Source: Pacificimonas aurantium | Lineage (GTDB): Bacteria > Pseudomonadota > Alphaproteobacteria > Sphingomonadales > Sphingomonadaceae | Reading direction: 5' to 3' | Assembly (NCBI RefSeq): GCF_020092905.1 | Contig: NZ_JAGSGB010000001.1 | Coordinates: 1,302,001 to 1,366,000 of the forward strand | Length of the DNA: 64,000 nucleotides | Shown here: positions 1 to 64,000 of the stretch, piece after piece | Position numbering within the stretch: the first letter of the stretch is position 1 | Layout of the letters: each line of letters begins with the position of its first letter | The notes under the pieces: generated by a model | Database searches by the model: none | Seen by the model: the letters and a program-made list of their open reading frames with translations, nothing else | What the model was told of the DNA's origin: nothing | Made by a program: the position numbers and the translations under genes

Positions 1-226
1 CATCGTCCCTGACCTTCTTGTCGTCGGCGCGCGTCGCATGGATGACGGCATTGCCGAAGCAGGCCGCGTAGCCCGCTGCGAACAGCTGTTCGGGGTTGGT
101 AGCTCCGCCGGGGCCGCCGAGTTCCTTCGGAACGGCGAGGTCGAGGTCGAGCACGCCGTCCTTGCTTCTGGCGCGTCCGTTGCGGCCGCCGACGGCGGTG
201 ACCTTGGTGGCGTAAAGACTGCTCAT
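1..226 (-). CDS. ohr: Organic hydroperoxide resistance protein Ohr (3' end outside window)
   Basis: Reading from the ATG at 226, the first 75 residues are visible. They begin MSSLYATKVTAVGGRNGRA and include NPEQLFAAGYAACF, the Ohr hallmark with the peroxidatic cysteine in YAACF. Ohr is a cytoplasmic thiol peroxidase of the OsmC fold that reduces organic hydroperoxides. A GGAGGA ribosome site lies 4 bases before the ATG. The second (resolving) cysteine and the C-terminus lie beyond the window edge. It is the last visible gene downstream of trmB, with a palindrome in its upstream region. No OhrR gene is visible here. Confidence 0.9.
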   Translation of the reverse strand, partial: MSSLYATKVTAVGGRNGRARSKDGVLDLDLAVPKELGGPGGATNPEQLFAAGYAACFGNAVIHATRADDKKVRDD

Positions 227-256
227 GACATCCTCCTTCGAATTGAAGGTGGATAA

Positions 257-275
257 ATATATTGTGCACAAAATA
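257..275. promoter_or_regulatory. Palindromic operator candidate upstream of ohr
   Basis: The core TTGTGCACAA at 262-271 is a perfect 10-bp palindrome in an otherwise AT-rich stretch between trmB and ohr, and the symmetry continues imperfectly outwards. It is centred 40 bases upstream of the ohr start, where a MarR-family regulator such as OhrR would act. That ohr genes are commonly controlled by OhrR is known; assigning this site to OhrR is inference from position and symmetry. Confidence 0.45.
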
Positions 276-296
276 AATCAATGGCCGGAGCCGGTA

Positions 297-1007
297 TCAG
301 GGCGTTCCGCTATCGGTGCGCCGATATTGGAAGAACCATAGTTCGCGGCCTTCGCGCAGCGCCTTTTCGGCGTAGCGCGTGAGCGGCCACCCCCCAGGAG
401 CGTCGCGGAAGTCGCGCGGCCGTTCGCCCATCCACTCGAAGTCCTCCCGTCCCGCCATCTGCATCAGCGACCAGCGGCAGTAGACCGGATGATCCGTTGC
501 CAGGCGAAAAATGCCGCCGGGTTTCAGCTTGCGCGCAAACAGATCGAGAGGTCCGGGGTTCATCATGCGCCGCTTCGAATGGCGCGCCTTTGGCCAAGGG
601 TCGGGGTGCAAGAGGTAGAGAAAGGACAAGGCAGCGTCCGGCACGCGCTCCAGCACTTCCAGCGCGTCTCCCATATGCAGGCGTACGTTCGGCAGCCGGT
701 CGTCGCGAATATGCTGCAGGGCACTGACGACGCCGTTCACGAAGGGTTCCGCGCCGATGAAGCCATGATCCGGAAGGAGGTCGGCGCGGTAGGCAAGATG
801 CTCGCCGCCGCCAAAGCCGACTTCGAAATGCAGCGGCCTGTTCTCGCCGAACAGCTCCTGAGAGGTGACCGGTCCCTCCTCCGGAACGGCCAAGGCCGGA
901 TACATGTCGTCGAGCAGTTGCTGCTGGCCCGGCCGCAGCCTGTGCCCCTTCGTGCGGCCATACAGCCGGCCGAGCGTCGTGGGATCGCCTTCCTTGAATG
1001 CAGTCAT
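297..1007 (-). CDS. trmB: tRNA (guanine-N7-)-methyltransferase TrmB
   Basis: This 236-residue SAM-dependent methyltransferase makes m7G46 in the tRNA variable loop. The SAM-binding motif FEVGFGGGEHL is visible near residue 60, followed by the family block LHPDPWPKARHSKRR and a late ATDHPVYCRW segment. The open frame extends further upstream, but the ATG at 1007 (MTAFKEGDPTTLGRLYGRTKG) gives the normal family N-terminus and clears the divergent GGDEF gene. It sits near metK, as in many alphaproteobacteria, with the GGDEF gene placed between them on the other strand. Confidence 0.93.
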   Translation of the reverse strand: MTAFKEGDPTTLGRLYGRTKGHRLRPGQQQLLDDMYPALAVPEEGPVTSQELFGENRPLHFEVGFGGGEHLAYRADLLPDHGFIGAEPFVNGVVSALQHIRDDRLPNVRLHMGDALEVLERVPDAALSFLYLLHPDPWPKARHSKRRMMNPGPLDLFARKLKPGGIFRLATDHPVYCRWSLMQMAGREDFEWMGERPRDFRDAPGGWPLTRYAEKALREGRELWFFQYRRTDSGTP

Positions 1008-1088
1008 GACGCCGTGCCATAGAAGACCGAGGGGCAGGTTCAAGGCGGTTTCGGGGCCGCGCTGAGTATTCGCGCGGGGGGTAGTAGG

Positions 1089-2258
1089 GTGAACGAGGCT
1101 ATTTTCTTCTGGCTGGCGCCGAGCGTGCTGGCGATTTTCACGCTTGTGTTTGTCGCCGTTGCCATCAGCCAGCCGGAACATCTTTCCGCGCGATGGGCTG
1201 CGGCGGGGTTTGCCGTGGCGCTCGTCGCGCTTCTCGCCGATACGGCCAGAGAGCCCGACAACCTGATATTGATGGCCTGCGCGACGGCGCTGCACTGGGT
1301 GGCGCTCGGACTCATATCGACCGCCTACGTGGTGCGCAAAGGCGGGCGACTGCCGCGGCGCTATGTGGGCATCGTGGCCGCCACCGGCCTTGCTGTCCTT
1401 CTTCACACCACCTTCGTCGAGCGCGACCCGGCGCTCGGATCCGCGAACGCCAATCTGATCGGGGCGGCGATCCAGGCGGGTGCGCTACCGGTGCTACTGA
1501 GGCGCAGCCGAAGCATTATCGACCGGATCCTTGCCGGAACGGTGATCTTCGCCGCCAGCTGCTATTTCCTGCGCGGTGTCCTGTTCCTGCCCCGGGACGC
1601 GGCCGAAATCGACGCGGCGGCAGGCTTCTGGAGCCTCTACAACCTCACTTTCTACCTCACGACCGGCGCGCTGGCGCTGATCGGCGGTATCATCCTGCTG
1701 CTGGGGATCGGAAGCGACCTGATCGAGCGCCACTCGCGTGCATCCGGCACCGACCACCTGACGGGAATTGCGAACCTGCGCGCATTCGAAGGCTGGATCG
1801 GGACCGAGGGCACCCGGGCCGGGTTCGCCGCTGTCCTTCTGGTCGACCTGGACCATTTCAAGGCGATCAATGACCGCTTCGGCCATGAGACAGGCGACCG
1901 CGCCCTCATAGCGGCTGCCGGCGTTCTCGACCGGATGGTCGGCGGGGAGGGGCGCGTCGCGAGGATCGGCGGCGAGGAATTCGCCGTCCTGCTTTACCCC
2001 GACGGGCAGCGCCGGCCCTCGCAGGTAGCCGAAGATATTCGCGCCGGGCTGGCGGGGCTCGAAATTGCAGGCATTCCGGGAGGGCTGACGGGAAGTGTGG
2101 GCGTCGTGCCCATCGGCGACGCTTCGCTCAGGCAGGCGCTGCGCGCCGCCGACCAGGCCGTCTACGCCGCAAAGCGCGAAGGCCGAAATCGCGTCATGAG
2201 CGTCGATGCCCCGAGCGGCTCCCTGCCTGCAACCGACAGGCCGCTCGCCGCGGAGTGA
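1089..2258 (+). CDS. Membrane-anchored GGDEF diguanylate cyclase
   Basis: A 389-residue protein starting at a GTG. The first ~215 residues form about six hydrophobic segments, forming a membrane sensor module I cannot assign to a named domain. The C-terminal half is a GGDEF domain with DHLTGIANLRAF, the metal-binding LVDLDHFKAINDRFGH block, and the active-site motif GGEEF at residues 294-298, so catalytic residues for cyclic di-GMP synthesis are present. I see no RxxD inhibitory site in the usual place just upstream of GGEEF, suggesting no classical product inhibition. It lies alone between trmB and metK on the opposite strand. Confidence 0.88.
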   Translation: MNEAIFFWLAPSVLAIFTLVFVAVAISQPEHLSARWAAAGFAVALVALLADTAREPDNLILMACATALHWVALGLISTAYVVRKGGRLPRRYVGIVAATGLAVLLHTTFVERDPALGSANANLIGAAIQAGALPVLLRRSRSIIDRILAGTVIFAASCYFLRGVLFLPRDAAEIDAAAGFWSLYNLTFYLTTGALALIGGIILLLGIGSDLIERHSRASGTDHLTGIANLRAFEGWIGTEGTRAGFAAVLLVDLDHFKAINDRFGHETGDRALIAAAGVLDRMVGGEGRVARIGGEEFAVLLYPDGQRRPSQVAEDIRAGLAGLEIAGIPGGLTGSVGVVPIGDASLRQALRAADQAVYAAKREGRNRVMSVDAPSGSLPATDRPLAAE

Positions 2259-2280
2259 GGACGCTCGCGCGACGTGGTGC

Positions 2281-3507
2281 CTAGAACGCGCTCTTCAGCT
2301 CATCCACCAGGTCGGTCCGTTCCCAGGGGAACAGGTCGCCGTCAGGCGTGCGCCCGAAGTGCCCATAGGCCGCGCTCTTCTGGTAGATCGGCTTGTTGAG
2401 GTTCAGATGCTCGCGAATGCCGCGCGGGGTGAGGCGCACGCGCTCGCGCAGCCAGTTCTCCAGTTTCGCCGGGTCGACCTGCGGGTCCGACCCCAGGTCG
2501 ACGTAGAGAGACAGCGGCTCAGACACGCCGATGGCATAGCTGAGCTGAATGGTGCAGCGCTTTCCAATGCCGGCGGCGACGATGTTCTTCGCCATGTAGC
2601 GCGTGATGTAGGCGGCCGAACGGTCGACCTTGGTCGGGTCCTTGCCAGAGAAGGCGCCGCCGCCATGGGGCGCCGCGCCGCCATAGGTGTCGACGATGAT
2701 CTTGCGGCCTGTCAGGCCGGCATCCCCGTCCGGGCCGCCGATCTCGAACGCGCCGGTGGGATTGATGTGGAAAACCGTCTTGTCGTCGACCCAGCCGTCC
2801 GGCAGCTCCGCCGCGATCACGTCGCGGACATATGACTTCAGCTCGGCTTCCTTCGCGCCTTCATGATATCCCGCCGCGTGCTGGGTCGAGACGACGACCG
2901 CCTCGGCGCGCTGGGGCATGCCATCCACGTAGCGCAGCGTGACCTGGCTTTTGGCGTCGGGTTCCAGGAAGGCGACCTTGCGGCCCTTCCGGTCGTCGGC
3001 CAGCCGCTTCAGGATGCGGTGCGAGTAGTGCAACGTCGCCGGCATCAGCTCCGGCGTCTCGTCGCAGGCGAATCCGAACATGATGCCCTGGTCGCCGGCG
3101 CCCTCGTCCTTGTTCGATCCCTCTCCGCCGGCGTCGACACCCTGAGCGATTTCCGTCGACTGGCCGTGCAGGAAGTTCTGCAGGTCCAGCGTGCGCCAGT
3201 GAAACCCCTCCTGCTCGTAGCCGATATCCTTGACCGTGGAGCGGACCGCATCCTCGATCGCCTCCAGGGAGCCTGGGGCCCAGCCATGCGTCGTGGCATG
3301 TTCCGCCAGGTCGTACATCGGCCGGCACCGAACCTCGCCTGCCAGCACGACCCTGTCGGTGGTCGTCAGCGTTTCGCACGCCACGCGGGCTTCCGGTTCC
3401 TTGTCGATCATCAGGTCGACGACGGCATCGGAAATCTGGTCGGAGACCTTGTCCGGATGTCCTTCGGAAACGCTCTCGCTGGTGAAGATATAGTCGCTGC
3501 GGGCCAT
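2281..3507 (-). CDS. metK: S-adenosylmethionine synthase MetK
   Basis: A 408-residue enzyme that makes SAM from methionine and ATP. It starts [21 protein letters not shown] and carries GHPDK near the N-terminus, [12 protein letters not shown], and [19 protein letters not shown], all signatures of MetK; length is slightly above the usual ~390. It follows lnt in the same direction, but 118 bases separate them and a long palindrome fills part of that gap, so it probably has its own regulated promoter. It converges with the GGDEF gene. Confidence 0.97.
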
Positions 3508-3585
3508 GTTGTTCGCCTGTTCGAATGGAGACAGTTCGAGGGTGAAGGGGCGGCTTAACTGGGCTCAGGCAGGCAGGCAAGGAAG

Positions 3586-3607
3586 CATATAAAGATATCC
3601 TTATATG
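3586..3607. promoter_or_regulatory. 22-bp palindrome upstream of metK, SahR-type operator candidate
   Basis: The half-sites are CATATAAAGAT and ATCCTTATATG, which are inverted repeats with one mismatch in 11. The element sits about 80 bases before the metK ATG in the metK-lnt gap. SahR, an ArsR-family regulator responding to S-adenosylhomocysteine, is known to control metK and other methionine-cycle genes in Proteobacteria through AT-rich palindromes of this general form. The match to SahR is from memory of the motif style; no sahR gene is visible here. Confidence 0.55.
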
Positions 3608-3625
3608 TGTGAGGCTGTCTGCGGT

Positions 3626-5197
3626 TCAGCTGCGACGAGACCTAGCCGGGAGGGCAAGCGCGCCTGCAAGCAGAAACAGTGCGAGGGCGATGGGAAGGGC
3701 GTTGCCGGTCCTTGCGAACAGCGTCTCGGCGCGCGGCAGCGGCAGCGAAGCCTGGATCACCCCGGCCTCGTGGCGGGGCAGGGATGCGATTACCTCGCCA
3801 TAGGGATCAATCACGGCGCTGATGCCCGTTGGCGTGGAGCGCACGAGCGGCAGGCCCTGTTCGATCGCCCGCAGGCGCGCGTGCGCAAGGTGCATCGCCG
3901 CGCCGCCATCGCTGAACCAGGCGTCGTTGGAGACGTTCAGCAGCCAGGCAGGCCGGGTCGCGCCGTCGGCCTGCTCGGCATAGACCGCCTCGTAGCAGAT
4001 CATGGCCACAAGGTCGGGAAAGCCGGGCAGCGCCATGACCCGCGGCCGCGTGCCGGCATAGGTATCGACGCTGCTCGGCGCGAAGCTGTCGAGCCCGATC
4101 CTGGACAGAACGGGGCGCAGCGGCAGATATTCGCCATAGGGCACCAGCCGCTGCTTGTCGTAGCGCGCATGAATGCCGCCATCGGGGCCGATGGCATAAA
4201 GGCTGTTAAGGCCCGCCCAGGGATCGTCCGACGACTGGCCCGGTACCAGTTTCAGCGCGCCGGTCAGGAACAGGTCGCGTTCCCCGAGCAGCAGAACCGC
4301 AAGGTCGCGGCGCAGGTCGGGCCGTGTGTCGAGGGTGCGTGGAATCGCCGCCTCCGGCCAGATCAGCAGGCGGGCTTCGCCGCCGGGCGGGGGCGAGAGG
4401 TCGATATACCGCTGCAAATTCCGGTAGAAGGCGCCCTCGGCATATTTCTCTTCCTGCGGGATATTGGCTTGGACGATATCGACGCGCGTGTCCGAGGGCG
4501 TGGGATCGCCCTGCGTAAGCCAGCCGAGAATGAGCGCGGTGGCAAGCGGCGCAAGCAGGGCACGGCCGCCCCCGAGCGGCTCCGCAAGCGGCGCGAAAAC
4601 CCAGCCTTCGCGCCAATGTCTGCGCACTTCCGCCGCCGTCAGCATGATGGCGTAGCCCGCCAGCAGCATGACGCCGCTCATGCCGAGCGCGCCGACCCAC
4701 GAAGCGCCTTGCGCAGCGGGGCCGAGCGACAGGGTCGTGATCCCCAGGGGGTTCCAGCCAAATCCCGTCATCAGATAGCCGCGCAGCCATTCGGTCAGCA
4801 TCCAGGCGCCGGCAAAGGCGAGTGCGCGAGCCATTGGCGCCTTGCGAAAGCGGCTGGCGAGTGCCGCAGCAACCGCCGGGTAAGTCGCCATGAACATGGA
4901 CAAACCCACAACGGCCACCCAGCCGAGCCAGGCGGGCATGTTCGCCTGGAACTGGAAGGCATGGGCGATCCAATATTGCCCGGCGAGAAAATTTCCGAAC
5001 GCCCAGGCCCAAGCGGAGACGAAGACGCTGCCGCGGCCTGCACCGTTTCGGGCGCCTGTCTCGACGACAAGGCAGAGCACGGCCAGCGAGACGAGCGTAA
5101 CCGGCCACAAGCCGAAGGGCGCGAAGCCGAGCCCGCCCAGGCCGCCCGCAGCGAACAGCAGCGCACGCCGCCGCCAAAGCCCCATCCGCAGCGCCAT
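3626..5197 (-). CDS. lnt: Apolipoprotein N-acyltransferase Lnt
   Basis: A 523-residue inner-membrane enzyme that adds the third acyl chain to lipoproteins. The N-terminal ~220 residues hold about six membrane segments; a periplasmic nitrilase-like domain follows, and a last hydrophobic segment lies at the C-terminus. The catalytic triad is visible: Glu in WPEAAIP, Lys in YDKQRLVPYGEYLP, and Cys in MICYEAVY. It starts 8 bases after the corC stop, last in the miaB-phoH-ybeY-corC-lnt run. Confidence 0.96.
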   Translation of the reverse strand: MALRMGLWRRRALLFAAGGLGGLGFAPFGLWPVTLVSLAVLCLVVETGARNGAGRGSVFVSAWAWAFGNFLAGQYWIAHAFQFQANMPAWLGWVAVVGLSMFMATYPAVAAALASRFRKAPMARALAFAGAWMLTEWLRGYLMTGFGWNPLGITTLSLGPAAQGASWVGALGMSGVMLLAGYAIMLTAAEVRRHWREGWVFAPLAEPLGGGRALLAPLATALILGWLTQGDPTPSDTRVDIVQANIPQEEKYAEGAFYRNLQRYIDLSPPPGGEARLLIWPEAAIPRTLDTRPDLRRDLAVLLLGERDLFLTGALKLVPGQSSDDPWAGLNSLYAIGPDGGIHARYDKQRLVPYGEYLPLRPVLSRIGLDSFAPSSVDTYAGTRPRVMALPGFPDLVAMICYEAVYAEQADGATRPAWLLNVSNDAWFSDGGAAMHLAHARLRAIEQGLPLVRSTPTGISAVIDPYGEVIASLPRHEAGVIQASLPLPRAETLFARTGNALPIALALFLLAGALALPARSRRS

Positions 5198-5205
5198 TGC
5201 AGCGG

Positions 5206-6084
5206 TCAGTCGGCGCTTCTCTGCACGCGGACGCGCTCGACGCGGCGCTCATCGCCAGCGAGGATCTCGAACCGCCAGCCGGCCGGATGTTCGACCGTTT
5301 CGCCCTGTGCGGGAACGCGCCCTTCGATCATGAACAGCAACCCGCCGACCGTGTCGATCTCGCCGTCGACGGCCGAGGTGAAGTCGGTTTCGAGCCGCTC
5401 TTCGAAATCGTCGATGTCGACCCGTGCCTCTACCTCGTAGCCCCCGGTGGGCAGCGGCCGAATGGGCTCGTCCTCGGGCTCGTCATGTTCGTCCTCGATC
5501 TCGCCCACGATCTCCTCGACGATGTCCTCGACCGTGACGAGGCCGTCCGTCCCGCCATATTCGTCGACGACGATGGCCATGTGCGTTCGGTTCGTGCGCA
5601 TGCGGGCGAGAAGGTCGAGAACCCTCATGGCGGAGGGGACGAAGAGGACGGGCCGAACGAGATCGGCTATCTTCGCACTTTCGCCGCGATCCATCGCCAG
5701 TTCGTTGAACAGGTCCTTCACGTGAATCATGCCGAGGACCTTGTCGAGTTCACCAGCGTAAATGGGCAGGCGGCTGTGGCCGGCATCGGCAAAGGCGGCG
5801 ACCAGTTCGTTGACTTCGCCCGACGCTTCGAAGGCCATGATGTCGCCGCGCGGCACCATGATGTCGCCGGCCTTGCGTTCACCGAAATCGAGCAGGTTGC
5901 GCAGCATCAGCCGTTCGGGCGCGCTCAGGTCGCCGGAGACGAGGCCCGTCTCCTCATCGTCCTCATGCTCTTCGAGCGCGCCTTCTATGGCCTCGCGGAG
6001 AGAGGTGCCGCGGCCGAAAAGCAGGCTCTTCATGACGCGGAGAATGGGTCTCGACGCGCTGCCGTCGCTTGGCTGGGAGGCCAT
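5206..6084 (-). CDS. corC: CBS-domain CorC/HlyC-type protein
   Basis: The protein has 292 residues when started at the ATG at 6084 ([13 protein letters not shown]), 4 bases after the ybeY stop; the open frame also allows a longer start inside ybeY. Two CBS motifs are readable ([13 protein letters not shown] to VKDLFNEL, then [11 protein letters not shown] to [10 protein letters not shown]), followed by a CorC_HlyC transporter-associated domain ([16 protein letters not shown]). The family is linked to magnesium/cobalt homeostasis. This copy is the soluble short form without an N-terminal membrane DUF21 domain. Confidence 0.9.
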
Positions 6085-6088
6085 GGCT

Positions 6089-6604
6089 TCAGTCCGTCTC
6101 CGAACCCTGGCGGTAGGGATCGGCAATGTTCATGCCGTTCAGGATTTCCGTTTCGAGCCGCTCCATGTCGTCGGCATCCGCATCGGTCTCGTGGTCGTAA
6201 CCGACCAGGTGCAGCGTCCCATGCACGATCAGATGGGCGGCATGGGCGGCGATGCTGACGTCCTTTTCCTCGGCCTCGCGGCGGCAGGTGGCCCCGGCAA
6301 GGATGATATCGCCCAGCAGTGCTTCACCGTCATCGGTGTTGGCGAGGGAGGCCAGGAGGTCTTCCTGCACGGCGGGGAAACTGAGAACGTTGGTGGGCTT
6401 GTCCTTCTGACGAAAGCGGTCGTTCAGAGTGCGGACGGTCGCGTCGTCGGAGAATTTGACCGACACCTCGCAGATGAGCGGCCGGTCGAGCAGGTGACCA
6501 TGCGGACTGCCGGCGAGGGCAGCGCGAACGGCGTCACTCGCAGTGCGGGAAAAGTCCAGGCTGGGCCATTCATCGCCCTCCACGGAAGTTTCGACGTTAA
6601 GCAT
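6089..6604 (-). CDS. ybeY: Endoribonuclease YbeY
   Basis: YbeY is a single-strand-specific RNase needed for 16S rRNA maturation and ribosome quality control. The zinc-binding motif HGTLHLVGYDH is intact, preceded by RFRQKDKPTNVLSFP. I prefer the ATG at 6604 (MLNVETSVEG, 171 residues), giving an 8-base overlap with the phoH stop; an ATG four codons earlier is possible. It lies between phoH and corC in the usual order. Confidence 0.94.
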   Translation of the reverse strand: MLNVETSVEGDEWPSLDFSRTASDAVRAALAGSPHGHLLDRPLICEVSVKFSDDATVRTLNDRFRQKDKPTNVLSFPAVQEDLLASLANTDDGEALLGDIILAGATCRREAEEKDVSIAAHAAHLIVHGTLHLVGYDHETDADADDMERLETEILNGMNIADPYRQGSETD

Positions 6605-7610
6605 CGGCGCCCTCATACGCTTTTACGATACGCGCGACGATAGGTGCGCGAACCACGTCCGCAGTGCCGAACCTGACTGTCCCGATCCCCTCGATTCCTT
6701 CGAGCCGGCCGACGGCGTCGGCAAGGCCGGAGCGCCCCGCATCCGGCAGGTCGACCTGCTTGGGATCGCCGCAGACGACCATGCGGCTGTTTTCCCCGAA
6801 ACGGGTCAGGAACATCTTCATCTGCTGCGGCGTCGTGTTCTGCGCCTCGTCGAGGATGATGAAGGCATTGGCGAGCGTCCGGCCGCGCATGAAGGCAAGT
6901 GGGGCGATCTCGATCTCCCCTGCCGCGATGCGGCGCTCCACCTGCTCGGCGGGAAGCATGTCGTACAGCGCGTCGTAAAGCGGGCGGAGATAGGGGTCGA
7001 CCTTCTCCTTCATATCGCCCGGCAGGAAGCCCAGTCGCTCGCCCGCCTCGACCGCCGGCCGCGAAAGGATCAGCCGGTCCACCGAGCCGGTAATGAGCTG
7101 ACTGACCGCCTGAGCGACCGCGACATAGGTCTTGCCGGTACCTGCCGGCCCCAGCGCGAAGATGACGTCTTCGGACGCGAGGGCCTGCATGTAGTGAAGT
7201 TGCATCGGCGTACGCGGGGCGATCGTCTTGCGCCGCGTGCGGATGACGATGGAGGGGCGCTTCTTCTTGTCGTCGACGATCTCGAGCCCATCGAGCATCG
7301 GCTCGTCGCCCATGGCGATCGCCGTCCCGACGTCGGTCGGCGAGATGTCTCGCCCCTGCATCAACTGCTCGTGAAGCGACTTCAAGACGTCGCGGGCCCG
7401 CGCCGCCGCGTCCGCCTGGCCCTCGATCGTGACCTTGTCGCCCCGCGCGGCGATATAGACGCCGAGCCGGTTCTCGATGGCGATCAGGTTCTGGTCGTAC
7501 TGACCGAAAAGCGGACCGAGAAGATCGGGGCGATCGAACTGGATGTTCAGCCGAACGCGGTCCGAAGGTTCCGGGACGGGATCTGCCGCCTTGCGCTTTA
7601 TGCCCGCCAT
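6597..7610 (-). CDS. phoH: PhoH-like ATPase (YbeZ)
   Basis: A 337-residue cytoplasmic NTPase. An N-terminal RNA-binding-like region (residues ~20-90, with IENRLGVYIAARGDKVTIEG) precedes a P-loop ATPase with Walker A GPAGTGKT and Walker B IILDEAQN, then a sensor block VVCGDPKQVDLP. In this operon type the protein works with YbeY in RNA metabolism. It starts 7 bases after the miaB stop and overlaps ybeY. Confidence 0.94.
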   Translation of the reverse strand: MAGIKRKAADPVPEPSDRVRLNIQFDRPDLLGPLFGQYDQNLIAIENRLGVYIAARGDKVTIEGQADAAARARDVLKSLHEQLMQGRDISPTDVGTAIAMGDEPMLDGLEIVDDKKKRPSIVIRTRRKTIAPRTPMQLHYMQALASEDVIFALGPAGTGKTYVAVAQAVSQLITGSVDRLILSRPAVEAGERLGFLPGDMKEKVDPYLRPLYDALYDMLPAEQVERRIAAGEIEIAPLAFMRGRTLANAFIILDEAQNTTPQQMKMFLTRFGENSRMVVCGDPKQVDLPDAGRSGLADAVGRLEGIEGIGTVRFGTADVVRAPIVARIVKAYEGADA

Positions 7611-7617
7611 TTCTTGC

Positions 7618-8943
7618 TCAGGCCGCCTTTCTGTCCGTTCTCAGGCCCGACAGCGAGTTCGGGCCGGCCGTATCTATACGCACTTCGACTATATCACCGA
7701 CACTCGCCCCATCGGCGCTGAAATGCACGGACTGCAGCCAGGGTGATTTCCCGAGCAACTGTCCGGGACGGCGTCCGTTCCGCTCCGCCAGGACATCGCA
7801 AGTCACGCCGCGCGTGCCTTCGTTGAAAGCGAGCTGCTGCTCGTTCAAAAGGGCCTGGAGCCGCGCCAGCCGCTCCGTTTTCACCTCTTCGGCGATCTGG
7901 TCGCCCATGGTGGCGGCGGGCGTACCCGGCCGCGGCGAATATTTGAAGCTGTAGGCCTGCGCATAGCCGGTGCGCCGCACGATCTCGAGCGTGGCCTCGA
8001 ACTCGGCGTCGGTTTCGCCGGGAAAGCCGACGATGAAATCGCCGCTGATCGCCATGTCCGGTCGCACCCGCCGCAGGGCTTCGATCGTCTCCACATAGCT
8101 TTCGGCGCTGTGGCTGCGGTTCATCGCCTTCAGAACGCGGTCGCTGCCGGATTGCACGGGAAGATGCAGATAGGGCATCAACGCCTCGATCTCGCCATGC
8201 GCCGAAATCAACTCGTCGGTCATGTCGGCGGGGTGGCTGGTGGTATAGCGGATTCGCGATATGCCCGGCACGTCGGCGACCCGGCGGATGAGGTCCGCGA
8301 AGCCCGTACCCCGCGCATCGCGATAGGCGTTCACATTCTGTCCGAGCAGGACGAGTTCGCGCGCGCCCGCTTCCGCAAGTCGGTGGGCCTCCTCCAGCAC
8401 CGTATCGGCATCGCGCGATACTTCGGCGCCGCGCGTATAGGGCACCACGCAGTAGGTGCAGAACTTGTCGCAGCCCTCCTGAATGGTGAGGAAGCTGGAG
8501 GGTGCAGCCCGGCGTCGCTGGCCGAGCGCCTTGAACTTCTCCAGTGTCGGCAGGTCGGTGTCGACCGAGCGCTGGCCGCTCGCGGCGCGCTCCACCATCT
8601 GCGGCAGGCGGTGATAGGCCTGCGGACCGACGATCACGCCCACATCGGGGGCGCGGCGCGCGATCTCTTCACCCTCAGCCTGGGCGACGCAGCCCGCGAC
8701 CGCGACCACGGGCTTCCATCCGCGCTCGGCGGCGGCCTTCTTGATGCGGCCGATTTCCGAATAGACCTTTTCCGCGGCCTTCTCTCGGATATGGCAAGTA
8801 TTAAGGACGACGACGTCGGCGTCGTCCTGTGTTGCCGCGCGCGTCATCCCCGCATCGCCCAGCAGTTCTTCCATCCGCTCGGCGTCGTAGACATTCATCT
8901 GGCAGCCATAGCTGCGCACGAAATAACGTTTGGGATCAGTCAT
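7618..8943 (-). CDS. miaB: tRNA-2-methylthio-N6-isopentenyladenosine synthase MiaB
   Basis: A 441-residue radical-SAM methylthiotransferase acting on A37 of tRNAs reading UNN codons. The N-terminal UPF0004 domain has its three cluster cysteines (YGCQMN, NTCHIR, VAGCVAQ), the radical-SAM motif is CDKFCTYC, and a TRAM domain closes the protein. It is upstream of phoH in the same operon; plsC ends 66 bases before its start. Confidence 0.97.
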   Translation of the reverse strand: MTDPKRYFVRSYGCQMNVYDAERMEELLGDAGMTRAATQDDADVVVLNTCHIREKAAEKVYSEIGRIKKAAAERGWKPVVAVAGCVAQAEGEEIARRAPDVGVIVGPQAYHRLPQMVERAASGQRSVDTDLPTLEKFKALGQRRRAAPSSFLTIQEGCDKFCTYCVVPYTRGAEVSRDADTVLEEAHRLAEAGARELVLLGQNVNAYRDARGTGFADLIRRVADVPGISRIRYTTSHPADMTDELISAHGEIEALMPYLHLPVQSGSDRVLKAMNRSHSAESYVETIEALRRVRPDMAISGDFIVGFPGETDAEFEATLEIVRRTGYAQAYSFKYSPRPGTPAATMGDQIAEEVKTERLARLQALLNEQQLAFNEGTRGVTCDVLAERNGRRPGQLLGKSPWLQSVHFSADGASVGDIVEVRIDTAGPNSLSGLRTDRKAA

Positions 8944-9009
8944 GGCACGGAAAGGTCAGACGCGGGGAAAAGCGGCGCGGATAAGTCAGGCACAGGGCCG
9001 AGTCGAGCT

Positions 9010-9831
9010 TCATCGCGGTCGAGCATAGTCGGACATCGCCTGCCTGTAACCCCTTTGGATGGTGTCGTAGCAATAGCGCGCCAGTGCCTTGCGGTCCTTG
9101 AAACCGGTCGGATCGACGGGCTCGTGGAAGACGACGTCTGCCCGCACATGGCGCAGGCGCAGCCAATCGACGACGCTCTCCCCGACGGTATAGTCGCCGA
9201 TCCAGCATAGAAACGGCCAGCGTGCGCGGGTTGCGGGCATGGCGCGGACGCGCGTGAAGGCGAGGCTTACGGGCTGCACCATGACACCGGGCGCTTCGCC
9301 GCTGGCGAGGCCGTGAAACAGCGGCGTCTTGAAGGGACGCGGGCGGCGCCCGTCATTGGTCGTGGCCTCGGGAAACATGATGCAGCTGTCGCCGCCGGCC
9401 AGGGTGGCCGTCAGCATGTTCTTCTGCTCGCCCGATCCGCGCTTGTCCTCGCGGTTCACGAACAGGGTGCGCTGCTGCGCACAGAAGAAGGCGAGCGCCT
9501 TCGCGTCCGAAATCTCGGCCTTCGCGACGAACCGCGCGCGCAGATACTGGCCCAGGATCGGGATGTCGGTCCAACTGAGATGATTGGCAATGAACAGGGT
9601 TGTGCCGCTGGCAGGCGTCCCGTGCTTTCGCACCGTCACACCGATGGCGTGGTTCAGCATGCGATGAAACAGTTTCGGGATGACCGGCTGCCGCCTGGGG
9701 AACAGCCGCATGGACAGCATGTTCAGCGGGACGAGGATGACGACCGCCGGGACGAGCCAGAACAGGATCCGTTCCCAGGGAATGCGATCCGCATAGGAAT
9801 AGACGTGGGAATAGCCCGGCTCCGTCTCCAC
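9010..9831 (-). CDS. plsC: 1-acyl-sn-glycerol-3-phosphate acyltransferase family protein
   Basis: This inner-membrane acyltransferase probably converts lysophosphatidic to phosphatidic acid. One hydrophobic segment (FWLVPAVVILVPLNML) is followed by the PlsC domain with NHLSWTDIP (the H-x4-D catalytic motif) and FPEATTNDG, a variant of FPEGT. The open frame reaches back into fur; I chose the GTG at 9831 (273 residues), 7 bases after the fur stop, because no ATG follows for ~40 residues. The order fur-plsC-miaB is common in this group. Confidence 0.85.
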   Translation of the reverse strand: METEPGYSHVYSYADRIPWERILFWLVPAVVILVPLNMLSMRLFPRRQPVIPKLFHRMLNHAIGVTVRKHGTPASGTTLFIANHLSWTDIPILGQYLRARFVAKAEISDAKALAFFCAQQRTLFVNREDKRGSGEQKNMLTATLAGGDSCIMFPEATTNDGRRPRPFKTPLFHGLASGEAPGVMVQPVSLAFTRVRAMPATRARWPFLCWIGDYTVGESVVDWLRLRHVRADVVFHEPVDPTGFKDRKALARYCYDTIQRGYRQAMSDYARPR

Positions 9832-9838
9832 GGGCGGT

Positions 9839-10255
9839 CTAGGACGCCTTTCGCTTGCGGCCGTACAGTTCCATGCGGTGATCGACGAGGTCGTAACCAA
9901 GACGTTCGGCGATGATGCGCTGGAGCTCTTCCAGTTCTTCGTCGTGGAACTCGACGACTTCGCCGCTCTCCACGTCGATCAGATGATCGTGATGTTCGTC
10001 GGGGGTGGGCTCGTAACGGGCACGACCGTCGCGAAAATCCAGGCGCTCCAGAATGCCCGCTTCTTCGAACAACCGGACCGTGCGGTAGACGGTCGCGATC
10101 GAGATGCGGTCGTCGACTTCCGACGCCCTGCGATAAAGCTCCTCGACGTCGGGATGGTCGTCGGCCTGCGACAGCACGCGCGCGATGACCCGGCGCTGCT
10201 CGGTGATCCGCAGTCCGCGTTCGGCGCACAGCGCCTCGAGATCGATCTTGCTCAT
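9839..10255 (-). CDS. fur: Fur-family metalloregulator
   Basis: A 138-residue Fur-type repressor: N-terminal winged helix (GLRITEQRRVIARVL, SIATVYRTVRLFEEAGI) and C-terminal dimerisation domain with the metal-site segment EHHDHLIDVESGEVVEF. The CxxC pairs of gamma-proteobacterial Fur are absent, with VESGE where a CxxCG would be. Alphaproteobacterial Fur/Mur proteins typically lack them and sense manganese or iron, so the metal cannot be told from sequence. A strong hairpin ends within 10 bases of its ATG, and no good ribosome site is visible. Confidence 0.92.
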   Translation of the reverse strand: MSKIDLEALCAERGLRITEQRRVIARVLSQADDHPDVEELYRRASEVDDRISIATVYRTVRLFEEAGILERLDFRDGRARYEPTPDEHHDHLIDVESGEVVEFHDEELEELQRIIAERLGYDLVDHRMELYGRKRKAS

Positions 10256-10262
10256 CTTACGG

Positions 10263-10295
10263 AAAAAGGGGTGCCAGTTCGCATGGCACCCCTTC
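10263..10295 (-). terminator. Rho-independent terminator-like hairpin between mucR and fur
   Basis: On the minus strand an 11-bp perfect stem (AAGGGGTGCCA with TGGCACCCCTT, 7-base loop) is followed by three more T residues, giving a TTTTT run. It would end the mucR transcript. Its position is odd: the 3' edge is only 7-10 bases upstream of the fur ATG, so it must also affect fur expression unless fur is leaderless or read through. Confidence 0.8.
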
Positions 10296-10344
10296 TAAGG
10301 TCAGGCCCCTGCCGGCGGCAAGGGCGAGTTACCGTTCGGTGCGC

Positions 10345-10767
10345 TTAGCGCGCGGCGCGTCCGCGTGTGCGCTTGGTGCCCAGGCCGATCTTCTTGGCCA
10401 GTTCCCGGCGCTGCTTGGCGTAGTTGGGGGCGACCATCGGATAGTCAGCGGGCAGGTTCCACTTACGGCGATAGTCTTCCGGCGTCATGTCATAGTGCGT
10501 CATCAGGTGGCGTTTCAGCATTTTCAGCTTCTTGCCGTCCTCGAGACATACGATGTAGTCCGGCTTGATGGAGGCGCGAACCGAAACTGCCGGCTCCTGG
10601 ACTTCCTCTTCCTCCTGAGCCGGGCCGAGCTTCGCGAGCGTGTTGTACACCTGCTCGATCAGCGTAGGCAGGTCGGAGACGGCGACCGTGTTATTGCCTA
10701 CATGCGCCGAAACAACCTCCGCCGTCAGGCTCAGAATGTCTTCGTGGAAATCTACTTCGTCTTCCAT
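10345..10767 (-). CDS. MucR/Ros family zinc-finger transcriptional regulator
   Basis: A 140-residue protein. MucR proteins are alphaproteobacterial H-NS-like global regulators that bind AT-rich DNA. The zinc-finger region reads IVCLEDGKKLKMLKRHLMTHY, so the second finger ligand is Asp instead of Cys (C-x2-D), as in several MucR proteins; TPEDYRRKWNLP follows, as is typical. Start is the second ATG of an ATGATG pair, 5 bases after GGAG. The ~50 bases upstream are AT-rich, which would suit autoregulation. A terminator hairpin follows the gene. Confidence 0.9.
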   Translation of the reverse strand: MEDEVDFHEDILSLTAEVVSAHVGNNTVAVSDLPTLIEQVYNTLAKLGPAQEEEEVQEPAVSVRASIKPDYIVCLEDGKKLKMLKRHLMTHYDMTPEDYRRKWNLPADYPMVAPNYAKQRRELAKKIGLGTKRTRGRAAR

Positions 10768-10821
10768 CATAACTCCGTACTGCACTTTCTCAATTAGGTT
10801 GCGCCGCCTATGATACTTCTA

Positions 10822-11316
10822 TCAAAGGACTTCAAGGCCTTTTTTGGCGGATTTCAAAGGTAGTAAAGTTTTCATCGTAATAGCGTCGAATTTAGTGCCG
10901 TCATGTCCGGAATAATACTCCCGTCTCCGGCCGACTTCGACAAATCCTAACGTTTGATAAGCTTTACGTGCGGCGACATTATTTTCCCGCATTTCCAAAT
11001 GCATGGTAGTGGAGCCTCGGGCGGCGGCATGATTTGCCGCCCGTTCGACAAGCTGGCGACCGAGTCCGCGGCGGCGAAATCGAGGCCTCACGCCGACCAG
11101 CAGCAACTCGGTCTCGTCCGCCACGCTCCTGATCAGGCTGAAGCCCAGGAGAATATTGTCGGTCTCGGCTATTTCACATGCCGTACCGGTTCCGGCCAAG
11201 GTCGTGGCGATCTGCGCGCCTGTCCAACCTTCGCCGAAGCGTGGATCGAAAATCTCACGGCAAATCTCGCCTAGCCTGTCTGCATCGGAGGACGGAGCGG
11301 GACGGAACGTCAGCAC
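10822..11316 (-). CDS. rimI: Ribosomal-protein-alanine N-acetyltransferase RimI
   Basis: A 164-residue GNAT protein with the acetyl-CoA loop RRRGLGRQL and the downstream EMRENNVAARKAYQTLGF block typical of RimI. RimI acetylates the N-terminus of ribosomal protein S18. It overlaps the tsaB stop by 7 bases; tsaB-rimI coupling is common and supports the assignment over a generic GNAT. The last residues (LKSAKKGLEVL) are less conserved. Confidence 0.9.
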   Translation of the reverse strand: MLTFRPAPSSDADRLGEICREIFDPRFGEGWTGAQIATTLAGTGTACEIAETDNILLGFSLIRSVADETELLLVGVRPRFRRRGLGRQLVERAANHAAARGSTTMHLEMRENNVAARKAYQTLGFVEVGRRREYYSGHDGTKFDAITMKTLLPLKSAKKGLEVL

Positions 11317-11969
11317 GGGGCGCCGGGTACTTTCGCGTCGGGCGGGCGCACGTAGAGCGGCTGCGGCGGCAGGAGGTGCCGTTCGAGATTCGGCACATGG
11401 ACCAGGTCGACAAGCCGGGGAGGGTCCGCGGATCCGCGTGCGACCGGTGAGGGGGCGTCGACGAGCTCGAGGCCCGTCCCCGCAATGGCCGCGATGCCTT
11501 CGAGGGCCAGATCGCCGCGAGGAACGGCGACCGGCGGCCCTAGCGAGGCTGCCGTTTCGTCGAAGCGTTCGAGGAAAACCTCGCCGCGGCCCCCGTCGAG
11601 GACTATCCCCAGCGGCGCGGGCAGCCCCTCATGAAAGGCGCGGGCGGCGGTCAGCAGGGAAGAGGAGATGCCGTGGACCGGGACGTTCCAGGCAAGACCG
11701 AGCGCGCGGGCGGCTGCCACACCGATACGAATGCCCGTGAAGCTTCCGGGTCCTGTCTCGACGATGATGCTGTTCGCGGTCACGCCGCCGAGAAGCTCCG
11801 CCAACATCGGCATCAGCCGCTCCGCATGCCCACGGCCGATCAGTTCGTCGGTGTGCCGGGTGACGGCTCCCTTCTCGACAAGCGCCAGCGAACAGGCGCG
11901 GTGGGCGGTACCGATACCCAAGAGCGGCCCGGCCAGCGCGTCGGCCGCCGCGGTCAGAGTATCCGGCAT
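11310..11969 (-). CDS. tsaB: tRNA threonylcarbamoyladenosine biosynthesis protein TsaB
   Basis: TsaB is a non-catalytic ASKHA-fold partner of TsaD in making t6A37 of ANN-decoding tRNAs. The family block VETGPGSFTGIRIGVAAARALGLA is present. The open frame extends upstream into the nitroreductase gene, but the ATG at 11969 (MPDTLTAAADALAGPLLGIGTA, 219 residues) fits the family length. It overlaps the end of the nitroreductase by 16 bases and rimI by 7, so these three form one transcription unit. Confidence 0.92.
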   Translation of the reverse strand: MPDTLTAAADALAGPLLGIGTAHRACSLALVEKGAVTRHTDELIGRGHAERLMPMLAELLGGVTANSIIVETGPGSFTGIRIGVAAARALGLAWNVPVHGISSSLLTAARAFHEGLPAPLGIVLDGGRGEVFLERFDETAASLGPPVAVPRGDLALEGIAAIAGTGLELVDAPSPVARGSADPPRLVDLVHVPNLERHLLPPQPLYVRPPDAKVPGAPC

Positions 11970-12559
11970 GCCTCGTCGAAGGACAGACGCGGACTGCGAT
12001 CGAACAGGTCCTTCTGGCTGCCGTGGCCAAGCGCGCAGATGAAATTCGATTTGACTGTGGTTCCGCCGAAGAAGGCCGCGTCGACCTTCTCCTTGTCGAA
12101 GCCGGACATGGGACCGCAATCGAGTCCGAGCGCGCGCGCCGCGATGATCAGATAGGCCCCTTGAAGACTGGAATTGCGGAAGGCGGTCTCCTCGACCAGA
12201 GGGCCGTCCGGACCGTCGTCTCCTACGAACCAGCTGCGCGCGTCCGTATGCGGGAAAAGCTGCGGCAGTTTTTCGTAGAATTCCATGTCCATCCCGATGA
12301 TGGCGACGACCGGCGCCGTTCTCACCTTCTCGACATTTCCGTCCATGACGCAGGCGGCGAGCTTTTCACGCGCGTCGGCGGTCTGGCAGAAGATCAGCCG
12401 AGCCGGCTGGCAGTTGGCGGACGTCGGCCCCATGCGCATCAGGTCGTAGAGCGCCTCAAGTTCGACCCGGCTGACCGTTTCGTCTTTCCAGGCATTGTAA
12501 CTTCGCGCCGAACGGAAGATCAGATCGAGGTCTCGGTCGCTCAGTAAATGGTCGGACAT
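11954..12559 (-). CDS. Nitroreductase family protein, malonic-semialdehyde-reductase (RutE) type
   Basis: A 201-residue FMN-dependent oxidoreductase. The opening SARSYNAWKDETVSRVELEALYDLMRMGPTS and the GPMSGFDKEKVD block match the RutE/HadB branch of the nitroreductase superfamily, which reduces malonic semialdehyde or nitro compounds using NAD(P)H. No rut pyrimidine-degradation genes are nearby, so the physiological substrate is unknown. First gene of the nitroreductase-tsaB-rimI run. Confidence 0.82.
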   Translation of the reverse strand: MSDHLLSDRDLDLIFRSARSYNAWKDETVSRVELEALYDLMRMGPTSANCQPARLIFCQTADAREKLAACVMDGNVEKVRTAPVVAIIGMDMEFYEKLPQLFPHTDARSWFVGDDGPDGPLVEETAFRNSSLQGAYLIIAARALGLDCGPMSGFDKEKVDAAFFGGTTVKSNFICALGHGSQKDLFDRSPRLSFDEACRIL

Positions 12560-12631
12560 GAAAACTCCGGGTACGGAAGGGGCGCAACGCCACCGGCGCT
12601 AAAGCTGTGCGGTCCTTACCGCAAGTCGCGT

Positions 12632-13189
12632 CTAGACCGCGCGTACTTCCGTCACTTCGGGGACGTAATAGCGCAGCAGGTTCTCGATGCCGTTCTTCAG
12701 CGTCATGGTGGACGAGGGGCAGCCGGCGCAGGCACCCTGCATCTTCAGATAGACGATGCCCTCCTGAAAGCCGTGGAAAACGATGTCGCCGCCGTCTCCC
12801 GCCACCGCCGGGCGGACCCGGTCATCAAGCAGTTCGGTGATCTGTGCGCGGATGTCGGCATCTTCTTCATTTTCGTCGATCCGGGGCGCGGTTTCGGTCT
12901 CGCCGCGGACCAGCGGGGCGCCGCTCGCGAAGTGATCAACCAAGATGCCCATCACCTCGGGCTTCAAAGTGGCCCAGTCGGATCCCGCCGGATCGCGCGT
13001 CACCGATACGAAGTCGGCGCCGAAAAACACCCCGGTGACGCTGCCCAGCGAGAACAGCGCGGAGGCGAGCGGCGAAACTTCCGCATCGTCCGGATTGTCG
13101 AAGTCATAGGTGCGCTCGGGCGAAACCGGGCGGCCGGGCTGGAACATCAGCGTCGCGGGATTGGGCGTCGGCTGCGTCTGAATATGCAT
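12632..13189 (-). CDS. nfuA: Nfu-type iron-sulfur cluster scaffold/carrier
   Basis: A 185-residue protein with an N-terminal Nfu_N domain (MHIQTQPTPNPATLMF, residues 1-90) and a C-terminal NifU domain containing the cluster-binding CxxC in GACAGCPSSTMTLKNGIE. It accepts and delivers Fe-S clusters. It stands between the universal stress protein and the nitroreductase, all minus strand, with short gaps. The symbol nfuA is used for the general type; this domain order is the mitochondrial/alphaproteobacterial Nfu form. Confidence 0.93.
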   Translation of the reverse strand: MHIQTQPTPNPATLMFQPGRPVSPERTYDFDNPDDAEVSPLASALFSLGSVTGVFFGADFVSVTRDPAGSDWATLKPEVMGILVDHFASGAPLVRGETETAPRIDENEEDADIRAQITELLDDRVRPAVAGDGGDIVFHGFQEGIVYLKMQGACAGCPSSTMTLKNGIENLLRYYVPEVTEVRAV

Positions 13190-13233
13190 TGTGTTCGGGC
13201 TCCTTCAGAGCCGATGTGAGGCGCGGGTCCCGG

Positions 13234-13743
13234 TCAATCAAGGCCTCGGTCGGCACCGTTGCCGCCAGTCAGCTCGTCGATGGCGTCTTCGCTCAGGGCG
13301 CCCGGTACGATGATGATGACGACCGGCAGGCCGCCGGCGCGCTCACCCGCAAAGTGGGAGACGAGCGGGCCCGGGGCGCCCTTCGACGCGGCGCCCAGGA
13401 CGAGGGCCGAGAGCTGCGGGTCCTGCTCGACGACTGCCGCCACTTCCTCCACCAGCTTGCCCTGGCGGACGACCAGCGACGGTATGATTTGCGACAGGCG
13501 GCGGACATGATCGGCGGAGCGCACCAGCGCTGCCTCGGCAGCCTCCTGCGCCTCGGCGGCGATCATGTCCTGTACGCCGCCCCACTGCACGAACTCGGCC
13601 GGACGGATGACATAGAGCAGCGTAATCTGTCCGCCGATGGCTTCGGCGCGGCGTACCGCATAGCGCAGCGCCTTCTCGGCTTCATCGCTGCCGTCCACCA
13701 CCAGCAGATAGCCGGGGCCGCGGTCGCTCGGGCTCCAGCTCAT
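13234..13743 (-). CDS. Universal stress protein (UspA family)
   Basis: A 169-residue single-domain Usp. The start YLLVVDGSDEAEKALRYAVRRAEAIGG gives the nucleotide-binding Asp; the C-terminal phosphate-binding block appears weakened (VLGAASKGAPGPLVSHFAGERAGG, where ATP-binding members have G-x2-G-x9-GS). It overlaps the DUF2333 gene as ATGA, so the two are translationally coupled. The C-terminal tail past residue 150 is unusual in sequence. Confidence 0.83.
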   Translation of the reverse strand: MSWSPSDRGPGYLLVVDGSDEAEKALRYAVRRAEAIGGQITLLYVIRPAEFVQWGGVQDMIAAEAQEAAEAALVRSADHVRRLSQIIPSLVVRQGKLVEEVAAVVEQDPQLSALVLGAASKGAPGPLVSHFAGERAGGLPVVIIIVPGALSEDAIDELTGGNGADRGLD

Positions 13744-14681
13744 GATGCGCGGGCCAGTCCGGTTTCGATCCGGCCCAGCGTTTCGATGGAGCGGCTCAGG
13801 AAATAGCCCTGCGCGGTCAGGTCGTCCCGCCCGACGAAGGCGGCGCGCTCGGTCGCGATCTGGTCGAGACTTTCGATGGCCTCGACAATGGCCGAAATCA
13901 GCTGCCGCTCGCGCAGATTGGGAGCGAAGTCGCTGCGGACGCCGCGCAGCAGCAACCCGGCGGCATAGGCCTGACCGCGTATGAACTCATAGGAGATGCT
14001 TGCCTCGTCCGCGCCGTCTTCGCCGCGAATGGGCGCATCCAGACCCTCGCGCCCGGCCTCGAGGCTGCGGCGGACGGCGCTTACCAGTGCCAGTGCCGTC
14101 TCCGCGTCGTCCGGGCGTACGATCTCGCCGGTCGCAAGGGCGGTGTTGTAGGCGATGAGGTCTTCGGCAGCGTCATGATAATAGGATCCGGCGCTCGCGC
14201 CGATGAAGGGGAAGCGGCCGTGGAACACACCGCGGGCAGGATCGATGGACAGGCTTTCCGCCGCGCGGGCCAGCCGCTGCTCGTTCTCCCGCTCGGACAG
14301 GGCACCGACGGCCGTCTCGACCATCGCGACGGTACCTCTTTGAAAGGCGGGCATGCGGCCAAGCCCGGCCGTGGGGGACAGGAAGCTATCGTTCGGCGTC
14401 CAGCCCCCACGGTCGATTTCGCGCTCCAGGATCGTCGCCGCATAGGCGGCGGTAACGCTGCCACCGGGGGGAAGAGCCGCCGGGGCCGGGCGCAGCGTCA
14501 TGTCGGCGTTGCGGTCGTCGATGATCAGCGCCGCCACGCCCCAGTATAGGATCGCAAGGACAGCGATGGCGACCAGCGCCGTGGCCCAGCGCGGCGCCCC
14601 GAGCCAGGTCTTTGCCGGGCGGCCGTCCGCCTGTGCGCCGGAAAGGCGCTGACGCAGGGAAGAGAGGGTACTCAGCGGCAC
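13740..14681 (-). CDS. DUF2333 family membrane-anchored protein
   Basis: A 313-residue protein with one membrane segment (residues ~31-51, ATALVAIAVLAILYWGVAAL) after a short cytoplasmic basic N-terminus, and a long, probably periplasmic, alpha-helical domain. The block GGWTPNDSFLSPTAGLGRMPAFQRG resembles the conserved part of DUF2333. Function is unknown. It is co-transcribed with the Usp gene (4-base overlap) and is followed by the Nfu gene, pointing to an envelope or stress link, but that is only context. Confidence 0.75.
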   Translation of the reverse strand: MPLSTLSSLRQRLSGAQADGRPAKTWLGAPRWATALVAIAVLAILYWGVAALIIDDRNADMTLRPAPAALPPGGSVTAAYAATILEREIDRGGWTPNDSFLSPTAGLGRMPAFQRGTVAMVETAVGALSERENEQRLARAAESLSIDPARGVFHGRFPFIGASAGSYYHDAAEDLIAYNTALATGEIVRPDDAETALALVSAVRRSLEAGREGLDAPIRGEDGADEASISYEFIRGQAYAAGLLLRGVRSDFAPNLRERQLISAIVEAIESLDQIATERAAFVGRDDLTAQGYFLSRSIETLGRIETGLARAS

Positions 14682-14711
14682 GCGGGTCCTCGCAGGTCCT
14701 TAAGAAGAGGG

Positions 14712-15386
14712 CTACAGATAGGCTCGGACATGATCCTCATAATGCTCGATAGTCCAGCTTTCGGGCTCCTCCGCTGCCGCGTCGCACCATTCGGTGATCC
14801 ACGGATGCGCGCAGATCGCCGTCTGATAGGTGGCTGCGGCGCCGGTCAGATCGATGCCGTAGGTTCTGAATCGCATCGCTACCGGCGCATACATCATGTC
14901 CGCCGCGCCAAAGGCGCCGAACAGGTACGGGCCGCCGTCACCATAGTCCTCGCGCGCCTTCGTCCACAGCTGTTCGATCCGCTCCGCGTCGCGGCGGGCA
15001 TCCTCTTCCAGGCGGAAGGTCCGGTAGCTGCTGCACACGTCCATCGGGCACTGGCGGCGAAGCGCCGTGAAGCCTGCGTGCATTTCCGCCGCGATCGACC
15101 GCGCAAACGCGCGCGCCGCGCCGTCTACGGGCCAGTAGGCGGTCTGACCGTAGCGGTCCGATAGCCAGTCGATAATGGCAAGGCTTTCCCAGACGGCGAT
15201 GTCGCCGTCCCATACCGTGGGGACCCGGGAGGAAGGCATAAGGGCAGGGTCGGCCTTCTTTTCCGCCCATTCCGGCGTGTCCATTGGGATGACGAGTTCC
15301 TCGAAATCCTGCCCGGACTGTTTCATCGCAAGCCAGCCGCGCAGCGACCAGCTCGAATAGCGCTTGTTGCCGAGGATGATCCTCAC
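14712..15386 (-). CDS. Glutathione S-transferase family protein
   Basis: A 224-residue GST-fold protein. The N-terminus RIILGNKRYSSWSLRGWLAMKQSG carries the NKxYSSWSLRxWL signature of one bacterial GST subfamily, with SRVPTVWDGDIAVWESLAIIDWLSDRYG forming the glutathione site. The frame is open to a TTG at 15410, but the GTG at 15386 gives the conserved short N-terminus and has AAGG about 10 bases upstream. Substrate unknown. Confidence 0.85.
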   Translation of the reverse strand: MRIILGNKRYSSWSLRGWLAMKQSGQDFEELVIPMDTPEWAEKKADPALMPSSRVPTVWDGDIAVWESLAIIDWLSDRYGQTAYWPVDGAARAFARSIAAEMHAGFTALRRQCPMDVCSSYRTFRLEEDARRDAERIEQLWTKAREDYGDGGPYLFGAFGAADMMYAPVAMRFRTYGIDLTGAAATYQTAICAHPWITEWCDAAAEEPESWTIEHYEDHVRAYL

Positions 15387-15458
15387 AGGGTCTCGCCTTT
15401 TGCCGAACAAACCGTCTTTCCGCGCCTAAGCTGCGCGGCTGGCGCCGTCGAGGGGGTG

Positions 15459-16121
15459 TCAGCTTCGCGCGGCGTCCAGAATGGTCAGCCGCATCTGGTC
15501 GATGCCCTCGTTCTTCTCGGCGCTGGAGACCAGAACTTCGGGGAACGCCGCCGGCCGTTTCGAAAGCGCAGCGAGCGCCTCCTTCTGCACGAATGCGGCG
15601 CCCGTCGGCTTCACCTTGTCGGCTTTCGTCAGCGCCACCTGATAGGTGACAGCTGCCTCGTCGAGCAGTTCCATCACCTCGAGGTCTACATCCTTGATGC
15701 CGCGGCGCACGTCGATCAGCAGCATGACGCGGCGCAGGGTGGCGCGGCCTCGCAGATAATCGAAGACCAGCCGCTTCCAGCCCTCGACGACCTGCTTGGG
15801 AGCCTTCGCGAAGCCGTAGCCGGGCATGTCCACCAACCGAAGCTCGGGCGGTTCGCCGATCGGAAAGAGGTTCAGAAGCTGGGTGCGCCCCGGCGTGTTC
15901 GAAGTTCTGGCCAGCCCATGCTGTCCGCAAAGGGCGTTCAGCAGCGACGATTTTCCGACGTTCGACCGGCCGGCAAAGGCGATTTCCGGAACGTCGTCGG
16001 CGGGTAGCTGGTCGAGAGCACTGACCGACTTCGCGAAGGCCGCGCCGGACTTGAACAGGTCGCGGGCATAGCGCTCCGCCCCTGCGCCCGTTCCCGAGCC
16101 TGAAGGCGCGGCGCCGTTCAC
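15459..16121 (-). CDS. engB: Ribosome biogenesis GTPase EngB (YsxC/YihA)
   Basis: A 220-residue GTPase needed for late 50S assembly. G1 is GRSNVGKSS, the G2 threonine lies in SNTPGRTQ, G3 is DMPGYG, and G4 is TKAD. Start is the GTG at 16121, whose GTGA overlaps the yidC TGA; the frame is open far upstream within yidC, but that part is not family sequence. It is the last gene of the rpmH-rnpA-yidD-yidC-engB operon. Confidence 0.94.
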
Positions 16122-17827
16122 TTCGCCTTCGCGGGCTCTGCGGGCGGTTCCTCGCGCGGATATTTCTTCAGGAGCATCCACTGCTGGCCGATCGAGATGA
16201 TGTTGTTGATCGTCCAGTAAAGCTGCAGCCCGGCCGCGAAGGGCGCCATGATGAACATGAAGATCCAAGGCATGATGCCGAATATCTTCTTCTGGATGTC
16301 GTCCATGGGCGTCGGGTTCAGGCGCATCATCAGCCACATCGAGATGCCGAGGAGGATCGGCAGCACGCCAATGGCCAGGAAGCCGGGCGGGTCGAAGGGC
16401 AGGAAGCCGAACAGGTTGACCGGCGTCAGCGGGTCGGGCGCGGACAGGTCCCGGATCCAGAGCGCGAACGGTTCGTGCCGGACGTCGATGGCCAGCAGCA
16501 GCGTCTTGTAGAGCGCGTAGAAGATCGGAATCTGCAGGAAGATCGGCAGGCAGCCGCCCAGGGGGTTCACCTTCTCCGTCTTGTACAGTTGCATCATCTC
16601 CTGTTGCAGCTTGGGCTTGTCGTCCTTGTAGCGTTCCTGCAGCGCCTTCATCTTCGGCTGCACGCGGCGCATCTTCGCCATGCTTTCATATTGCTTGTGC
16701 GCGATCGGGAACAGGACGATCCGGATCAGCACCACGAGAATGATGATGGCGACACCGAAGTTGCCCACCAGTCCGAACAGCCAGGCCAGCAGGTGATAGA
16801 TCGGCTTTGCGATGAAGCCGAACCAGCCCCAATCGATGGCGCCCTCCATACGCGGAATGCCAAGGTAGTCATCGTAGCGCTCGAGCACCTCGACTTCCTT
16901 TGCACCGGCGAACAGGCGGAATTCGCTGCTTGCCGCACGGTTCGGACCCACGGCGAGCGGGTCGCCCTGCATCGTCGCTTCGTAGCGGTCGCTGCCGCCG
17001 CCCGTACGGAAAGCTGCGCGCACGGGCTCGCCGTCGCCCGCAATCAGCGCGGACAGCCAGTATGTGTCGGTAAAGCCCAGCCAGCCGCCGTCGGCGGCGA
17101 CCTCTTCGCGCCCCTCCAGGTCGTCATAGCCGAGATCGTAGTCGAGACCGTCGGGACCGGAGGAAACGGGCCCCACATGGGCCGTCCAGGTGTCCTCGTT
17201 GGGGCCGGTGCCGTCGCGCGCGATCTGACCATAGGGGCGCGCAATGACCGCTGAACTGCCACGGTTCTCGATCCGCTGCCGGACGGTGAACAGGTAGTCC
17301 TCATCGACAGAGAGTTCGATCAGGAAGCGCATGCCGGCATCGTTCGTCCAGCTGAGCGTGACCGGACTGTCCGGAGTCAGGCGCTCGCCGCTCGCCTGCC
17401 AGCGCGTCGTCGGTCCCGGCAGGTCGCCGTCGCCGGTCCAGCCGAACTGCGCGAAATAAGCGTCCTGCGCGCCGCTCGGCGAAAACAGGCGAATATCGGT
17501 GTCGGCTTCGAGCGTCTCGTGATGGCGGCGCAGCAGCAGGTCGTCGAGGCGTGCGCCCGTCAGGTTGATCGAGCCTTCGAGTGCCGGCGTGTCGATCAGG
17601 ACGCGCGGGCTGTCCGTAAGCACGTCAGCCCGGTCGCGGATGGCGGTCGGCGTGATCGAAACGGGACCCGCATCGTCGTCGGGCAGGACGACCTGTTCGC
17701 CGTCCACGAATTCCGTCGCCGGTTCGCGGCTGGTCGGAAAGAATTCTTCGCTGATGAAGCCCCATCCGAACAGAACCGCCATGGACAGGACCATGGCGAG
17801 AATGAGGTTCCTGGTATCGTTGTTCAA
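16118..17827 (-). CDS. yidC: Membrane protein insertase YidC
   Basis: A 569-residue inner-membrane insertase that works with and without SecYEG. It has an N-terminal signal-anchor ([19 protein letters not shown]), a large periplasmic P1 domain, and the C-terminal 60KD_IMP core with [20 protein letters not shown] and four further membrane segments. Length and order are standard for alphaproteobacteria. Its start overlaps the yidD stop as ATGA, and its stop overlaps engB as GTGA. Confidence 0.97.
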
Positions 17828-18087
17828 GCGAGGTCCCCGTTCTCTTTTCCGCTATGCCGCTTCGATCCCTTGCGGGCCGGCGGTACCGGGTCGTATCCAG
17901 ATGGTCCTAGTGGATGGCAGCGCAAGAGACGCCGGAGAGCGAGCAGCCCTCCTTTTCCTGCGCCGTGCCTCTCTATGGCTTCCGCGGCGTAATGTGAACA
18001 GGTCGGCTGAAAGCGGCAGGTGGGGCCGAACAGAGGGGAGAGGGCCCGTTGCCAGACCCTGACCAGCAGAAGGAGCGCGCGCTTCAC
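17824..18087 (-). CDS. yidD: Membrane protein insertion efficiency factor YidD
   Basis: An 87-residue YidD protein. The conserved core [27 protein letters not shown] and the [13 protein letters not shown] motif are intact. The family assists membrane insertion alongside YidC. It begins 10 bases after the rnpA stop and overlaps yidC by 4 bases. Confidence 0.94.
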
Positions 18088-18097
18088 GGCGACCGTG

Positions 18098-18574
18098 TCA
18101 CAGGGACTTCGCGGCGCGGCCCACGGCCTTTGCCAGGTCCCGTTCCATATCGGCGAAGCTGCGTGTCAGCGCGCCATTGCGGCCGATCAGGACGATGTCG
18201 GTACCAGGCGGGGCGCGGTCCGGCAGGATAGCCGCGCTGAGGGCACGGAGCCTCCGCTTCAGCTTGTTGCGGACGACCGCATTGCCGATCTTCTTGGTGA
18301 CCGTGAAGCCGACCCGGACGACATCCGAATCATCGCGGCGCGCCCGCATCAGCAGGACGAAGCCCTGTGTCGGAGCCCGCGCGCCTCTGTTCGCGGCGAG
18401 GAAGTCACGCCGCTTCCTCAGCCGGTCGAGTGTTACGCGGACAGCTTCTTGCGGCCGCGCGCACGGCGACGCGCCAGCACCTGCCGCCCCGACTTCGTGG
18501 CCATGCGGGCGCGGAAACCGTGCCGCCGCTTGCGGACGAGATTGGAGGGCTGAAACGTGCGCTTCATCGGACAT
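18098..18574 (-). CDS. rnpA: Ribonuclease P protein component RnpA (start in or before rpmH)
   Basis: The C-terminal ~110 residues are a normal RNase P protein: [37 protein letters not shown]. The conserved core starts at about 18433, right after the rpmH stop, yet this frame has no ATG, GTG or TTG there. The only canonical start in reach is the ATG at 18574, 7 bases before the rpmH ATG, making a 158-residue product whose first ~50 residues are read over the whole of rpmH in another frame. The alternative is a CTG at 18421 (107 residues). The coding call is firm; the start is not. Confidence 0.85.
18433..18567 (-). CDS. rpmH: 50S ribosomal protein L34
   Basis: A 44-residue L34 (starts [18 protein letters not shown], ends GRKKLSA), normal in length and sequence. 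The AGGTGA ribosome site lies 6 bases before its ATG. It is first in the rnpA-yidD-yidC-engB operon and is completely contained in the upstream-extended rnpA frame. Confidence 0.97.
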
Positions 18575-18697
18575 CACCTGCGAAAACGTGCGAAATAATA
18601 AAGGCCGCCTTGGTCCTGCGCGCCGGGGGACATACGCCTTCCACGAGAGGGCATCGCCTAGTCGAGCGCGCGGGCCGAGCGGCCACGTTCGCTGCGG

Positions 18698-18726
18698 CAC
18701 ATAGGCTCCGCTCGCTATTCTGTCAA
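18698..18726 (-). promoter_or_regulatory. Sigma-70-type promoter for the rpmH operon
   Basis: On the minus strand a perfect TTGACA (18726-18721) is followed after exactly 17 bases by TATGTG (18703-18698). This would start transcription near 18691, about 120 bases before rpmH. It is the clearest housekeeping promoter I found in the window, consistent with strong expression of L34. Confidence 0.75.
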
Positions 18727-18761
18727 TATTCGGTAACGGGAAGGGCCTCTAGGCCGAAAGC

Positions 18762-19586
18762 ATGCCCATGACAGAGACCTCCCGCAATCCGCGCGGCGCC
18801 AAAATGCCGGCCGACGGTTCTTCCGTCCAGCCGCCCGAGCCTCCCTCGGATGGGGGCGGGGGCGGGGGCGGGGTGCGCCGCTATCTGCCGCTTGCGCTTC
18901 TCGCCCTCGGCCTCGCCGCCTTCTTCCTTCTTGGCGGCGGCGACTATCTCAGCCTTGACTATCTTGCCGATCGCTATCAGGAGCTGCGCAGCTTCGTCGC
19001 CGATAACCTGTTCCTTGCCGCGGCGGGCTATGCGCTTCTCTACCTGCTTGTCGTCGCCATCAGCGTACCGGGCGCGGGCGCCCTTACCATCGCCGGGGGC
19101 CTCCTGTTCGGCACGGTTCTCGGGGGCGCGCTCACCGTCGTGGGCGCAACCGCCGGTGCCGTCGTGATCTTCCTCGCTGCGCGTACCGCCTTTGCGGACA
19201 TGCTGCGGGAAAAGGCGGGGCCGCGCGTGCGAAAACTGCGCGCCGGGTTCGAGAAGGACGCCTTCAACTACCTCCTCTTCCTGCGGCTCGTGCCCGCCTT
19301 CCCCTTCTTCCTCATCAACATCGCCGCCGGCCTGTTCGGCATGCGCCTGCTGCCTTACGCGCTGGCGACCTTTTTCGGGATCATGCCGGGGACGTTCGTC
19401 TACGCCTCGATCGGCAACGGCGCAGGTGCGATCATCGCGCGCGGCGAGGACCTTCGGCTCTCAGGCGTTCTGACCGACCCGGCAATACTCATTCCCGTGA
19501 TCGGCCTCGCGGTTCTCGCGCTGGTCCCCGTCGTCGTGCGCCGTCTTCGGGGGCGGAGAGGCGATGCCGCGGGCGGGACGGCGTAG
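18762..19586 (+). CDS. TVP38/TMEM64 family membrane protein
   Basis: A 274-residue protein with a Pro/Gly-rich cytoplasmic N-terminus (a run of seven glycines near residue 35) and about six hydrophobic segments. The family core is visible: ISVPGAGALTIAGGLLFG, then FLRLVPAFPFFLINIAAGLFGMRLLPYALATFFGIMPGTFVY. These SNARE-associated/DedA-like proteins probably act in lipid movement; the substrate is not known. A second ATG at 18804 is a possible start. Its last 126 bases overlap a convergent gene. Confidence 0.87.
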   Translation: MPMTETSRNPRGAKMPADGSSVQPPEPPSDGGGGGGGVRRYLPLALLALGLAAFFLLGGGDYLSLDYLADRYQELRSFVADNLFLAAAGYALLYLLVVAISVPGAGALTIAGGLLFGTVLGGALTVVGATAGAVVIFLAARTAFADMLREKAGPRVRKLRAGFEKDAFNYLLFLRLVPAFPFFLINIAAGLFGMRLLPYALATFFGIMPGTFVYASIGNGAGAIIARGEDLRLSGVLTDPAILIPVIGLAVLALVPVVVRRLRGRRGDAAGGTA

Positions 19587-19850
19587 TCCCCGGTCGGTAA
19601 GGCGGCCAGCGCGCGGCCACCGCCGCTTGAAGCGCACATAGCGGCGCTTCGCCCAGCGCGAATTTCTGAGAACGAGGGCAAGGCCGAGGGCGAAACCCAG
19701 AAGGCCGGCGGGGCCGGGGGCCGTGGGACCAAGGACCACCGGCGCGAGGATCATCAGGGCAATACCGGCGATCAACTCGCTCCAGCGCCGCCATGCCGCT
19801 TTTCCGCCCAAGGTGCTTGGTCTCCCGTCTTGTATTTTCCCCACCATCAT
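19461..19850 (-). CDS. Small membrane protein, PGPGW-like
   Basis: A predicted 129-residue protein from the ATG at 19850. Residues ~25-60 form two membrane segments around APGPAGLLGFALGLALVLR, followed by a strongly basic stretch (WAKRRYVRFKRRW), which resembles the PGPGW putative transmembrane family. The last ~40 residues are polar and lie opposite the end of the TVP38 gene, so the conserved part probably stops near 19580. No clear ribosome site; function unknown. Confidence 0.55.
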   Translation of the reverse strand: MMVGKIQDGRPSTLGGKAAWRRWSELIAGIALMILAPVVLGPTAPGPAGLLGFALGLALVLRNSRWAKRRYVRFKRRWPRAGRLTDRGLRRPARGIASPPPKTAHDDGDQRENREADHGNEYCRVGQNA

Positions 19851-20103
19851 CGGGTGGGCCGCCCGGTTTTCAAGGGGGGCGGCGCGAAGTTCCCGCGCGG
19901 GCGATGCCCGTTTGCCACGCCCACGGTCCACCAGGGCTTTGGCGAGGTCGCGGTGAACCGTCATTGAACGGTTTTGAAAACTTCACCTGAACGCAAAATC
20001 CGCTCAACCCTCCTGTCACCGAACGTCGCCAGATGCCGCAGCGCACAAACGATCCGCACGTCCGAGGGTCGGTGTGCCTCAAGCGAAATTGGGGGACTTT
20101 GGA

Positions 20104-22476
20104 ATGACCGTTATCTCTCCGCTGGGCGCTGCGACCTGCGCCCTGGCAACCGCACTGCTCGTCTCCGCGCCGACATGGGCACGGGAGGGGGCAGCCGACC
20201 AACTCGCCACCGTTTCCGACGAGGTCATCGTCGTCACCGCCGACACGGCCTTCAATCAATCGCTCGTGACCGATGCGATGAAGGCGCAGCAGACGCCGCT
20301 CACCAGTCCGCTGGCCCTCATCGACAACCTGCCGGGCATTTCGATCCAGGAAGGGGACACCTTCGGTTTCGACGACTGGTCGACGACGATTACCATTCGC
20401 GGCTTTCAGACCTCTCTGGCCGACCAGCAGATCGGCATCACCATCGACGGCCTGCCCAATGGCGGCTCCAACTATGGCGGCGGCTCGAAGGCGAACCGCT
20501 ATATCGATTCGGCGAATATCGGCGGAATCGAGGTGTCGCAGGGCACGGCGGACATTGCGTCGCGCTCCAACGAGGCACTTGGCGGAACGGTGAACTTCCT
20601 CACCGACGACCCGCTCGACGACCGCCGCCTGCGCGCCTCCGTCTCGCTCGGCGAATTCGAGGCGCAGCGCTACTATGTTCGCTACGATACCGGGGCGCTT
20701 GCGGATGACCTGGTGCGCGCCTGGGTCTCGCTGTCTCATCAGAAGGCAACCGACTGGATCAACGGCGCGGCCGAGAATGAGCGCGACCACATCGCCGCGA
20801 AGTTCATCGCGGACGCCGATCCCGTCACGCTGACCGGCTACATCTCCTACGACGACACGCATGAGGACAATTATCAGCGCCTGTTCTCCGAAGCGGAGTA
20901 TCAGGAGAATCCCGAATGGGACCGGCTGATCGACGAGTGGGTCGGCAATCCCTATGTCGACCAGGTCTATCGCCGCGGCTGGTCGACGCTGCGCGAGAAC
21001 TTCTTCACCTATCTGAAGGCGGATGCCGGCCTCGGCGATGTCGATCTGACCGGCGGCGCCTATTATCATCGCAATTTCGGCCGCGGCGACTGGGTGCCGC
21101 CCTATATCGTCGACACGTTCGACGACGGTGACGGGGCACCGCACAGCGAATTGGCGGGCGGCTCCTATTTCGGCACGCCGTTACTGGGACAGATCTTTTT
21201 CGTAGATGCGAATGGCGTCGCCCTGACACCGGACCCCGACTGCGTCTCCTCGATCACCTTCCCCTATGGCGGCGGCGGGGCGCAATATGACGCGGCATGC
21301 TATCCTGCTGGCGTGATTCCCGTGCAATCCTACCGTCACACCCATTACAAGCGCGACCGTTACGGTGTGACGGCAGATGCCGCCTGGAACCGAGACTTCG
21401 GCGACTTCGGGGCCGGCCTGCGCGGCGGAATCTGGTATGAGGACGGTACCCGCTCCGAACATCGCGACTGGCACAAGATCACCGACGCACGTGTCGGCTA
21501 CGAATTCGACGAGACGCCCTACTGGACGCAGTATGACCGCGAATATCCGGCCAGCACGTTCCGCTATTATGCGGAGGCGAGCGGCGAATTCGCCGGTCTC
21601 AGCCTGTCGGTTGGGGTGAAGCAGTTCCTGGTCGATGTGTCGCGGAAAGACCTGTTCGGCCTGACCTCCGACGCGGAGATCGATTCCGACTCCGACCTGC
21701 TATTGTCGCTTGGCGCGGTGTACGACACTCCGGTGGACGGCCTGTCGCTGTTCGCGGGCTATGCCGAGAACTTCAAGGCGCTGGGTGACGAAATCCTCGA
21801 GCGCCCCGATTCCGACCTCAGCAACCTTGAGCCGGAAACGTCGGAGAACATAGAGGCCGGTCTGCGCTACGGCGGGCCGTTCTTTTCCGGGTCGGTGACC
21901 TACTTCACCAATGACTTCGAGAACCGCATCATCTTCCTCGACAACAACACCGATGCCGGGCCGGACTATCTGATTGGCACCAACGGCACTTACTTCAACG
22001 CCGGCGGCATCGACAGCGAGGGGATCGAGGTCTCGCTGGAGGCGCCGGTGAGCAGCACGATCTCGGCATTCGTCTCATATTCCTATGTCGATGCGACCTA
22101 TATCGGTACCGGCGATGCCGCGGTGGACGGCGCGCTTGGCATCACGCCCGGCAACCGGGTCGTCGGCGTCGCCGACCATCTGTTCAGCGGCTCGCTGGAC
22201 TGGCTCGACGGCCCTTACAATGCCGGCCTATCGGTAAAATACACCGGCGACCGGTACGTGACCTTCGCCAATGACTGGGCCGCCGACTCATATGTGATCA
22301 CCGACGTTTACCTGGGTGTACGGGGCGAGGGGATCAGCGAGGTGCTGACAGGCATCTCCGCCGATCTTGTCGTCAACAATCTCTTCGACGAGGACTATCT
22401 CGGCGGCATTTCCGGAAACGGTGCGTGGATCGGTGCGCCGCGCACGGTGGTGTTCACCCTCAGCATGGATTTCTGA
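20104..22476 (+). CDS. TonB-dependent outer-membrane receptor
   Basis: A 790-residue receptor with a signal peptide (MTVISPLGAATCALATALL..., cleavage near APTWA), a TonB-box-like DEVIVVTA, a plug domain (residues ~60-180: SPLALIDNLPGISIQEGD, TITIRGFQ, GGIEVSQGTADI, GGTVNFLT) and a beta-barrel ending in aromatic F (VVFTLSMDF). Start is the ATG after GGGGGACTTTGG. It could carry an iron complex or another ligand; no transport genes adjoin it and no Fur box is evident to me. A two-tier hairpin follows the stop. Confidence 0.92.
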   Translation: MTVISPLGAATCALATALLVSAPTWAREGAADQLATVSDEVIVVTADTAFNQSLVTDAMKAQQTPLTSPLALIDNLPGISIQEGDTFGFDDWSTTITIRGFQTSLADQQIGITIDGLPNGGSNYGGGSKANRYIDSANIGGIEVSQGTADIASRSNEALGGTVNFLTDDPLDDRRLRASVSLGEFEAQRYYVRYDTGALADDLVRAWVSLSHQKATDWINGAAENERDHIAAKFIADADPVTLTGYISYDDTHEDNYQRLFSEAEYQENPEWDRLIDEWVGNPYVDQVYRRGWSTLRENFFTYLKADAGLGDVDLTGGAYYHRNFGRGDWVPPYIVDTFDDGDGAPHSELAGGSYFGTPLLGQIFFVDANGVALTPDPDCVSSITFPYGGGGAQYDAACYPAGVIPVQSYRHTHYKRDRYGVTADAAWNRDFGDFGAGLRGGIWYEDGTRSEHRDWHKITDARVGYEFDETPYWTQYDREYPASTFRYYAEASGEFAGLSLSVGVKQFLVDVSRKDLFGLTSDAEIDSDSDLLLSLGAVYDTPVDGLSLFAGYAENFKALGDEILERPDSDLSNLEPETSENIEAGLRYGGPFFSGSVTYFTNDFENRIIFLDNNTDAGPDYLIGTNGTYFNAGGIDSEGIEVSLEAPVSSTISAFVSYSYVDATYIGTGDAAVDGALGITPGNRVVGVADHLFSGSLDWLDGPYNAGLSVKYTGDRYVTFANDWAADSYVITDVYLGVRGEGISEVLTGISADLVVNNLFDEDYLGGISGNGAWIGAPRTVVFTLSMDF

Positions 22477-22497
22477 ACCGGGGAGGAGTGATCCGAA

Positions 22498-22537
22498 CGG
22501 GCGGGCTCTCTCCCTTTTTCCAGGGATGGCCCGTCCG
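22498..22537. terminator. Hairpin after the TonB-dependent receptor gene
   Basis: A 9-bp arm (CGGGCGGGC at 22498-22506 with GGCCCGTCCG at 22528-22537, one G-T pair) encloses a second stem TCCC/GGGA. There is no T run after it, so intrinsic termination is uncertain. It is 20 bases past the receptor stop and before comM. Confidence 0.4.
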
Positions 22538-22624
22538 CGTGGCGTCCGCCGACCGTTTCGCCGGTGGACAAGCCGTCCATCCCCGCTAACCCTTTCAACC
22601 GGGGCCGGAAGATAGGGGGCGGGC

Positions 22625-24133
22625 ATGGTTTCGCATGTGACGACGGTGGCGTTTCTGGGACTGGAAGCGCGCACCGTCGACGTGCAGGTCCAGATCGCGA
22701 AGGGAAGTTCGAAATTCACCATCGTCGGGCTGGCCGACAAGGCGGTGGCGGAATCGCAGGAGCGCGTGCGCGCCGCGCTTTCCGGTATCGGTCTTGCCCT
22801 GCCGTTCCAGCGCATCACCGTGAACCTTTCCCCCGCCGACTTGCCAAAGGAGGGATCGCATTACGACCTTCCCATCGCGCTTGGTCTTCTCGCGGCAATG
22901 GGCATCGTCGATGCCGAGCAGCTGGCGGAATATCTGATCGTCGGCGAGCTTTCGCTCGACGGACGCGTCGCCAACGTTCCCGGCGTGCTGCTCGCGGCGC
23001 TCCATGCCTCCGCCAGCGACCTCGGCCTGATCTGTCCCGCGCCGCAGGGCGGGGAAGCGGCATGGGCGGGTCGCATCGACGTGCTGGCGGCGCCCGGCCT
23101 TCTGGAACTGCTGAATCATTTCAAGGGAACGCAGCTTCTGTCGCCGCCGGAACGTGCGGCGGCCGCGGACGCACCGCCGGTCCCGGATCTGAAAGCAGTC
23201 AAGGGGCAGGAAACCGCGAAACGAGCGCTCGAAATCGCCGCGGCCGGGGGACACAACCTGCTCATGTCGGGTCCGCCGGGGGCGGGCAAGTCGCTGCTCG
23301 CCTCCACCCTGCCGGGGATCCTGCCCGAATTGGCGCCGCAGGAGGCGCTCGAAGTCTCGATGGTGGCATCGGTTGCGGGGACGCTGGAGGCCGGGCGGCT
23401 TATCCGCCAGCGTCCCTACCGCGCCCCGCATCATTCCGCCTCGATGCCCGCTCTCGTCGGCGGCGGGCAGAAGGCCAAACCGGGAGAGGTCAGTCTTGCC
23501 CATCTCGGCGTACTCTTCCTGGATGAACTGCCCGAGTTCGACCGGCGGGTGCTCGACAGCCTGCGCCAGCCCCTGGAAACGGGCGAGGTGTCCGTGGCGC
23601 GTGCGGCGCTTCACGTCACCTACCCCGCACGGGTCCAGCTGATCGCGGCGATGAACCCGTGCCGCTGCGGACATCTGGGCGATCCCGCTCTCGCCTGCGC
23701 GCGCGCGCCGCGCTGCGCTGCCGACTATCAGGCGAAGCTGTCCGGTCCGCTGCTCGACCGGATCGATCTGCATGTGGAGGTCGAGCCCGTTTCTGCCGCC
23801 GACCTCGCCATGCCGCCGCCTGCCGAAGGGTCGGCAGACGTCGCAGCCCGGGTCGCCGAGGCGCGGGCGCGCCAGACGCAGCGCTACGCCGAAGTTGCGG
23901 CCCGCACCAACGCCGAAGCGGACGGAGACGTGCTCAGCGACGCCGCGACTCCCGAGGAGGCGGGCGCGGAATTGTTGCGGCAGGCGGCGGAGGCCATGAA
24001 GCTGACGGCCCGGTCCTACCACCGCGTGCTGAAGGTGGCGCGCACGATCGCCGATTTGTCCGCTGCCGACCGCGTATCGCGCGCCCATATTGCCGAGGCA
24101 CTCAGCTATCGGCGCCGTGCGCCGGTGGCCTAG
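22625..24133 (+). CDS. comM: YifB/ComM family Mg-chelatase-like AAA+ protein
   Basis: A 502-residue protein with an N-terminal ChlI/Lon-type domain (residues ~20-140: KFTIVGLADKAVAESQERVRAAL, PADLPKEGSHYDLPIALGLL) and an AAA+ core with Walker A GPPGAGKS, Walker B VLFLDELPEF and the conserved MNPCRCGHLGDP cysteine block, then a C-terminal helical domain (SYHRVLKVARTIADL). ComM is a hexameric helicase promoting branch migration during natural transformation, although the family is found far more widely than competence. Confidence 0.95.
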   Translation: MVSHVTTVAFLGLEARTVDVQVQIAKGSSKFTIVGLADKAVAESQERVRAALSGIGLALPFQRITVNLSPADLPKEGSHYDLPIALGLLAAMGIVDAEQLAEYLIVGELSLDGRVANVPGVLLAALHASASDLGLICPAPQGGEAAWAGRIDVLAAPGLLELLNHFKGTQLLSPPERAAAADAPPVPDLKAVKGQETAKRALEIAAAGGHNLLMSGPPGAGKSLLASTLPGILPELAPQEALEVSMVASVAGTLEAGRLIRQRPYRAPHHSASMPALVGGGQKAKPGEVSLAHLGVLFLDELPEFDRRVLDSLRQPLETGEVSVARAALHVTYPARVQLIAAMNPCRCGHLGDPALACARAPRCAADYQAKLSGPLLDRIDLHVEVEPVSAADLAMPPPAEGSADVAARVAEARARQTQRYAEVAARTNAEADGDVLSDAATPEEAGAELLRQAAEAMKLTARSYHRVLKVARTIADLSAADRVSRAHIAEALSYRRRAPVA

Positions 24134-24198
24134 CACCAGAGCGCAAAAGCCTTCTGACAACATAAATTAACCCGTTGGTTTCAGGTAAAAATGTCACG

Positions 24199-24224
24199 GG
24201 AACCTGCGGGCTGCCCGCCCTGTT
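24199..24224 (+). promoter_or_regulatory. Possible EcfG (general stress sigma) promoter
   Basis: GGAAC at 24199-24203 is followed after 17 bases by TGTT. The alphaproteobacterial EcfG consensus is GGAAC-N16/17-CGTT, so this differs at one position of the -10 element. It lies ~65 bases upstream of an operon of stress-associated types (SRPBCC, Zn-alcohol dehydrogenase, SDR). The match is suggestive only. Confidence 0.35.
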
Positions 24225-24290
24225 GACTGGGAAACGCCGCGGCGCGGTCCGAACGCGCCCCGGTCATCCAGACGACAGGGAGCGCAAACG

Positions 24291-24932
24291 ATGGACGACG
24301 ATACCAGAAAGAAACTCTGGATAGGGCTGCCCGCCATCGGGGCGGTCGCCGCGGCGGCGGCGATTGGCGGCTCGGCGGCGCTGCGCAACGCACGGCGCGA
24401 CCGGCCGCATGATTCGGCGCCGGGCTGGACAACGCATTCCGACAGGTTCGGGAAATACGACGTTGTCGGCCGCGCGGTCACGATCAACCGGCCGCGGCAT
24501 GAACTCTATGCCTTCTGGAAGGATTTCCAGAACCTTCCCACGGTCATGCAGAATGTCACGTCGATCCAGCCTACGGGCAAGGACGGCCGCGCGGTCTGGA
24601 CGATATCCGCCCCGGGCGGCCGCTCGGTCGAAGTCGAGACGGAAATCGTCAAGGACGAAGCCGACTCGCTGATTGCCTGGCGATCTGTCGAGGGTTCGGA
24701 CATCGACACCGAAGGACGCGTGGAATTCGAGGACGCTGTCGGTGATCGCGGCACGAAGGTGCAGCTGGTCATCGCCTACAAGGCGCCGGGCGGCGAGATC
24801 GGGCGGCTGTTGGCGAAGGCCTTCCTGAAAGAGCCGAAGATCCAGGCTCGCCACGACCTGAAACGATTCAAGATGCTTATGGAAACCGGCGAGATCGCGA
24901 CTTCCGCGCACAGCCGGACGACGGGAGAATAA
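24291..24932 (+). CDS. SRPBCC (polyketide cyclase/dehydrase-like) membrane-anchored protein
   Basis: A 213-residue protein with an N-terminal hydrophobic segment (residues ~10-30, IGLPAIGAVAAAAAIGGSAAL) and a START/Bet v 1-like SRPBCC domain (VGRAVTINRPRHELYAFWKDFQNLPTVMQNV). Such proteins bind hydrophobic ligands; relatives named cyclase/dehydrase or YtpR-like membrane proteins are common in stress-induced gene groups. It is first in a three-gene operon, ending 3 bases before the alcohol dehydrogenase ATG. Confidence 0.8.
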   Translation: MDDDTRKKLWIGLPAIGAVAAAAAIGGSAALRNARRDRPHDSAPGWTTHSDRFGKYDVVGRAVTINRPRHELYAFWKDFQNLPTVMQNVTSIQPTGKDGRAVWTISAPGGRSVEVETEIVKDEADSLIAWRSVEGSDIDTEGRVEFEDAVGDRGTKVQLVIAYKAPGGEIGRLLAKAFLKEPKIQARHDLKRFKMLMETGEIATSAHSRTTGE

Positions 24933-24935
24933 TAA

Positions 24936-26117
24936 ATGCGCGCAGTAGCTTGGCACGGAACCCACGACATGCGCGTGGACACCGTTCCCGACCCCGAAAT
25001 CATCAATCCGAAGGACGCCGTCATCAAGGTCACCTCGACCGCGATTTGCGGGTCCGACCTTCACCTTTACGACGGCGTGATCCCCGGCATGATGCCAGGC
25101 GACATCGTCGGTCATGAGATGATGGGCGAGGTGGTCGAGACCGGCCCCGAATCCACGCTTCAGAAGGGGCAGCGCGTCGTCGTGCCCTTCACCATCTCCT
25201 GCGGCGACTGTTACTTCTGCCGCAAGACGCAATATTCCGCCTGCGACAACACCAATCCCGCCGACAAGCAGGACATGTCGGAAAAGCTTTACGGCCACGC
25301 CATGTCCGCACTGTTCGGCTATTCGCACATGACCGGCGGCTATTCCGGCGGTCAGGCCGAATATGCCCGCATTCCGTTTTCGAACGTCGGCCCGATCGTC
25401 ATTCCGGACGGGCTCGAGGACGATCAGGTGCTGTTCCTGTCGGACATTCTTCCGACGGGATGGATGGGTGCGGAGAACGCCGAGATCGAAGAGGGCGACA
25501 TCGTCGCCGTCTGGGGCTGCGGGCCGGTCGGCCTGTTCGCCGTCCAGTCCGCCCGCCTGATGGGCGCGGGCCGCGTCATCGCCATCGACCACCATCCGCA
25601 CCGCCTGGAGCTGGCAAAGCAGCAGGGCGCGGAAGTCATCGACTTTCGCCGCACCGACGTGCGCGACGCGCTGATGGACATGACCGGCGGCATCGGGCCC
25701 GACGCGGTGATCGACGCGGTGGGCATGGAAGCGCACGGCTTTGCCGTCGACAATGTGCTCGACAGCGTGAAGCAGACGGTAGGCATCGGCGCCGACCGCG
25801 CCGCCGCTCTGAAGCAGGCGATCCTCTCCGTGCGCAAGGGCGGCCGGGTCTCCATGCCTGGCGTCTATGGCGGGATGGTCGACAAGTTCCCGCTCGGCGC
25901 CTTCATGGAGAAGGGCCTGACCCTGAAGACCGGTCAGACGCATGTACAGCGCTACCTGAAGCCGCTTCTGGAAAAAATTCAGGAGGGCGAGATCGACACG
26001 ACCTGGTTGATCTCGCACCGCCTGCCGCTCGAGCAGGCGCCGACCGGCTACGAAAATTTCCGCAACAACCAGAATGAATGGACGAAGGTCGTCCTGAAGC
26101 CGGGAATGTCCGCATGA
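24936..26117 (+). CDS. Zinc-dependent alcohol dehydrogenase, formaldehyde-dehydrogenase-like
   Basis: A 393-residue medium-chain dehydrogenase. Catalytic zinc residues lie in [10 protein letters not shown] and VGHEMMGEV; the four-cysteine structural zinc site [15 protein letters not shown] is complete; the Rossmann [13 protein letters not shown] binds NAD(P). The overall layout matches the glutathione-independent formaldehyde dehydrogenase/dismutase-like subgroup. The substrate is not predictable. It overlaps the SDR gene by the sequence ATGA. Confidence 0.9.
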
Positions 26118-26896
26118 GCGAGCGCAAACTCGCCGTCGTCACCGGTGCTACGAGCGGCATCGGGTGGGAACTTGCCAAATGCGCCGCAAGCGACGGGTAC
26201 GACCTGATCGTGAATGCGCGTGGGGAGGAACTCGAGGACCGCGCGAGCGAACTCGAAGTCTTCGGCGTCTCGGCAAAGGCCGTGCGCGCCGACCTCGGTA
26301 CCGAAAGCGGTGTGGAGACACTTCTTTCCGCGCTTTCGGACCGCCCGGTGGACGTGTTCTGCGCAAATGCCGGTCTGGGCAAGGGCGGCGAGACGTTCCT
26401 CGACCAGGAGTTTCATGACGCCAAGGACGTCATCGATCTGAACTGTACGGGGACCGCCCGCCTGATTTACGATATCGGCCGGCATATGCGCAGCCGGGGC
26501 GAGGGGCGGATCCTCGTCACCGGGTCGATCGTCGACCGCATTCCCGGTCCCTTCAATGCCGTCTACAATGCGTCGAAGGCCTTCATCGACAGCCTGGCCT
26601 ACGCCGTGCGCAACGAGCTGAAGGATAGCGGGGTCACGATAACGGTCCTGATGCCGGGCCTGACCGACACCGGCTTTTTCGACCGCGCCAACATGGAAAA
26701 TACCGAAGCGGCCTCCACCTCGTTGAAGGATGACCCCGAAACGGTGGCGAAAGACGGCTGGAAGGCAATGCTCGCCGGAAAGGCCGGGGTCGTCGGCGGC
26801 AATCCGATGAACGTCGTCCAGCATGCCTTTGCGGGCGCGCTGCCCGACAAGGTGAATGCGGAACTGCACCGCATCCTGATGAAGGGCTTCGGCTAG
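26114..26896 (+). CDS. Short-chain dehydrogenase/reductase
   Basis: A 260-residue classical SDR: nucleotide motif [11 protein letters not shown] as ANAGLG, catalytic Ser in VTGSIVD and YNASK. Start is the ATG at 26114 in the ATGA overlap with the dehydrogenase; the frame is open 12 codons further. It is the third gene of the SRPBCC-ADH-SDR operon, so the two oxidoreductases may act on related carbonyl/alcohol pairs, but this is inference. Confidence 0.9.
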
Positions 26897-26923
26897 GCTG
26901 GCTTGTTCGCTGCGGCGCGGCGT

Positions 26924-28123
26924 TCAGCGCGAATGGATATGGAGATGCCCGGTCAGCGTGCGGTTGACCGGGCATTTTTCCGCAATGGCGACGATTTTCT
27001 CGCGTTCCTCGTCGCTCAGGTCGCCGTCGACCTTGATCGTCTTCCAGATCGCCTGAATCTGCGCGTCCTTGTCGTTGAGGATATGCTCGCAGTCCTCTTC
27101 GTGGTGGCTGTCATGCGTCAGCTGAACCGACAGCGCGGTAACGTCATAGCCCTTCCGGTCGGCATACATCTTCATCGTCATCACCGTGCAGGTACCCAGC
27201 GCGGAGAGAAGCAGGTCGTAAGGGGTCGGCCCCAAATCCTCACCGCCCACCTTTTTCGGCTCGTCCGCCACGAAGGCATGCGATCCGGCATAGACCTGCG
27301 TGCCGAACTTCCCGTGGCCCATTTCGACGAGCACGCCTTCGTCCGGTGCTTCGATCGCCGCCTCGGGCAGGTAGCGTTCGGCCCACGCCGCGATCACCCC
27401 GGCGGCGTAGTGCGCATCGCGATCTTTCACCATCAGATGATCGGCATCGTCCAGGCTGACGAAGCTCTTCGGGTGAAACGCAGCCTCGTACAATTGCCGG
27501 GCATGGTCGACGCCGACCACCTCGTCGACGGGCGAATGCATGATGAGGAGGGGCATCTTCAGCGAGCCGACCGCCGACAGCACGTCGGCGCCGCGCACGC
27601 TCTGGATGAACTTGCGGCCGACGCGGAACGGCCGGCCGGCAATCTCGACCTCGCCTTCCCCGTCGCGCTCGATGGCTTCGAGGTCGCCGCGAAACTGCTC
27701 CAGCACATGCGGCACGTCGGAGGGCGCGCCGATGGTCGCCACGGCGTGCACGCGCGGGACATGATGAGCGGCGGCAAGCACGGCCGCGCCGCCCAGGCTA
27801 TGGCCGACCAGCAGTACCCCGTCGCCGAAGCGTCGTTCCAGATAGCCCGCCGCGCTGACGACATCCGCGACGTCGCTGGCGAACCCGCCATTCGCGAAAT
27901 CGCCGTCGGATCCGCCCAGGCCGGTAAAGTCGAACCGCAGGGTGGCGATCCCGATGCGGGCGAGCGCGCGGGTGATGCGCGTCGCCGCGCGGCTCTGCTT
28001 TGTACAGGTGAAGCAATGCGCGAACAGGGCGGCCCCGCGCACGCGCCCCGGCGGGAGTTCCAGCGCTCCGGCGAGTTTGACCCCGTCGGCATTTTCGAAC
28101 TCGATTCGTTCGGTCGCCATCAT
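26924..28123 (-). CDS. Alpha/beta hydrolase fused to an OsmC domain
   Basis: A 399-residue fusion. Residues 1-~255 are an alpha/beta hydrolase with nucleophile GHSLGG and a late Asp/His pair (SPVDEVVG, DDADHLM). Residues ~265-399 are an OsmC-like domain with both redox cysteines (LGTCTVMTMKMYADRKG and EKCPVNRTL). OsmC domains reduce organic peroxides; the hydrolase partner could release or clear oxidised esters. Start at the ATG after AAGGAAC (28123), although the frame is open to 28201. This domain pair is known from other bacteria. It is divergent from the DUF389 gene and converges with the SDR. Confidence 0.9.
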   Translation of the reverse strand: MMATERIEFENADGVKLAGALELPPGRVRGAALFAHCFTCTKQSRAATRITRALARIGIATLRFDFTGLGGSDGDFANGGFASDVADVVSAAGYLERRFGDGVLLVGHSLGGAAVLAAAHHVPRVHAVATIGAPSDVPHVLEQFRGDLEAIERDGEGEVEIAGRPFRVGRKFIQSVRGADVLSAVGSLKMPLLIMHSPVDEVVGVDHARQLYEAAFHPKSFVSLDDADHLMVKDRDAHYAAGVIAAWAERYLPEAAIEAPDEGVLVEMGHGKFGTQVYAGSHAFVADEPKKVGGEDLGPTPYDLLLSALGTCTVMTMKMYADRKGYDVTALSVQLTHDSHHEEDCEHILNDKDAQIQAIWKTIKVDGDLSDEEREKIVAIAEKCPVNRTLTGHLHIHSR

Positions 28124-28199
28124 ATGTTCCTTGCCGCCGCCTGCCCCAGCCGCTTTCGTAGCCCCTCGATGTGACCTTACCAAGGGCCGGAGCCGCTTC

Positions 28200-29462
28200 A
28201 TGCGCCAGATGATCCTCGCCGTACCGCCGCGCTATGCGGGGGAGGCCGTCGCCGCCGCCGACCGGCACGATGCCCGCCGCTTTGCGGAAGTCGACGCAGA
28301 GCGGGGCGGGGCGCCTATGAAGCTGATCGTCCTCAACGTGCCCAATGCGTGTATCGAGGGGCTGCTGGCCGACCTGGAGTCGATCAGGGACCTCCACGTC
28401 AATTTCGAACCTCAGGGCGTGATCGCGCTGCGGCCACCGGACGACGAGGCGGAGGACCAGGTCACCGATGTACAGCCGCTCAGTCCGATCGAGGTGTTTC
28501 TGGGCGGCCTGCAAAGCATCGGCTCATGGAAGGGGTTTCTCGGCTACGCCGCGGCGGGCGGGGTCATCGTCTGGGTCGGCCTCTACACGGAGGTGGTTTA
28601 TCTACTCGTCGCGGCCATGCTGATCGCGCCCTTTGCCGGGCCTGCAATGACGATGGCGCTGGGAACGGCGCGCGGCGATGTGCGCCTGCTGCGCCGCTCT
28701 CTGGCGCGATACGTGGCGGCGCTGGCGGTCAGCATCGCCGTCTGCTTCCTGCTCAGCCTGATCTTCCGCCAAGAGATCGCGACAGGTCTGATGGTCGATA
28801 CCAGCATGCGCTCGGCGGTTTCCTTCATCCTGCCCGTCGTGGCGGGCGCGGCGGGCGCACTCAACCTTGCCCAGTCGGAGCGCTCCAGCCTCGTCAGCGG
28901 CGCGGCCACCGGCATGCTTATCGCTGCGTCGCTGGCCCCGCCGACCGGTCTTGTCGGTATGGGACTAGCCATCGGCGAATGGGACATCGTGCGCTCGAGC
29001 GCCTGGGTGTTGGTCCTGCAGATTGCGGGCATCAACCTCGCCGGCTTTGCGGTCCTCAGGCTTTACGGTCTCAATTCCGACGGCGCCCGATTTGCGCGCG
29101 GCAAGCCCGTTGCCAGCTGGATTTCGCTGGGCGCGACGGGCCTTGTGTTCGCGGGTCTTCTTTATCTGCAATTTTCGGTCTCGCCGGAGCTTGAGCGTTC
29201 CTCGCTGGCGCAGCGCATTACCGCCGACGTGCGGCAGACGCTTGACGAGGAAAGCGGGGAGCTGATCCTGGTTCAGGCGAATGCCGACTTCACCCGCGCC
29301 GACATATCGGACCAGTCCACCGTGCTGATTACCGCCTATTTGCAGGGCAGCGCCACCGAAACGCAAAAGGAGGCGCTGGCGCGGGCCGTGCAGCGCAGGA
29401 TCGGCGACGAATATGACGTGACGCCGCTGGTCGACCTGACCGTTCTCACACCCTCCGGCTAG
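28200..29462 (+). CDS. DUF389 family membrane protein
   Basis: A 420-residue protein from the ATG at 28200. A soluble N-terminal ~110 residues (MRQMILAVPPRYAGEAVAAA) precedes about seven membrane segments with the DUF389 core LLVAAMLIAPFAGPAMTMALGTARGD and the later GAATGMLIAASLAPPTGLVGMG. A soluble C-terminal domain of ~100 residues follows. Function of the family is unknown. It shares a 76-base divergent region with the hydrolase-OsmC gene. Confidence 0.87.
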   Translation: MRQMILAVPPRYAGEAVAAADRHDARRFAEVDAERGGAPMKLIVLNVPNACIEGLLADLESIRDLHVNFEPQGVIALRPPDDEAEDQVTDVQPLSPIEVFLGGLQSIGSWKGFLGYAAAGGVIVWVGLYTEVVYLLVAAMLIAPFAGPAMTMALGTARGDVRLLRRSLARYVAALAVSIAVCFLLSLIFRQEIATGLMVDTSMRSAVSFILPVVAGAAGALNLAQSERSSLVSGAATGMLIAASLAPPTGLVGMGLAIGEWDIVRSSAWVLVLQIAGINLAGFAVLRLYGLNSDGARFARGKPVASWISLGATGLVFAGLLYLQFSVSPELERSSLAQRITADVRQTLDEESGELILVQANADFTRADISDQSTVLITAYLQGSATETQKEALARAVQRRIGDEYDVTPLVDLTVLTPSG

Positions 29463-29492
29463 TCGGCCAGGGGCGCTGGCGGGCCGGTCCGG

Positions 29493-30647
29493 TCAGGCGC
29501 CGATCTGGCGGTCCACTTCGTCGTGGAACCGCTTCACGCCCTGTTCCAGACCGCCGAGGACGATTGTGCCGACCTCTCCGGAATCGAGACCCTTCTGACC
29601 CAGGCGGCAGGCGCCGAAATCTTCCTTGCCGAACACCTGGCCGTCCAGCAGCGCCCAGCTGCGCGCCCAATGATCCTCCGCCTTGTCCGTCGCGGGCGGC
29701 TCAGGGATCAGCATGAAGTCCTCGACCAGCGTTTCGCGCACCGTTTGCGGCATGATCGTCATGACGTTCACATAGTCGGGCGAGCAGATGATCACGGACG
29801 CCGGCAGCATCTGGTAGGTGAAGGTGCCGAGGCGGCGCAGCACGTCCCAGTCCTCCAGGTCGAACTCCTCGCCCTCGGCCTTGCGCGTGACCAGCGAGCG
29901 CTGGTGCGGACCGATCTGGTCGCCCGCGCCTTCGCCGTCGCCGAAAAAGCGCGCGATCGAGTTCTGGTGAAGCCGCTGGACGTGATAGCTTTCCAGAAAG
30001 GCGTCCATGATCAGCTTCCAATTGCCTTCGACCTTGTGGGTGCGGCGGCGGTAGAGGTGCATGTCGGCAAAGCCCAGCGCCTCGAAATCCTGGCGCAAGG
30101 GGCCAGTGACCAAGCTGAAGTCATAGTCCTTTTGACGGTCGAGGCCGGCCCAGATCATGCCGCCGGCTTCGGCGCTCGGCATTTCGATGAGGGCGAGGTC
30201 GCAGCGGTCGACGCCCTCGAAGGCTTCCGGGCGCGGCAGGCCGGCAAGCGCCCCGTCCGGCGCATAGGTCCAGGCGTGATAGGGGCAAACGATACGCGGC
30301 GCCTTCACCACCTCCTCCGCATCCAGCAGGCGCGTACCGCGATGCCGGCAGATGTTCAGGAAAATGCGCAGCTTTCCGCCCTTGTCGCGGGTCAGCAGCA
30401 GCGGCACGCCATAGTCGTCATGGGTCGCTGCGCTGTTCGGCTCGGGCAGCAGCGCGGAGGGGGCGACCAGAACCGGCATGCTCTCGAACAGGGTTTCCCG
30501 TTCGCGGCAGAACCGGGCATCGTCGATGTAGATCGAGGCGTCCAGGGTAGCGGCCTTCGGCATGGCGAGGCTTTCGCCGCTCTTGATGCGGCGGGCGAGC
30601 GCGAGCTGGCCGTTTGTCGGCCGTCGCTTGGGCGCGGGCATGTCCAT
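29493..30647 (-). CDS. Rieske-type aromatic ring-hydroxylating oxygenase, alpha subunit
   Basis: A 384-residue protein from the ATG at 30647. The Rieske centre is CRHRGTRLLDAEEVVKAPR then CPYHAW (C-x-H ... C-x2-H), and the catalytic iron site has DAFLESYHVQRLH with a later acidic ligand. It hydroxylates or demethylates an unknown substrate. No beta subunit, ferredoxin or reductase gene adjoins it, so electron partners are elsewhere. It converges with the DUF389 gene and is divergent from ampG. An upstream ATG at 30674 is possible. Confidence 0.88.
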   Translation of the reverse strand: MDMPAPKRRPTNGQLALARRIKSGESLAMPKAATLDASIYIDDARFCRERETLFESMPVLVAPSALLPEPNSAATHDDYGVPLLLTRDKGGKLRIFLNICRHRGTRLLDAEEVVKAPRIVCPYHAWTYAPDGALAGLPRPEAFEGVDRCDLALIEMPSAEAGGMIWAGLDRQKDYDFSLVTGPLRQDFEALGFADMHLYRRRTHKVEGNWKLIMDAFLESYHVQRLHQNSIARFFGDGEGAGDQIGPHQRSLVTRKAEGEEFDLEDWDVLRRLGTFTYQMLPASVIICSPDYVNVMTIMPQTVRETLVEDFMLIPEPPATDKAEDHWARSWALLDGQVFGKEDFGACRLGQKGLDSGEVGTIVLGGLEQGVKRFHDEVDRQIGA

Positions 30648-30961
30648 GACCGCTTTATACCGGAACGGAACCATCACGGCGAGGGCACCTGCCCTATGCG
30701 AATGAAGGGGGGCGAATGCAGCCGATGTTGGGAATTTTCCGCGGGAGTGCACGCACCTCTTCGCGGCACTTGCAAAATAGGGCGATGTCGGGAACGGTCG
30801 CGGCCTATGTTCGCGTCCGTGCTTCGCCCACATTTTCCCCGGATCTCGCCCGATACCGCGCCCGCATTGAGGTGTGACCTACTGTGACCTTCACCATGGG
30901 TGGACGGAGCGATGCGCCGGGCTGTCCGTTGGCCTGCAACGCGCTTTAGATGGAGACGAAT
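30648..30961. other. Divergent intergenic region between Rieske oxygenase and ampG
   Basis: About 314 bases without a convincing gene. It contains two direct copies of TGTGACCT at 30873-30880 and 30883-30890, spaced exactly 10 bases apart, about 70-90 bases before ampG. A GGAAC at 30801-30805 has no matching CGTT at EcfG spacing. The rest shows no clear sigma-70 promoter to me. Confidence 0.5.
30873..30890. promoter_or_regulatory. Direct-repeat operator candidate
   Basis: TGTGACCT repeats twice with a period of 10 bases, one helical turn, between the divergent Rieske oxygenase and ampG genes. Such phased repeats often bind a regulator dimer on one DNA face. I cannot name the regulator. Confidence 0.35.
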
Positions 30962-32296
30962 TTGGCAAGCGAGGCACCAGCCCACCCGACCGGCATTCGT
31001 GCCTATCTGGAACCGGCGCCGCTGGCGGCGCTGGCCGTCGGCATTTCGTCCGGCGCGCCGTTCGCCATGATCGCCGCGACGCTGACGACCCGTCTGGCGC
31101 AGGACGGTATCGAGAAGTCGACCGTCACGCTCTTCGCGCTCGCCTTTCTCGCCTACAATCTGAAATGGGCCTGGGCGTGGATCATCGACAGCGTCCGCCT
31201 GCCCCTATTGGGCCGCCTGGGGCAGCGCGTCTCCTGGATGCTGGTGGCCGGCTGCCTCGTGGTAGCTGCCATCGTCAACCTCGGCATCGCGCAGCCTGCC
31301 GATGACATCGTCTACACCGCCTGGGCCGCGATCCTGGTCGCGGTTGCCGGGGCGACCTACGACATCGTGATCGACGGCTATCGCATCGAACTTCTGAAGC
31401 CGCGCCAGCTCGGGGTCGGTGCGGGGATGAGCCAATATGGCTGGCGGATCGGCGCTGCGGCGGCGGCAGGGACCGCGCTCGTCGTTGCCGACGAGGCGGG
31501 ATGGACCCTGGCCTATATCGTCTGCGCGCTGTTCGCGCTTCCCGCCATGATCGCCGCGCTCGTCATGGGGGAGCCGGCGCGCCACCGCGAACCGGCCGAG
31601 CGGAAGGGCGTGCGAGCGGCGGTCCAGTCGGTCCTCGGCCCCTTTGCCGAGTTTTTACGGCGTCAGGGCGCATTCCTCGTCCTCCTGTTCATCCTCGTTC
31701 ACAAGATCGGCGACACGCTGGCGAACCTCACCTTTCGCCTGCTCTTCGACGATCTCGGTTTCACCAATGACGAGATCGCCTTCTACGATGTCGGGGTCGG
31801 ATTCTGGGCGCTCCTTGTCGGTGTGTTCGTGGGCGGCTGGCTGTACGAGCGCCTCGGCATGAAATGGTCGGTGATGATCAGCCTTATCCTGATGGCGGTC
31901 AGCAATTTCAGCTTCGCGGCGCTGGCAGCCACCGGGCACAGCAATCTCGGCATGGCGGCCGCCATCGGTTTCGAGAATTTCGCGAGCGGGTTCGGCGGGG
32001 TCGCCGTCGTCGCCTATTTCTCGGCGCTCTGCGACCTGCGGTTTACCGCCTCGCAATATGCGCTCATTTCAGCGGCGGCGAGTATCGTCGGGCGCACCCT
32101 CACAGGCACGACGGCAGGATCGCTGATCGAAAGCATCGGCTATGTGAATTTCTACCTGCTGACGACGGCCGCAGCGGTTCCCGGCATCCTTCTCTACGGG
32201 ATCATGATGCGCACGGGCCTGGTCGACGCCGCCATCGGTACGGCCGGGACGGAGCCCCCCGCAGAGGAAGTCCCGGCCTACCGGGAGGCCGACTGA
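30962..32296 (+). CDS. ampG: AmpG-family muropeptide permease (MFS)
   Basis: A 444-residue major facilitator with ~12 membrane segments. The opening GISSGAPFAMIAATLTTRLAQDGIEKSTVTLFALAFLAYNLKWAWAWIIDS is typical of AmpG, which imports GlcNAc-anhydroMurNAc peptides for cell-wall recycling. I chose TTG at 30962 because GGAGA ends 5 bases before it; an ATG four codons earlier lacks a ribosome site. No amidase or ampR adjoins it; two putative secreted metallopeptidases follow in the same direction. Confidence 0.85.
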   Translation: MASEAPAHPTGIRAYLEPAPLAALAVGISSGAPFAMIAATLTTRLAQDGIEKSTVTLFALAFLAYNLKWAWAWIIDSVRLPLLGRLGQRVSWMLVAGCLVVAAIVNLGIAQPADDIVYTAWAAILVAVAGATYDIVIDGYRIELLKPRQLGVGAGMSQYGWRIGAAAAAGTALVVADEAGWTLAYIVCALFALPAMIAALVMGEPARHREPAERKGVRAAVQSVLGPFAEFLRRQGAFLVLLFILVHKIGDTLANLTFRLLFDDLGFTNDEIAFYDVGVGFWALLVGVFVGGWLYERLGMKWSVMISLILMAVSNFSFAALAATGHSNLGMAAAIGFENFASGFGGVAVVAYFSALCDLRFTASQYALISAAASIVGRTLTGTTAGSLIESIGYVNFYLLTTAAAVPGILLYGIMMRTGLVDAAIGTAGTEPPAEEVPAYREAD

Positions 32297-32368
32297 CAGG
32301 GGCGCCCGGGTTTCCTTCCTTACGGCCCGCGCTAAGCTCCTCTGGGGATGGGACGAATCGGGGGCGGT

Positions 32369-33901
32369 ATGATTCGGAAGACCGCGATACTGGCGGCGCT
32401 CTGCGCGTTTGCGGCGGCGAGCCCGGCAACTGCCGAATGGGTGAGAGCGGAAACCGACAATTTCCGCGTCTATAGCCGCGGTAACGACGAAATCCTTGCC
32501 GAGCGAGCCGCCGAACTCGAGCGGTTCGACGGGCTGCTACGGCGTTTTACGGGCGTGCCTCTCGACAAGCAGACGCCAAAGCTGGACGTCTGGCTGTTGA
32601 ACGGCGTGTCGGAGCTGCGCCGCGTTAGCGACATGAACGATGCCGCCGGCTTCTACAGGGCCAGGCCAAACGGAGTCTGCGCATTCGCGCTGCGCTCACG
32701 CCGCGATTACGGCGCACAAATCCTTTTCCACGAATATGCCCATCATTTCATGATGCAGCACTTTCCCGTGGCCTACCCGAAATGGTTCGTGGAGGGCTTC
32801 GCCGAATATTTCATGACGGCGGAGTTCGACGGTCCGGAAATCGAGGTTGGCCGCTACTCGAAAAGCCGGGCCTGGGTTCTGGGAACGACCGGGTGGATGG
32901 CACTTGAGGACGTGCTGCGCGGCAATCTGACCCGGAAAACAACCGGCGTCTTCTACGGCCAGAGCTGGCTGCTGACGCACAATATCTACAGCGACATTGA
33001 CCGGGCCCGCGCCTTTCCGCGCTATCTCGAGAGCGTCGCCGCCGGCGAGGACCCCGTCACGGCCTGGGAGCTCGTATTCGGCGAGAGTGTGGAAGAAGCG
33101 GACAAGCGCCTGCGGGAATATTTTGCGACCCGCCGCGTCAAATACCGGCGCATGACCTTCGACGATGAAGTGCTGCTGACGGATATTCCGACGACCGAAT
33201 ATCCCAACTCCTCCGACGACATGTTGCCCCGCTTCGCCATGCTCGACTGCTCGTCGGGCGATCCGGAGGAGCACCTCAGGGTCATCCGCGACAAGGCGGA
33301 CGACTATGATGATCGCTTTGCGACCGCAACGCATGCCTATGCCGAGGCTATCGCGGGCGACACTGATGTGGCCATCCCGGCGCTCCAGACGCTCACGCAG
33401 GCCGAACCGGACAATCCCGACCATTATTATTATCTCGGCCGAGCCTATTCGCGCCGGGCTCATGAGGACGGGCAGGATGTCGCCGAGTATCATCGTCTCG
33501 CGCGGATCGAATATGCCCGAGCTTACAAGCTACGGCCCGACCATGTGCCGACGCTGTATTATTACGCGCATGACGGCGAGCCCTATCGGGGGGAGAATGA
33601 GCGCAACATGTTGGCAGTGGCGCGGCAACTTCGTCCGCAGGTCCGCTCCGTAAATACGACGCTCGCCATCTCGCTCGCTCTCGCCGAGGACTGGGACAAT
33701 GCGGAACGGGTCCTCGCCCCGGTGGCTTTCGATCCCCATCTTTCCGAGGACAGCTGGGCGCGCAAGCTGATGCAGCGCGTAGAGGCGCGGGACGTCGCGG
33801 CGGTCGAGGCGTTTCTGGAGACCGGGCCGGCAGAACATGGGGCGGAGGAGGGTTCCGACGAAGAGGAGCCCGGCGCCCGCGCAGTCATGAAAACCCGATA
33901 A
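32369..33901 (+). CDS. Secreted HExxH metallopeptidase-like protein with TPR-like C-terminus (copy 1)
   Basis: A 510-residue protein with a signal peptide (cleavage near residue 22, SPATA|EW). The zinc motif HEYAH is at residues 121-125 and WFVEGFAEYF follows so that Glu142 is 17 residues after the second His, as in gluzincins (HExxH-x16-E). Residues ~330-480 look like tetratricopeptide helices (AEPDNPDHYYYLGRAYSRRA). The tail is acidic. It resembles peptidase-MA-like proteins but I cannot assign a named family. The next gene is a full-length paralogue. Confidence 0.75.
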   Translation: MIRKTAILAALCAFAAASPATAEWVRAETDNFRVYSRGNDEILAERAAELERFDGLLRRFTGVPLDKQTPKLDVWLLNGVSELRRVSDMNDAAGFYRARPNGVCAFALRSRRDYGAQILFHEYAHHFMMQHFPVAYPKWFVEGFAEYFMTAEFDGPEIEVGRYSKSRAWVLGTTGWMALEDVLRGNLTRKTTGVFYGQSWLLTHNIYSDIDRARAFPRYLESVAAGEDPVTAWELVFGESVEEADKRLREYFATRRVKYRRMTFDDEVLLTDIPTTEYPNSSDDMLPRFAMLDCSSGDPEEHLRVIRDKADDYDDRFATATHAYAEAIAGDTDVAIPALQTLTQAEPDNPDHYYYLGRAYSRRAHEDGQDVAEYHRLARIEYARAYKLRPDHVPTLYYYAHDGEPYRGENERNMLAVARQLRPQVRSVNTTLAISLALAEDWDNAERVLAPVAFDPHLSEDSWARKLMQRVEARDVAAVEAFLETGPAEHGAEEGSDEEEPGARAVMKTR

Positions 33902-34012
33902 CCTCGCCGGATACTGATCCCGGTCAGTGATCGAGATTGGCGCAAAGGCGGGTTTCCCCGTCGCCGGTACGCGTTAGACTGTCCGCGAAGGGGGCGTTGA
34001 CTGGGTAGTTTC

Positions 34013-35545
34013 ATGTTTCGTTCGATAGTCTCCGCTGCACTGCTCCTCATGACGACGAGTCCTGCGGCCGCCGAGTGGGTGATGGCGGAAAGCGAACAGT
34101 TTCGCGTCTACAGCCGCGGCAGCGAGCAACGTGTCTCCGAGCGCGCGCAGCAACTCGAACAGTTCGACCAGCTTCTGCGCATCTATACCGGCGTGCCGTC
34201 GGAGCGGTCGGTGCCAAAGCTCGACGTTTGGCTGCTGAACAATTCGGGAGAGATGCGCCGCACGTCGGGCATGGACAATGTCGCAGGCTTGTATGTCTCG
34301 TCGCCCGGCGGCGTCTGTGCCTTCGCCCAGCGCAAGGACAGCGGCTTTTACGGGGCGACCCTGCTTCACGAATATACCCATCACTTCATGAGCCAGCATT
34401 TTGCCGCTGCCTATCCGAAGTGGTTCGTCGAAGGTTTCGCCGAATATTTCATGACCGCAGAGTTCGATGGTCAGGAAGTCAGCATCGGGCGCTATACGAA
34501 GCCACGGGGCCGCAGTCTTCTCCATGAAACCTGGCTGCCTTCGGAGATGGTGCTCAGCGGGGTCTATCATCCCGTCCAGACGGGCATATTTTACGCCATG
34601 AGCTGGCTGCTGACCCACTATGTTTATGCCGACCCGGACCGTACGCAGACATTCCAGCTCTATTTGAATGCCGTCGCCGGCGGTAGCGATCCGGTGACAG
34701 CCTGGGAGGAGGCTTTCGGGCAGACGCCCGAGGAGCTGGACGTGGCGCTCGACCAATATATGGACCGCAACCGCATCAACTACCGGACTATCGAGTTCGA
34801 AGAGGGCACCTTTCGCCGGTCGTGGATCCGGATTACCGAATATCCGAACTCCTCGGACGACATGCTGCCGCGCTTCGCGCTTCTCGACTGTACGATTGGG
34901 GACAGCGAGGAGCATCTCGAGATCATTCGCGACGATGCGGAGGATCACGACGATCCCTATGCACAGACCACGCGGGCCTATGCAGAGGCCATCGCCGGCG
35001 AGACCTCCTTCGCCATTCCGGCGCTGACCGCCTTGGCGCGGGCAGAGCCCGACAATGCCGACCATCATTATTATCTGGGCCGCGCCTATTCCCGCCGCGC
35101 GCATGAGGAAGGCGCCGATATGGATGCCGACCACGAGCGGGCCCGGGTCGAATATGCGCGTGCCTACAAGATACGGCCCGATCATGTGCCGACGCTGTAT
35201 TTCTACGCCCATGACGGTGACGCCTACCGCGGCGAGAACGAGCGCAATATGATGCTGCTTGCCCGCGAGCTGCGACCGCAAATCTCGCAGGTCTCGACGA
35301 CGCTTGCGGTCTCCTACGCCATCGCCGGTGAGTGGGAGATGGCCGAGAAGGTGCTCGCGCCAGTGGCGAACAACCCGCATCTTTCCGACGACAGCTGGGC
35401 TCGCGAACTGATGCAGCGTATCCACGACCGGGACACCAGCCTGTCCGGCGAGGCTGTGGAGGGCCGCGAGGATGACCGCGAGGCCGGTGACGGCGGCGAT
35501 GGCGAAAATAGGGACGAGCGGGCCGAGGAAGCCACCGCCGGGTAG
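34013..35545 (+). CDS. Secreted HExxH metallopeptidase-like protein with TPR-like C-terminus (copy 2)
   Basis: Also 510 residues and alignable with the preceding gene almost from end to end: signal peptide (TTSPAAA|EW), HEYTH at residues 119-123 and Glu140 in WFVEGFAEYF with the same x16 spacing, the shared YPNSSDDMLPRF block, and the TPR-like segment AEPDNADHHYYLGRAYSRRA. The tail is strongly acidic (DDREAGDGGDGENRDER). 111 bases separate the copies. Zinc ligands are intact in both, so neither looks dead. It converges with folC. Confidence 0.75.
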   Translation: MFRSIVSAALLLMTTSPAAAEWVMAESEQFRVYSRGSEQRVSERAQQLEQFDQLLRIYTGVPSERSVPKLDVWLLNNSGEMRRTSGMDNVAGLYVSSPGGVCAFAQRKDSGFYGATLLHEYTHHFMSQHFAAAYPKWFVEGFAEYFMTAEFDGQEVSIGRYTKPRGRSLLHETWLPSEMVLSGVYHPVQTGIFYAMSWLLTHYVYADPDRTQTFQLYLNAVAGGSDPVTAWEEAFGQTPEELDVALDQYMDRNRINYRTIEFEEGTFRRSWIRITEYPNSSDDMLPRFALLDCTIGDSEEHLEIIRDDAEDHDDPYAQTTRAYAEAIAGETSFAIPALTALARAEPDNADHHYYLGRAYSRRAHEEGADMDADHERARVEYARAYKIRPDHVPTLYFYAHDGDAYRGENERNMMLLARELRPQISQVSTTLAVSYAIAGEWEMAEKVLAPVANNPHLSDDSWARELMQRIHDRDTSLSGEAVEGREDDREAGDGGDGENRDERAEEATAG

Positions 35546-35551
35546 GACAGC

Positions 35552-36901
35552 CTAGTTCGGCGGCGTCCCATTGGCGTCCAGCATCTCCCCCGCAAGATAC
35601 AGCGATCCACAGACCATGATATCTCGCGGCGGTCCTTCCGCGCCGGCATGGGACAATGCCGCGGTCACGTCGGCAGCCGTTTCCGCCGTCAGGCCGAGGC
35701 TGCTGGCGACATCGCGGATGCGGTCCGGGCTTTCGTGAACATGACCGGTAATGGGGACTGCGATCAGCCGGTCGGCATGGGGCGCCACCTGCTGCAGGAA
35801 GCCGGGAACGTCCTTCCCCTCGACCATCCCGACGATCAAGGTAACAGGCTGACGCTGTCCGCGAGTCCGCCGCCGTTTCAGATATTGACCGATCGCGGCG
35901 CCCGCCCCGGGATTGTGTCCGCCATCCAGCGTGACGGTCACTCCGTCGGGAAGCGGGGCTATCAGGGTGCCCTCGGTCAGCTGCTGGAGGCGGGCGGGCC
36001 AGGATGCCCAGCGCGGCCCGGCTCTCAGCGCCGAGTCCGGAACCGCGATCTTGTCCTGGTGACGCAGCATGGCTGCGGCGAGACCGGCATTTTCATGCTG
36101 ATGGCGTCCCTTCAGCGCCGGCGCGGACAGGCGCAATTCCCCGTGCCGGTCGCGATAGTCGATCCCGTTGCGGCTGAAGGTGGCGTCCCACAGATTGCCG
36201 CGCGGCAGGTAGGTCGCGCCGGCCTCGTCCGCCGCCTGGGCGATGCGGTGCATCAAGGGGGCGGAATGATGGGCCGCGATCAGCGGCACGCCGGCCTTGG
36301 CGATACCAGCCTTTTCCGCGGCGATATCGACAAGATTGTCACCCAGGAATTGCTGGTGGTCGAGGGAGATGTGCGTAAGGCCGCAGGCAGCCGTTCCGGC
36401 GGGGGCAACCATGTTGGTGGCATCGAACCGGCCGCCGAGGCCGACTTCCAGAATCAGGGCATCGGCGGGCACGCGCGCAAATTCCAGGAAGGCGGCGGCG
36501 GTCGTCAGCTCGAAGAAGGTAAGCGGTCTGCCGCCATTCGCCTCCATCACCCGCGACAGAGCGGACATCAGCGCCGCGTCCTCGACAAGTGTCCCCCCGA
36601 GGCGAACCCGCTCGTTGAACCTGACAAGATGCGGGCTGGTATAGACGTGAACGCTTTTCCCGCCGGCCTCCAGAGAAGCTCGCAGGAACGCCGAGACCGA
36701 GCCTTTGCCGTTGGTCCCGGCCACGTGGAATACCGGCGGTAGCGAAGCTTCGGGATTGCCCAGCTCAGTGAGCACCCGGCGCAGCCGGTCGAGAGTCAAA
36801 TCGATTTTCTTCGGATGGAGTCTCTGCGCCTCGACCAGCAGCCGGTCCAGATCCGGATTGGCCGAGCGGGCTCCGTCGCCGCGGATGGGCGGTTCGCTCA
36901 C
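35552..36901 (-). CDS. folC: Bifunctional folylpolyglutamate/dihydrofolate synthase FolC
   Basis: A 449-residue Mur-ligase-type enzyme adding glutamate to dihydropteroate and folates. P-loop GTNGKGSV, YTSPHLVRFNER, and the LGLGGRFDATN motif (here VGLGGRFDATN) are present. It overlaps accD as ATGA; trpF-trpB-trpA-accD-folC is a common alphaproteobacterial order. Last gene of the operon. Confidence 0.95.
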   Translation of the reverse strand: MSEPPIRGDGARSANPDLDRLLVEAQRLHPKKIDLTLDRLRRVLTELGNPEASLPPVFHVAGTNGKGSVSAFLRASLEAGGKSVHVYTSPHLVRFNERVRLGGTLVEDAALMSALSRVMEANGGRPLTFFELTTAAAFLEFARVPADALILEVGLGGRFDATNMVAPAGTAACGLTHISLDHQQFLGDNLVDIAAEKAGIAKAGVPLIAAHHSAPLMHRIAQAADEAGATYLPRGNLWDATFSRNGIDYRDRHGELRLSAPALKGRHQHENAGLAAAMLRHQDKIAVPDSALRAGPRWASWPARLQQLTEGTLIAPLPDGVTVTLDGGHNPGAGAAIGQYLKRRRTRGQRQPVTLIVGMVEGKDVPGFLQQVAPHADRLIAVPITGHVHESPDRIRDVASSLGLTAETAADVTAALSHAGAEGPPRDIMVCGSLYLAGEMLDANGTPPN

Positions 36902-37779
36902 GCGGCCGCGTTACGTCCTGCGCGCGCGTCCATCATCATGGAGATGATACGGCCGAGCACGTCCTTGAGATCCTTGCGGTGCACGACCTTGTCCAGCATC
37001 CCGTGCTCCAGAAGAAACTCGGCGCGCTGAAAGCCTTCGGGCAGTTTCTCCCTGATGGTCTGCTCGATCACCCTTTGGCCCGCCAGGCCGATCAGGGCGC
37101 CCGGCTCGGCGATCTGAACGTCGCCCAGCATGGCATAGCTTGCCGTGACGCCGCCGGTCGTTGGATCGGTGAGAACCACGACATAGGGCAGCCCCGCCTC
37201 GTTGAGCTCCTCGATCGCGACGGTCGCCCGCGGCATCTGCATCAGGCTGAACAGCCCTTCCTGCATGCGCGCGCCGCCCGACGCGGTGAAGACGATATAG
37301 GGCAGACCCTGTCGCTTGGCTTCCTGCGCGCCCGCCACGAACGCCGCGCCCACGCCCATGCCCATCGACCCACCCATATAGTCGAAATTCTGCACGCCAA
37401 CGACGCTGTCGACCCCGGCAACGAGGCCGCGCGCCAGCAGGAAGGCTTCCATCTCTCCGGTTTTCTGCCGGGCTGCCTTCAGCCGGGCCGGATACGGCTT
37501 CTGGTCGCGGAACTTCAGCGGGTCGTCGGCCACCATCGGCACCGGCAGGCGGGCATAGGTGCCGCCGGATTCGGAATCGCCGTCGAATATCTGGTTGAAC
37601 CGTTCAGCGGGGCCGATGCGCTCATGGAAATCGCAATGCGGGCAAACGAAGAGATTTTCCTTCAGCTCGCGCTGGAAGACCATCTGCGAACAGCCGCGGC
37701 ACTTCGTCCACAGATTGTCGGGCGTTTCCTTCTTCGCGAAGAACCGCAGGCGCGGGCGGAGATTGGTGATCCAGCTCAT
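36898..37779 (-). CDS. accD: Acetyl-CoA carboxylase carboxyltransferase subunit beta
   Basis: A 293-residue AccD. The zinc ribbon is CRGCSQMVFQRELKENLFVC plus PHC (C-x2-C ... C-x2-C), and the carboxyltransferase core includes FTASGGARMQEG and GLAGQRVIEQTI. With AccA, encoded elsewhere, it forms malonyl-CoA. ATGA overlaps with both trpA and folC show tight coupling. Confidence 0.96.
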   Translation of the reverse strand: MSWITNLRPRLRFFAKKETPDNLWTKCRGCSQMVFQRELKENLFVCPHCDFHERIGPAERFNQIFDGDSESGGTYARLPVPMVADDPLKFRDQKPYPARLKAARQKTGEMEAFLLARGLVAGVDSVVGVQNFDYMGGSMGMGVGAAFVAGAQEAKRQGLPYIVFTASGGARMQEGLFSLMQMPRATVAIEELNEAGLPYVVVLTDPTTGGVTASYAMLGDVQIAEPGALIGLAGQRVIEQTIREKLPEGFQRAEFLLEHGMLDKVVHRKDLKDVLGRIISMMMDARAGRNAAA

Positions 37780-38564
37780 GCGGCCGTTTCTATCGCCTGC
37801 GACAGCTTTGTCACATAATTGCGCACGGCGGTCGCCGGGTCGGCGGCATTCTCGCCGATCAGGTCGACGATGGCCGACCCAACCACCACCCCGTCGGCGA
37901 TGCGCGCAATGTCGGCCGCCTGTTCGGCTGTGCGTATGCCAAACCCGACAGCGACCGGCAGGTCGGTTTCCGCCTTGATGCGGCCGACGGCTTCGGCAAC
38001 GTCTGCCGTATCCGCTGCCCGCGTACCCGTTACGCCCGCGACGCTGACATAGTAGAGGAAACCCGAAGCTCCCTCGAGAACGGCGGGAAGGCGGTTCCGG
38101 TCGGTCGTCGGCGTGGCAAGGCGGACGAGCGAGAGGCCTTCGCCGCGAAGTGCGCCGCCCAGTTCCGCATCCTCTTCCGGAGGCAGGTCTACGAGGATCA
38201 GTCCGTCGACTCCGGCCGCCGCCGCATCGCGGGCGAAATGCGGCCCGTAGGCCAACGCGGGATTGAGATAGCCCATCAGGATCAGCGGCACGTCGGGGTG
38301 GCGCCCGCGAAAGGCGCGTGCGATCTCAAGCGTTCCCTTCAGGGTCATGCCGCCCTTGAGAGCGCGGAGAGAGCCGGCCTGAATCGACGGTCCGTCTGCC
38401 ATCGGGTCGGTGAAGGGCATGCCGAGTTCGATCACGTCGGCGCCGCCCTCGACAAGCGCATCGAGGATGTCGCCGGTTTTCTCGGCGGAGGGGTCGCCCG
38501 CCGTCACGAAGGTGACGAGCGCGGCCCGGTTCTTGCGGAAGGCGGCGGACAGGCGTTCGCTCAC
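37776..38564 (-). CDS. trpA: Tryptophan synthase alpha chain
   Basis: A 262-residue TIM barrel making indole from indole-3-glycerol phosphate. Catalytic Glu is in [16 protein letters not shown] and catalytic Asp in [11 protein letters not shown]. The start is the GTG at 38564, in GTGA overlap with the trpB stop; the frame continues upstream inside trpB but is not homologous there. Confidence 0.96.
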
Positions 38565-39769
38565 AGGTCCACCCCCAGCGCTTCGGCAACCGTGAAGATG
38601 TCCTTGTCGCCGCGGCCGCACAGATTCGCGATGACGATTTCGTCGGAGCGCATCCTTGCCGCTTCGGTGCGCACGACCGCAAGCGCATGGCTGGGCTCGA
38701 GAGCGGGAATGATCCCCTCGCTGCGGCACAGCATCTGGAAGGCGTCGAGCGCCTCCTCGTCGGTCGCCGAGCGATAGTCGACGCGTCCGCTTTCGTGCAG
38801 CCAGCTATGTTCGGGCCCGATGCCGGGATAGTCGAGGCCCGCGGAGATGCTGTGCCCTTCGATGATCTGGCCGTCGTCGTCCTGCAGCAGGTATGTCTTG
38901 TTGCCGTGGAGGACCCCGGGCTTGCCCCCTGCCAGGCTGGCGGCATGGTCGGGACCGTCGAGACCGCGTCCGGCGGCTTCCACGCCGATCATGCGGACGC
39001 TCTCGTCATTCAAGAAGGGATGAAACAGGCCGATCGCGTTGGAGCCGCCGCCGATCGCCGCGATCAGAAGGTCGGGCAGGCGCCCCTCTGCCTTCTCAAG
39101 CTGAGACTTGGCCTCCTTGCCGATGACGCTTTGAAAATCCCGGACCAGCTCGGGATAGGGGTGCGGGCCTGCGGCAGTGCCGATCAGATAGTAAGTGTCG
39201 GAGACGCTGGCGACCCAGTCGCGAAGCGCCTCGTTCATGGCGTCCTTCAGCGTGGCGCGTCCGGCGGTCACCCCGCGCACTTCGGCGCCGAGCAGCCGCA
39301 TGCGGAACACGTTCGGCTGCTGCCGCTCCATATCCTTGGCGCCCATATAGATCGTGCAGGGCAGCCCGAAACGCGCGCAGACCGTTGCGGTGGCGACGCC
39401 GTGCTGGCCGGCGCCGGTTTCCGCAATGATCCGTGTCTTTCCCATACGGCGGGCAAGCAGGATTTGGCCGATGCAGTTGTTGATCTTGTGCGCGCCTGTG
39501 TGATTCAGCTCGTCGCGCTTCAGGTAGATCTTCGCACCGCCGACGGCATCCGTCAGGCGTTCGGCAAAATAGAGCGGGCTCGGCCGGCCCACATAATGCT
39601 GCAGCAGGTCCTCGAACTGTGCCTTGAAGGCCGGGTCGGCCTGCGCGCGCCGATACTCCCGCTCCAACTCCAGGATCAGCGGCATCAGCGTCTCGGCGAC
39701 GTAACGCCCGCCAAACTGTCCGAAATGGCCGCGCTCGTCTGGCAGCGAAGGGAGGGGAGATGAACTCAT
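38561..39769 (-). CDS. trpB: Tryptophan synthase beta chain
   Basis: A 402-residue PLP enzyme joining indole and serine. The PLP lysine is in HTGAHKINN, the phosphate cup in IGGGSNAIG, and the N-terminus [17 protein letters not shown] is classical TrpB1. It overlaps trpF and trpA by 4 bases each. Confidence 0.97.
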
Positions 39770-40392
39770 GAACGGCGAACCCTGTCTACGAACGCGGCGA
39801 TCTTTGCCTTGTCCTTCTGTCCCGGCGCGTCTTCCACACCCGAGGATATGTCCACAAGGGGCGCACGCGTCGCGGCAATGGCCCGTCCCACATTTTCCGG
39901 CGTCAGTCCCCCTGCCAGGCCCCAGTCGCGAACCGGGGGGCGGTCCTTCAGCAGCGACCAGTCGAATCGAACACCGAGACCACCCTGCGGGCCGCCGGGC
40001 GCGGGCTTCGCGTCATAGAGGACCAGGTCCGCCGCCTGTGCATAGGCCCCGGAGCCGGACAGATCGGCCGGGCTGCCCACACCGATCGCCTTCCAAACGG
40101 GACGGGAAAAGCGGGCCCCGATCTCGGCGCAGCGCGCGGGCGCTTCGGCGCCGTGGAGCTGAATAACCGAGATGGCAGGAAGGGCGGCTTCGATCTCTTC
40201 GTCGCGGGGATCGACGAACAGGCCGACAGTGGACAGGGCACCTGCCTGAGCGGCGAGGGCCGCTGCCTGCGCAGGGGTCACGGCGCGGCTGCTCTTCGCC
40301 GCGAACACGAAGCCGATATGATCGACGCGAAGGTCCCGGCAGGTCTCCACGATATCCGGAGTGGAGACGCCGCAAATCTTGATGCGGGTCAT
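39766..40392 (-). CDS. trpF: Phosphoribosylanthranilate isomerase
   Basis: A 208-residue (beta-alpha)8 enzyme of tryptophan synthesis. The N-terminal catalytic Cys is in [10 protein letters not shown] and the late Asp in VDISSGVED. It shares ATGA with pyrF upstream and with trpB downstream. Confidence 0.95.
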
Positions 40393-41072
40393 GCCAGTGA
40401 CTGGGCGATGGCTCTCGCGGCCGCGGCAGGGTCTGCGGCGCTCGTTATCGGCCGTCCGATGACCAGGATCGTTGCGCCCGCCTCTAGCGCGGCGCGGGGC
40501 GGCATGGCACGCTTCTGATCATCCATTGCCGCACCTTCGGGACGAATTCCGGGCACGACAAAGACGCCGTCGGGCCAGGCGGCACGGCGCTGTTCGACTT
40601 CGAGAGGCGAACACACGATGCCGTCGAGACCGGCAGTCCGGCTGAGATCGGCGAGGCGGGCCACCTGAAGCTCCGCGCTGTCGTCAATGCCGATGTCCTC
40701 CAGATCGGGCTCGGCCATGCTCGTCAGCACCGTTACGCCGACCACCTGCACATCGGGCCCGGCAGCGTCCTTGGCCGCGCGCATCATGTCGCGTCCGCCC
40801 GCCGCATGAACGGTCAGGAGGTCGACTCCGAGCGGAGCGAGCGACTCGACGGCGCCGCGTACGGTATGGGGAATGTCGTGCAGCTTCAGATCGAGGAACA
40901 GGCGCTCCGACCCCAGGGCGGCGCGAACCTGACGCACGCCTGCCGGCCCATGGGCATTCCAGAATTGCAGGCCGAGCTTAATCCCCCCGACCAGCCCGGA
41001 AAGCTGCCGCACGAGGTTCTCCGCGCGGGCCAGGTCTGCCGTGTCGACGGCGACGAAGACCGGGTTCGTCAC
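40389..41072 (-). CDS. pyrF: Orotidine 5'-phosphate decarboxylase
   Basis: A 227-residue enzyme for the last step of UMP synthesis. The active-site block FLDLKLHDIPHTV holds the Asp-Lys-Asp network, and VVPGIRPEGA follows near the C-terminus. Placed between lapA and trpF with 4-base overlaps, a usual alphaproteobacterial order. Confidence 0.95.
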   Translation of the reverse strand: MTNPVFVAVDTADLARAENLVRQLSGLVGGIKLGLQFWNAHGPAGVRQVRAALGSERLFLDLKLHDIPHTVRGAVESLAPLGVDLLTVHAAGGRDMMRAAKDAAGPDVQVVGVTVLTSMAEPDLEDIGIDDSAELQVARLADLSRTAGLDGIVCSPLEVEQRRAAWPDGVFVVPGIRPEGAAMDDQKRAMPPRAALEAGATILVIGRPITSAADPAAAARAIAQSLA

Positions 41073-41419
41073 AGCGAGGGAGACGCGGGGCGCGTGGCGG
41101 GCTCGCCTTCCGGTCGCGGTGTGGCAGCCGAAGATGCCGGAGCGTGCGCAGGGGCGGGAGCGCCGGGTCCGGACGTTTCCAGTTCGAGGCGCCGTTCGAG
41201 CTTGCGGATCTTCCGCTTCAGCCGCCAGCGGGTGACCGAATGGAGCAGAGTCATCGGCAGCAGGCCGATCAGAAGTGCCACCAGGATGTACACGCCCAGC
41301 GGCCAGAAGGCTTCGTAGCCGCCGGGAAGCCAGAGCACGGTCCGGTCCCAGTTCTGCGACGCGAACCAGACGACCAGCAGGCCGAAGAAGATGTAGAGGA
41401 GAAGCGTTAGGAAGCGCAT
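41069..41419 (-). CDS. lapA: LapA (DUF1049) family membrane protein
   Basis: A 116-residue protein with two N-terminal membrane segments (LTLLLYIFFGLLVVWFASQ and PLGVYILVALLIGLLPMTLLHSV), a basic coiled region (RWRLKRKIRKLERRLELE) and an Ala/Pro-rich tail. It matches the lipopolysaccharide assembly protein A domain. No LapB/YciM gene is adjacent, so its function here is by family only. Confidence 0.82.
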   Translation of the reverse strand: MRFLTLLLYIFFGLLVVWFASQNWDRTVLWLPGGYEAFWPLGVYILVALLIGLLPMTLLHSVTRWRLKRKIRKLERRLELETSGPGAPAPAHAPASSAATPRPEGEPATRPASPSL

Positions 41420-41504
41420 ATGGCTGGCGGACTTACCGCCTAGCTGCGCCGTTGAGAAGGGCGTCCCGGAATTCCGATATCGAACCCGGTCCCGGCAGCG
41501 CTCG

Positions 41505-41789
41505 TCAGCCTCCCGGGTTCAGCCGCTCTCGCAGCTCCTTGCCAGCCTTGAAGTGGGGGACGCGCTTGGCGTCGACTTCAACCTGCTCCCCGGTGCGCGG
41601 GTTGCGGCCGATTCGGGCATCGCGGTCGCGAGTCGAAAACGCACCGAAACCGCGAAGCTCGACGCGTCGTCCGTCGGCCAGGGCCTGAACGATAGACTCG
41701 AACACCGTGGCAACGACGCGCTCGGCGTCCTTGTGGGAGAGATGAGGGTGCATTTCCGCCACGGCGGCTACTAGTTCAGACCTGATCAC
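41505..41789 (-). CDS. ihfB: Integration host factor subunit beta
   Basis: A 94-residue HU/IHF-type DNA-bending protein. The signature region [26 protein letters not shown] and the ending [12 protein letters not shown] fit IhfB, and the position downstream of rpsA is the canonical one. Its upstream gap carries an Fnr-like inverted repeat and the rpsA terminator. Confidence 0.94.
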
Positions 41790-41853
41790 GAACCCAAACC
41801 CTTTTATCTTCGTGCGACTATCTCCGGCCCCTGATCACCCCACCCCATATATT

Positions 41854-41867
41854 TTAATCTAGGTCAA
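41854..41867. promoter_or_regulatory. Fnr/FixK-like inverted repeat upstream of ihfB
   Basis: The 14-mer TTAATCTAGGTCAA differs at one position from the Fnr/FixK consensus TTGA-N6-TCAA when read from the minus strand (TTGA-CCTAGA-TTAA). It lies ~65 bases before ihfB and just outside the rpsA terminator. Function is speculative. Confidence 0.3.
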
Positions 41868-41877
41868 GTGGAAAACG

Positions 41878-41918
41878 GGAACGCCTCCGCCCGCATTACT
41901 AGCAGACGGAGGCGTTCC
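41878..41918 (-). terminator. Terminator of rpsA
   Basis: A perfect 12-bp stem (GGAACGCCTCCG at 41878-41889 with CGGAGGCGTTCC at 41907-41918) and a 17-base loop lie 30 bases past the rpsA stop. On the minus strand the stem is followed by CGTTTTCC. This separates rpsA from ihfB transcription. Confidence 0.7.
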
Positions 41919-41948
41919 ACTCCAATAATTAACCTGAATTTACTATAA

Positions 41949-43655
41949 TTAGTCGTCTTTGGCCTTGCCCAGCGCTTCGCCGAGAATGTCGCCGAGCGAC
42001 GCGCCGCTGTCCGACGACCCGTACTGCTTCACGGCTTCCTTCTCCTCGGAGATCTGGAGTGCCTTGATGGAGAGGTTCGGCTTCTTGGAGCGATCGAAAC
42101 CGGTCACCATCGCATCGACCTTCTGGCCGACCTGGAACCGCTCCGGACGCTGCTCGTCGCGGTCGCGGCTGAGGTCGGAGCGGCGAATGAAGCCGGTGGT
42201 AACGCCGCCTTCGATCGAAACTTCGACGCCGCCATCGCGTACGTCGACGACTTCGCCGGTGACGATGTCGCCCTTCTTGACGTCGCTGGCAACGGACAGC
42301 TGCTCAGTGCCTTCGCCGGCCTGGTCGAGCTGCTTGATGCCCAGCGAAATACGCTCCTTCTCGGCGTCGACGTCGAGCACCACGGCTTTGACGGTTTCGC
42401 CCTTGTGGTACATTTCCAGGGCTTCCTCGCCCGGAACGCCCCAGGCGATATCCGACATGTGCACCATGCCGTCGACGTCGCCGGCCAGGCCGATGAACAG
42501 ACCGAATTCGGTGGAGTTCTTGACCTCGCCCTCGACAATCGTGCCGGTCGGGTGCGTCTCGGCGAACTCGTCCCAGGGATTCGCCTGGGCCTGCTTGAGG
42601 CCGAGGGAGATACGGCGCTTCTCTTCGTCGACCTCTAGGATGACGACTTCGACCTCCTGGCTGGTGGAGACGATCTTGCCCGGGTGAACATTCTTCTTCG
42701 TCCACGACATCTCGGACACGTGGACGAGACCCTCGATGCCGTCTTCCAGCTCGACGAAGGCGCCGTAGTCGGTGATGTTCGTCACGCGGCCCGTCGCCTT
42801 CTGGCCGATCTCATACTTGGCGTGGACGCCGTCCCACGGATCCGCCTCAAGCTGCTTCATGCCGAGCGAGATACGCTGCGTCTCGCGGTTGATGCGGATG
42901 ATCTGCACCTTGACCGTCTCGCCGATCGACAGGATCTCGGACGGATGGCCGACGCGCTTGTAGCTCATGTCGGTGACGTGGAGCAGGCCGTCGATACCGC
43001 CCAGATCCACAAAGGCGCCGTAGTCGGTGATGTTCTTTACCACACCTTCGACCACCTGACCCTCGGTCAGCGACTGGATGAGGTCGCTGCGCTGCTCGGC
43101 GCGCGTCTCTTCCAGAATGGCGCGGCGCGAGACGACGATGTTGCCGCGCTTGCGGTCCATCTTCAGGATCTGGAACGGCTGCGGAATGCCCATCAGCGGA
43201 GTCACGTCGCGCACCGGGCGGACATCGACCTGCGAGCCCGGCAGGAAGGCCACGGCACCGCCCAAGTCGACGGTAAAGCCGCCCTTCACGCGGCCGAAGA
43301 TCTGGCCTTCGACGCGGGCTGTATCGTTATATTCGTTTTCGAGGCGGTCCCAGGCGGCTTCGCGGCGGGCCCGGTCGCGCGACAGCATGGCTTCGCCATT
43401 CGCGTTCTCGACGCGGTCGACATAAACTTCGACTTCGTCGCCGATGCTCAGTTCGGCCTTCTGGCCCGGCGGCGCGAATTCGCGCAGCGGCACGCGGCCT
43501 TCGGATTTGAGGCCGACATCGATGACGGCGAGATCATTTTCGATTGCGGTAACGGTGCCGTTGACGACGCGGCCTTCGAAGGCTTCGGCGCCGCCCAGGC
43601 TCTCTTCGAGCATGGCGGCGAAATCGTCACGGGTCGGCTGGGTAGCAGATGCCAT
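41949..43655 (-). CDS. rpsA: 30S ribosomal protein S1
   Basis: A 568-residue S1 with six S1 RNA-binding repeats, for example VTAIENDLAVIDVGLKSEGRVPL, VVEGVVKNITDYGAFVDLGGIDGLLH and ATGRVTNITDYGAFVELEDGIEGLVH. Start is the ATG at 43655 (MASATQPTRDDFAAM), the family N-terminus; the frame is open 25 codons further upstream. It follows cmk, but a terminator lies between. Confidence 0.97.
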   Translation of the reverse strand: MASATQPTRDDFAAMLEESLGGAEAFEGRVVNGTVTAIENDLAVIDVGLKSEGRVPLREFAPPGQKAELSIGDEVEVYVDRVENANGEAMLSRDRARREAAWDRLENEYNDTARVEGQIFGRVKGGFTVDLGGAVAFLPGSQVDVRPVRDVTPLMGIPQPFQILKMDRKRGNIVVSRRAILEETRAEQRSDLIQSLTEGQVVEGVVKNITDYGAFVDLGGIDGLLHVTDMSYKRVGHPSEILSIGETVKVQIIRINRETQRISLGMKQLEADPWDGVHAKYEIGQKATGRVTNITDYGAFVELEDGIEGLVHVSEMSWTKKNVHPGKIVSTSQEVEVVILEVDEEKRRISLGLKQAQANPWDEFAETHPTGTIVEGEVKNSTEFGLFIGLAGDVDGMVHMSDIAWGVPGEEALEMYHKGETVKAVVLDVDAEKERISLGIKQLDQAGEGTEQLSVASDVKKGDIVTGEVVDVRDGGVEVSIEGGVTTGFIRRSDLSRDRDEQRPERFQVGQKVDAMVTGFDRSKKPNLSIKALQISEEKEAVKQYGSSDSGASLGDILGEALGKAKDD

Positions 43656-43768
43656 AAGTTTAGGTTGGTCCTTGTCAGTTCTATTCTTGCCAACCGGTTG
43701 GTTCCGGCGGTCTCGAGCGGAATTGCTCACTATCGTTGAACCCGAAAAATGCGGGGGGCGGGCAAACG

Positions 43769-43801
43769 AAAAACAGACGGTCCGGTTTGTCCGGCCGCCT
43801 G
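43769..43801 (-). terminator. Rho-independent terminator after cmk
   Basis: On the minus strand an 11-bp stem with one bulged base (CAGGCGGCCGG with CCGGACCGTCTG, loop ACAAA) is followed directly by TTTTT. It lies ~95 bases after the cmk stop and ~115 bases before rpsA, so rpsA needs its own promoter in the remaining gap. Confidence 0.75.
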
Positions 43802-43894
43802 CCCCTTGGGGTCCCCGTCTACCCTACTCGAGACCAAGCGGCCCGAGAATCGTGGCGGCAGATAGGCGGAAAAGGCGAAAAAAGCAAGGCGTAC

Positions 43895-44527
43895 TTAGTT
43901 GTTCGCCCCGGACACGCCGTCGACAATCTCGCAGGCTGTCCGCAGCACTTCGGCGGGCGAGAGCCGCGTCGTGTCGATCACATAGGCGTCGTCCGCCGCC
44001 TTCATCGGTGCATGGGTCCGCGCCATGTCGCGTTCGTCGCGGGCACGTAACTCCTCGCCCACCGCAGCGATGTCCTTGTCACCGGAGAGGCCGAGATCGC
44101 CGGCCCGCCGGCGGGCACGCTCCCGAAGGCTGGCCGTCACGAAGAATTTCACATCGGCATCGGGAAGCACCACCGTGCCGATGTCGCGGCCGTCGAGGAC
44201 AGCGCCGCCGGGCCGCGCCGCGAAATCTCGCTGGAAGGCAAGAAGCGCCTCGCGAACCTGCGGAAAGGCGGACACGGAGGATGCGGCCCGCCCGACCGCT
44301 TCGGTGCGAAGCGCCGGCCGGTCGCTGCAGTCTTCCGCCGAGAGGGCACGCGCAGCGCCTGCGGCGGCGGCTTCATCGGACAGGTCGCCGCCGTCTTCGA
44401 TCAGGCGAAAGGCTAACGAGCGATAAATGAGGCCGGTGTCGAGATAGGGAAGTCCAAGCTCGGCTGCCAGGCGCCGCGCCAGTGTGCCCTTTCCGGACGC
44501 CGCCGTGCCGTCGATGGCGATTTTCAT
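43895..44527 (-). CDS. cmk: Cytidylate kinase
   Basis: A 210-residue CMP/dCMP kinase. The N-terminus MKIAIDGTAASGKGTLARRLA holds the P-loop; GLIYRSLAF and the DGRDIGTVV block are the CMP-binding signatures. The start is the ATG at 44527, 18 codons inside the longest frame. Usually co-directional with and next to aroA; here an opposite-strand insertion separates them. Confidence 0.95.
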   Translation of the reverse strand: MKIAIDGTAASGKGTLARRLAAELGLPYLDTGLIYRSLAFRLIEDGGDLSDEAAAAGAARALSAEDCSDRPALRTEAVGRAASSVSAFPQVREALLAFQRDFAARPGGAVLDGRDIGTVVLPDADVKFFVTASLRERARRRAGDLGLSGDKDIAAVGEELRARDERDMARTHAPMKAADDAYVIDTTRLSPAEVLRTACEIVDGVSGANN

Positions 44528-44615
44528 CAGGCTGCGACCTTTCTGCGTTGCCCGCACGCCAAGTGCCGGTAATCTGGACATTCACAGCCAAGAGGGGGCC
44601 CGGCTGCTGTCTATC

Positions 44616-45695
44616 ATGGCCGTCATCGGCACCCGGCCAGAAGCCGTCAAGATGGCGCCGGTTCTGGCCGCCCTCGAACGGCGCGGCGCGCGTACCTTCG
44701 TTCTGGCCACCGGACAGCATGCAGACCTACTACCCCAGACCGTGGAATGCCTGGATCTGCGGATCGACGAGCGTCTGCACCAGGCAGACCTTCCGCACCT
44801 TCTTGCCCCTCTGCAACGGGCGATCCGGTTACACCGGCCCGCCATGGTGGTGGTGCAAGGCGATACGCGAAGCGCGTTCGCCGGGGCAGCTGCCGCATTT
44901 CTAGAGAATGTTCTCGTAGCCCATGTCGAAGCGGGACTTCGGACCGGAACCCCGTTCGACCCGTTCCCGGAGGAACTCCTGAGGCGCGGGATCGCTCGGT
45001 TCGCCGGAATCCACCTGACTCCCACAGAGGCATCGAAGCAGGCTCTGCTTCGCGAAGGTGTGGGCGGCCGGGTGGAGGTCGTCGGAAACTCGGTCATCGA
45101 TGCACTGGAACAGGTTCTTGCGAAGGAGCGGCGTCGACGGACTCCGCTTCGCCGGTCGCCCTCGTCGCGACCCCGCATCCTCGTGACCGCTCATCGCCGC
45201 GAGAATGAGGGGAGGCGCTTGAAGGAGATTGTCGCCGCCGCTGCCAAACTCGCCAGCGAAGGATGCGCGGTTACCCTGTTCCGCCACCCGCGGCTGTCGA
45301 ACCTGTCATGGTTCGAGCGCTGCGCCAGACCGGCCAAGGTGAGCGCGCCCGTCCCGCACGACCGATTCGTCAGCCAGCTCGCCTGTGCCGATCTCGTCGT
45401 CACCGATTCGGGCGGCGTCCAGGAGGAGGCAGCCTATCTGGGCCGAAGGATGCTCGTCGTGCGCGAGAGGACGGAAAGGCCGGAATGTCTCAGCCCCGGC
45501 GAGCGCGTCCTCGTACCGCCCAACAAAGATTTCATCTGCCAACGGGCCGCCGACCTCATGGGACGGCACGGGCCCGTCAGTCGGAGTTCCGCATTGGGGA
45601 CCGGAACCAGCGGCAGCCGGATCGCGGAAATCCTGATCGGCGAACTGGAAAAAGCGGGTAACCTTTCGGCGGGATCAGAGTTAATATGCCGTTAG
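44616..45695 (+). CDS. UDP-N-acetylglucosamine 2-epimerase-like protein (WecB family), divergent
   Basis: About 359 residues from the ATG at 44616. Epimerase landmarks are present: GTRPEAVKMAPV, HVEAGLRT, TAHRRENEG, DSGGVQEEA and TERPECL. Others have drifted: GDTRSAFAG where most have GDTxTTxAG, and PFPEELLRRG in place of PFPEExNR. The ATG leaves a short N-terminus; a purine-rich AGAGGGGG lies 4-5 bases before CTG at 44604, so the real start may be there. The reaction would be UDP-GlcNAc to UDP-ManNAc, but no sugar-pathway genes adjoin it. It breaks the usual aroA-cmk order. Confidence 0.75.
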   Translation: MAVIGTRPEAVKMAPVLAALERRGARTFVLATGQHADLLPQTVECLDLRIDERLHQADLPHLLAPLQRAIRLHRPAMVVVQGDTRSAFAGAAAAFLENVLVAHVEAGLRTGTPFDPFPEELLRRGIARFAGIHLTPTEASKQALLREGVGGRVEVVGNSVIDALEQVLAKERRRRTPLRRSPSSRPRILVTAHRRENEGRRLKEIVAAAAKLASEGCAVTLFRHPRLSNLSWFERCARPAKVSAPVPHDRFVSQLACADLVVTDSGGVQEEAAYLGRRMLVVRERTERPECLSPGERVLVPPNKDFICQRAADLMGRHGPVSRSSALGTGTSGSRIAEILIGELEKAGNLSAGSELICR

Positions 45696-45717
45696 CCAAG
45701 TTCGTGAAGGAAGCAGA

Positions 45718-45864
45718 GTGGCTCGTGGCAGCAGTAATCGGGAGGGCATGCAGGCGCCGGTCGCGGAAAGCGCAAGCGACAGCGACGGATTCACGCGGCT
45801 GTTCACCTTTGCGGCCAATAGCTGGCTGTTCGGCACCGCCTTCTTTCTGGTCCTGATCCTCTAA
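45718..45864 (+). CDS. 48-residue membrane protein of unknown function
   Basis: A small gene starting at GTG (45718), with AAGGAAG ending 4 bases upstream. It encodes a polar N-terminus (MARGSSNREGMQAPVAESAS) and a C-terminal hydrophobic segment (residues ~29-48, FAANSWLFGTAFFLVLIL) running to the stop. It starts 22 bases after the epimerase-like gene in the same direction and ends 3 bases before the convergent aroA stop. An internal ATG at 45748 would give 38 residues. I do not recognise it. Confidence 0.5.
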   Translation: MARGSSNREGMQAPVAESASDSDGFTRLFTFAANSWLFGTAFFLVLIL

Positions 45865-45867
45865 CGA

Positions 45868-47196
45868 TCAGGCCGACGCGGCGCGGCAGCCAAGTCCGCG
45901 CATCAGCTGTACGAAGCCCGGAAAACTCGTATCGATCGGCGAGGCATCGTCGACGAGAACCGGCTCCCTCGCAACAAGTCCCAGACAGGCGAAGCTCATC
46001 GCGATCCGGTGATCGAGGTGCGCGTCGATGCGCGCACCGCCGGGGATGGGGCCGCCACCGCTTCCGGTAATGCGTATCCCGTCCGAAAGCAGCTCGACCG
46101 GCACCCCGCACGCGGCAAGGCCTTCTGCCATGACGGCGAGGCGATCCGATTCCTTGACGCGCAGTTCTTCCAGCCCGCGCATCTCCGTGACGCCGTCGGC
46201 GACCGCAGCCGCCACCATCAAAATCGGATATTCGTCGATCATCAGAGGGGCAAGGTCCGGAGGGATCACTGCGCCGACCAGACCGCTATGCTGCGCGGTA
46301 AGCCCGCCCGCGGGTTCGCCCTCTGCCTCCGCATTTCCGGACCGCTCTACGCGGGCGCCCATAAGAGACAGGGCGTCGAGCAGACCAGTGCGCGTCGGAT
46401 TGAGGCCGACATGCTCTATGACGACACTGCTTCCCCGAACGATCAGGGCGGCCACGAGTGGAAAGGCGGCGGAGGAAATATCGCCGGGCACATCTATGCG
46501 GGCAGGGGACAGCTCTGCATGGCCAGTGACGGAGATGATCCTCTCATCGCCATTCTGCTCGACGTCGACATCGACCCCGAAGCAGCGGAGCATGCGCTCC
46601 GTATGATCGCGGGTAGCGACCGATTCGACGACGGTCGTGCGGCCCGGCGTATTGAGGCCCGCCAGCAGAACCGCCGACTTCACCTGCGCCGATGCCACGG
46701 GAAGCTCGTAGCGCTGCGGAACGGGGCAGTCGGTGCCCCGAACCTGCAGCGGCAGCCGTCCGTCCGCGCCGGAAAATTCCGCTCCGAAGCGGGAAAGCGG
46801 CTCGATGACGCGGTTCATGGGCCGTTTCCTAAGAGACGCATCGCCCGTCATTATCACCGTCAGAGGATGAGTTGCGAGCAAGCCCATCAGCAGCCGCGCC
46901 GACGTTCCGCTATTTCCGAGATCGATGACGTCCTGGGGTTGCAGCAGGCCGCCGACGCCTACCCCCTCGATGAGGGCACTGCCGTCTTCGATGTCGATCG
47001 AGGCCCCCATGGCGCGCAGCGCGGATGCCGTGGCAAGCACATCCTCGCCCGTCAGCAGGCCCGTCACCTGGGTGCGTCCGACGGCGAGCGCCCCGAACAT
47101 GAGCGACCGGTGAGAAATCGACTTGTCACCGGGAACCCGGATGCGTCCGGACAAGGAACCCGGAGCCGACAAAGCGAGCTCTCTCTTGTCAGTCAT
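45868..47196 (-). CDS. aroA: 3-phosphoshikimate 1-carboxyvinyltransferase (EPSP synthase), class II type
   Basis: A 442-residue enzyme of the shikimate pathway. It carries PGDKSISHRS, SAQVKSAVLLAGLNTPG, RDHTE and NPTR, the four motifs used to define class II (CP4-like) EPSP synthases. In the glyphosate-contact loop, which reads LGNSGTSARLLMG, it has Gly where CP4 has Ala, so tolerance cannot be assumed. Adjacent to the FYDLN-type gene, as usual. Confidence 0.95.
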   Translation of the reverse strand: MTDKRELALSAPGSLSGRIRVPGDKSISHRSLMFGALAVGRTQVTGLLTGEDVLATASALRAMGASIDIEDGSALIEGVGVGGLLQPQDVIDLGNSGTSARLLMGLLATHPLTVIMTGDASLRKRPMNRVIEPLSRFGAEFSGADGRLPLQVRGTDCPVPQRYELPVASAQVKSAVLLAGLNTPGRTTVVESVATRDHTERMLRCFGVDVDVEQNGDERIISVTGHAELSPARIDVPGDISSAAFPLVAALIVRGSSVVIEHVGLNPTRTGLLDALSLMGARVERSGNAEAEGEPAGGLTAQHSGLVGAVIPPDLAPLMIDEYPILMVAAAVADGVTEMRGLEELRVKESDRLAVMAEGLAACGVPVELLSDGIRITGSGGGPIPGGARIDAHLDHRIAMSFACLGLVAREPVLVDDASPIDTSFPGFVQLMRGLGCRAASA

Positions 47197-47363
47197 GATT
47201 TCGGCTCTATCTCAACTGGTGAGTACGGGACGGCGGGGCTCCGCCGGGCGGCTTTGACACCCGCCCCGCAGCATGGCAAGCGCCGCGGCTTGTTTCGATG
47301 GCATCGATTCGCGGGCGTCGGCCGGAGCGCGGTCCGACCCCTTTGCATCACGGAGATATTGCT

Positions 47364-47690
47364 TTGGCGAAAGCGGAATGGGGCACGAAGCGTCAGTGCC
47401 CGGAATGTGGAACGCGGTTCTACGACCTGGGATCGGACGAGCCGGTGACCTGCATCGAATGCGGCAACGAATGGGTGCCGGAGCCGGTGCTGAAGTCGAA
47501 GCAGCCGCTTCCCTTCGATACGGCGAAGACCACGAAGGAGAAGGCCGAGGAGGCCGATCTCGACGAGGAAGATCTCGACATTGATGAGGACGACGAAGGT
47601 TCGCCCGACGACGAGACCGATCTCGGCGGTGACGACGACCTCAGCGAGGTGACGAAGTCGGCCGGGGACGACGAGCCCGAAGACACCTGA
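47364..47690 (+). CDS. TIGR02300 / FYDLN-acid family zinc-ribbon protein
   Basis: A 108-residue protein from TTG at 47364 (MAKAEWGTKRQCPECG), with GGAGA upstream. An N-terminal zinc ribbon (CPECG ... CIECG) includes the family motif RFYDLGSDEP, followed by a very acidic tail (many Asp/Glu runs from residue ~60). The family is small, alphaproteobacterial and of unknown function, and is often next to aroA. Confidence 0.88.
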   Translation: MAKAEWGTKRQCPECGTRFYDLGSDEPVTCIECGNEWVPEPVLKSKQPLPFDTAKTTKEKAEEADLDEEDLDIDEDDEGSPDDETDLGGDDDLSEVTKSAGDDEPEDT

Positions 47691-47811
47691 TCCGGACGCG
47701 GTGCGGATCATTCGGTCCGCACCCTCTTGCGCGGCGCCCGGCCTTCGCTTAAAGGCCCGCGCTCTCGGCAGCGAACAGGCCACCCGGCGGCCGCTGCCCG
47801 CAAACCGGTCC

Positions 47812-47887
47812 GGGGCCGTAGCTCAGTTGGTAGAGCGCTACAATGGCATTGTAGAGGTCAGGGGTTCGATTCCCCTCGGCTCCACCA
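47812..47887 (+). tRNA. tRNA-Ala (anticodon GGC)
   Basis: A complete cloverleaf: acceptor GGGGCCG with CGGCTCC, D arm GCTCAGTTGGTAGAGC, anticodon stem CTACA/TGTAG around loop ATGGCAT (anticodon GGC), T arm GGGGTTCGATTCCCC, and an encoded CCA. It reads GCC alanine codons. Confidence 0.97.
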
Positions 47888-48007
47888 GTTTCCCTCCCCG
47901 GAAGCTGGTTTAGCGAATTCTTTAGGCGAAAATACCGCGCACGCGGGTAACCGGCACCCTCCTGACAGGAGAGCCCCGGATACCTGCCGTAAATGACTTG
48001 GCCGCGC

Positions 48008-49263
48008 TTATTTAGGGCGCGCCTGGCCCGAGCCGAGAACGCGAGTTTTGTAAGTGGTCAGCCCTTCCAGCGCGACCGGGCCGCGTGCGTGCAGGCGGCC
48101 GGTTGCAATGCCGATCTCCGCGCCGAAGCCGAACTCGCCGCCATCGGCGAACTGGGTCGAGGCATTGTGCATGACGATGGCGCTATCGACCTGGGCGAGG
48201 AACCGGTTCGCCGCCGCCTGATCGTCGGTGATGATCGAATCGGTGTGATGCGAGCCGTGCGCAGCGATGTGTTCGACCGCTCCTGTGACTCCGTCGACCA
48301 TCTTGGCGGACACGATGGGTTCCAGATACTCGGTATCCCAGTCCTCCGCGGCAGCCGGTTTTACGCGTTCGTCCATGCCGTTGACGGTGACGTCGCCGCG
48401 CACTTCGCAGCCTTCGTCGAGCAGCGCGCGGATGATGCGCGGCGCGAATTCGATAGCGGCCTTGTCGATCAGCAGCGTTTCCATCGCGCCGCAAATGCCC
48501 GTCCGGCGCATCTTCGCATTGACCGCGATCTTTTCTGCCATGTCCGGATCAGCCGCGCCGTCGACATAGACGTGGCAGATGCCGTCCAGATGGGCGAGAA
48601 CCGGCACCCGGGCCTCTTCCTGCACGCGCGCGACGAGCGACTTGCCGCCGCGCGGCACGATGATGTCGATCAGCCCGGACGCTTTCAGCATGGCGCCGAC
48701 GGCGGCGCGGTCCTGGGTCGGCACGAGCTGCACGGCCGCGCCCGGAACGCCGACCTTTTCGAGGCCCGCGACTATGGCCTTGTGCAGCGCGCGGTTCGAA
48801 TGAACCGCTTCCGAGCCGCCACGAAGGATCGCGGCATTGCCCGCCATGACGCAGAGGAGGCCGGCGTCGGCAGTCACATTGGGGCGACTTTCGTAAATGA
48901 TGCCGACAACCCCCAGCGGAACCCGGACGCGTTCGAACTTGAGGCCGTTGGGCTGTTCCCAGGTCTTGATCACTTCGCCGACCGGATCGGGAAGGGCGGC
49001 AATGGCGTCCGCTGCGTCGGCAATGCCGGCAAGCCGCTGCGGATCGAGCTTCAGCCGGTCCTGCATGGCGGCGGGAAGGTCGGACGCGTTGTCGAGATCC
49101 TTCTGGTTCTCGGCGAGAATCTCGGCTTCCGACTCGCGGATGGACTGCGCGGCGGCGCGAACCGCCTCTGCCTTGTCCTCGGTCGTCATAAGCGCGAGCT
49201 TCTGCGCCGCCTCGCGAGCCTCGCGGCCGAGAGTGTCGATAAGGGTTACGGGGGTCATGTCGT

Positions 49264-49267
<4 letters not shown>
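48008..49267 (-). CDS. proA: Gamma-glutamyl phosphate reductase
   Basis: A 419-residue NADPH-dependent aldehyde-dehydrogenase-fold enzyme, second in proline synthesis. The catalytic Cys is in [15 protein letters not shown], and [10 protein letters not shown]-type sequence appears as [14 protein letters not shown]. Its ATG at 49267 overlaps the proB stop as ATGA. Confidence 0.96.
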
Positions 49268-51488
<2,221 letters not shown>

Positions 51489-51510
51489 CTATCCGTATCC
51501 GCGATCAGGG

Positions 51511-52089
51511 TCAGGCTGCCCGTCGCAGTGGTTCTGCGAGCAGGCCGCTATGCCGTTCCCAGTCCGCGCGGGTGAGAGAAAAGCAGATGCTGTCCACGTC
51601 CTCGCCCCGCGGCCGGCAGAAGACCTTCTGCGTGCCGGGCAGCGCGGTGAAGCCGAGCTTTTCGAGGACCCGGCCCGATGCCGGATTGTCGGCATAGTGG
51701 CGGGCGGTGAGGGTAGGCAGGCGATGCGCCAGAAACGCATGCTCAAGCAGGGCAGAGCCCGCCTCTACCGAGATGCCCCGGCCCTGCCACTCCTTTGCGA
51801 TCCAGTAGCTCAGCGCCGTTTCGCCGCCGCGGTCGGCGCGCGCGCCGAAGCCCACGCCCCCGGCCAGTTCGGGGCCATCCTCGGTCCGCAGGAAGGCTCC
51901 TAACTGCACGGTTGACGGCCAGCAGGCCGCATCCGCCGCGATCTTCTGCTTCGCAGCGTCAAGCGTGAAGGGTGACGGCGGCGTACCGAGATTGCGCAGC
52001 ACCTCCGGCTCGCCCATCCGCCGGGCAAGCAGGGGCGCGTCCTCCGGCCAGAGGGGGCGCAGAAACAGCCGCTTCGTTGTTATGAACAA
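51511..52089 (-). CDS. GNAT family N-acetyltransferase (copy 2 of a tandem pair)
   Basis: A 192-residue RimJ-like GNAT. Start is TTG at 52089: AAGGAG lies 8 bases upstream and the result [17 protein letters not shown] matches the start of the next gene's product. Core elements SYWIAKEWQGRGISVEAG (acetyl-CoA loop) and [15 protein letters not shown] are intact. Substrate unknown. The pair sits in the rplU-rpmA-obgE cluster, where one GNAT is common. Confidence 0.85.
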   Translation of the reverse strand: MFITTKRLFLRPLWPEDAPLLARRMGEPEVLRNLGTPPSPFTLDAAKQKIAADAACWPSTVQLGAFLRTEDGPELAGGVGFGARADRGGETALSYWIAKEWQGRGISVEAGSALLEHAFLAHRLPTLTARHYADNPASGRVLEKLGFTALPGTQKVFCRPRGEDVDSICFSLTRADWERHSGLLAEPLRRAA

Positions 52090-52102
52090 GGCTGTCACTC
52101 CT

Positions 52103-52684
52103 TCACGCCGCCTCGGATACGCCGGGGCGACAGCGAAACCCGCGCAGGTCTTCCCAGCGTTCGCGCGAAAGCTCATATTCAACGCTGCGCTCCTTCCGCT
52201 GGCGCGGAACGCTGTCGTAGAGGATGACCTCTCCCGTCGGAACGAAGCCCAGCTTCTCCAACACTCTGCCTGACGCCGGGTTATCCTCGTAGTGGCCAGC
52301 GCACAGGCGCGGCAGTCTCCAAGCCAGAAAGGCGTGTTCCAGCACCGGCAGGGCCGCTTCGACGGCGATACCCTGGCCCCACCAGTCCTTCGCGATCCAG
52401 TAGCCCAGCTCTATGCCGCCCTTCGCAGTCGGGGCGGCGGAAAAGCCCACGCCGCCGACATGTTCGGGGCCGGAGGGCGTGCGCATGAAGATGGCCAGCG
52501 AAACCTTCAGCGGCCAGTCCGCCCAGTCCCCGGCGACTTTCGCGCGCGCGTCTTCTATACCGTAGGGGCAGGGCGGCGTGCCGAGATTCCACAGGACCTC
52601 GCGCCGGCCCATCCTGGTCGCCAGCGACTCGGCATCCTCCGGCCATAGGGGCCTGAGGAAAAGGCGCGGTGTGATCATGAACAT
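52103..52684 (-). CDS. GNAT family N-acetyltransferase (copy 1 of a tandem pair)
   Basis: A 193-residue RimJ-like GNAT paralogous to the gene 13 bases downstream: [17 protein letters not shown] at the start, [17 protein letters not shown] in the cofactor loop and [15 protein letters not shown]. Start is the ATG at 52684 after AGGAAAG. The two share the LGTPPxP segment too, so a tandem duplication is clear. It is separated from rpmA by a terminator. Confidence 0.86.
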
Positions 52685-52758
52685 CTTTCCTGCCCTCCCT
52701 GCCCCTCAAACCGTACCCACATGAAGGCACGGCGCAGGGCCTTATCGATCGAGAGAGA

Positions 52759-52797
52759 CAAAAAAGAAGGGAGCCGGCGACCCGTCTCCCTCTTTTT
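52759..52797. terminator. Bidirectional terminator between rpmA and the GNAT pair
   Basis: A stem GGGAG/CTCCC (52769-52773 with 52786-52790) is flanked by an A-run at 52760-52765 and a T-run at 52793-52797, so it reads as an intrinsic terminator in both directions. It ends the rplU-rpmA transcript on the minus strand. The neighbouring 70 bases hold several inverted copies of GGGTCGCC. Confidence 0.6.
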
Positions 52798-52861
52798 CGG
52801 GACTTTCGCTGTCCCTGGGTCGCCTGTCCGGCGACCTGTATTTTCGGCGGGTCGCCTCGCG

Positions 52862-53131
52862 TTATTCGGCCGCGTCCATAATGGGGTCGACCGAGACATA
52901 CTTTCGGTCGCGCGCACCGTCGTGGAACACAACCTTGCCCTCTACGAGCGCAAACAGGGTGTGGTCCTTGCCCAGGCCGACATTGCGGCCCGGCCAGAAT
53001 CGAGTGCCGCGCTGACGCACGAGAATATTGCCGCCAGCAACCTGCTGACCGCCGAAACGCTTCACGCCAAGGCGCTGACCGGGAGAGTCGCGGCCGTTGC
53101 GGGAGGAGCCGCCTGCTTTTTTATGTGCCAT
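52862..53131 (-). CDS. rpmA: 50S ribosomal protein L27
   Basis: An 89-residue L27 beginning [22 protein letters not shown], without the cleaved N-terminal extension found in Firmicutes. It follows rplU by 14 bases, the usual pair. Confidence 0.97.
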
Positions 53132-53145
53132 CTTTCAGTCTCCTC

Positions 53146-53703
53146 TTACTCGGCCGCGTCGTCGGACTTCGCGTCGGACTTCGCCGTCGCGGCCTTCTTG
53201 GCGGGGGCCTTCTTCTTGGCAGGCGCCTTCTTTTCGGCGGCGGCCTTCGTTTCGGTCTTCGTCTCGGACTTGGCAGTGGCCTTCTTGGCGGGAGCCTTCT
53301 TCGGCGCCGCCTTGGATTCCGCGGCCTTCGTCTCGGGCGCCTTGGCTTCGGACGAATCGTCGGCCTTGGCTTCGGCCTTCGGCGCAGCCTTCTTGGCCGG
53401 CGCCTTACCGCCGAGCGCGGTGATCTTCAGGACCGTCAGCTGCTGCCGGTGACCCTGCGTGCGCTCATAGCCGTGACGGCGCTTCTTCTTGTAGACCTTG
53501 ATCTTCTTGGACTTGGCCTGCTCGACGATCTCCGCGTGCACGACCTCCTTGGCGGCGTCCTTCAGATCGGCGCCTTCGCCCATCATAAGGACATCGTCGA
53601 GAGCGATCTTGTCGCCCACTTCGCCGTTGATCCGGTCAACGACAATCTTCTGGTCGGCGGCCACACGATACTGCTTGCCGCCCGTGCGCACGATCGCGAA
53701 CAT
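53146..53703 (-). CDS. rplU: 50S ribosomal protein L21 with long Lys/Ala-rich tail
   Basis: Residues 1-~100 are normal L21 (MFAIVRTGGKQYRVA, KKKRRHGYERTQGHRQQLTVLKI). Residues ~100-185 are an added low-complexity tail of Lys, Ala, Pro and acidic residues with repeats such as KKAPAKKA, like bacterial histone H1-like tails. Typical L21 is ~103 residues. Extensions of this sort occur in other alphaproteobacteria; their role is unclear. Confidence 0.95.
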   Translation of the reverse strand: MFAIVRTGGKQYRVAADQKIVVDRINGEVGDKIALDDVLMMGEGADLKDAAKEVVHAEIVEQAKSKKIKVYKKKRRHGYERTQGHRQQLTVLKITALGGKAPAKKAAPKAEAKADDSSEAKAPETKAAESKAAPKKAPAKKATAKSETKTETKAAAEKKAPAKKKAPAKKAATAKSDAKSDDAAE

Positions 53704-53853
53704 CGGGTCTTTCCAAACGGTCCTATAAAAACGAACACAGCGGCCGCGCGAATCCTCGGAACCGCGAGCTGGCCGCTGAACGAACGCGCGAGATACTGGG
53801 GCCTGTCCGGTTCGTCAAGACCGGACGGTCGCTGAGCGGCAGCCCGAACCCGG

Positions 53854-54210
53854 CTAGTGCGCCTGTGCGCCCTTCAGGTGATAGCGGCCGTCATGTCCGC
53901 GTTCGAACAGCTCTGCAAAGGCGGGGTGCATCGGTTCGCCGCCCTCATCGTCGGTCAGCAGGTTCTGCTGGCTGACATAGGCCACGTAGGCCTCCTGACC
54001 ATTATCGGCCAGCAGGTGGTAATAGGGCTGCTCCTTTGCCGGGCGGATATCTTCGGGGATTGCCTCATACCACTCGTCGGTATTCGCGAATTCCGGGTCC
54101 ACATCGAATATGATCCCGCGGAAGGGAAAATATTTGTGTTTCACGACATCGCCGATGCCGAAGGAGGCGGACCGCATCGCCCCGCCCATCTTTTCGTCAT
54201 CAAGCACCAT
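53854..54210 (-). CDS. hspQ: Heat shock protein HspQ (YccV-like, hemimethylated-DNA-binding)
   Basis: A 118-residue protein with the YccV core FGIGDVVKHKYFPFRGIIFDVDPEF and YYHLLADNGQEAYVAYVSQQNL. HspQ is a small specificity factor/substrate of Lon in enterobacteria. I chose the ATG at 54210 because GGAGA lies 5 bases before it; in-frame ATG at 54222 is possible. It is divergent from the glycosyltransferase gene. Confidence 0.9.
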   Translation of the reverse strand: MVLDDEKMGGAMRSASFGIGDVVKHKYFPFRGIIFDVDPEFANTDEWYEAIPEDIRPAKEQPYYHLLADNGQEAYVAYVSQQNLLTDDEGGEPMHPAFAELFERGHDGRYHLKGAQAH

Positions 54211-54318
54211 TGCGCTCTCCATATCCCGGCTCTTATGCGCTCCCGCATTATGTAGTGAGGTTGGGGCGCACTGCAAAATCTCGTGCGGTGCCCGCGGTCG
54301 TCAAAGGGTCGTGAAGCC

Positions 54319-55137
54319 ATGAATTATAGCGGGGAAGAACCTGGTTCATTGCGGTGGTCGGCGGTAATTCCCGTCTACAACGAACGCGACTACCTGCCGC
54401 GCACGCTCGCTTCTCTTGCCGACCAGGAACAGCCCGTGCGCATCCTCGTCGTCGACAACGGGTCGACGGACGGCTGTATCGAGGATGCCCGCGCGCTCGC
54501 CGCCGCGCGCGATCTCGAAATCGAATTCCTCGAAGAGGAGGCTCCCGGCCAGGTGCATGCGCTGAAACGGGGCATCGACGCCGCCGAGACCGAATTCGTC
54601 GCGATCTGCGACGCCGACACCTGGTACCCGCCGCACTATCTGACGCGCGCCGAAGAGCTGTTCGACGAGGGCGGCCGAAGCCGGGTCGCGCTGGGCGCGC
54701 TGCTGATGCCGGAGCGGTCTGGCGCTCTCGCCGACTGGTGGGCCGCGAACCGGCGGCTGGCTGCAGCGCGCCTGATGCCGCGGCAGAACCACACCAGCGG
54801 AGCGGCGCAGCTGTTCCGCACGAGCGCGCTCAAGGCTGCGGGCGGCTATGACGCGCGGCGCTGGCCCTATGTTCTGAAGGACCACGAGTTGATGGACCGC
54901 GTGCTGCAGCTGGGCGGCCAGACCTATGACCGCGACCTGTGGTGCATCAGTTCGGAACGGCGGGGCGACCGCAGGAAGGTGCGCTGGACGCTGTCCGAGC
55001 GGCTGCTTTACCACGTCATGCCCTTTTCGAAGAAGCGCTGGTTCTTCCACCGCTTCATGGCGCGCCGCTTCGAGCGGCGCGGGCAGAAGGACATCGTCCT
55101 TCGCGAGCAGAGCTGGAACGAGGCGGGGCAGGGCTGA
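54319..55137 (+). CDS. Family 2 glycosyltransferase
   Basis: A 272-residue GT2 with nucleotide-sugar site VIPVYNERDYLPRTL, VVDNGSTDG and the metal-binding DxD in CDADTWYP. The C-terminal half has DHELMDRVLQLGG where an acidic base is expected. No membrane segment is obvious, so it is probably a peripheral enzyme. It is followed after 3 bases by a polytopic membrane protein and then a DCC thioredoxin-like protein, suggesting a three-gene operon. Donor and acceptor unknown. Confidence 0.87.
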   Translation: MNYSGEEPGSLRWSAVIPVYNERDYLPRTLASLADQEQPVRILVVDNGSTDGCIEDARALAAARDLEIEFLEEEAPGQVHALKRGIDAAETEFVAICDADTWYPPHYLTRAEELFDEGGRSRVALGALLMPERSGALADWWAANRRLAAARLMPRQNHTSGAAQLFRTSALKAAGGYDARRWPYVLKDHELMDRVLQLGGQTYDRDLWCISSERRGDRRKVRWTLSERLLYHVMPFSKKRWFFHRFMARRFERRGQKDIVLREQSWNEAGQG

Positions 55138-55140
55138 ACC

Positions 55141-56799
55141 ATGACCATGCCGGTCAGCGCCCATGCAGCTGCCCGAACGGTCGAACCCCATGGGGAAGCC
55201 GGCGGACTTGCCGGTCCGCTCATGCTGCTCCTTGCGGCGCTTCTCGGTTTCACGCTGCTGAAGCAGGGTACCGATTTCATTGCCGCCGAGCGGCCCGGAC
55301 TGATCCTCGTCTGGTGCGGGGTCATCGCGCTGCTGACCGGCGCTTTTCTGCCGGTCGGCTATGGTGCGCTGCCTGCCTACGCCCGCACGGCGCTGCGGGG
55401 AGGGGCGGTGTTCCTGGCGCTCTACTTCGCTCTGGAGCCGTTCGCGGTTCCCTATGTGACCCTGCCGCTCGATCATCCGGCGGTGCTGTTCCACGGCCAT
55501 GTGCGCTGGGCGGCAATCCCGCTGGCCATGCTTGGGGTCTGGCGGCCGTCGGCCGTCTTCGGCGCTGCCATGCTGCTCTGGATGACGCGCGGCCTGCACA
55601 GCGAGCTCACCGGCTTCTATTTCTCCGATCTCGACATCCGCAACGTTGCGGAGATTCTCACCTTCTGGGGAATCGGTTTCTGCTTCATTGCGCTGGCGGC
55701 CAGGCTTCCGCTGTCCGCAATGCGGCTCGGCCTGACCGGGCCGGAGCGGCTGCGGGCGGCGATCATGGTCCTGACGGCAGGGATCGGCGCGCATCTCGCC
55801 AACTATTTCTGGTCCGGGCTTGCAAAGCTGTGGATGGACGGGGGGATCCTCTCCTGGATCCTGGACAACCGCCTGGCCGACGGCATTCCCGGCGCGCTGG
55901 AAAAGGGCACGCTGCCCTACGCAGCTTCGCCGGAGCTGGTGCAACTCGGCTATGACGCTTTGATCCTGCTACAGGTGCCGGTGAATCTGGCAGCCTTCGG
56001 CCTGCAGATATTTGCCATTGCCGCACCGCTGAGGAAGAAATGGCTGCTGCTGGCGACGATCGGCTACGATATCTTCCACGTCGCCGTCTGGCTCGCGCTC
56101 GGCCTCCTTTTCTGGAAGTGGATCGCGCTCAACTTCATCATAACGGCGATCCTGGTAGCCATGCCGGAGACCGCCTGGTCGAGGACGGCGCGGGCGACGA
56201 CGATGAGCTTCGTCGTGCTCGGCATGCTCTTGTTCCGGACCGCGACCCTTGCCTGGTATGATTCGCCCGGGTTCACCTCGCCCTATTTCGTCGCGCGGCT
56301 GGCGGACGGACGCGAGATGCGCATTCCCAATGCCTTTTTCCGCTCCTCCTCCTACCAGGTCTCGCAAGGGCGGCTCTGGTGGCCCGCAGAAGCCGGCCAC
56401 TTCCGCCATTCCATCTGGGGTTCGGTGCTCAGTTACGACGACCTCGACGCCGGGCGGCGCTGCGAAGCGCGGGAGATCGCTCTCGATGCCGAGCCGCTTT
56501 ACGGCCCGCCGGAGCGCCTCGCCGAATTCGTGCGCGCCTATCACCGGCAGATGCAGCCGCGTTTGGACGAGGACGGGCGGCTCGCCTATTATCTGGTGCC
56601 GCACCATCACGTGCCCAGCCCCTTTGTGGCCGACCCCTTCTACGCGGTCGACAAGCGGCGCATCGACACTTACCTCTTTCGCCTCGACAGCGTGTGCCTG
56701 GGTATCGAGGACGGTCGGCTGACCCGGCGCGTCCTGAAGCGGACCGAACTCCCGCTTTACGATCCGCAGACGGACGAACTGCTGACCGGCGCCGACTGA
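55141..56799 (+). CDS. Polytopic membrane protein, HTTM-like, with C-terminal soluble domain
   Basis: A 552-residue protein with roughly ten membrane segments in residues ~25-375, followed by a ~175-residue soluble domain. The segment HLANYFWSGLAKLWMDGG and YDIFHVAVWLALGLLFWKWIALNF resemble HTTM (vitamin-K-carboxylase-like transmembrane) proteins. Partnering with a DCC gene, common for HTTM, supports this. The C-terminal domain (RMRIPNAFFRSSSYQVSQGR..., PHHHVPSPF) is not familiar to me. I give no function. Confidence 0.6.
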   Translation: MTMPVSAHAAARTVEPHGEAGGLAGPLMLLLAALLGFTLLKQGTDFIAAERPGLILVWCGVIALLTGAFLPVGYGALPAYARTALRGGAVFLALYFALEPFAVPYVTLPLDHPAVLFHGHVRWAAIPLAMLGVWRPSAVFGAAMLLWMTRGLHSELTGFYFSDLDIRNVAEILTFWGIGFCFIALAARLPLSAMRLGLTGPERLRAAIMVLTAGIGAHLANYFWSGLAKLWMDGGILSWILDNRLADGIPGALEKGTLPYAASPELVQLGYDALILLQVPVNLAAFGLQIFAIAAPLRKKWLLLATIGYDIFHVAVWLALGLLFWKWIALNFIITAILVAMPETAWSRTARATTMSFVVLGMLLFRTATLAWYDSPGFTSPYFVARLADGREMRIPNAFFRSSSYQVSQGRLWWPAEAGHFRHSIWGSVLSYDDLDAGRRCEAREIALDAEPLYGPPERLAEFVRAYHRQMQPRLDEDGRLAYYLVPHHHVPSPFVADPFYAVDKRRIDTYLFRLDSVCLGIEDGRLTRRVLKRTELPLYDPQTDELLTGAD

Positions 56800-56824
56800 C
56801 GCCGGCCCGACCGAAGGGACGGCG

Positions 56825-57265
56825 ATGGTGGACAGGAATGCAGCCGCAGCTGGATCGGACAGGGACCCGATCTACATCGTCTATGACGGCGACTGCCCCT
56901 TTTGCACCGCCTATGTGAAGATGGCCCGTTTGCAGAAGGCGGCCGGCCCCGTGGAGCTGCTGGACGCCCGTCAGCCCCATCCGGTCGTCGACGAGGTCGT
57001 CTCGCAGGGGTTCGATCTGGACGAGGGCATGGCGATGAAGATCGGGGGCGACATCCTGCACGGGGACGAGGTGGTCCACCGCATATCCCTCATGACGACG
57101 CCGAATCCGGGCATGAACGGTCTTGCCGCGAAGATCCTGAAGGACCGGCGCCGCGCCCGGCTGCTCTATCCGTGGCTGCGGCGCGGACGTAACCTGGCCC
57201 TGACCCTGCTGGGCAAGCGGCGTATCCGCACGGCCGGCGCCAAGGGGGCGGGCTCGCAGACCTGA
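56825..57265 (+). CDS. DCC1-like thiol-disulfide oxidoreductase family protein (DUF393)
   Basis: A 146-residue thioredoxin-like protein with the family motif YDGDCPFC (CPFC is the redox pair) near residue 21 and the late WLRRGRNLAL segment. DCC proteins are often next to or fused with HTTM proteins, which matches the neighbour 25 bases upstream. It ends the three-gene cluster. Confidence 0.88.
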   Translation: MVDRNAAAAGSDRDPIYIVYDGDCPFCTAYVKMARLQKAAGPVELLDARQPHPVVDEVVSQGFDLDEGMAMKIGGDILHGDEVVHRISLMTTPNPGMNGLAAKILKDRRRARLLYPWLRRGRNLALTLLGKRRIRTAGAKGAGSQT

Positions 57266-57421
57266 CCGGCTGCCGAGCCCGTGCGCCGCCTGCGCGCCCC
57301 GTGCCGCACTGGGAGGCGCGAACTGACCTTTTCAAATCATGCCGCTGCGGTTATGAGGCCGCGCTTCGACCGTGGCCCCCTGATCCCCTGGATCACCTGG
57401 CGGGCCGCGCACCCTGTATGC

Positions 57422-57511
<90 letters not shown>

Positions 57512-57799
57512 CACAGTTCATCTTTATTCCCAGTTCGTTAGGGCGATCCCGCAAGCCCGCGAAACCGCGCGGAATCTTAGGCTGAAACCGTCGTGCCTGC
57601 GGGACTTCTTCATCGGCGAGAAATTCGTGACCGCGTTAGCGGACAGAGTATGAACTTGTCAGGGTCTTGTATGAAGCTGTCGCGGCGGCGTCATCGCGGT
57701 GCTGCAATGGCGGCACTGGGGGCACCGCGAGCAGGGTGTTCTAGGTCTCAGCCCGCCGCGAACCTGATTGATACGACCACTGCTGCCGCAATCGGCCTT

Positions 57800-58573
57800 C
57801 TAGGCGCGTCCAGTCGGCACGACCACAGGCGTTCCAGACAGTTCCTCCAGCCGCGCACGGATGCCGTAGACCGTCCGGAACCGCTCCGGCGTTAGCACCG
57901 CATGCGGTGGCCCCTCGGCGACCAGTTCCCCTTCATGCAGCAGCAACAACCGGTCGCAATAGCGGGCCGCCATGCCGAGATCGTGAAGAATCGCGGCGAC
58001 CAGCATGCCTCCGTCCGCGCGCTGTTTCAGAAGGTTCATGACGTCGAGCTGGTGGGCCGGGTCGAGCGCCGCAAGCGGTTCATCGACGATCATTGCCCCT
58101 GCTTCGACAGCGAGCGCGCAAGCCAGAAGTGCCCGCGCCTGCTCGCCGCCGGACAGGGTCGTGGCGTCGCGGCTGCGCAAATGCGCGATGTTGGCGGCCG
58201 TCAGCGCAGCTTCGATGGCGGCGCGGTCCCTTTCCGACAGCTTCGAGAATGGCGCAAGATGCGGCAGGCGGCCCAGCGCGACCAGGCGCTCGACGCTGAG
58301 CGGCCAGTGCAGCGACTGCCCCTGCGCGAGATAGGCGATCTTGCGTGCCACGTCGGCGCGCGACAGCTGCCTACTGTCGCGGCCATCAATGAGGATGCGA
58401 CCGCTTGCCGGCGTCAGCAGACCGAGGATGGCGCGCGCCAGCGTCGACTTCCCCGCGCCGTTCGGACCGACGATGCCGACAAATTCACCCGGGTAGAGGG
58501 CTAGGTCGATGTTTCGCAGGATCGGCGTTCGATCTTGCGAGACGTGAACGCCCGATAGCTCGATCCGTGGCAT
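57800..58573 (-). CDS. btuD: Vitamin B12 ABC transporter ATP-binding protein
   Basis: A 257-residue ATPase of the FecE/BtuD type: Walker A GPNGAGKST, signature LSGGEQARALLACALA, Walker B GAMIVDEPLAALDP, H-loop HDLGMA. It starts at the ATG directly after the permease stop. Assignment to cobalamin rests on the neighbouring riboswitch-controlled receptor; on sequence alone a siderophore or heme importer is possible. Confidence 0.88.
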   Translation of the reverse strand: MPRIELSGVHVSQDRTPILRNIDLALYPGEFVGIVGPNGAGKSTLARAILGLLTPASGRILIDGRDSRQLSRADVARKIAYLAQGQSLHWPLSVERLVALGRLPHLAPFSKLSERDRAAIEAALTAANIAHLRSRDATTLSGGEQARALLACALAVEAGAMIVDEPLAALDPAHQLDVMNLLKQRADGGMLVAAILHDLGMAARYCDRLLLLHEGELVAEGPPHAVLTPERFRTVYGIRARLEELSGTPVVVPTGRA

Positions 58574-59572
58574 TTACCAGACCCTCCGGGCGCGCAGCAG
58601 ATAAACGAGGAAAACGGGCACGCCCAAAAAGGCGGTGACGACCCCCAGCTTCAGCTCGTTCGTGGTAGGCAGAAGGCGTACGAAAAGGTCGGCGAGCGTC
58701 AGAAGGCATGCGCCGGCAAAGGCAGAGGGGAGAAGCGCTGCCGACGGGCTTTTGTCCGTCAGGGGCCGTACCATGTGGGGCACGATCAGCCCGACGAAGC
58801 CGATCGCGCCGGAGACCGCGACGGCGCCGCCAACCCCCAGCGCGGTTCCGGTCAGGATGCGAAGGCGCAGGCGTTTGAGGTCGACGCCGAGCGCCTTGGC
58901 GCCGTCCTCGCCCAGCGTCAGGCCGTCGAGAGCGCGGCCATTCCAAAGCAGCAGCGCCATCCCGGCGACGATCGGCGGCAGCGCCATGAAAAGATCACCG
59001 AAAGATCGGTCCTCCAGGCTGCCGAGAAGCCAGGTCATGATCTCCAGTGCGGCAAAGGGATTTGACGACAGGTTGAGGGCGAGGCTGATGCCCGCGCTCG
59101 CGGCCGTGGCGATCGCTATCCCCGCCAGAATGAGGGTGAGGGGGCTCTCGCCCCTGCCGCTGAGCAGGAACAGCAGTCCGAGCGCGAGAAGCGCAGCGGC
59201 CACTGCGAGCACCGGGACCGCGAAGGCCGACAGCGAGGCAAAGCCGAAATAGAGCGCCGTGACGGCACCGAGAGCCGCGGCGTTGGAGGCGCCGAGGACC
59301 CCGGGTTCGGCCAGCGGGTTCCTGAGATATCCCTGTAACGCCGCGCCGCTGAGGCCGAGTATGGCGCCGACGAGAAGACCGAGAAGCGCGCGCGGCAGGC
59401 GCAATTCGAACAGGATAGCGCGAATGACTGGGTCGCCGCTGCCGTCCAGCGCGTGTCGCCACAGAAGCGTCGGCGGAATGTCCGCTGTCCCGAAGCTGAG
59501 CGATAGAAAGGCGCACAGGACTGCTAGCGCCGCAAGCCCGGCGGACAGGTGCCTGGTCCAGCGACGTCTCAT
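58574..59572 (-). CDS. btuC: Vitamin B12 ABC transporter permease (FecCD/BtuC family)
   Basis: A 332-residue permease with about ten membrane segments. The family blocks RLPRALLGLLVGAILGLSGAALQGYLRNPLAEPGVLG and GAIGFVGLIVPHMVR are intact. I used the ATG at 59572 (MRRRWTRHLSAG); the frame is open 19 codons further. It is divergent from btuF across 80 bases, so the two may share a control region. Confidence 0.9.
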   Translation of the reverse strand: MRRRWTRHLSAGLAALAVLCAFLSLSFGTADIPPTLLWRHALDGSGDPVIRAILFELRLPRALLGLLVGAILGLSGAALQGYLRNPLAEPGVLGASNAAALGAVTALYFGFASLSAFAVPVLAVAAALLALGLLFLLSGRGESPLTLILAGIAIATAASAGISLALNLSSNPFAALEIMTWLLGSLEDRSFGDLFMALPPIVAGMALLLWNGRALDGLTLGEDGAKALGVDLKRLRLRILTGTALGVGGAVAVSGAIGFVGLIVPHMVRPLTDKSPSAALLPSAFAGACLLTLADLFVRLLPTTNELKLGVVTAFLGVPVFLVYLLRARRVW

Positions 59573-59652
59573 CGACCTGCCGAACCGGAATGGCGACGCG
59601 ACATTGCCAAGGCCGGGCCGCTGCGGCACGGAGCGGCGCGGAGGAGTTCCGA

Positions 59653-60495
59653 ATGCCGACTGCCCGCCTTATCCTTCTGCTCTGCGCCTGTGCCGCGGCG
59701 GCTTTCGGCGCTGCCCGGGCGGCGGCGGCACCGGAGCGGATACTCTCGCTCAACCTCTGCGCCGACCAGTATCTGCTGGCGCTCGCCGACCCCTCCCAGA
59801 TCGCGGCTCTCACCAGCTTTGCGACGGACCCGCACATGTCGGCGGCGGCGGGGCAGGCCGAGGCATTCGCTTCGACTGGCGGAAGCATCGAAGAGGTGCT
59901 CGCCATCCGCCCCGATCTTGTGATCGCTACGCCCTTTTCGCGCGCGGAACGCGGAAGGCTTATGCAAAAGTTCGGAGTCGAGACCGTCAGCCTCCAGCCG
60001 GCGAACAGCTTTCTCGAGGTGGAGGACCGAATACGCGAAGTCGGCCAGCTCGTCGGCCGGTCGGCCCGCGCCGAGCTCCTGGTTGCAGACATGCGCGCCT
60101 CGCTCGCGGCGCTCCCCCGCAACCCCGGCCAGGACCGGACCGCCGCCTATTATCAGCGCCGCGGCTATCTGACCGGCGGCGAGACGCTGGTCGACGACCT
60201 GATGCAGCGGGCGGGCCTTCGCAACTTGGCGACAGAGCTCGGACGACCGGCCCTGTCGCGCCTGTCGCTGGAGGAGATCGCTCTCGCGCGGCCGGACTTC
60301 CTGATCGTCGAGGAGGCCACGCTGGACGCGCCCGACCGCGGCGCTGCGATGCTGCGCCATCCGCTGCTCGAGGACATTCCGCGGCTCGTCCTGCCGCAAG
60401 CGTGGACGGTGTGCGGCGGGCCGGCCTACGTCAGGGCCGCCGCTGCGCTTGCAGAGCAGCTTCGGCGGGCCGACGCGGACCCGCCAGTTCGCTGA
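59653..60495 (+). CDS. btuF: Periplasmic cobalamin-binding protein (BtuF-like)
   Basis: A 280-residue helical-backbone binding protein with a signal peptide (MPTARLILLLCACAAAAFGAARAAA). The start of the mature part, PERILSLNLCADQYLLALADPSQIAALT, and LSLEEIALARPDFLIVEEA are typical of this ABC substrate-binding family. Unlike btuC, btuD and btuB it is on the plus strand; its stop is 20 bases from the btuB stop. Confidence 0.88.
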   Translation: MPTARLILLLCACAAAAFGAARAAAAPERILSLNLCADQYLLALADPSQIAALTSFATDPHMSAAAGQAEAFASTGGSIEEVLAIRPDLVIATPFSRAERGRLMQKFGVETVSLQPANSFLEVEDRIREVGQLVGRSARAELLVADMRASLAALPRNPGQDRTAAYYQRRGYLTGGETLVDDLMQRAGLRNLATELGRPALSRLSLEEIALARPDFLIVEEATLDAPDRGAAMLRHPLLEDIPRLVLPQAWTVCGGPAYVRAAAALAEQLRRADADPPVR

Positions 60496-60515
60496 CCGGA
60501 TCCGCGCCGACTGCA

Positions 60516-62387
60516 TCAGAAATTCACCCTGACGCCGCCATAGGCACTTCGGCCAAGAGCATTCTTGCCGAATTGGACCTGGTATTCATTGTCGAAGAGA
60601 TTCGTCACACGGCCGAACAGTTCGACTTCATCGGTCAGGGGCAATGACCCGAGCAGGTCGGTAACGACAAACCCGTCGGTTTCCCCGCCATAGGCGGCGG
60701 CGTTGTCGCTGCTGAACCGGACCCGGGCAGTGACGGAAAAACGGTCGCGAGGCGAAACGGTGAGAGCGGTCGTGCCGCTATGTTCCGGCCGGCCGATATC
60801 GCTATAGTCGCCCGTGTCGTCGCTGGCTTCCTCTGCGCTGACATAGGTGTAGCTCTGCGTCAGGGTCAGTCCTTCCAGGGGCTGCAGTGCGAAGGCCAGT
60901 TCGATGCCCGAGCTACGCGTCCGGCCTAGCTGCGCATAGCCACCAAATGGTGGCCGGGTGCCGTCGAACACGATCTCGTTGGTCACCTTCGTGAAGAAGA
61001 CGCTCGCTTGCGCCGTCAGGGACCCGAAGTCGAGGTCGATGCCGACATCTCCGCCTTCGCTCGTTTCGACCTCCAGCTCGGCATTGCCGTAGCTGGGATC
61101 GAACAACTGGTAGAGGCCGGGCGCCTTTGCACCAGTGCCGAAACTGCCGCGGAGCTTAGCGGTGCCGCCGGCCACGTCGGCGATCAGATAGGCGGCTGTC
61201 GCGCGGTAGGTATCATAGCTACCGAAGCGGCTGTTGTCGTCCAGCCGGGCGGCGCCCGTCAGGGTCAGCCCCTCGGCGGGGAACAGCGCCACTTCGCCGT
61301 AGACCGACTTCGTGTCGATCGAGGCGTCGAACTCGCCGGAAAACAGCGTAACCTGCTCGGTACGCTCCTCTTCGTAATTGGCGCCTGCCGCAAACTGGAG
61401 CAGGTCGCTCGCCGCGTAAGCGAGGTCCAGCGACAGGACATTCTTCGTGCCTTCGTAAACATCGCCATCGGGGCTGTTATACTGACCGAAATAGACGCGT
61501 TCGACATCGTAGCGGCTGGCTGTCACATCGGCGGAGAAGCTGTCGTCGTCGCTGGCGAAGCGCCCCGTCGCTGCCACGGCGAATTCTTCCACCTCAGCCG
61601 TATCCGAACTGTCGGACGCCGTGTTGTCGAGATCGGTGTCGGCATCCAGCCAGTAGCCGATCAGCTGCAGCTCGAGATTCGGTGAAACTTCCAGTCCCGC
61701 GCGGCCACTGAAGCCGTAGCGGGAATAGGCATCGTCCTCGGCCTCCGTTCCAGGCGCGGGATCGGTAAGCGAGGGGCCGTCATGCTGATAGCCGGTGGCC
61801 GTCACGCGAACGTCCAGCGGCCCGGTTTTGCCGAGGATCGACGCCCCTCCGTTCCATGTGTCGTAACTGCCATACTCGGCTTCCGCCGCGACATCGAAGC
61901 CGTCGCGCTCGGCCCGCTTCGTGACGATGTTGACGACGCCGCCGATCGCGTCGGAGCCGTAGAGGGAACTCTGGTTGCCGCGCAGGATTTCTATCCGGTC
62001 GATGTCCTGGGTAATCAGATGGTCGACCTGATACTGGGTGCTGATCACGCTCGGGTCACCGAGCTCGATGCCGTCGACCAGATACAGGACCTGGTCGTTG
62101 GCCGAGCCGCGGATGCTGACACTTGTCATGTCGCCCGGCCGGTCGGTCGTCACCTGGACCCCCGGTACGTCCTGCAGGAGGGTATTGAGAAAGATGTACT
62201 GGCCGCGCTCGATCTCCGCGGCCTTCACGACGGTATAGGCACTGCCCACCTCGCGCGGCTCCAGCGGCAGGCGGCTTGCGGTGATAACGATCTCGTCCCT
62301 GTCGGCATCCAGCGGGGCGCTGGTCTGCGCAAGGGCCGGCGAGCAGAGGCCCAGGGCCAGGGTAGTGAGGGATAGTCTTGTCTTCAC
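60516..62387 (-). CDS. btuB: TonB-dependent vitamin B12 receptor BtuB
   Basis: A 623-residue outer-membrane receptor. GTG at 62387 follows GGGAG by 6 bases; the product has a signal peptide (LSLTTLALGLCSPALAQ), TonB box DEIVITAS, plug (TLLQDVPGVQV, SIRGSANDQVLYLVDGIELGDPS, RIEILRGNQSSLYGSDAIGGVVNIVTK) and barrel ending GGVRVNF. The cobalamin riboswitch in its leader makes B12 (or a related corrinoid) the likely ligand. Confidence 0.94.
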   Translation of the reverse strand: MKTRLSLTTLALGLCSPALAQTSAPLDADRDEIVITASRLPLEPREVGSAYTVVKAAEIERGQYIFLNTLLQDVPGVQVTTDRPGDMTSVSIRGSANDQVLYLVDGIELGDPSVISTQYQVDHLITQDIDRIEILRGNQSSLYGSDAIGGVVNIVTKRAERDGFDVAAEAEYGSYDTWNGGASILGKTGPLDVRVTATGYQHDGPSLTDPAPGTEAEDDAYSRYGFSGRAGLEVSPNLELQLIGYWLDADTDLDNTASDSSDTAEVEEFAVAATGRFASDDDSFSADVTASRYDVERVYFGQYNSPDGDVYEGTKNVLSLDLAYAASDLLQFAAGANYEEERTEQVTLFSGEFDASIDTKSVYGEVALFPAEGLTLTGAARLDDNSRFGSYDTYRATAAYLIADVAGGTAKLRGSFGTGAKAPGLYQLFDPSYGNAELEVETSEGGDVGIDLDFGSLTAQASVFFTKVTNEIVFDGTRPPFGGYAQLGRTRSSGIELAFALQPLEGLTLTQSYTYVSAEEASDDTGDYSDIGRPEHSGTTALTVSPRDRFSVTARVRFSSDNAAAYGGETDGFVVTDLLGSLPLTDEVELFGRVTNLFDNEYQVQFGKNALGRSAYGGVRVNF

Positions 62388-62591
62388 GTCCAACTCCCGG
62401 GCGCCGCGCAACGGTCACCGCGTCCGGGTCGGTCGTTTCGTCGGGCGAAACGAGAGGCGCTCCGCAGCGGAACGGGCGCCCGGCGCCCGCCGCGGAAGGC
62501 CGCGGCAACCCGGCCGCGCTCAGTTTCGTCGCTCAGACGGAAGTTCACCGTGCCCCGGCCAATCCCTGGACCGCGGCAAGAGCGACCGGAC
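62388..62591 (-). promoter_or_regulatory. Long leader between the riboswitch and btuB
   Basis: About 200 GC-rich bases separate the aptamer from the btuB start. A perfect 7-bp hairpin (CGTTTCG, loop CCCGA, CGAAACG; 62434-62452) lies ~45 bases before the GTG, and other GC-rich pairings are possible. This probably is or contains the expression platform; whether it stops transcription or masks the ribosome site cannot be decided by eye. Confidence 0.45.
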
Positions 62592-62788
62592 GCCGGCAGG
62601 TCTCCTGGCTTGCGGGTCTCGGCGCTGATGCTCGGCCTTCCCAGGTTTCCCCAGTGGCTGTCCGGCCCGTCGGAGCCGAAACATGGCATTGCGCTCACCG
62701 CTCACAGTTGCAGGGACAGCCGCGGATTCAGGAGGTGTCAGCCTCCTTCACCGCATTCCCGTTTAAGCCTCTCGTCGAGGCACCGGCG
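62592..62788 (-). ncRNA. Cobalamin riboswitch
   Basis: Reading the minus strand: GGTGCC at the 5' side, GGGAATGCGGTGAA, a TCCGCGGCTGTCCCTGCAACTGTG block, GCCACTG, CCTGGGAAGGC, and the B12 box AGCCAGGAGACCTGCC at ~62613-62596. Order and spacing fit the class-I adenosylcobalamin aptamer. It should lower btuB expression when B12 is plentiful. Boundaries are approximate. Confidence 0.95.
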
Positions 62789-62902
62789 CGATCAGTCGAT
62801 CCGGGATTTCCCGGATCGGGGCGGCGCATATCGCAAACCGCGCCGGACGCAAACGAATAATAGCGAGGGGGAGTGGATCGGTATTACGCCCCGGCGAGCG
62901 GA

Positions 62903-63628
62903 CTAGCCATGAAGTCCGCTTGCGAAGGGATCGACATAATCCAGACGGCGGATTTCGCTTTCGGGATCCAGAATTTCGAAGCCATCGCGCCACGTGGCGA
63001 TCCGGTCGCTTTCCTTCAGGGACTTCAGCACGCGGCTCACATGGACTTCGGTCTGGCCAATGAATTCGCCAAGTTCGCCCTGTCGCAATGGGATCCGGAC
63101 GGGGTCCTTGGGGAGGCCCGCGGCGCCCGCCTCCGACCGGAAATCGAGAAGCAGGGTCATCATGCGATCTGGGCCGGGAAGCGCGATGAGCGCGCGGGTG
63201 CGCTGCGCGGTACGAAGGGTCCGTGCCATTTCATGCCGTCCGATGGTAGCTTGAAGCTGCGGTTGCTCCCGAAACGCCGCGACGAGTTCCTCGCCGTCCA
63301 ATAGATTCACGTTGCTTCCGCCGACGAACATGAAGTTCATCCGGACCTTCGGGGCTCGGAAGGTCGTCCAATTACAGATCGCACCGGGACCGAAAAGGTC
63401 GCTGATATGCCGGCGTCCATCTGGAAGTATACTCACGGTGAAGCCGTAACCGCTTTCCAGAACCCATAAATGTCCGCTTCCCATCTCATCGGACGCTATC
63501 ATCTCTGCAGCGGGAAATTCCAAGTTGCGTACGGCGCCTGGCGAGCCGGATATTATTTTATTATTTAAAGAAAAATTGGACAGCCGTCTCTCAAGAAGCC
63601 CGCTGTATTCAGAAGTACCTGTAATCAA
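62903..63628 (-). CDS. Crp/Fnr family transcriptional regulator
   Basis: A 241-residue regulator from TTG at 63628: N-terminal cyclic-nucleotide-binding-like domain (SGHLWVLESGYGFTVSILPDGRRHISDLFGPGAI) and C-terminal winged helix (LRQGELGEFIGQTEVHVSRVLKSLKESDRI). No Fnr-type iron-sulfur cysteines cluster at the N-terminus, so it is not an oxygen-sensing Fnr; the effector is unknown. The first ~30 codons are AT-rich compared with the rest. No clear ribosome site precedes the TTG. Confidence 0.82.
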   Translation of the reverse strand: MITGTSEYSGLLERRLSNFSLNNKIISGSPGAVRNLEFPAAEMIASDEMGSGHLWVLESGYGFTVSILPDGRRHISDLFGPGAICNWTTFRAPKVRMNFMFVGGSNVNLLDGEELVAAFREQPQLQATIGRHEMARTLRTAQRTRALIALPGPDRMMTLLLDFRSEAGAAGLPKDPVRIPLRQGELGEFIGQTEVHVSRVLKSLKESDRIATWRDGFEILDPESEIRRLDYVDPFASGLHG

Positions 63629-63889
63629 GATGAGGAAACCCGAATCGAGATTTACTGAATTTGATGATTATGAGACAGAACGATTCACTTTAACAAGAGT
63701 TCAATCGGTCATATCAGTAGGATTTTCGCATTATAACTTGAAAGAAATGTGCGGGATCGGGGATTTTTGGGAATTTTCTTGAAAATCCGCTCTGCAAGAA
63801 AGTTGACGTGACTGCCTCGCCGGGTCGTCCTGGGAATCCCGGGCTATGCTGACCGTATTCATGTTCCGCTGCTGCGACACCGGAGGGCA
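63629..63889. other. AT-rich intergenic stretch upstream of the Crp/Fnr gene
   Basis: Lower GC than almost all the rest of the window. A 50-codon plus-strand frame (63630-63782) exists but has no ribosome site. GGATTTT at 63761-63767 and AAAATCC at 63782-63788 form an inverted repeat with a 14-base spacer. TTGACG at 63802 is a weak -35 candidate without a well-placed -10. No convincing gene. Confidence 0.4.
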
Positions 63890-63985
63890 ATGCCAGCAAC
63901 CCCGGCAAGTTCGAACCGGAACGGACCTGTAATGAACGACGCAGGCGCTGAACCGTTTCCCCGGGGTGTGAAGAAAGGCGTTTGA
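63890..63985 (+). CDS. Possible 31-residue leader ORF coupled to the next gene
   Basis: ATG at 63890 follows GGAGGG and opens a 31-codon frame (MPATPASSNRNGPVMNDAGA...) whose TGA overlaps the next ATG as TGATG, the usual form of translational coupling. An internal ATG at 63932 gives 17 residues. It may be a leader peptide, a small gene or chance. Confidence 0.3.
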   Translation: MPATPASSNRNGPVMNDAGAEPFPRGVKKGV

Positions 63986-64000
63986 TGAGCGAGCATGCGA
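63985..64000 (+). CDS. Start of a gene cut by the window edge
   Basis: ATG at 63985 begins MSEHA and runs out of the window. AAAGG lies 8 bases upstream and its ATG shares the A of the preceding TGA. Product unknown. Confidence 0.4.

What the first reader, a model, noticed from the sequence alone, without database searches (positions are those of the whole stretch)
54319..57265. Glycosyltransferase, HTTM-like membrane protein and DCC thiol protein in one operon
Three genes with gaps of 3 and 25 bases combine a GT2 enzyme, a ~10-segment membrane protein with an unfamiliar 175-residue soluble C-terminal domain, and a CPFC thioredoxin-like DCC protein. HTTM-DCC pairing is known from other genomes but without a settled function. 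The added glycosyltransferase suggests a membrane-linked modification that needs thiol redox chemistry and sugar transfer. This is the most likely poorly described system in the window.
Basis: inference. Interest (0 to 1): 0.6.

Follow-up and report, generated by a model that had tools for sequence, protein, structure and literature searches.

The report
Distant vitamin-K-carboxylase-fold membrane protein with redox partner
Three side-by-side genes in an alphaproteobacterium encode a sugar-transferring enzyme, a membrane protein that is a very distant cousin of the vitamin-K carboxylase fold and is missed by standard databases, and a small thiol protein that accompanies it in nearly every genome that has it; this is a compact unit of unknown function that probably modifies something on the cell surface.

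Summary
GT2 (54319-55137), a 552-aa membrane protein (55141-56799) and a CPFC DCC protein (56825-57265) lie in one direction with gaps of 3 and 25 bases. The membrane protein matches no Pfam, NCBIfam, PHROG or PDB sequence. It belongs to a rare, patchy alphaproteobacterial family. A profile of 21 members aligns with a profile of diverse HTTM proteins (hhalign 78-92%, score 53 against at most 20 in 100 shuffles). The alignment places invariant K229 on the HTTM lysine that is the catalytic base (K218) of human gamma-glutamyl carboxylase. Its C-terminal domain (two invariant cysteines, an HH pair) matches no known domain. DCC accompanies it in 23 of 25 database loci. A glycosyltransferase lies nearby in 17 of 25, spread over all four clades, but of different kinds. 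An orthologous GT2 lies upstream only in four sphingomonad loci. Three congeners lack the cassette and have an empty hspQ/tRNA-Ser junction. Best reading: a divergent HTTM-fold membrane enzyme with a periplasmic-facing lysine centre and a dedicated thiol partner, modifying an envelope glycan or glycolipid. Fold, pairing and site are supported; substrate and chemistry are inferred. It is a new variant of the known HTTM-DCC kind.

The parts
54319..55137 (+). Family 2 glycosyltransferase, 272 aa, no membrane helix, DAD motif at the usual place
   Evidence: PF00535 2e-25; orthologues 56-60% identical upstream of the membrane-protein gene in L015-L018, and more distant ones elsewhere without it
55141..56799 (+). 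Divergent HTTM-fold membrane protein, 552 aa, 11 predicted membrane helices plus C-terminal domain
   Evidence: no Pfam/NCBIfam/PHROG/PDB sequence match; 21-member alignment A4; model pLDDT 89.2; HTTM profile match
55210..56232 (+). Membrane part, residues 24-364; positive-inside pattern suggests N-in, C-out
   Evidence: helices; K+R per loop over 20 relatives
55804..55827 (+). YFWSGLAK motif, residues 222-229; K229 aligns with the HTTM lysine (GGCX K218)
   Evidence: Y222, F223, S225, K229 invariant in 21 of 21; register; role of K218 in PMC12589487
56068..56079 (+). DIFH motif, residues 310-313; H313 aligns with the HTTM histidine, followed by GLLFWKWIALN
   Evidence: D310, H313, F324, W327, N331 invariant in 21 of 21; HTTM register
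56233..56796 (+). C-terminal domain, residues 365-552, no known relative; invariant C441, H488, H489, C519
   Evidence: own model pLDDT 80.8; no PDB fold match; no match to other HTTM C-terminal domains or DUF5819
56461..56463 (+). Codon of invariant C441
   Evidence: 21 of 21
56695..56697 (+). Codon of invariant C519
   Evidence: 21 of 21
56825..57265 (+). DCC thiol-disulfide oxidoreductase-like protein, 146 aa; the only DCC gene found in this genome
   Evidence: PF04134 8.9e-9; single genomic hit; DGxCPxC motif in all relatives checked
56894..56905 (+). CPFC redox motif
   Evidence: direct reading; C24 and C27 invariant in A3
53854..54213 (-). Left flank: hspQ-like gene, next to tRNA-Ser in congeners that lack the cassette
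57422..57511 (+). Right flank: tRNA-Ser (CGA)

Best explanation
The cassette encodes a divergent HTTM-fold membrane enzyme (552 aa) with a dedicated DCC thiol protein, next to a glycosyltransferase. SHOWN by sequence: distant HTTM homology of the core (lysine helix, cap, His helix, Phe/Trp helix); near-obligate pairing with DCC; gain or loss as one block at the hspQ/tRNA-Ser site; repeated association with glycosyltransferase and envelope-glycan genes. INFERRED: the active centre (K229, H313, cap residues W239/N243) opens to the periplasm as in GGCX; K229 acts as a general base on a lipid-embedded or lipid-linked substrate; GT2 and other GTs build that substrate, a surface glycan or glycolipid; the invariant C441/C519 and HH pair in the periplasmic domain form a disulfide or metal site that shapes the substrate end; cytosolic DCC keeps the enzyme or its electron donor in the working thiol state.
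For: HTTM: hhalign of the membrane part against 20 diverse HTTM sequences gives 89.8% and score 53; 100 block-shuffled controls reach at most 20.2, reversed profiles at most 19.1, nine unrelated membrane families at most 22.1; without L057, found with our own profile, 78-88%. GGCX (9bur) has the highest Foldseek probability among the PDB hits listed (0.72), though E is 0.14. GGCX A214-x3-K218 spacing (PMC12589487) equals S225-x3-K229. DCC lies beside the membrane-protein gene in 22 of 25 loci, usually overlapping it, and 3.7 kb away in one more. Supported clades agree between membrane-protein and DCC trees. Glycosyltransferases are nearby in all four clades: GT2 orthologue in L015-L018, PF13704 type in L020, L035 and Bradyrhizobium, PF00535 type in L023 and L038; flippase-type or sulfotransferase genes in L022, L023, L031, L035, L038. 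Empty site in three congeners. Topology from positive-inside counts.
Against: HTTM profile probability stays below the customary 95% and Foldseek below significance. Eight of 25 loci show no GT nearby (L019, L021, L024, L028, L030, L034, L037, L039), and the GT matches of L031 and L035 are below the Pfam cut-off. L034 keeps the membrane protein without DCC. This GT2 has orthologues without TM-DCC. Known HTTM enzymes act on proteins or peptides, not glycans. The genome has no detectable VKOR, so a vitamin-K cycle of the animal type is unlikely. The residue before the histidine (F312 here), which by register matches the GGCX quinone-pocket residue F286, is F, M or L in this family.
Confidence: 0.45

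Rival explanations
1. The HTTM-like protein with DCC modifies a secreted protein or peptide, as GGCX and the HTTM proteins of linaridin clusters do; glycosyltransferases are nearby only because these genes sit in envelope or secretion islands.
For: Known HTTM proteins act on polypeptides (GGCX, PMC12589487; linaridin crdG, PMC9927463). Bradyrhizobium loci carry an RTX-like protein (1760-1779 aa in L014 and L022) two genes away; sphingomonad loci carry a DUF2141 protein.
Against: No protein substrate gene is shared by the clades; the window itself has no DUF2141 or RTX gene in the cassette; several unrelated GT kinds recur instead.
Confidence: 0.25
2. The membrane protein with DCC is a general thiol or quinone redox device of the inner membrane, not tied to a glycan; the GT2 is an unrelated neighbour carried on the same block.
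For: DCC is the constant partner; eight loci lack GT genes; L021 and L024 lie next to iron-sulfur and large-subunit oxidoreductase-like genes and L021 next to a cytochrome-like gene (read from sequence only); two invariant cysteines in the C-terminal domain.
Against: GT or envelope genes recur in all four clades; in the window the GT2 gene ends 3 bases before the membrane-protein gene; the cassette is rare and patchy, unlike general redox genes.
Confidence: 0.2
3. The 552-aa protein is a lipid or glycolipid transporter, and the HTTM motif resemblance is convergence.
For: Eleven predicted helices; association with flippase-type genes in Bradyrhizobium, L023 and L038.
Against: Profile match in the correct register well above all controls; no match to flippase-type profiles; invariant polar residues K, H, D, N, W typical of an active site.
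Confidence: 0.08

Closest known systems
HTTM / vitamin-K-dependent gamma-carboxylase fold (Pfam PF05090)
   Same: Order of core helices, YF-x-[AS]-G-x-x-K motif, histidine helix followed by G-x-x-F; likely lumen/periplasm-facing centre; soluble domain after the membrane part
   Different: Not detected by PF05090; lacks the W at K+5; C-terminal domain unrelated; more helices before the core; no VKOR in the genome
HTTM-DCC fusion proteins (L040-L043 of sphingomonads, L069 of Thermus; L070 of Virgibacillus without the C-terminal part)
   Same: HTTM core plus DCC in one system; in L040-L043 and L069 then a membrane helix and a soluble domain with two cysteines; L040 and the DCC-less relative L044 lie next to glycosyltransferase genes
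   Different: DCC is a separate gene here; no detectable profile similarity between the soluble domains
207-aa HTTM-core protein plus DCC in the capsule cluster of Novosphingobium plasmid pLA5 (L057)
   Same: HTTM-core protein directly before DCC inside a polysaccharide cluster; weak match to our profile, E 0.0095
   Different: Only the core; no C-terminal domain
HTTM proteins of linaridin RiPP clusters
   Same: HTTM membrane protein with small partners
   Different: Assumed to act in peptide maturation together with LinL; DCC and GT2 are not part of the description read (PMC9927463)
DCC1-like (DUF393) family PF04134
   Same: DGxCPxC motif, full-length match over the cut-off
   Different: Nothing unusual; function of the family not settled

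Membership tests
HTTM (PF05090) superfamily | Match to the curated Pfam model | tested here: not met
   0 of 21 members, E up to 5; no PF05090 hit in the genome
HTTM (PF05090) superfamily | Profile-profile similarity over the core, above controls | tested here: met
   78-92%, score 45-56; all controls at most 22.1; failed with a 5-sequence HTTM profile
HTTM (PF05090) superfamily | Y/F-x-x-[AS]-G-x-x-K helix and histidine helix in order | tested here: met
   invariant in 21 of 21, except G226 (18 of 21)
HTTM (PF05090) superfamily | Fold similarity to GGCX | tested here: inconclusive
   9bur probability 0.72, E 0.14, TM-score 0.30
Vitamin-K-dependent carboxylase proper | Vitamin-K hydroquinone supply (VKOR) in the genome | tested here: not met
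   no PF07884 hit
Vitamin-K-dependent carboxylase proper | Glu carboxylation and epoxidation | not testable with these tools
   needs biochemistry
DCC1-like PF04134 | Model match over cut-off and D-x-x-C-x-x-C-type motif | tested here: met
   37 bits against cut-off 27.8; DGDCPFC
Glycosyltransferase family 2 | PF00535 match and DxD | tested here: met
   90 bits against 23.3; DAD in CDADTWYP
Conserved GT2-HTTM-DCC triplet | Orthologous GT2 upstream in other genomes | tested here: met
   L015-L018, with DUF2141 or other genes between GT2 and the membrane-protein gene; absent in other clades
DUF5819 / HTTM C-terminal domains | Profile similarity of the soluble domain | tested here: not met
   hhalign under 1%

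The most novel reading that the evidence does not exclude
A branch of the HTTM fold that has left peptide chemistry: a lysine-base membrane enzyme that, without vitamin K, modifies an envelope polysaccharide or glycolipid at the outer face of the inner membrane, with a cytosolic DCC thiol protein as near-obligate redox partner.
Probability: 0.3. Interest if true: 0.8.

Novelty: new variant of a known kind. Interest (0 to 1): 0.5.

Why it matters
HTTM-DCC systems occur in Alphaproteobacteria, Thermus, Bacillota and Actinomycetota without a settled role, and no paper in the held library joins the two terms. This cassette is a compact three-gene case, with the only DCC gene of its genome, congeners that lack it and relatives in named strains, so the role of DCC and of the conserved lysine can be tested directly. 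It also extends the vitamin-K carboxylase fold to a family that standard domain libraries miss and offers an orphan soluble domain with two invariant cysteines for structure work.

Tried and rejected
Direct family searches of the 552-aa protein (Pfam, NCBIfam, PHROGs, PDB sequences): nothing. hhalign against five sphingomonad HTTM proteins only: no signal; the broader HTTM profile solved this. PDB hits of profiles A4 and A6 to antibody light chains rejected as chance: short, weak, a very redundant group. Foldseek against viral models: a Yasminevirus protein named desaturase at probability 0.99 but E 0.11 and TM-score 0.32; not used. C-terminal domain as a relative of other HTTM C-terminal domains or DUF5819: rejected. 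Viral and plasmid homologues of the membrane protein: none. Genomic-island insertion into the tRNA 3' end: not favoured, since the cassette lies 5' of the tRNA and has ordinary GC, 0.664 against 0.65 for the window. Promoter and terminator scans gave nothing usable. My working label flippase-like (LPGf) for the extra sphingomonad membrane gene is not backed by Pfam.

Full report
OBSERVATION. GT2 and DCC match PF00535 and PF04134 clearly; the 552-aa protein matches nothing in Pfam, NCBIfam, PHROGs or PDB sequences. The genome has one copy of the membrane protein and one DCC gene, and no PF05090 (HTTM) protein.

DISTRIBUTION. The 552-aa family is rare: 3 of 60 relatives, 4 of 398 genomes sampled in the order, 2 of 398 in the phylum sample, by the tools' own tallies, which include the window's genome. 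A scan of about 85,000 species genomes gave 25 loci, all Alphaproteobacteria; no viral or plasmid relatives. This scan searched conserved peptides and can miss distant members. It includes eight near-identical Bradyrhizobium loci and re-finds four loci already fetched from the genome searches, so the 25 are not 25 independent events. The tree shows four groups: the sphingomonad group with the window; L031/L035/L038; Bradyrhizobium; and L020/L021/L023/L024/L030.

GENE PARTNERS. DCC is present in 23 of the 25 loci (not L034, nor L037, where only part of the membrane protein matches). It is immediately adjacent in 22, most often with overlapping ORFs, and 3.7 kb away in L031. Well-supported clades agree between the membrane-protein and DCC trees. 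A glycosyltransferase is nearby in 17 of 25: orthologous GT2 in L015-L018; a different GT in L020, L023, L038 and, below the Pfam cut-off, L031 and L035; and a PF13704-type GT downstream of DCC in the eight Bradyrhizobium loci and also in L014, which lies outside the 25, in a block with a flippase-type protein and an RTX-like protein. Sulfotransferase-type genes lie within about 5 kb in L023, L031, L035 and L038, two of the four below the Pfam cut-off. The GT kinds differ, so the association probably arose several times; but orthologues of the window GT2 also occur in genomes without the membrane protein, so GT2 is not obligate.

The L015-L018 clusters add a GT4 protein whose best NCBIfam match is N-acetylglucosaminyl phosphatidylglycerol synthase (about 152 bits, far below the cut-off of 480), a membrane protein without Pfam match and a DUF2141 protein. 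In L016 all lie in one direction as GT2, membrane protein, DUF2141, GT4, 552-aa relative, DCC. The window genome keeps GT4 and the membrane protein elsewhere, at G000:C5:28828-30893. This hints at a glycolipid, but weakly.

EMPTY SITE. In three congeners hspQ is followed directly, within 205-254 bases, by tRNA-Ser(CGA); in the window the three genes lie exactly between them. So the three genes came or went as one block. GC content is ordinary.

HTTM HOMOLOGY. A narrow HTTM profile gave no signal. With 20 diverse HTTM sequences the membrane part scores 53 (probability 89.8%, P 1.8e-6) and the core 92.5%; without L057, which was found with our own profile, 78-88%. One hundred block-shuffled HTTM profiles reach at most 20.2, reversed profiles 19.1, and nine unrelated membrane families 22.1. 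The alignment joins Y222-F223-x-S225-G-x-x-K229 to the HTTM lysine helix and H313 to the HTTM histidine. In human GGCX, K218 is the base that deprotonates vitamin K hydroquinone and A214 lines its tail tunnel (PMC12589487); the A214-K218 spacing equals S225-K229. These residues of the window protein are invariant in 21 of 21 members, G226 apart. Foldseek ranks GGCX (9bur) second by E-value among PDB hits and first by probability, 0.72, but E is 0.14 and TM-score 0.30. I take HTTM membership of the core as likely, about 0.88, not proven.

TOPOLOGY AND C-TERMINAL DOMAIN. The model has 11 membrane-length helices; K and R are more frequent in the loops that would be cytosolic if N is inside, which places the C-terminal domain and the cap after K229 in the periplasm, as the cap and soluble domain are luminal in GGCX. 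The C-terminal domain has C441, H488, H489 and C519 in all 21 members; it matches no other HTTM soluble domain or DUF5819 and no PDB fold. In the HTTM-DCC fusions L040-L043 one hydrophobic helix separates DCC from the soluble domain, so DCC and that domain should lie on opposite sides. DCC here has no evident signal peptide (read from sequence). It is therefore unlikely that DCC acts directly on C441/C519.

MECHANISM. Shown: fold kinship (likely), pairing, block gain or loss, GT association. Inferred: a periplasm-facing lysine centre acting on a GT-built envelope glycan or glycolipid, with a cytosolic thiol partner. A vitamin-K cycle of the animal kind is unlikely: no VKOR was found; that alphaproteobacteria use ubiquinone is general knowledge, not tested here. 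The strongest rival is a protein or peptide substrate, since the HTTM enzymes described in the papers read act on polypeptides.

VERDICT. Real, conserved, poorly described; a new variant of the HTTM-DCC kind rather than a new kind. Interest 0.5.

Noticed in passing
window 57800-62800: Cobalamin riboswitch (RF00174, 104 bits, 62578-62800 -) upstream of a TonB-receptor-like gene (60516-62411), with an ABC ATPase, a permease and a substrate-binding-like gene beyond it: probably an ordinary B12 uptake locus (gene roles read from sequence).
   Followed up: partly
L057 3306-4366 (Novosphingobium pentaromativorans plasmid pLA5): A 207-aa protein annotated only as hypothetical, with HTTM-core motifs, directly before DCC inside a capsule gene cluster; no Pfam match.
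   Followed up: partly
L040, L044: Canonical HTTM proteins of other sphingomonads lie next to glycosyltransferase genes (PF13641; PF13528), so the GT link may hold for HTTM systems more widely.
   Followed up: partly
L052, L053, L055, L063: Short (about 230 aa) alphaproteobacterial HTTM proteins; in L055 and L063 directly preceded by a small protein of about 140-150 aa, an arrangement reminiscent of linaridin LinL/HTTM pairs.
   Followed up: no
L014, L022, L025-L027, L029, L032, L033, L036: Conserved Bradyrhizobium block: RTX-like protein (about 1760-1780 aa in L014 and L022), flippase-type protein, the 552-aa relative, DCC, PF13704 glycosyltransferase.
   Followed up: partly
L021 12410-15172 and L024 11888-14701: The membrane-protein/DCC pair is followed by a small iron-sulfur-like and a large oxidoreductase-like subunit gene; in L021 a cytochrome-like gene precedes it (read from sequence).
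   Followed up: no
L010/L019 (Hankyongella ginsenosidimutans): The membrane-protein gene is split over three reading frames; sequencing error or pseudogene not distinguished.
   Followed up: no
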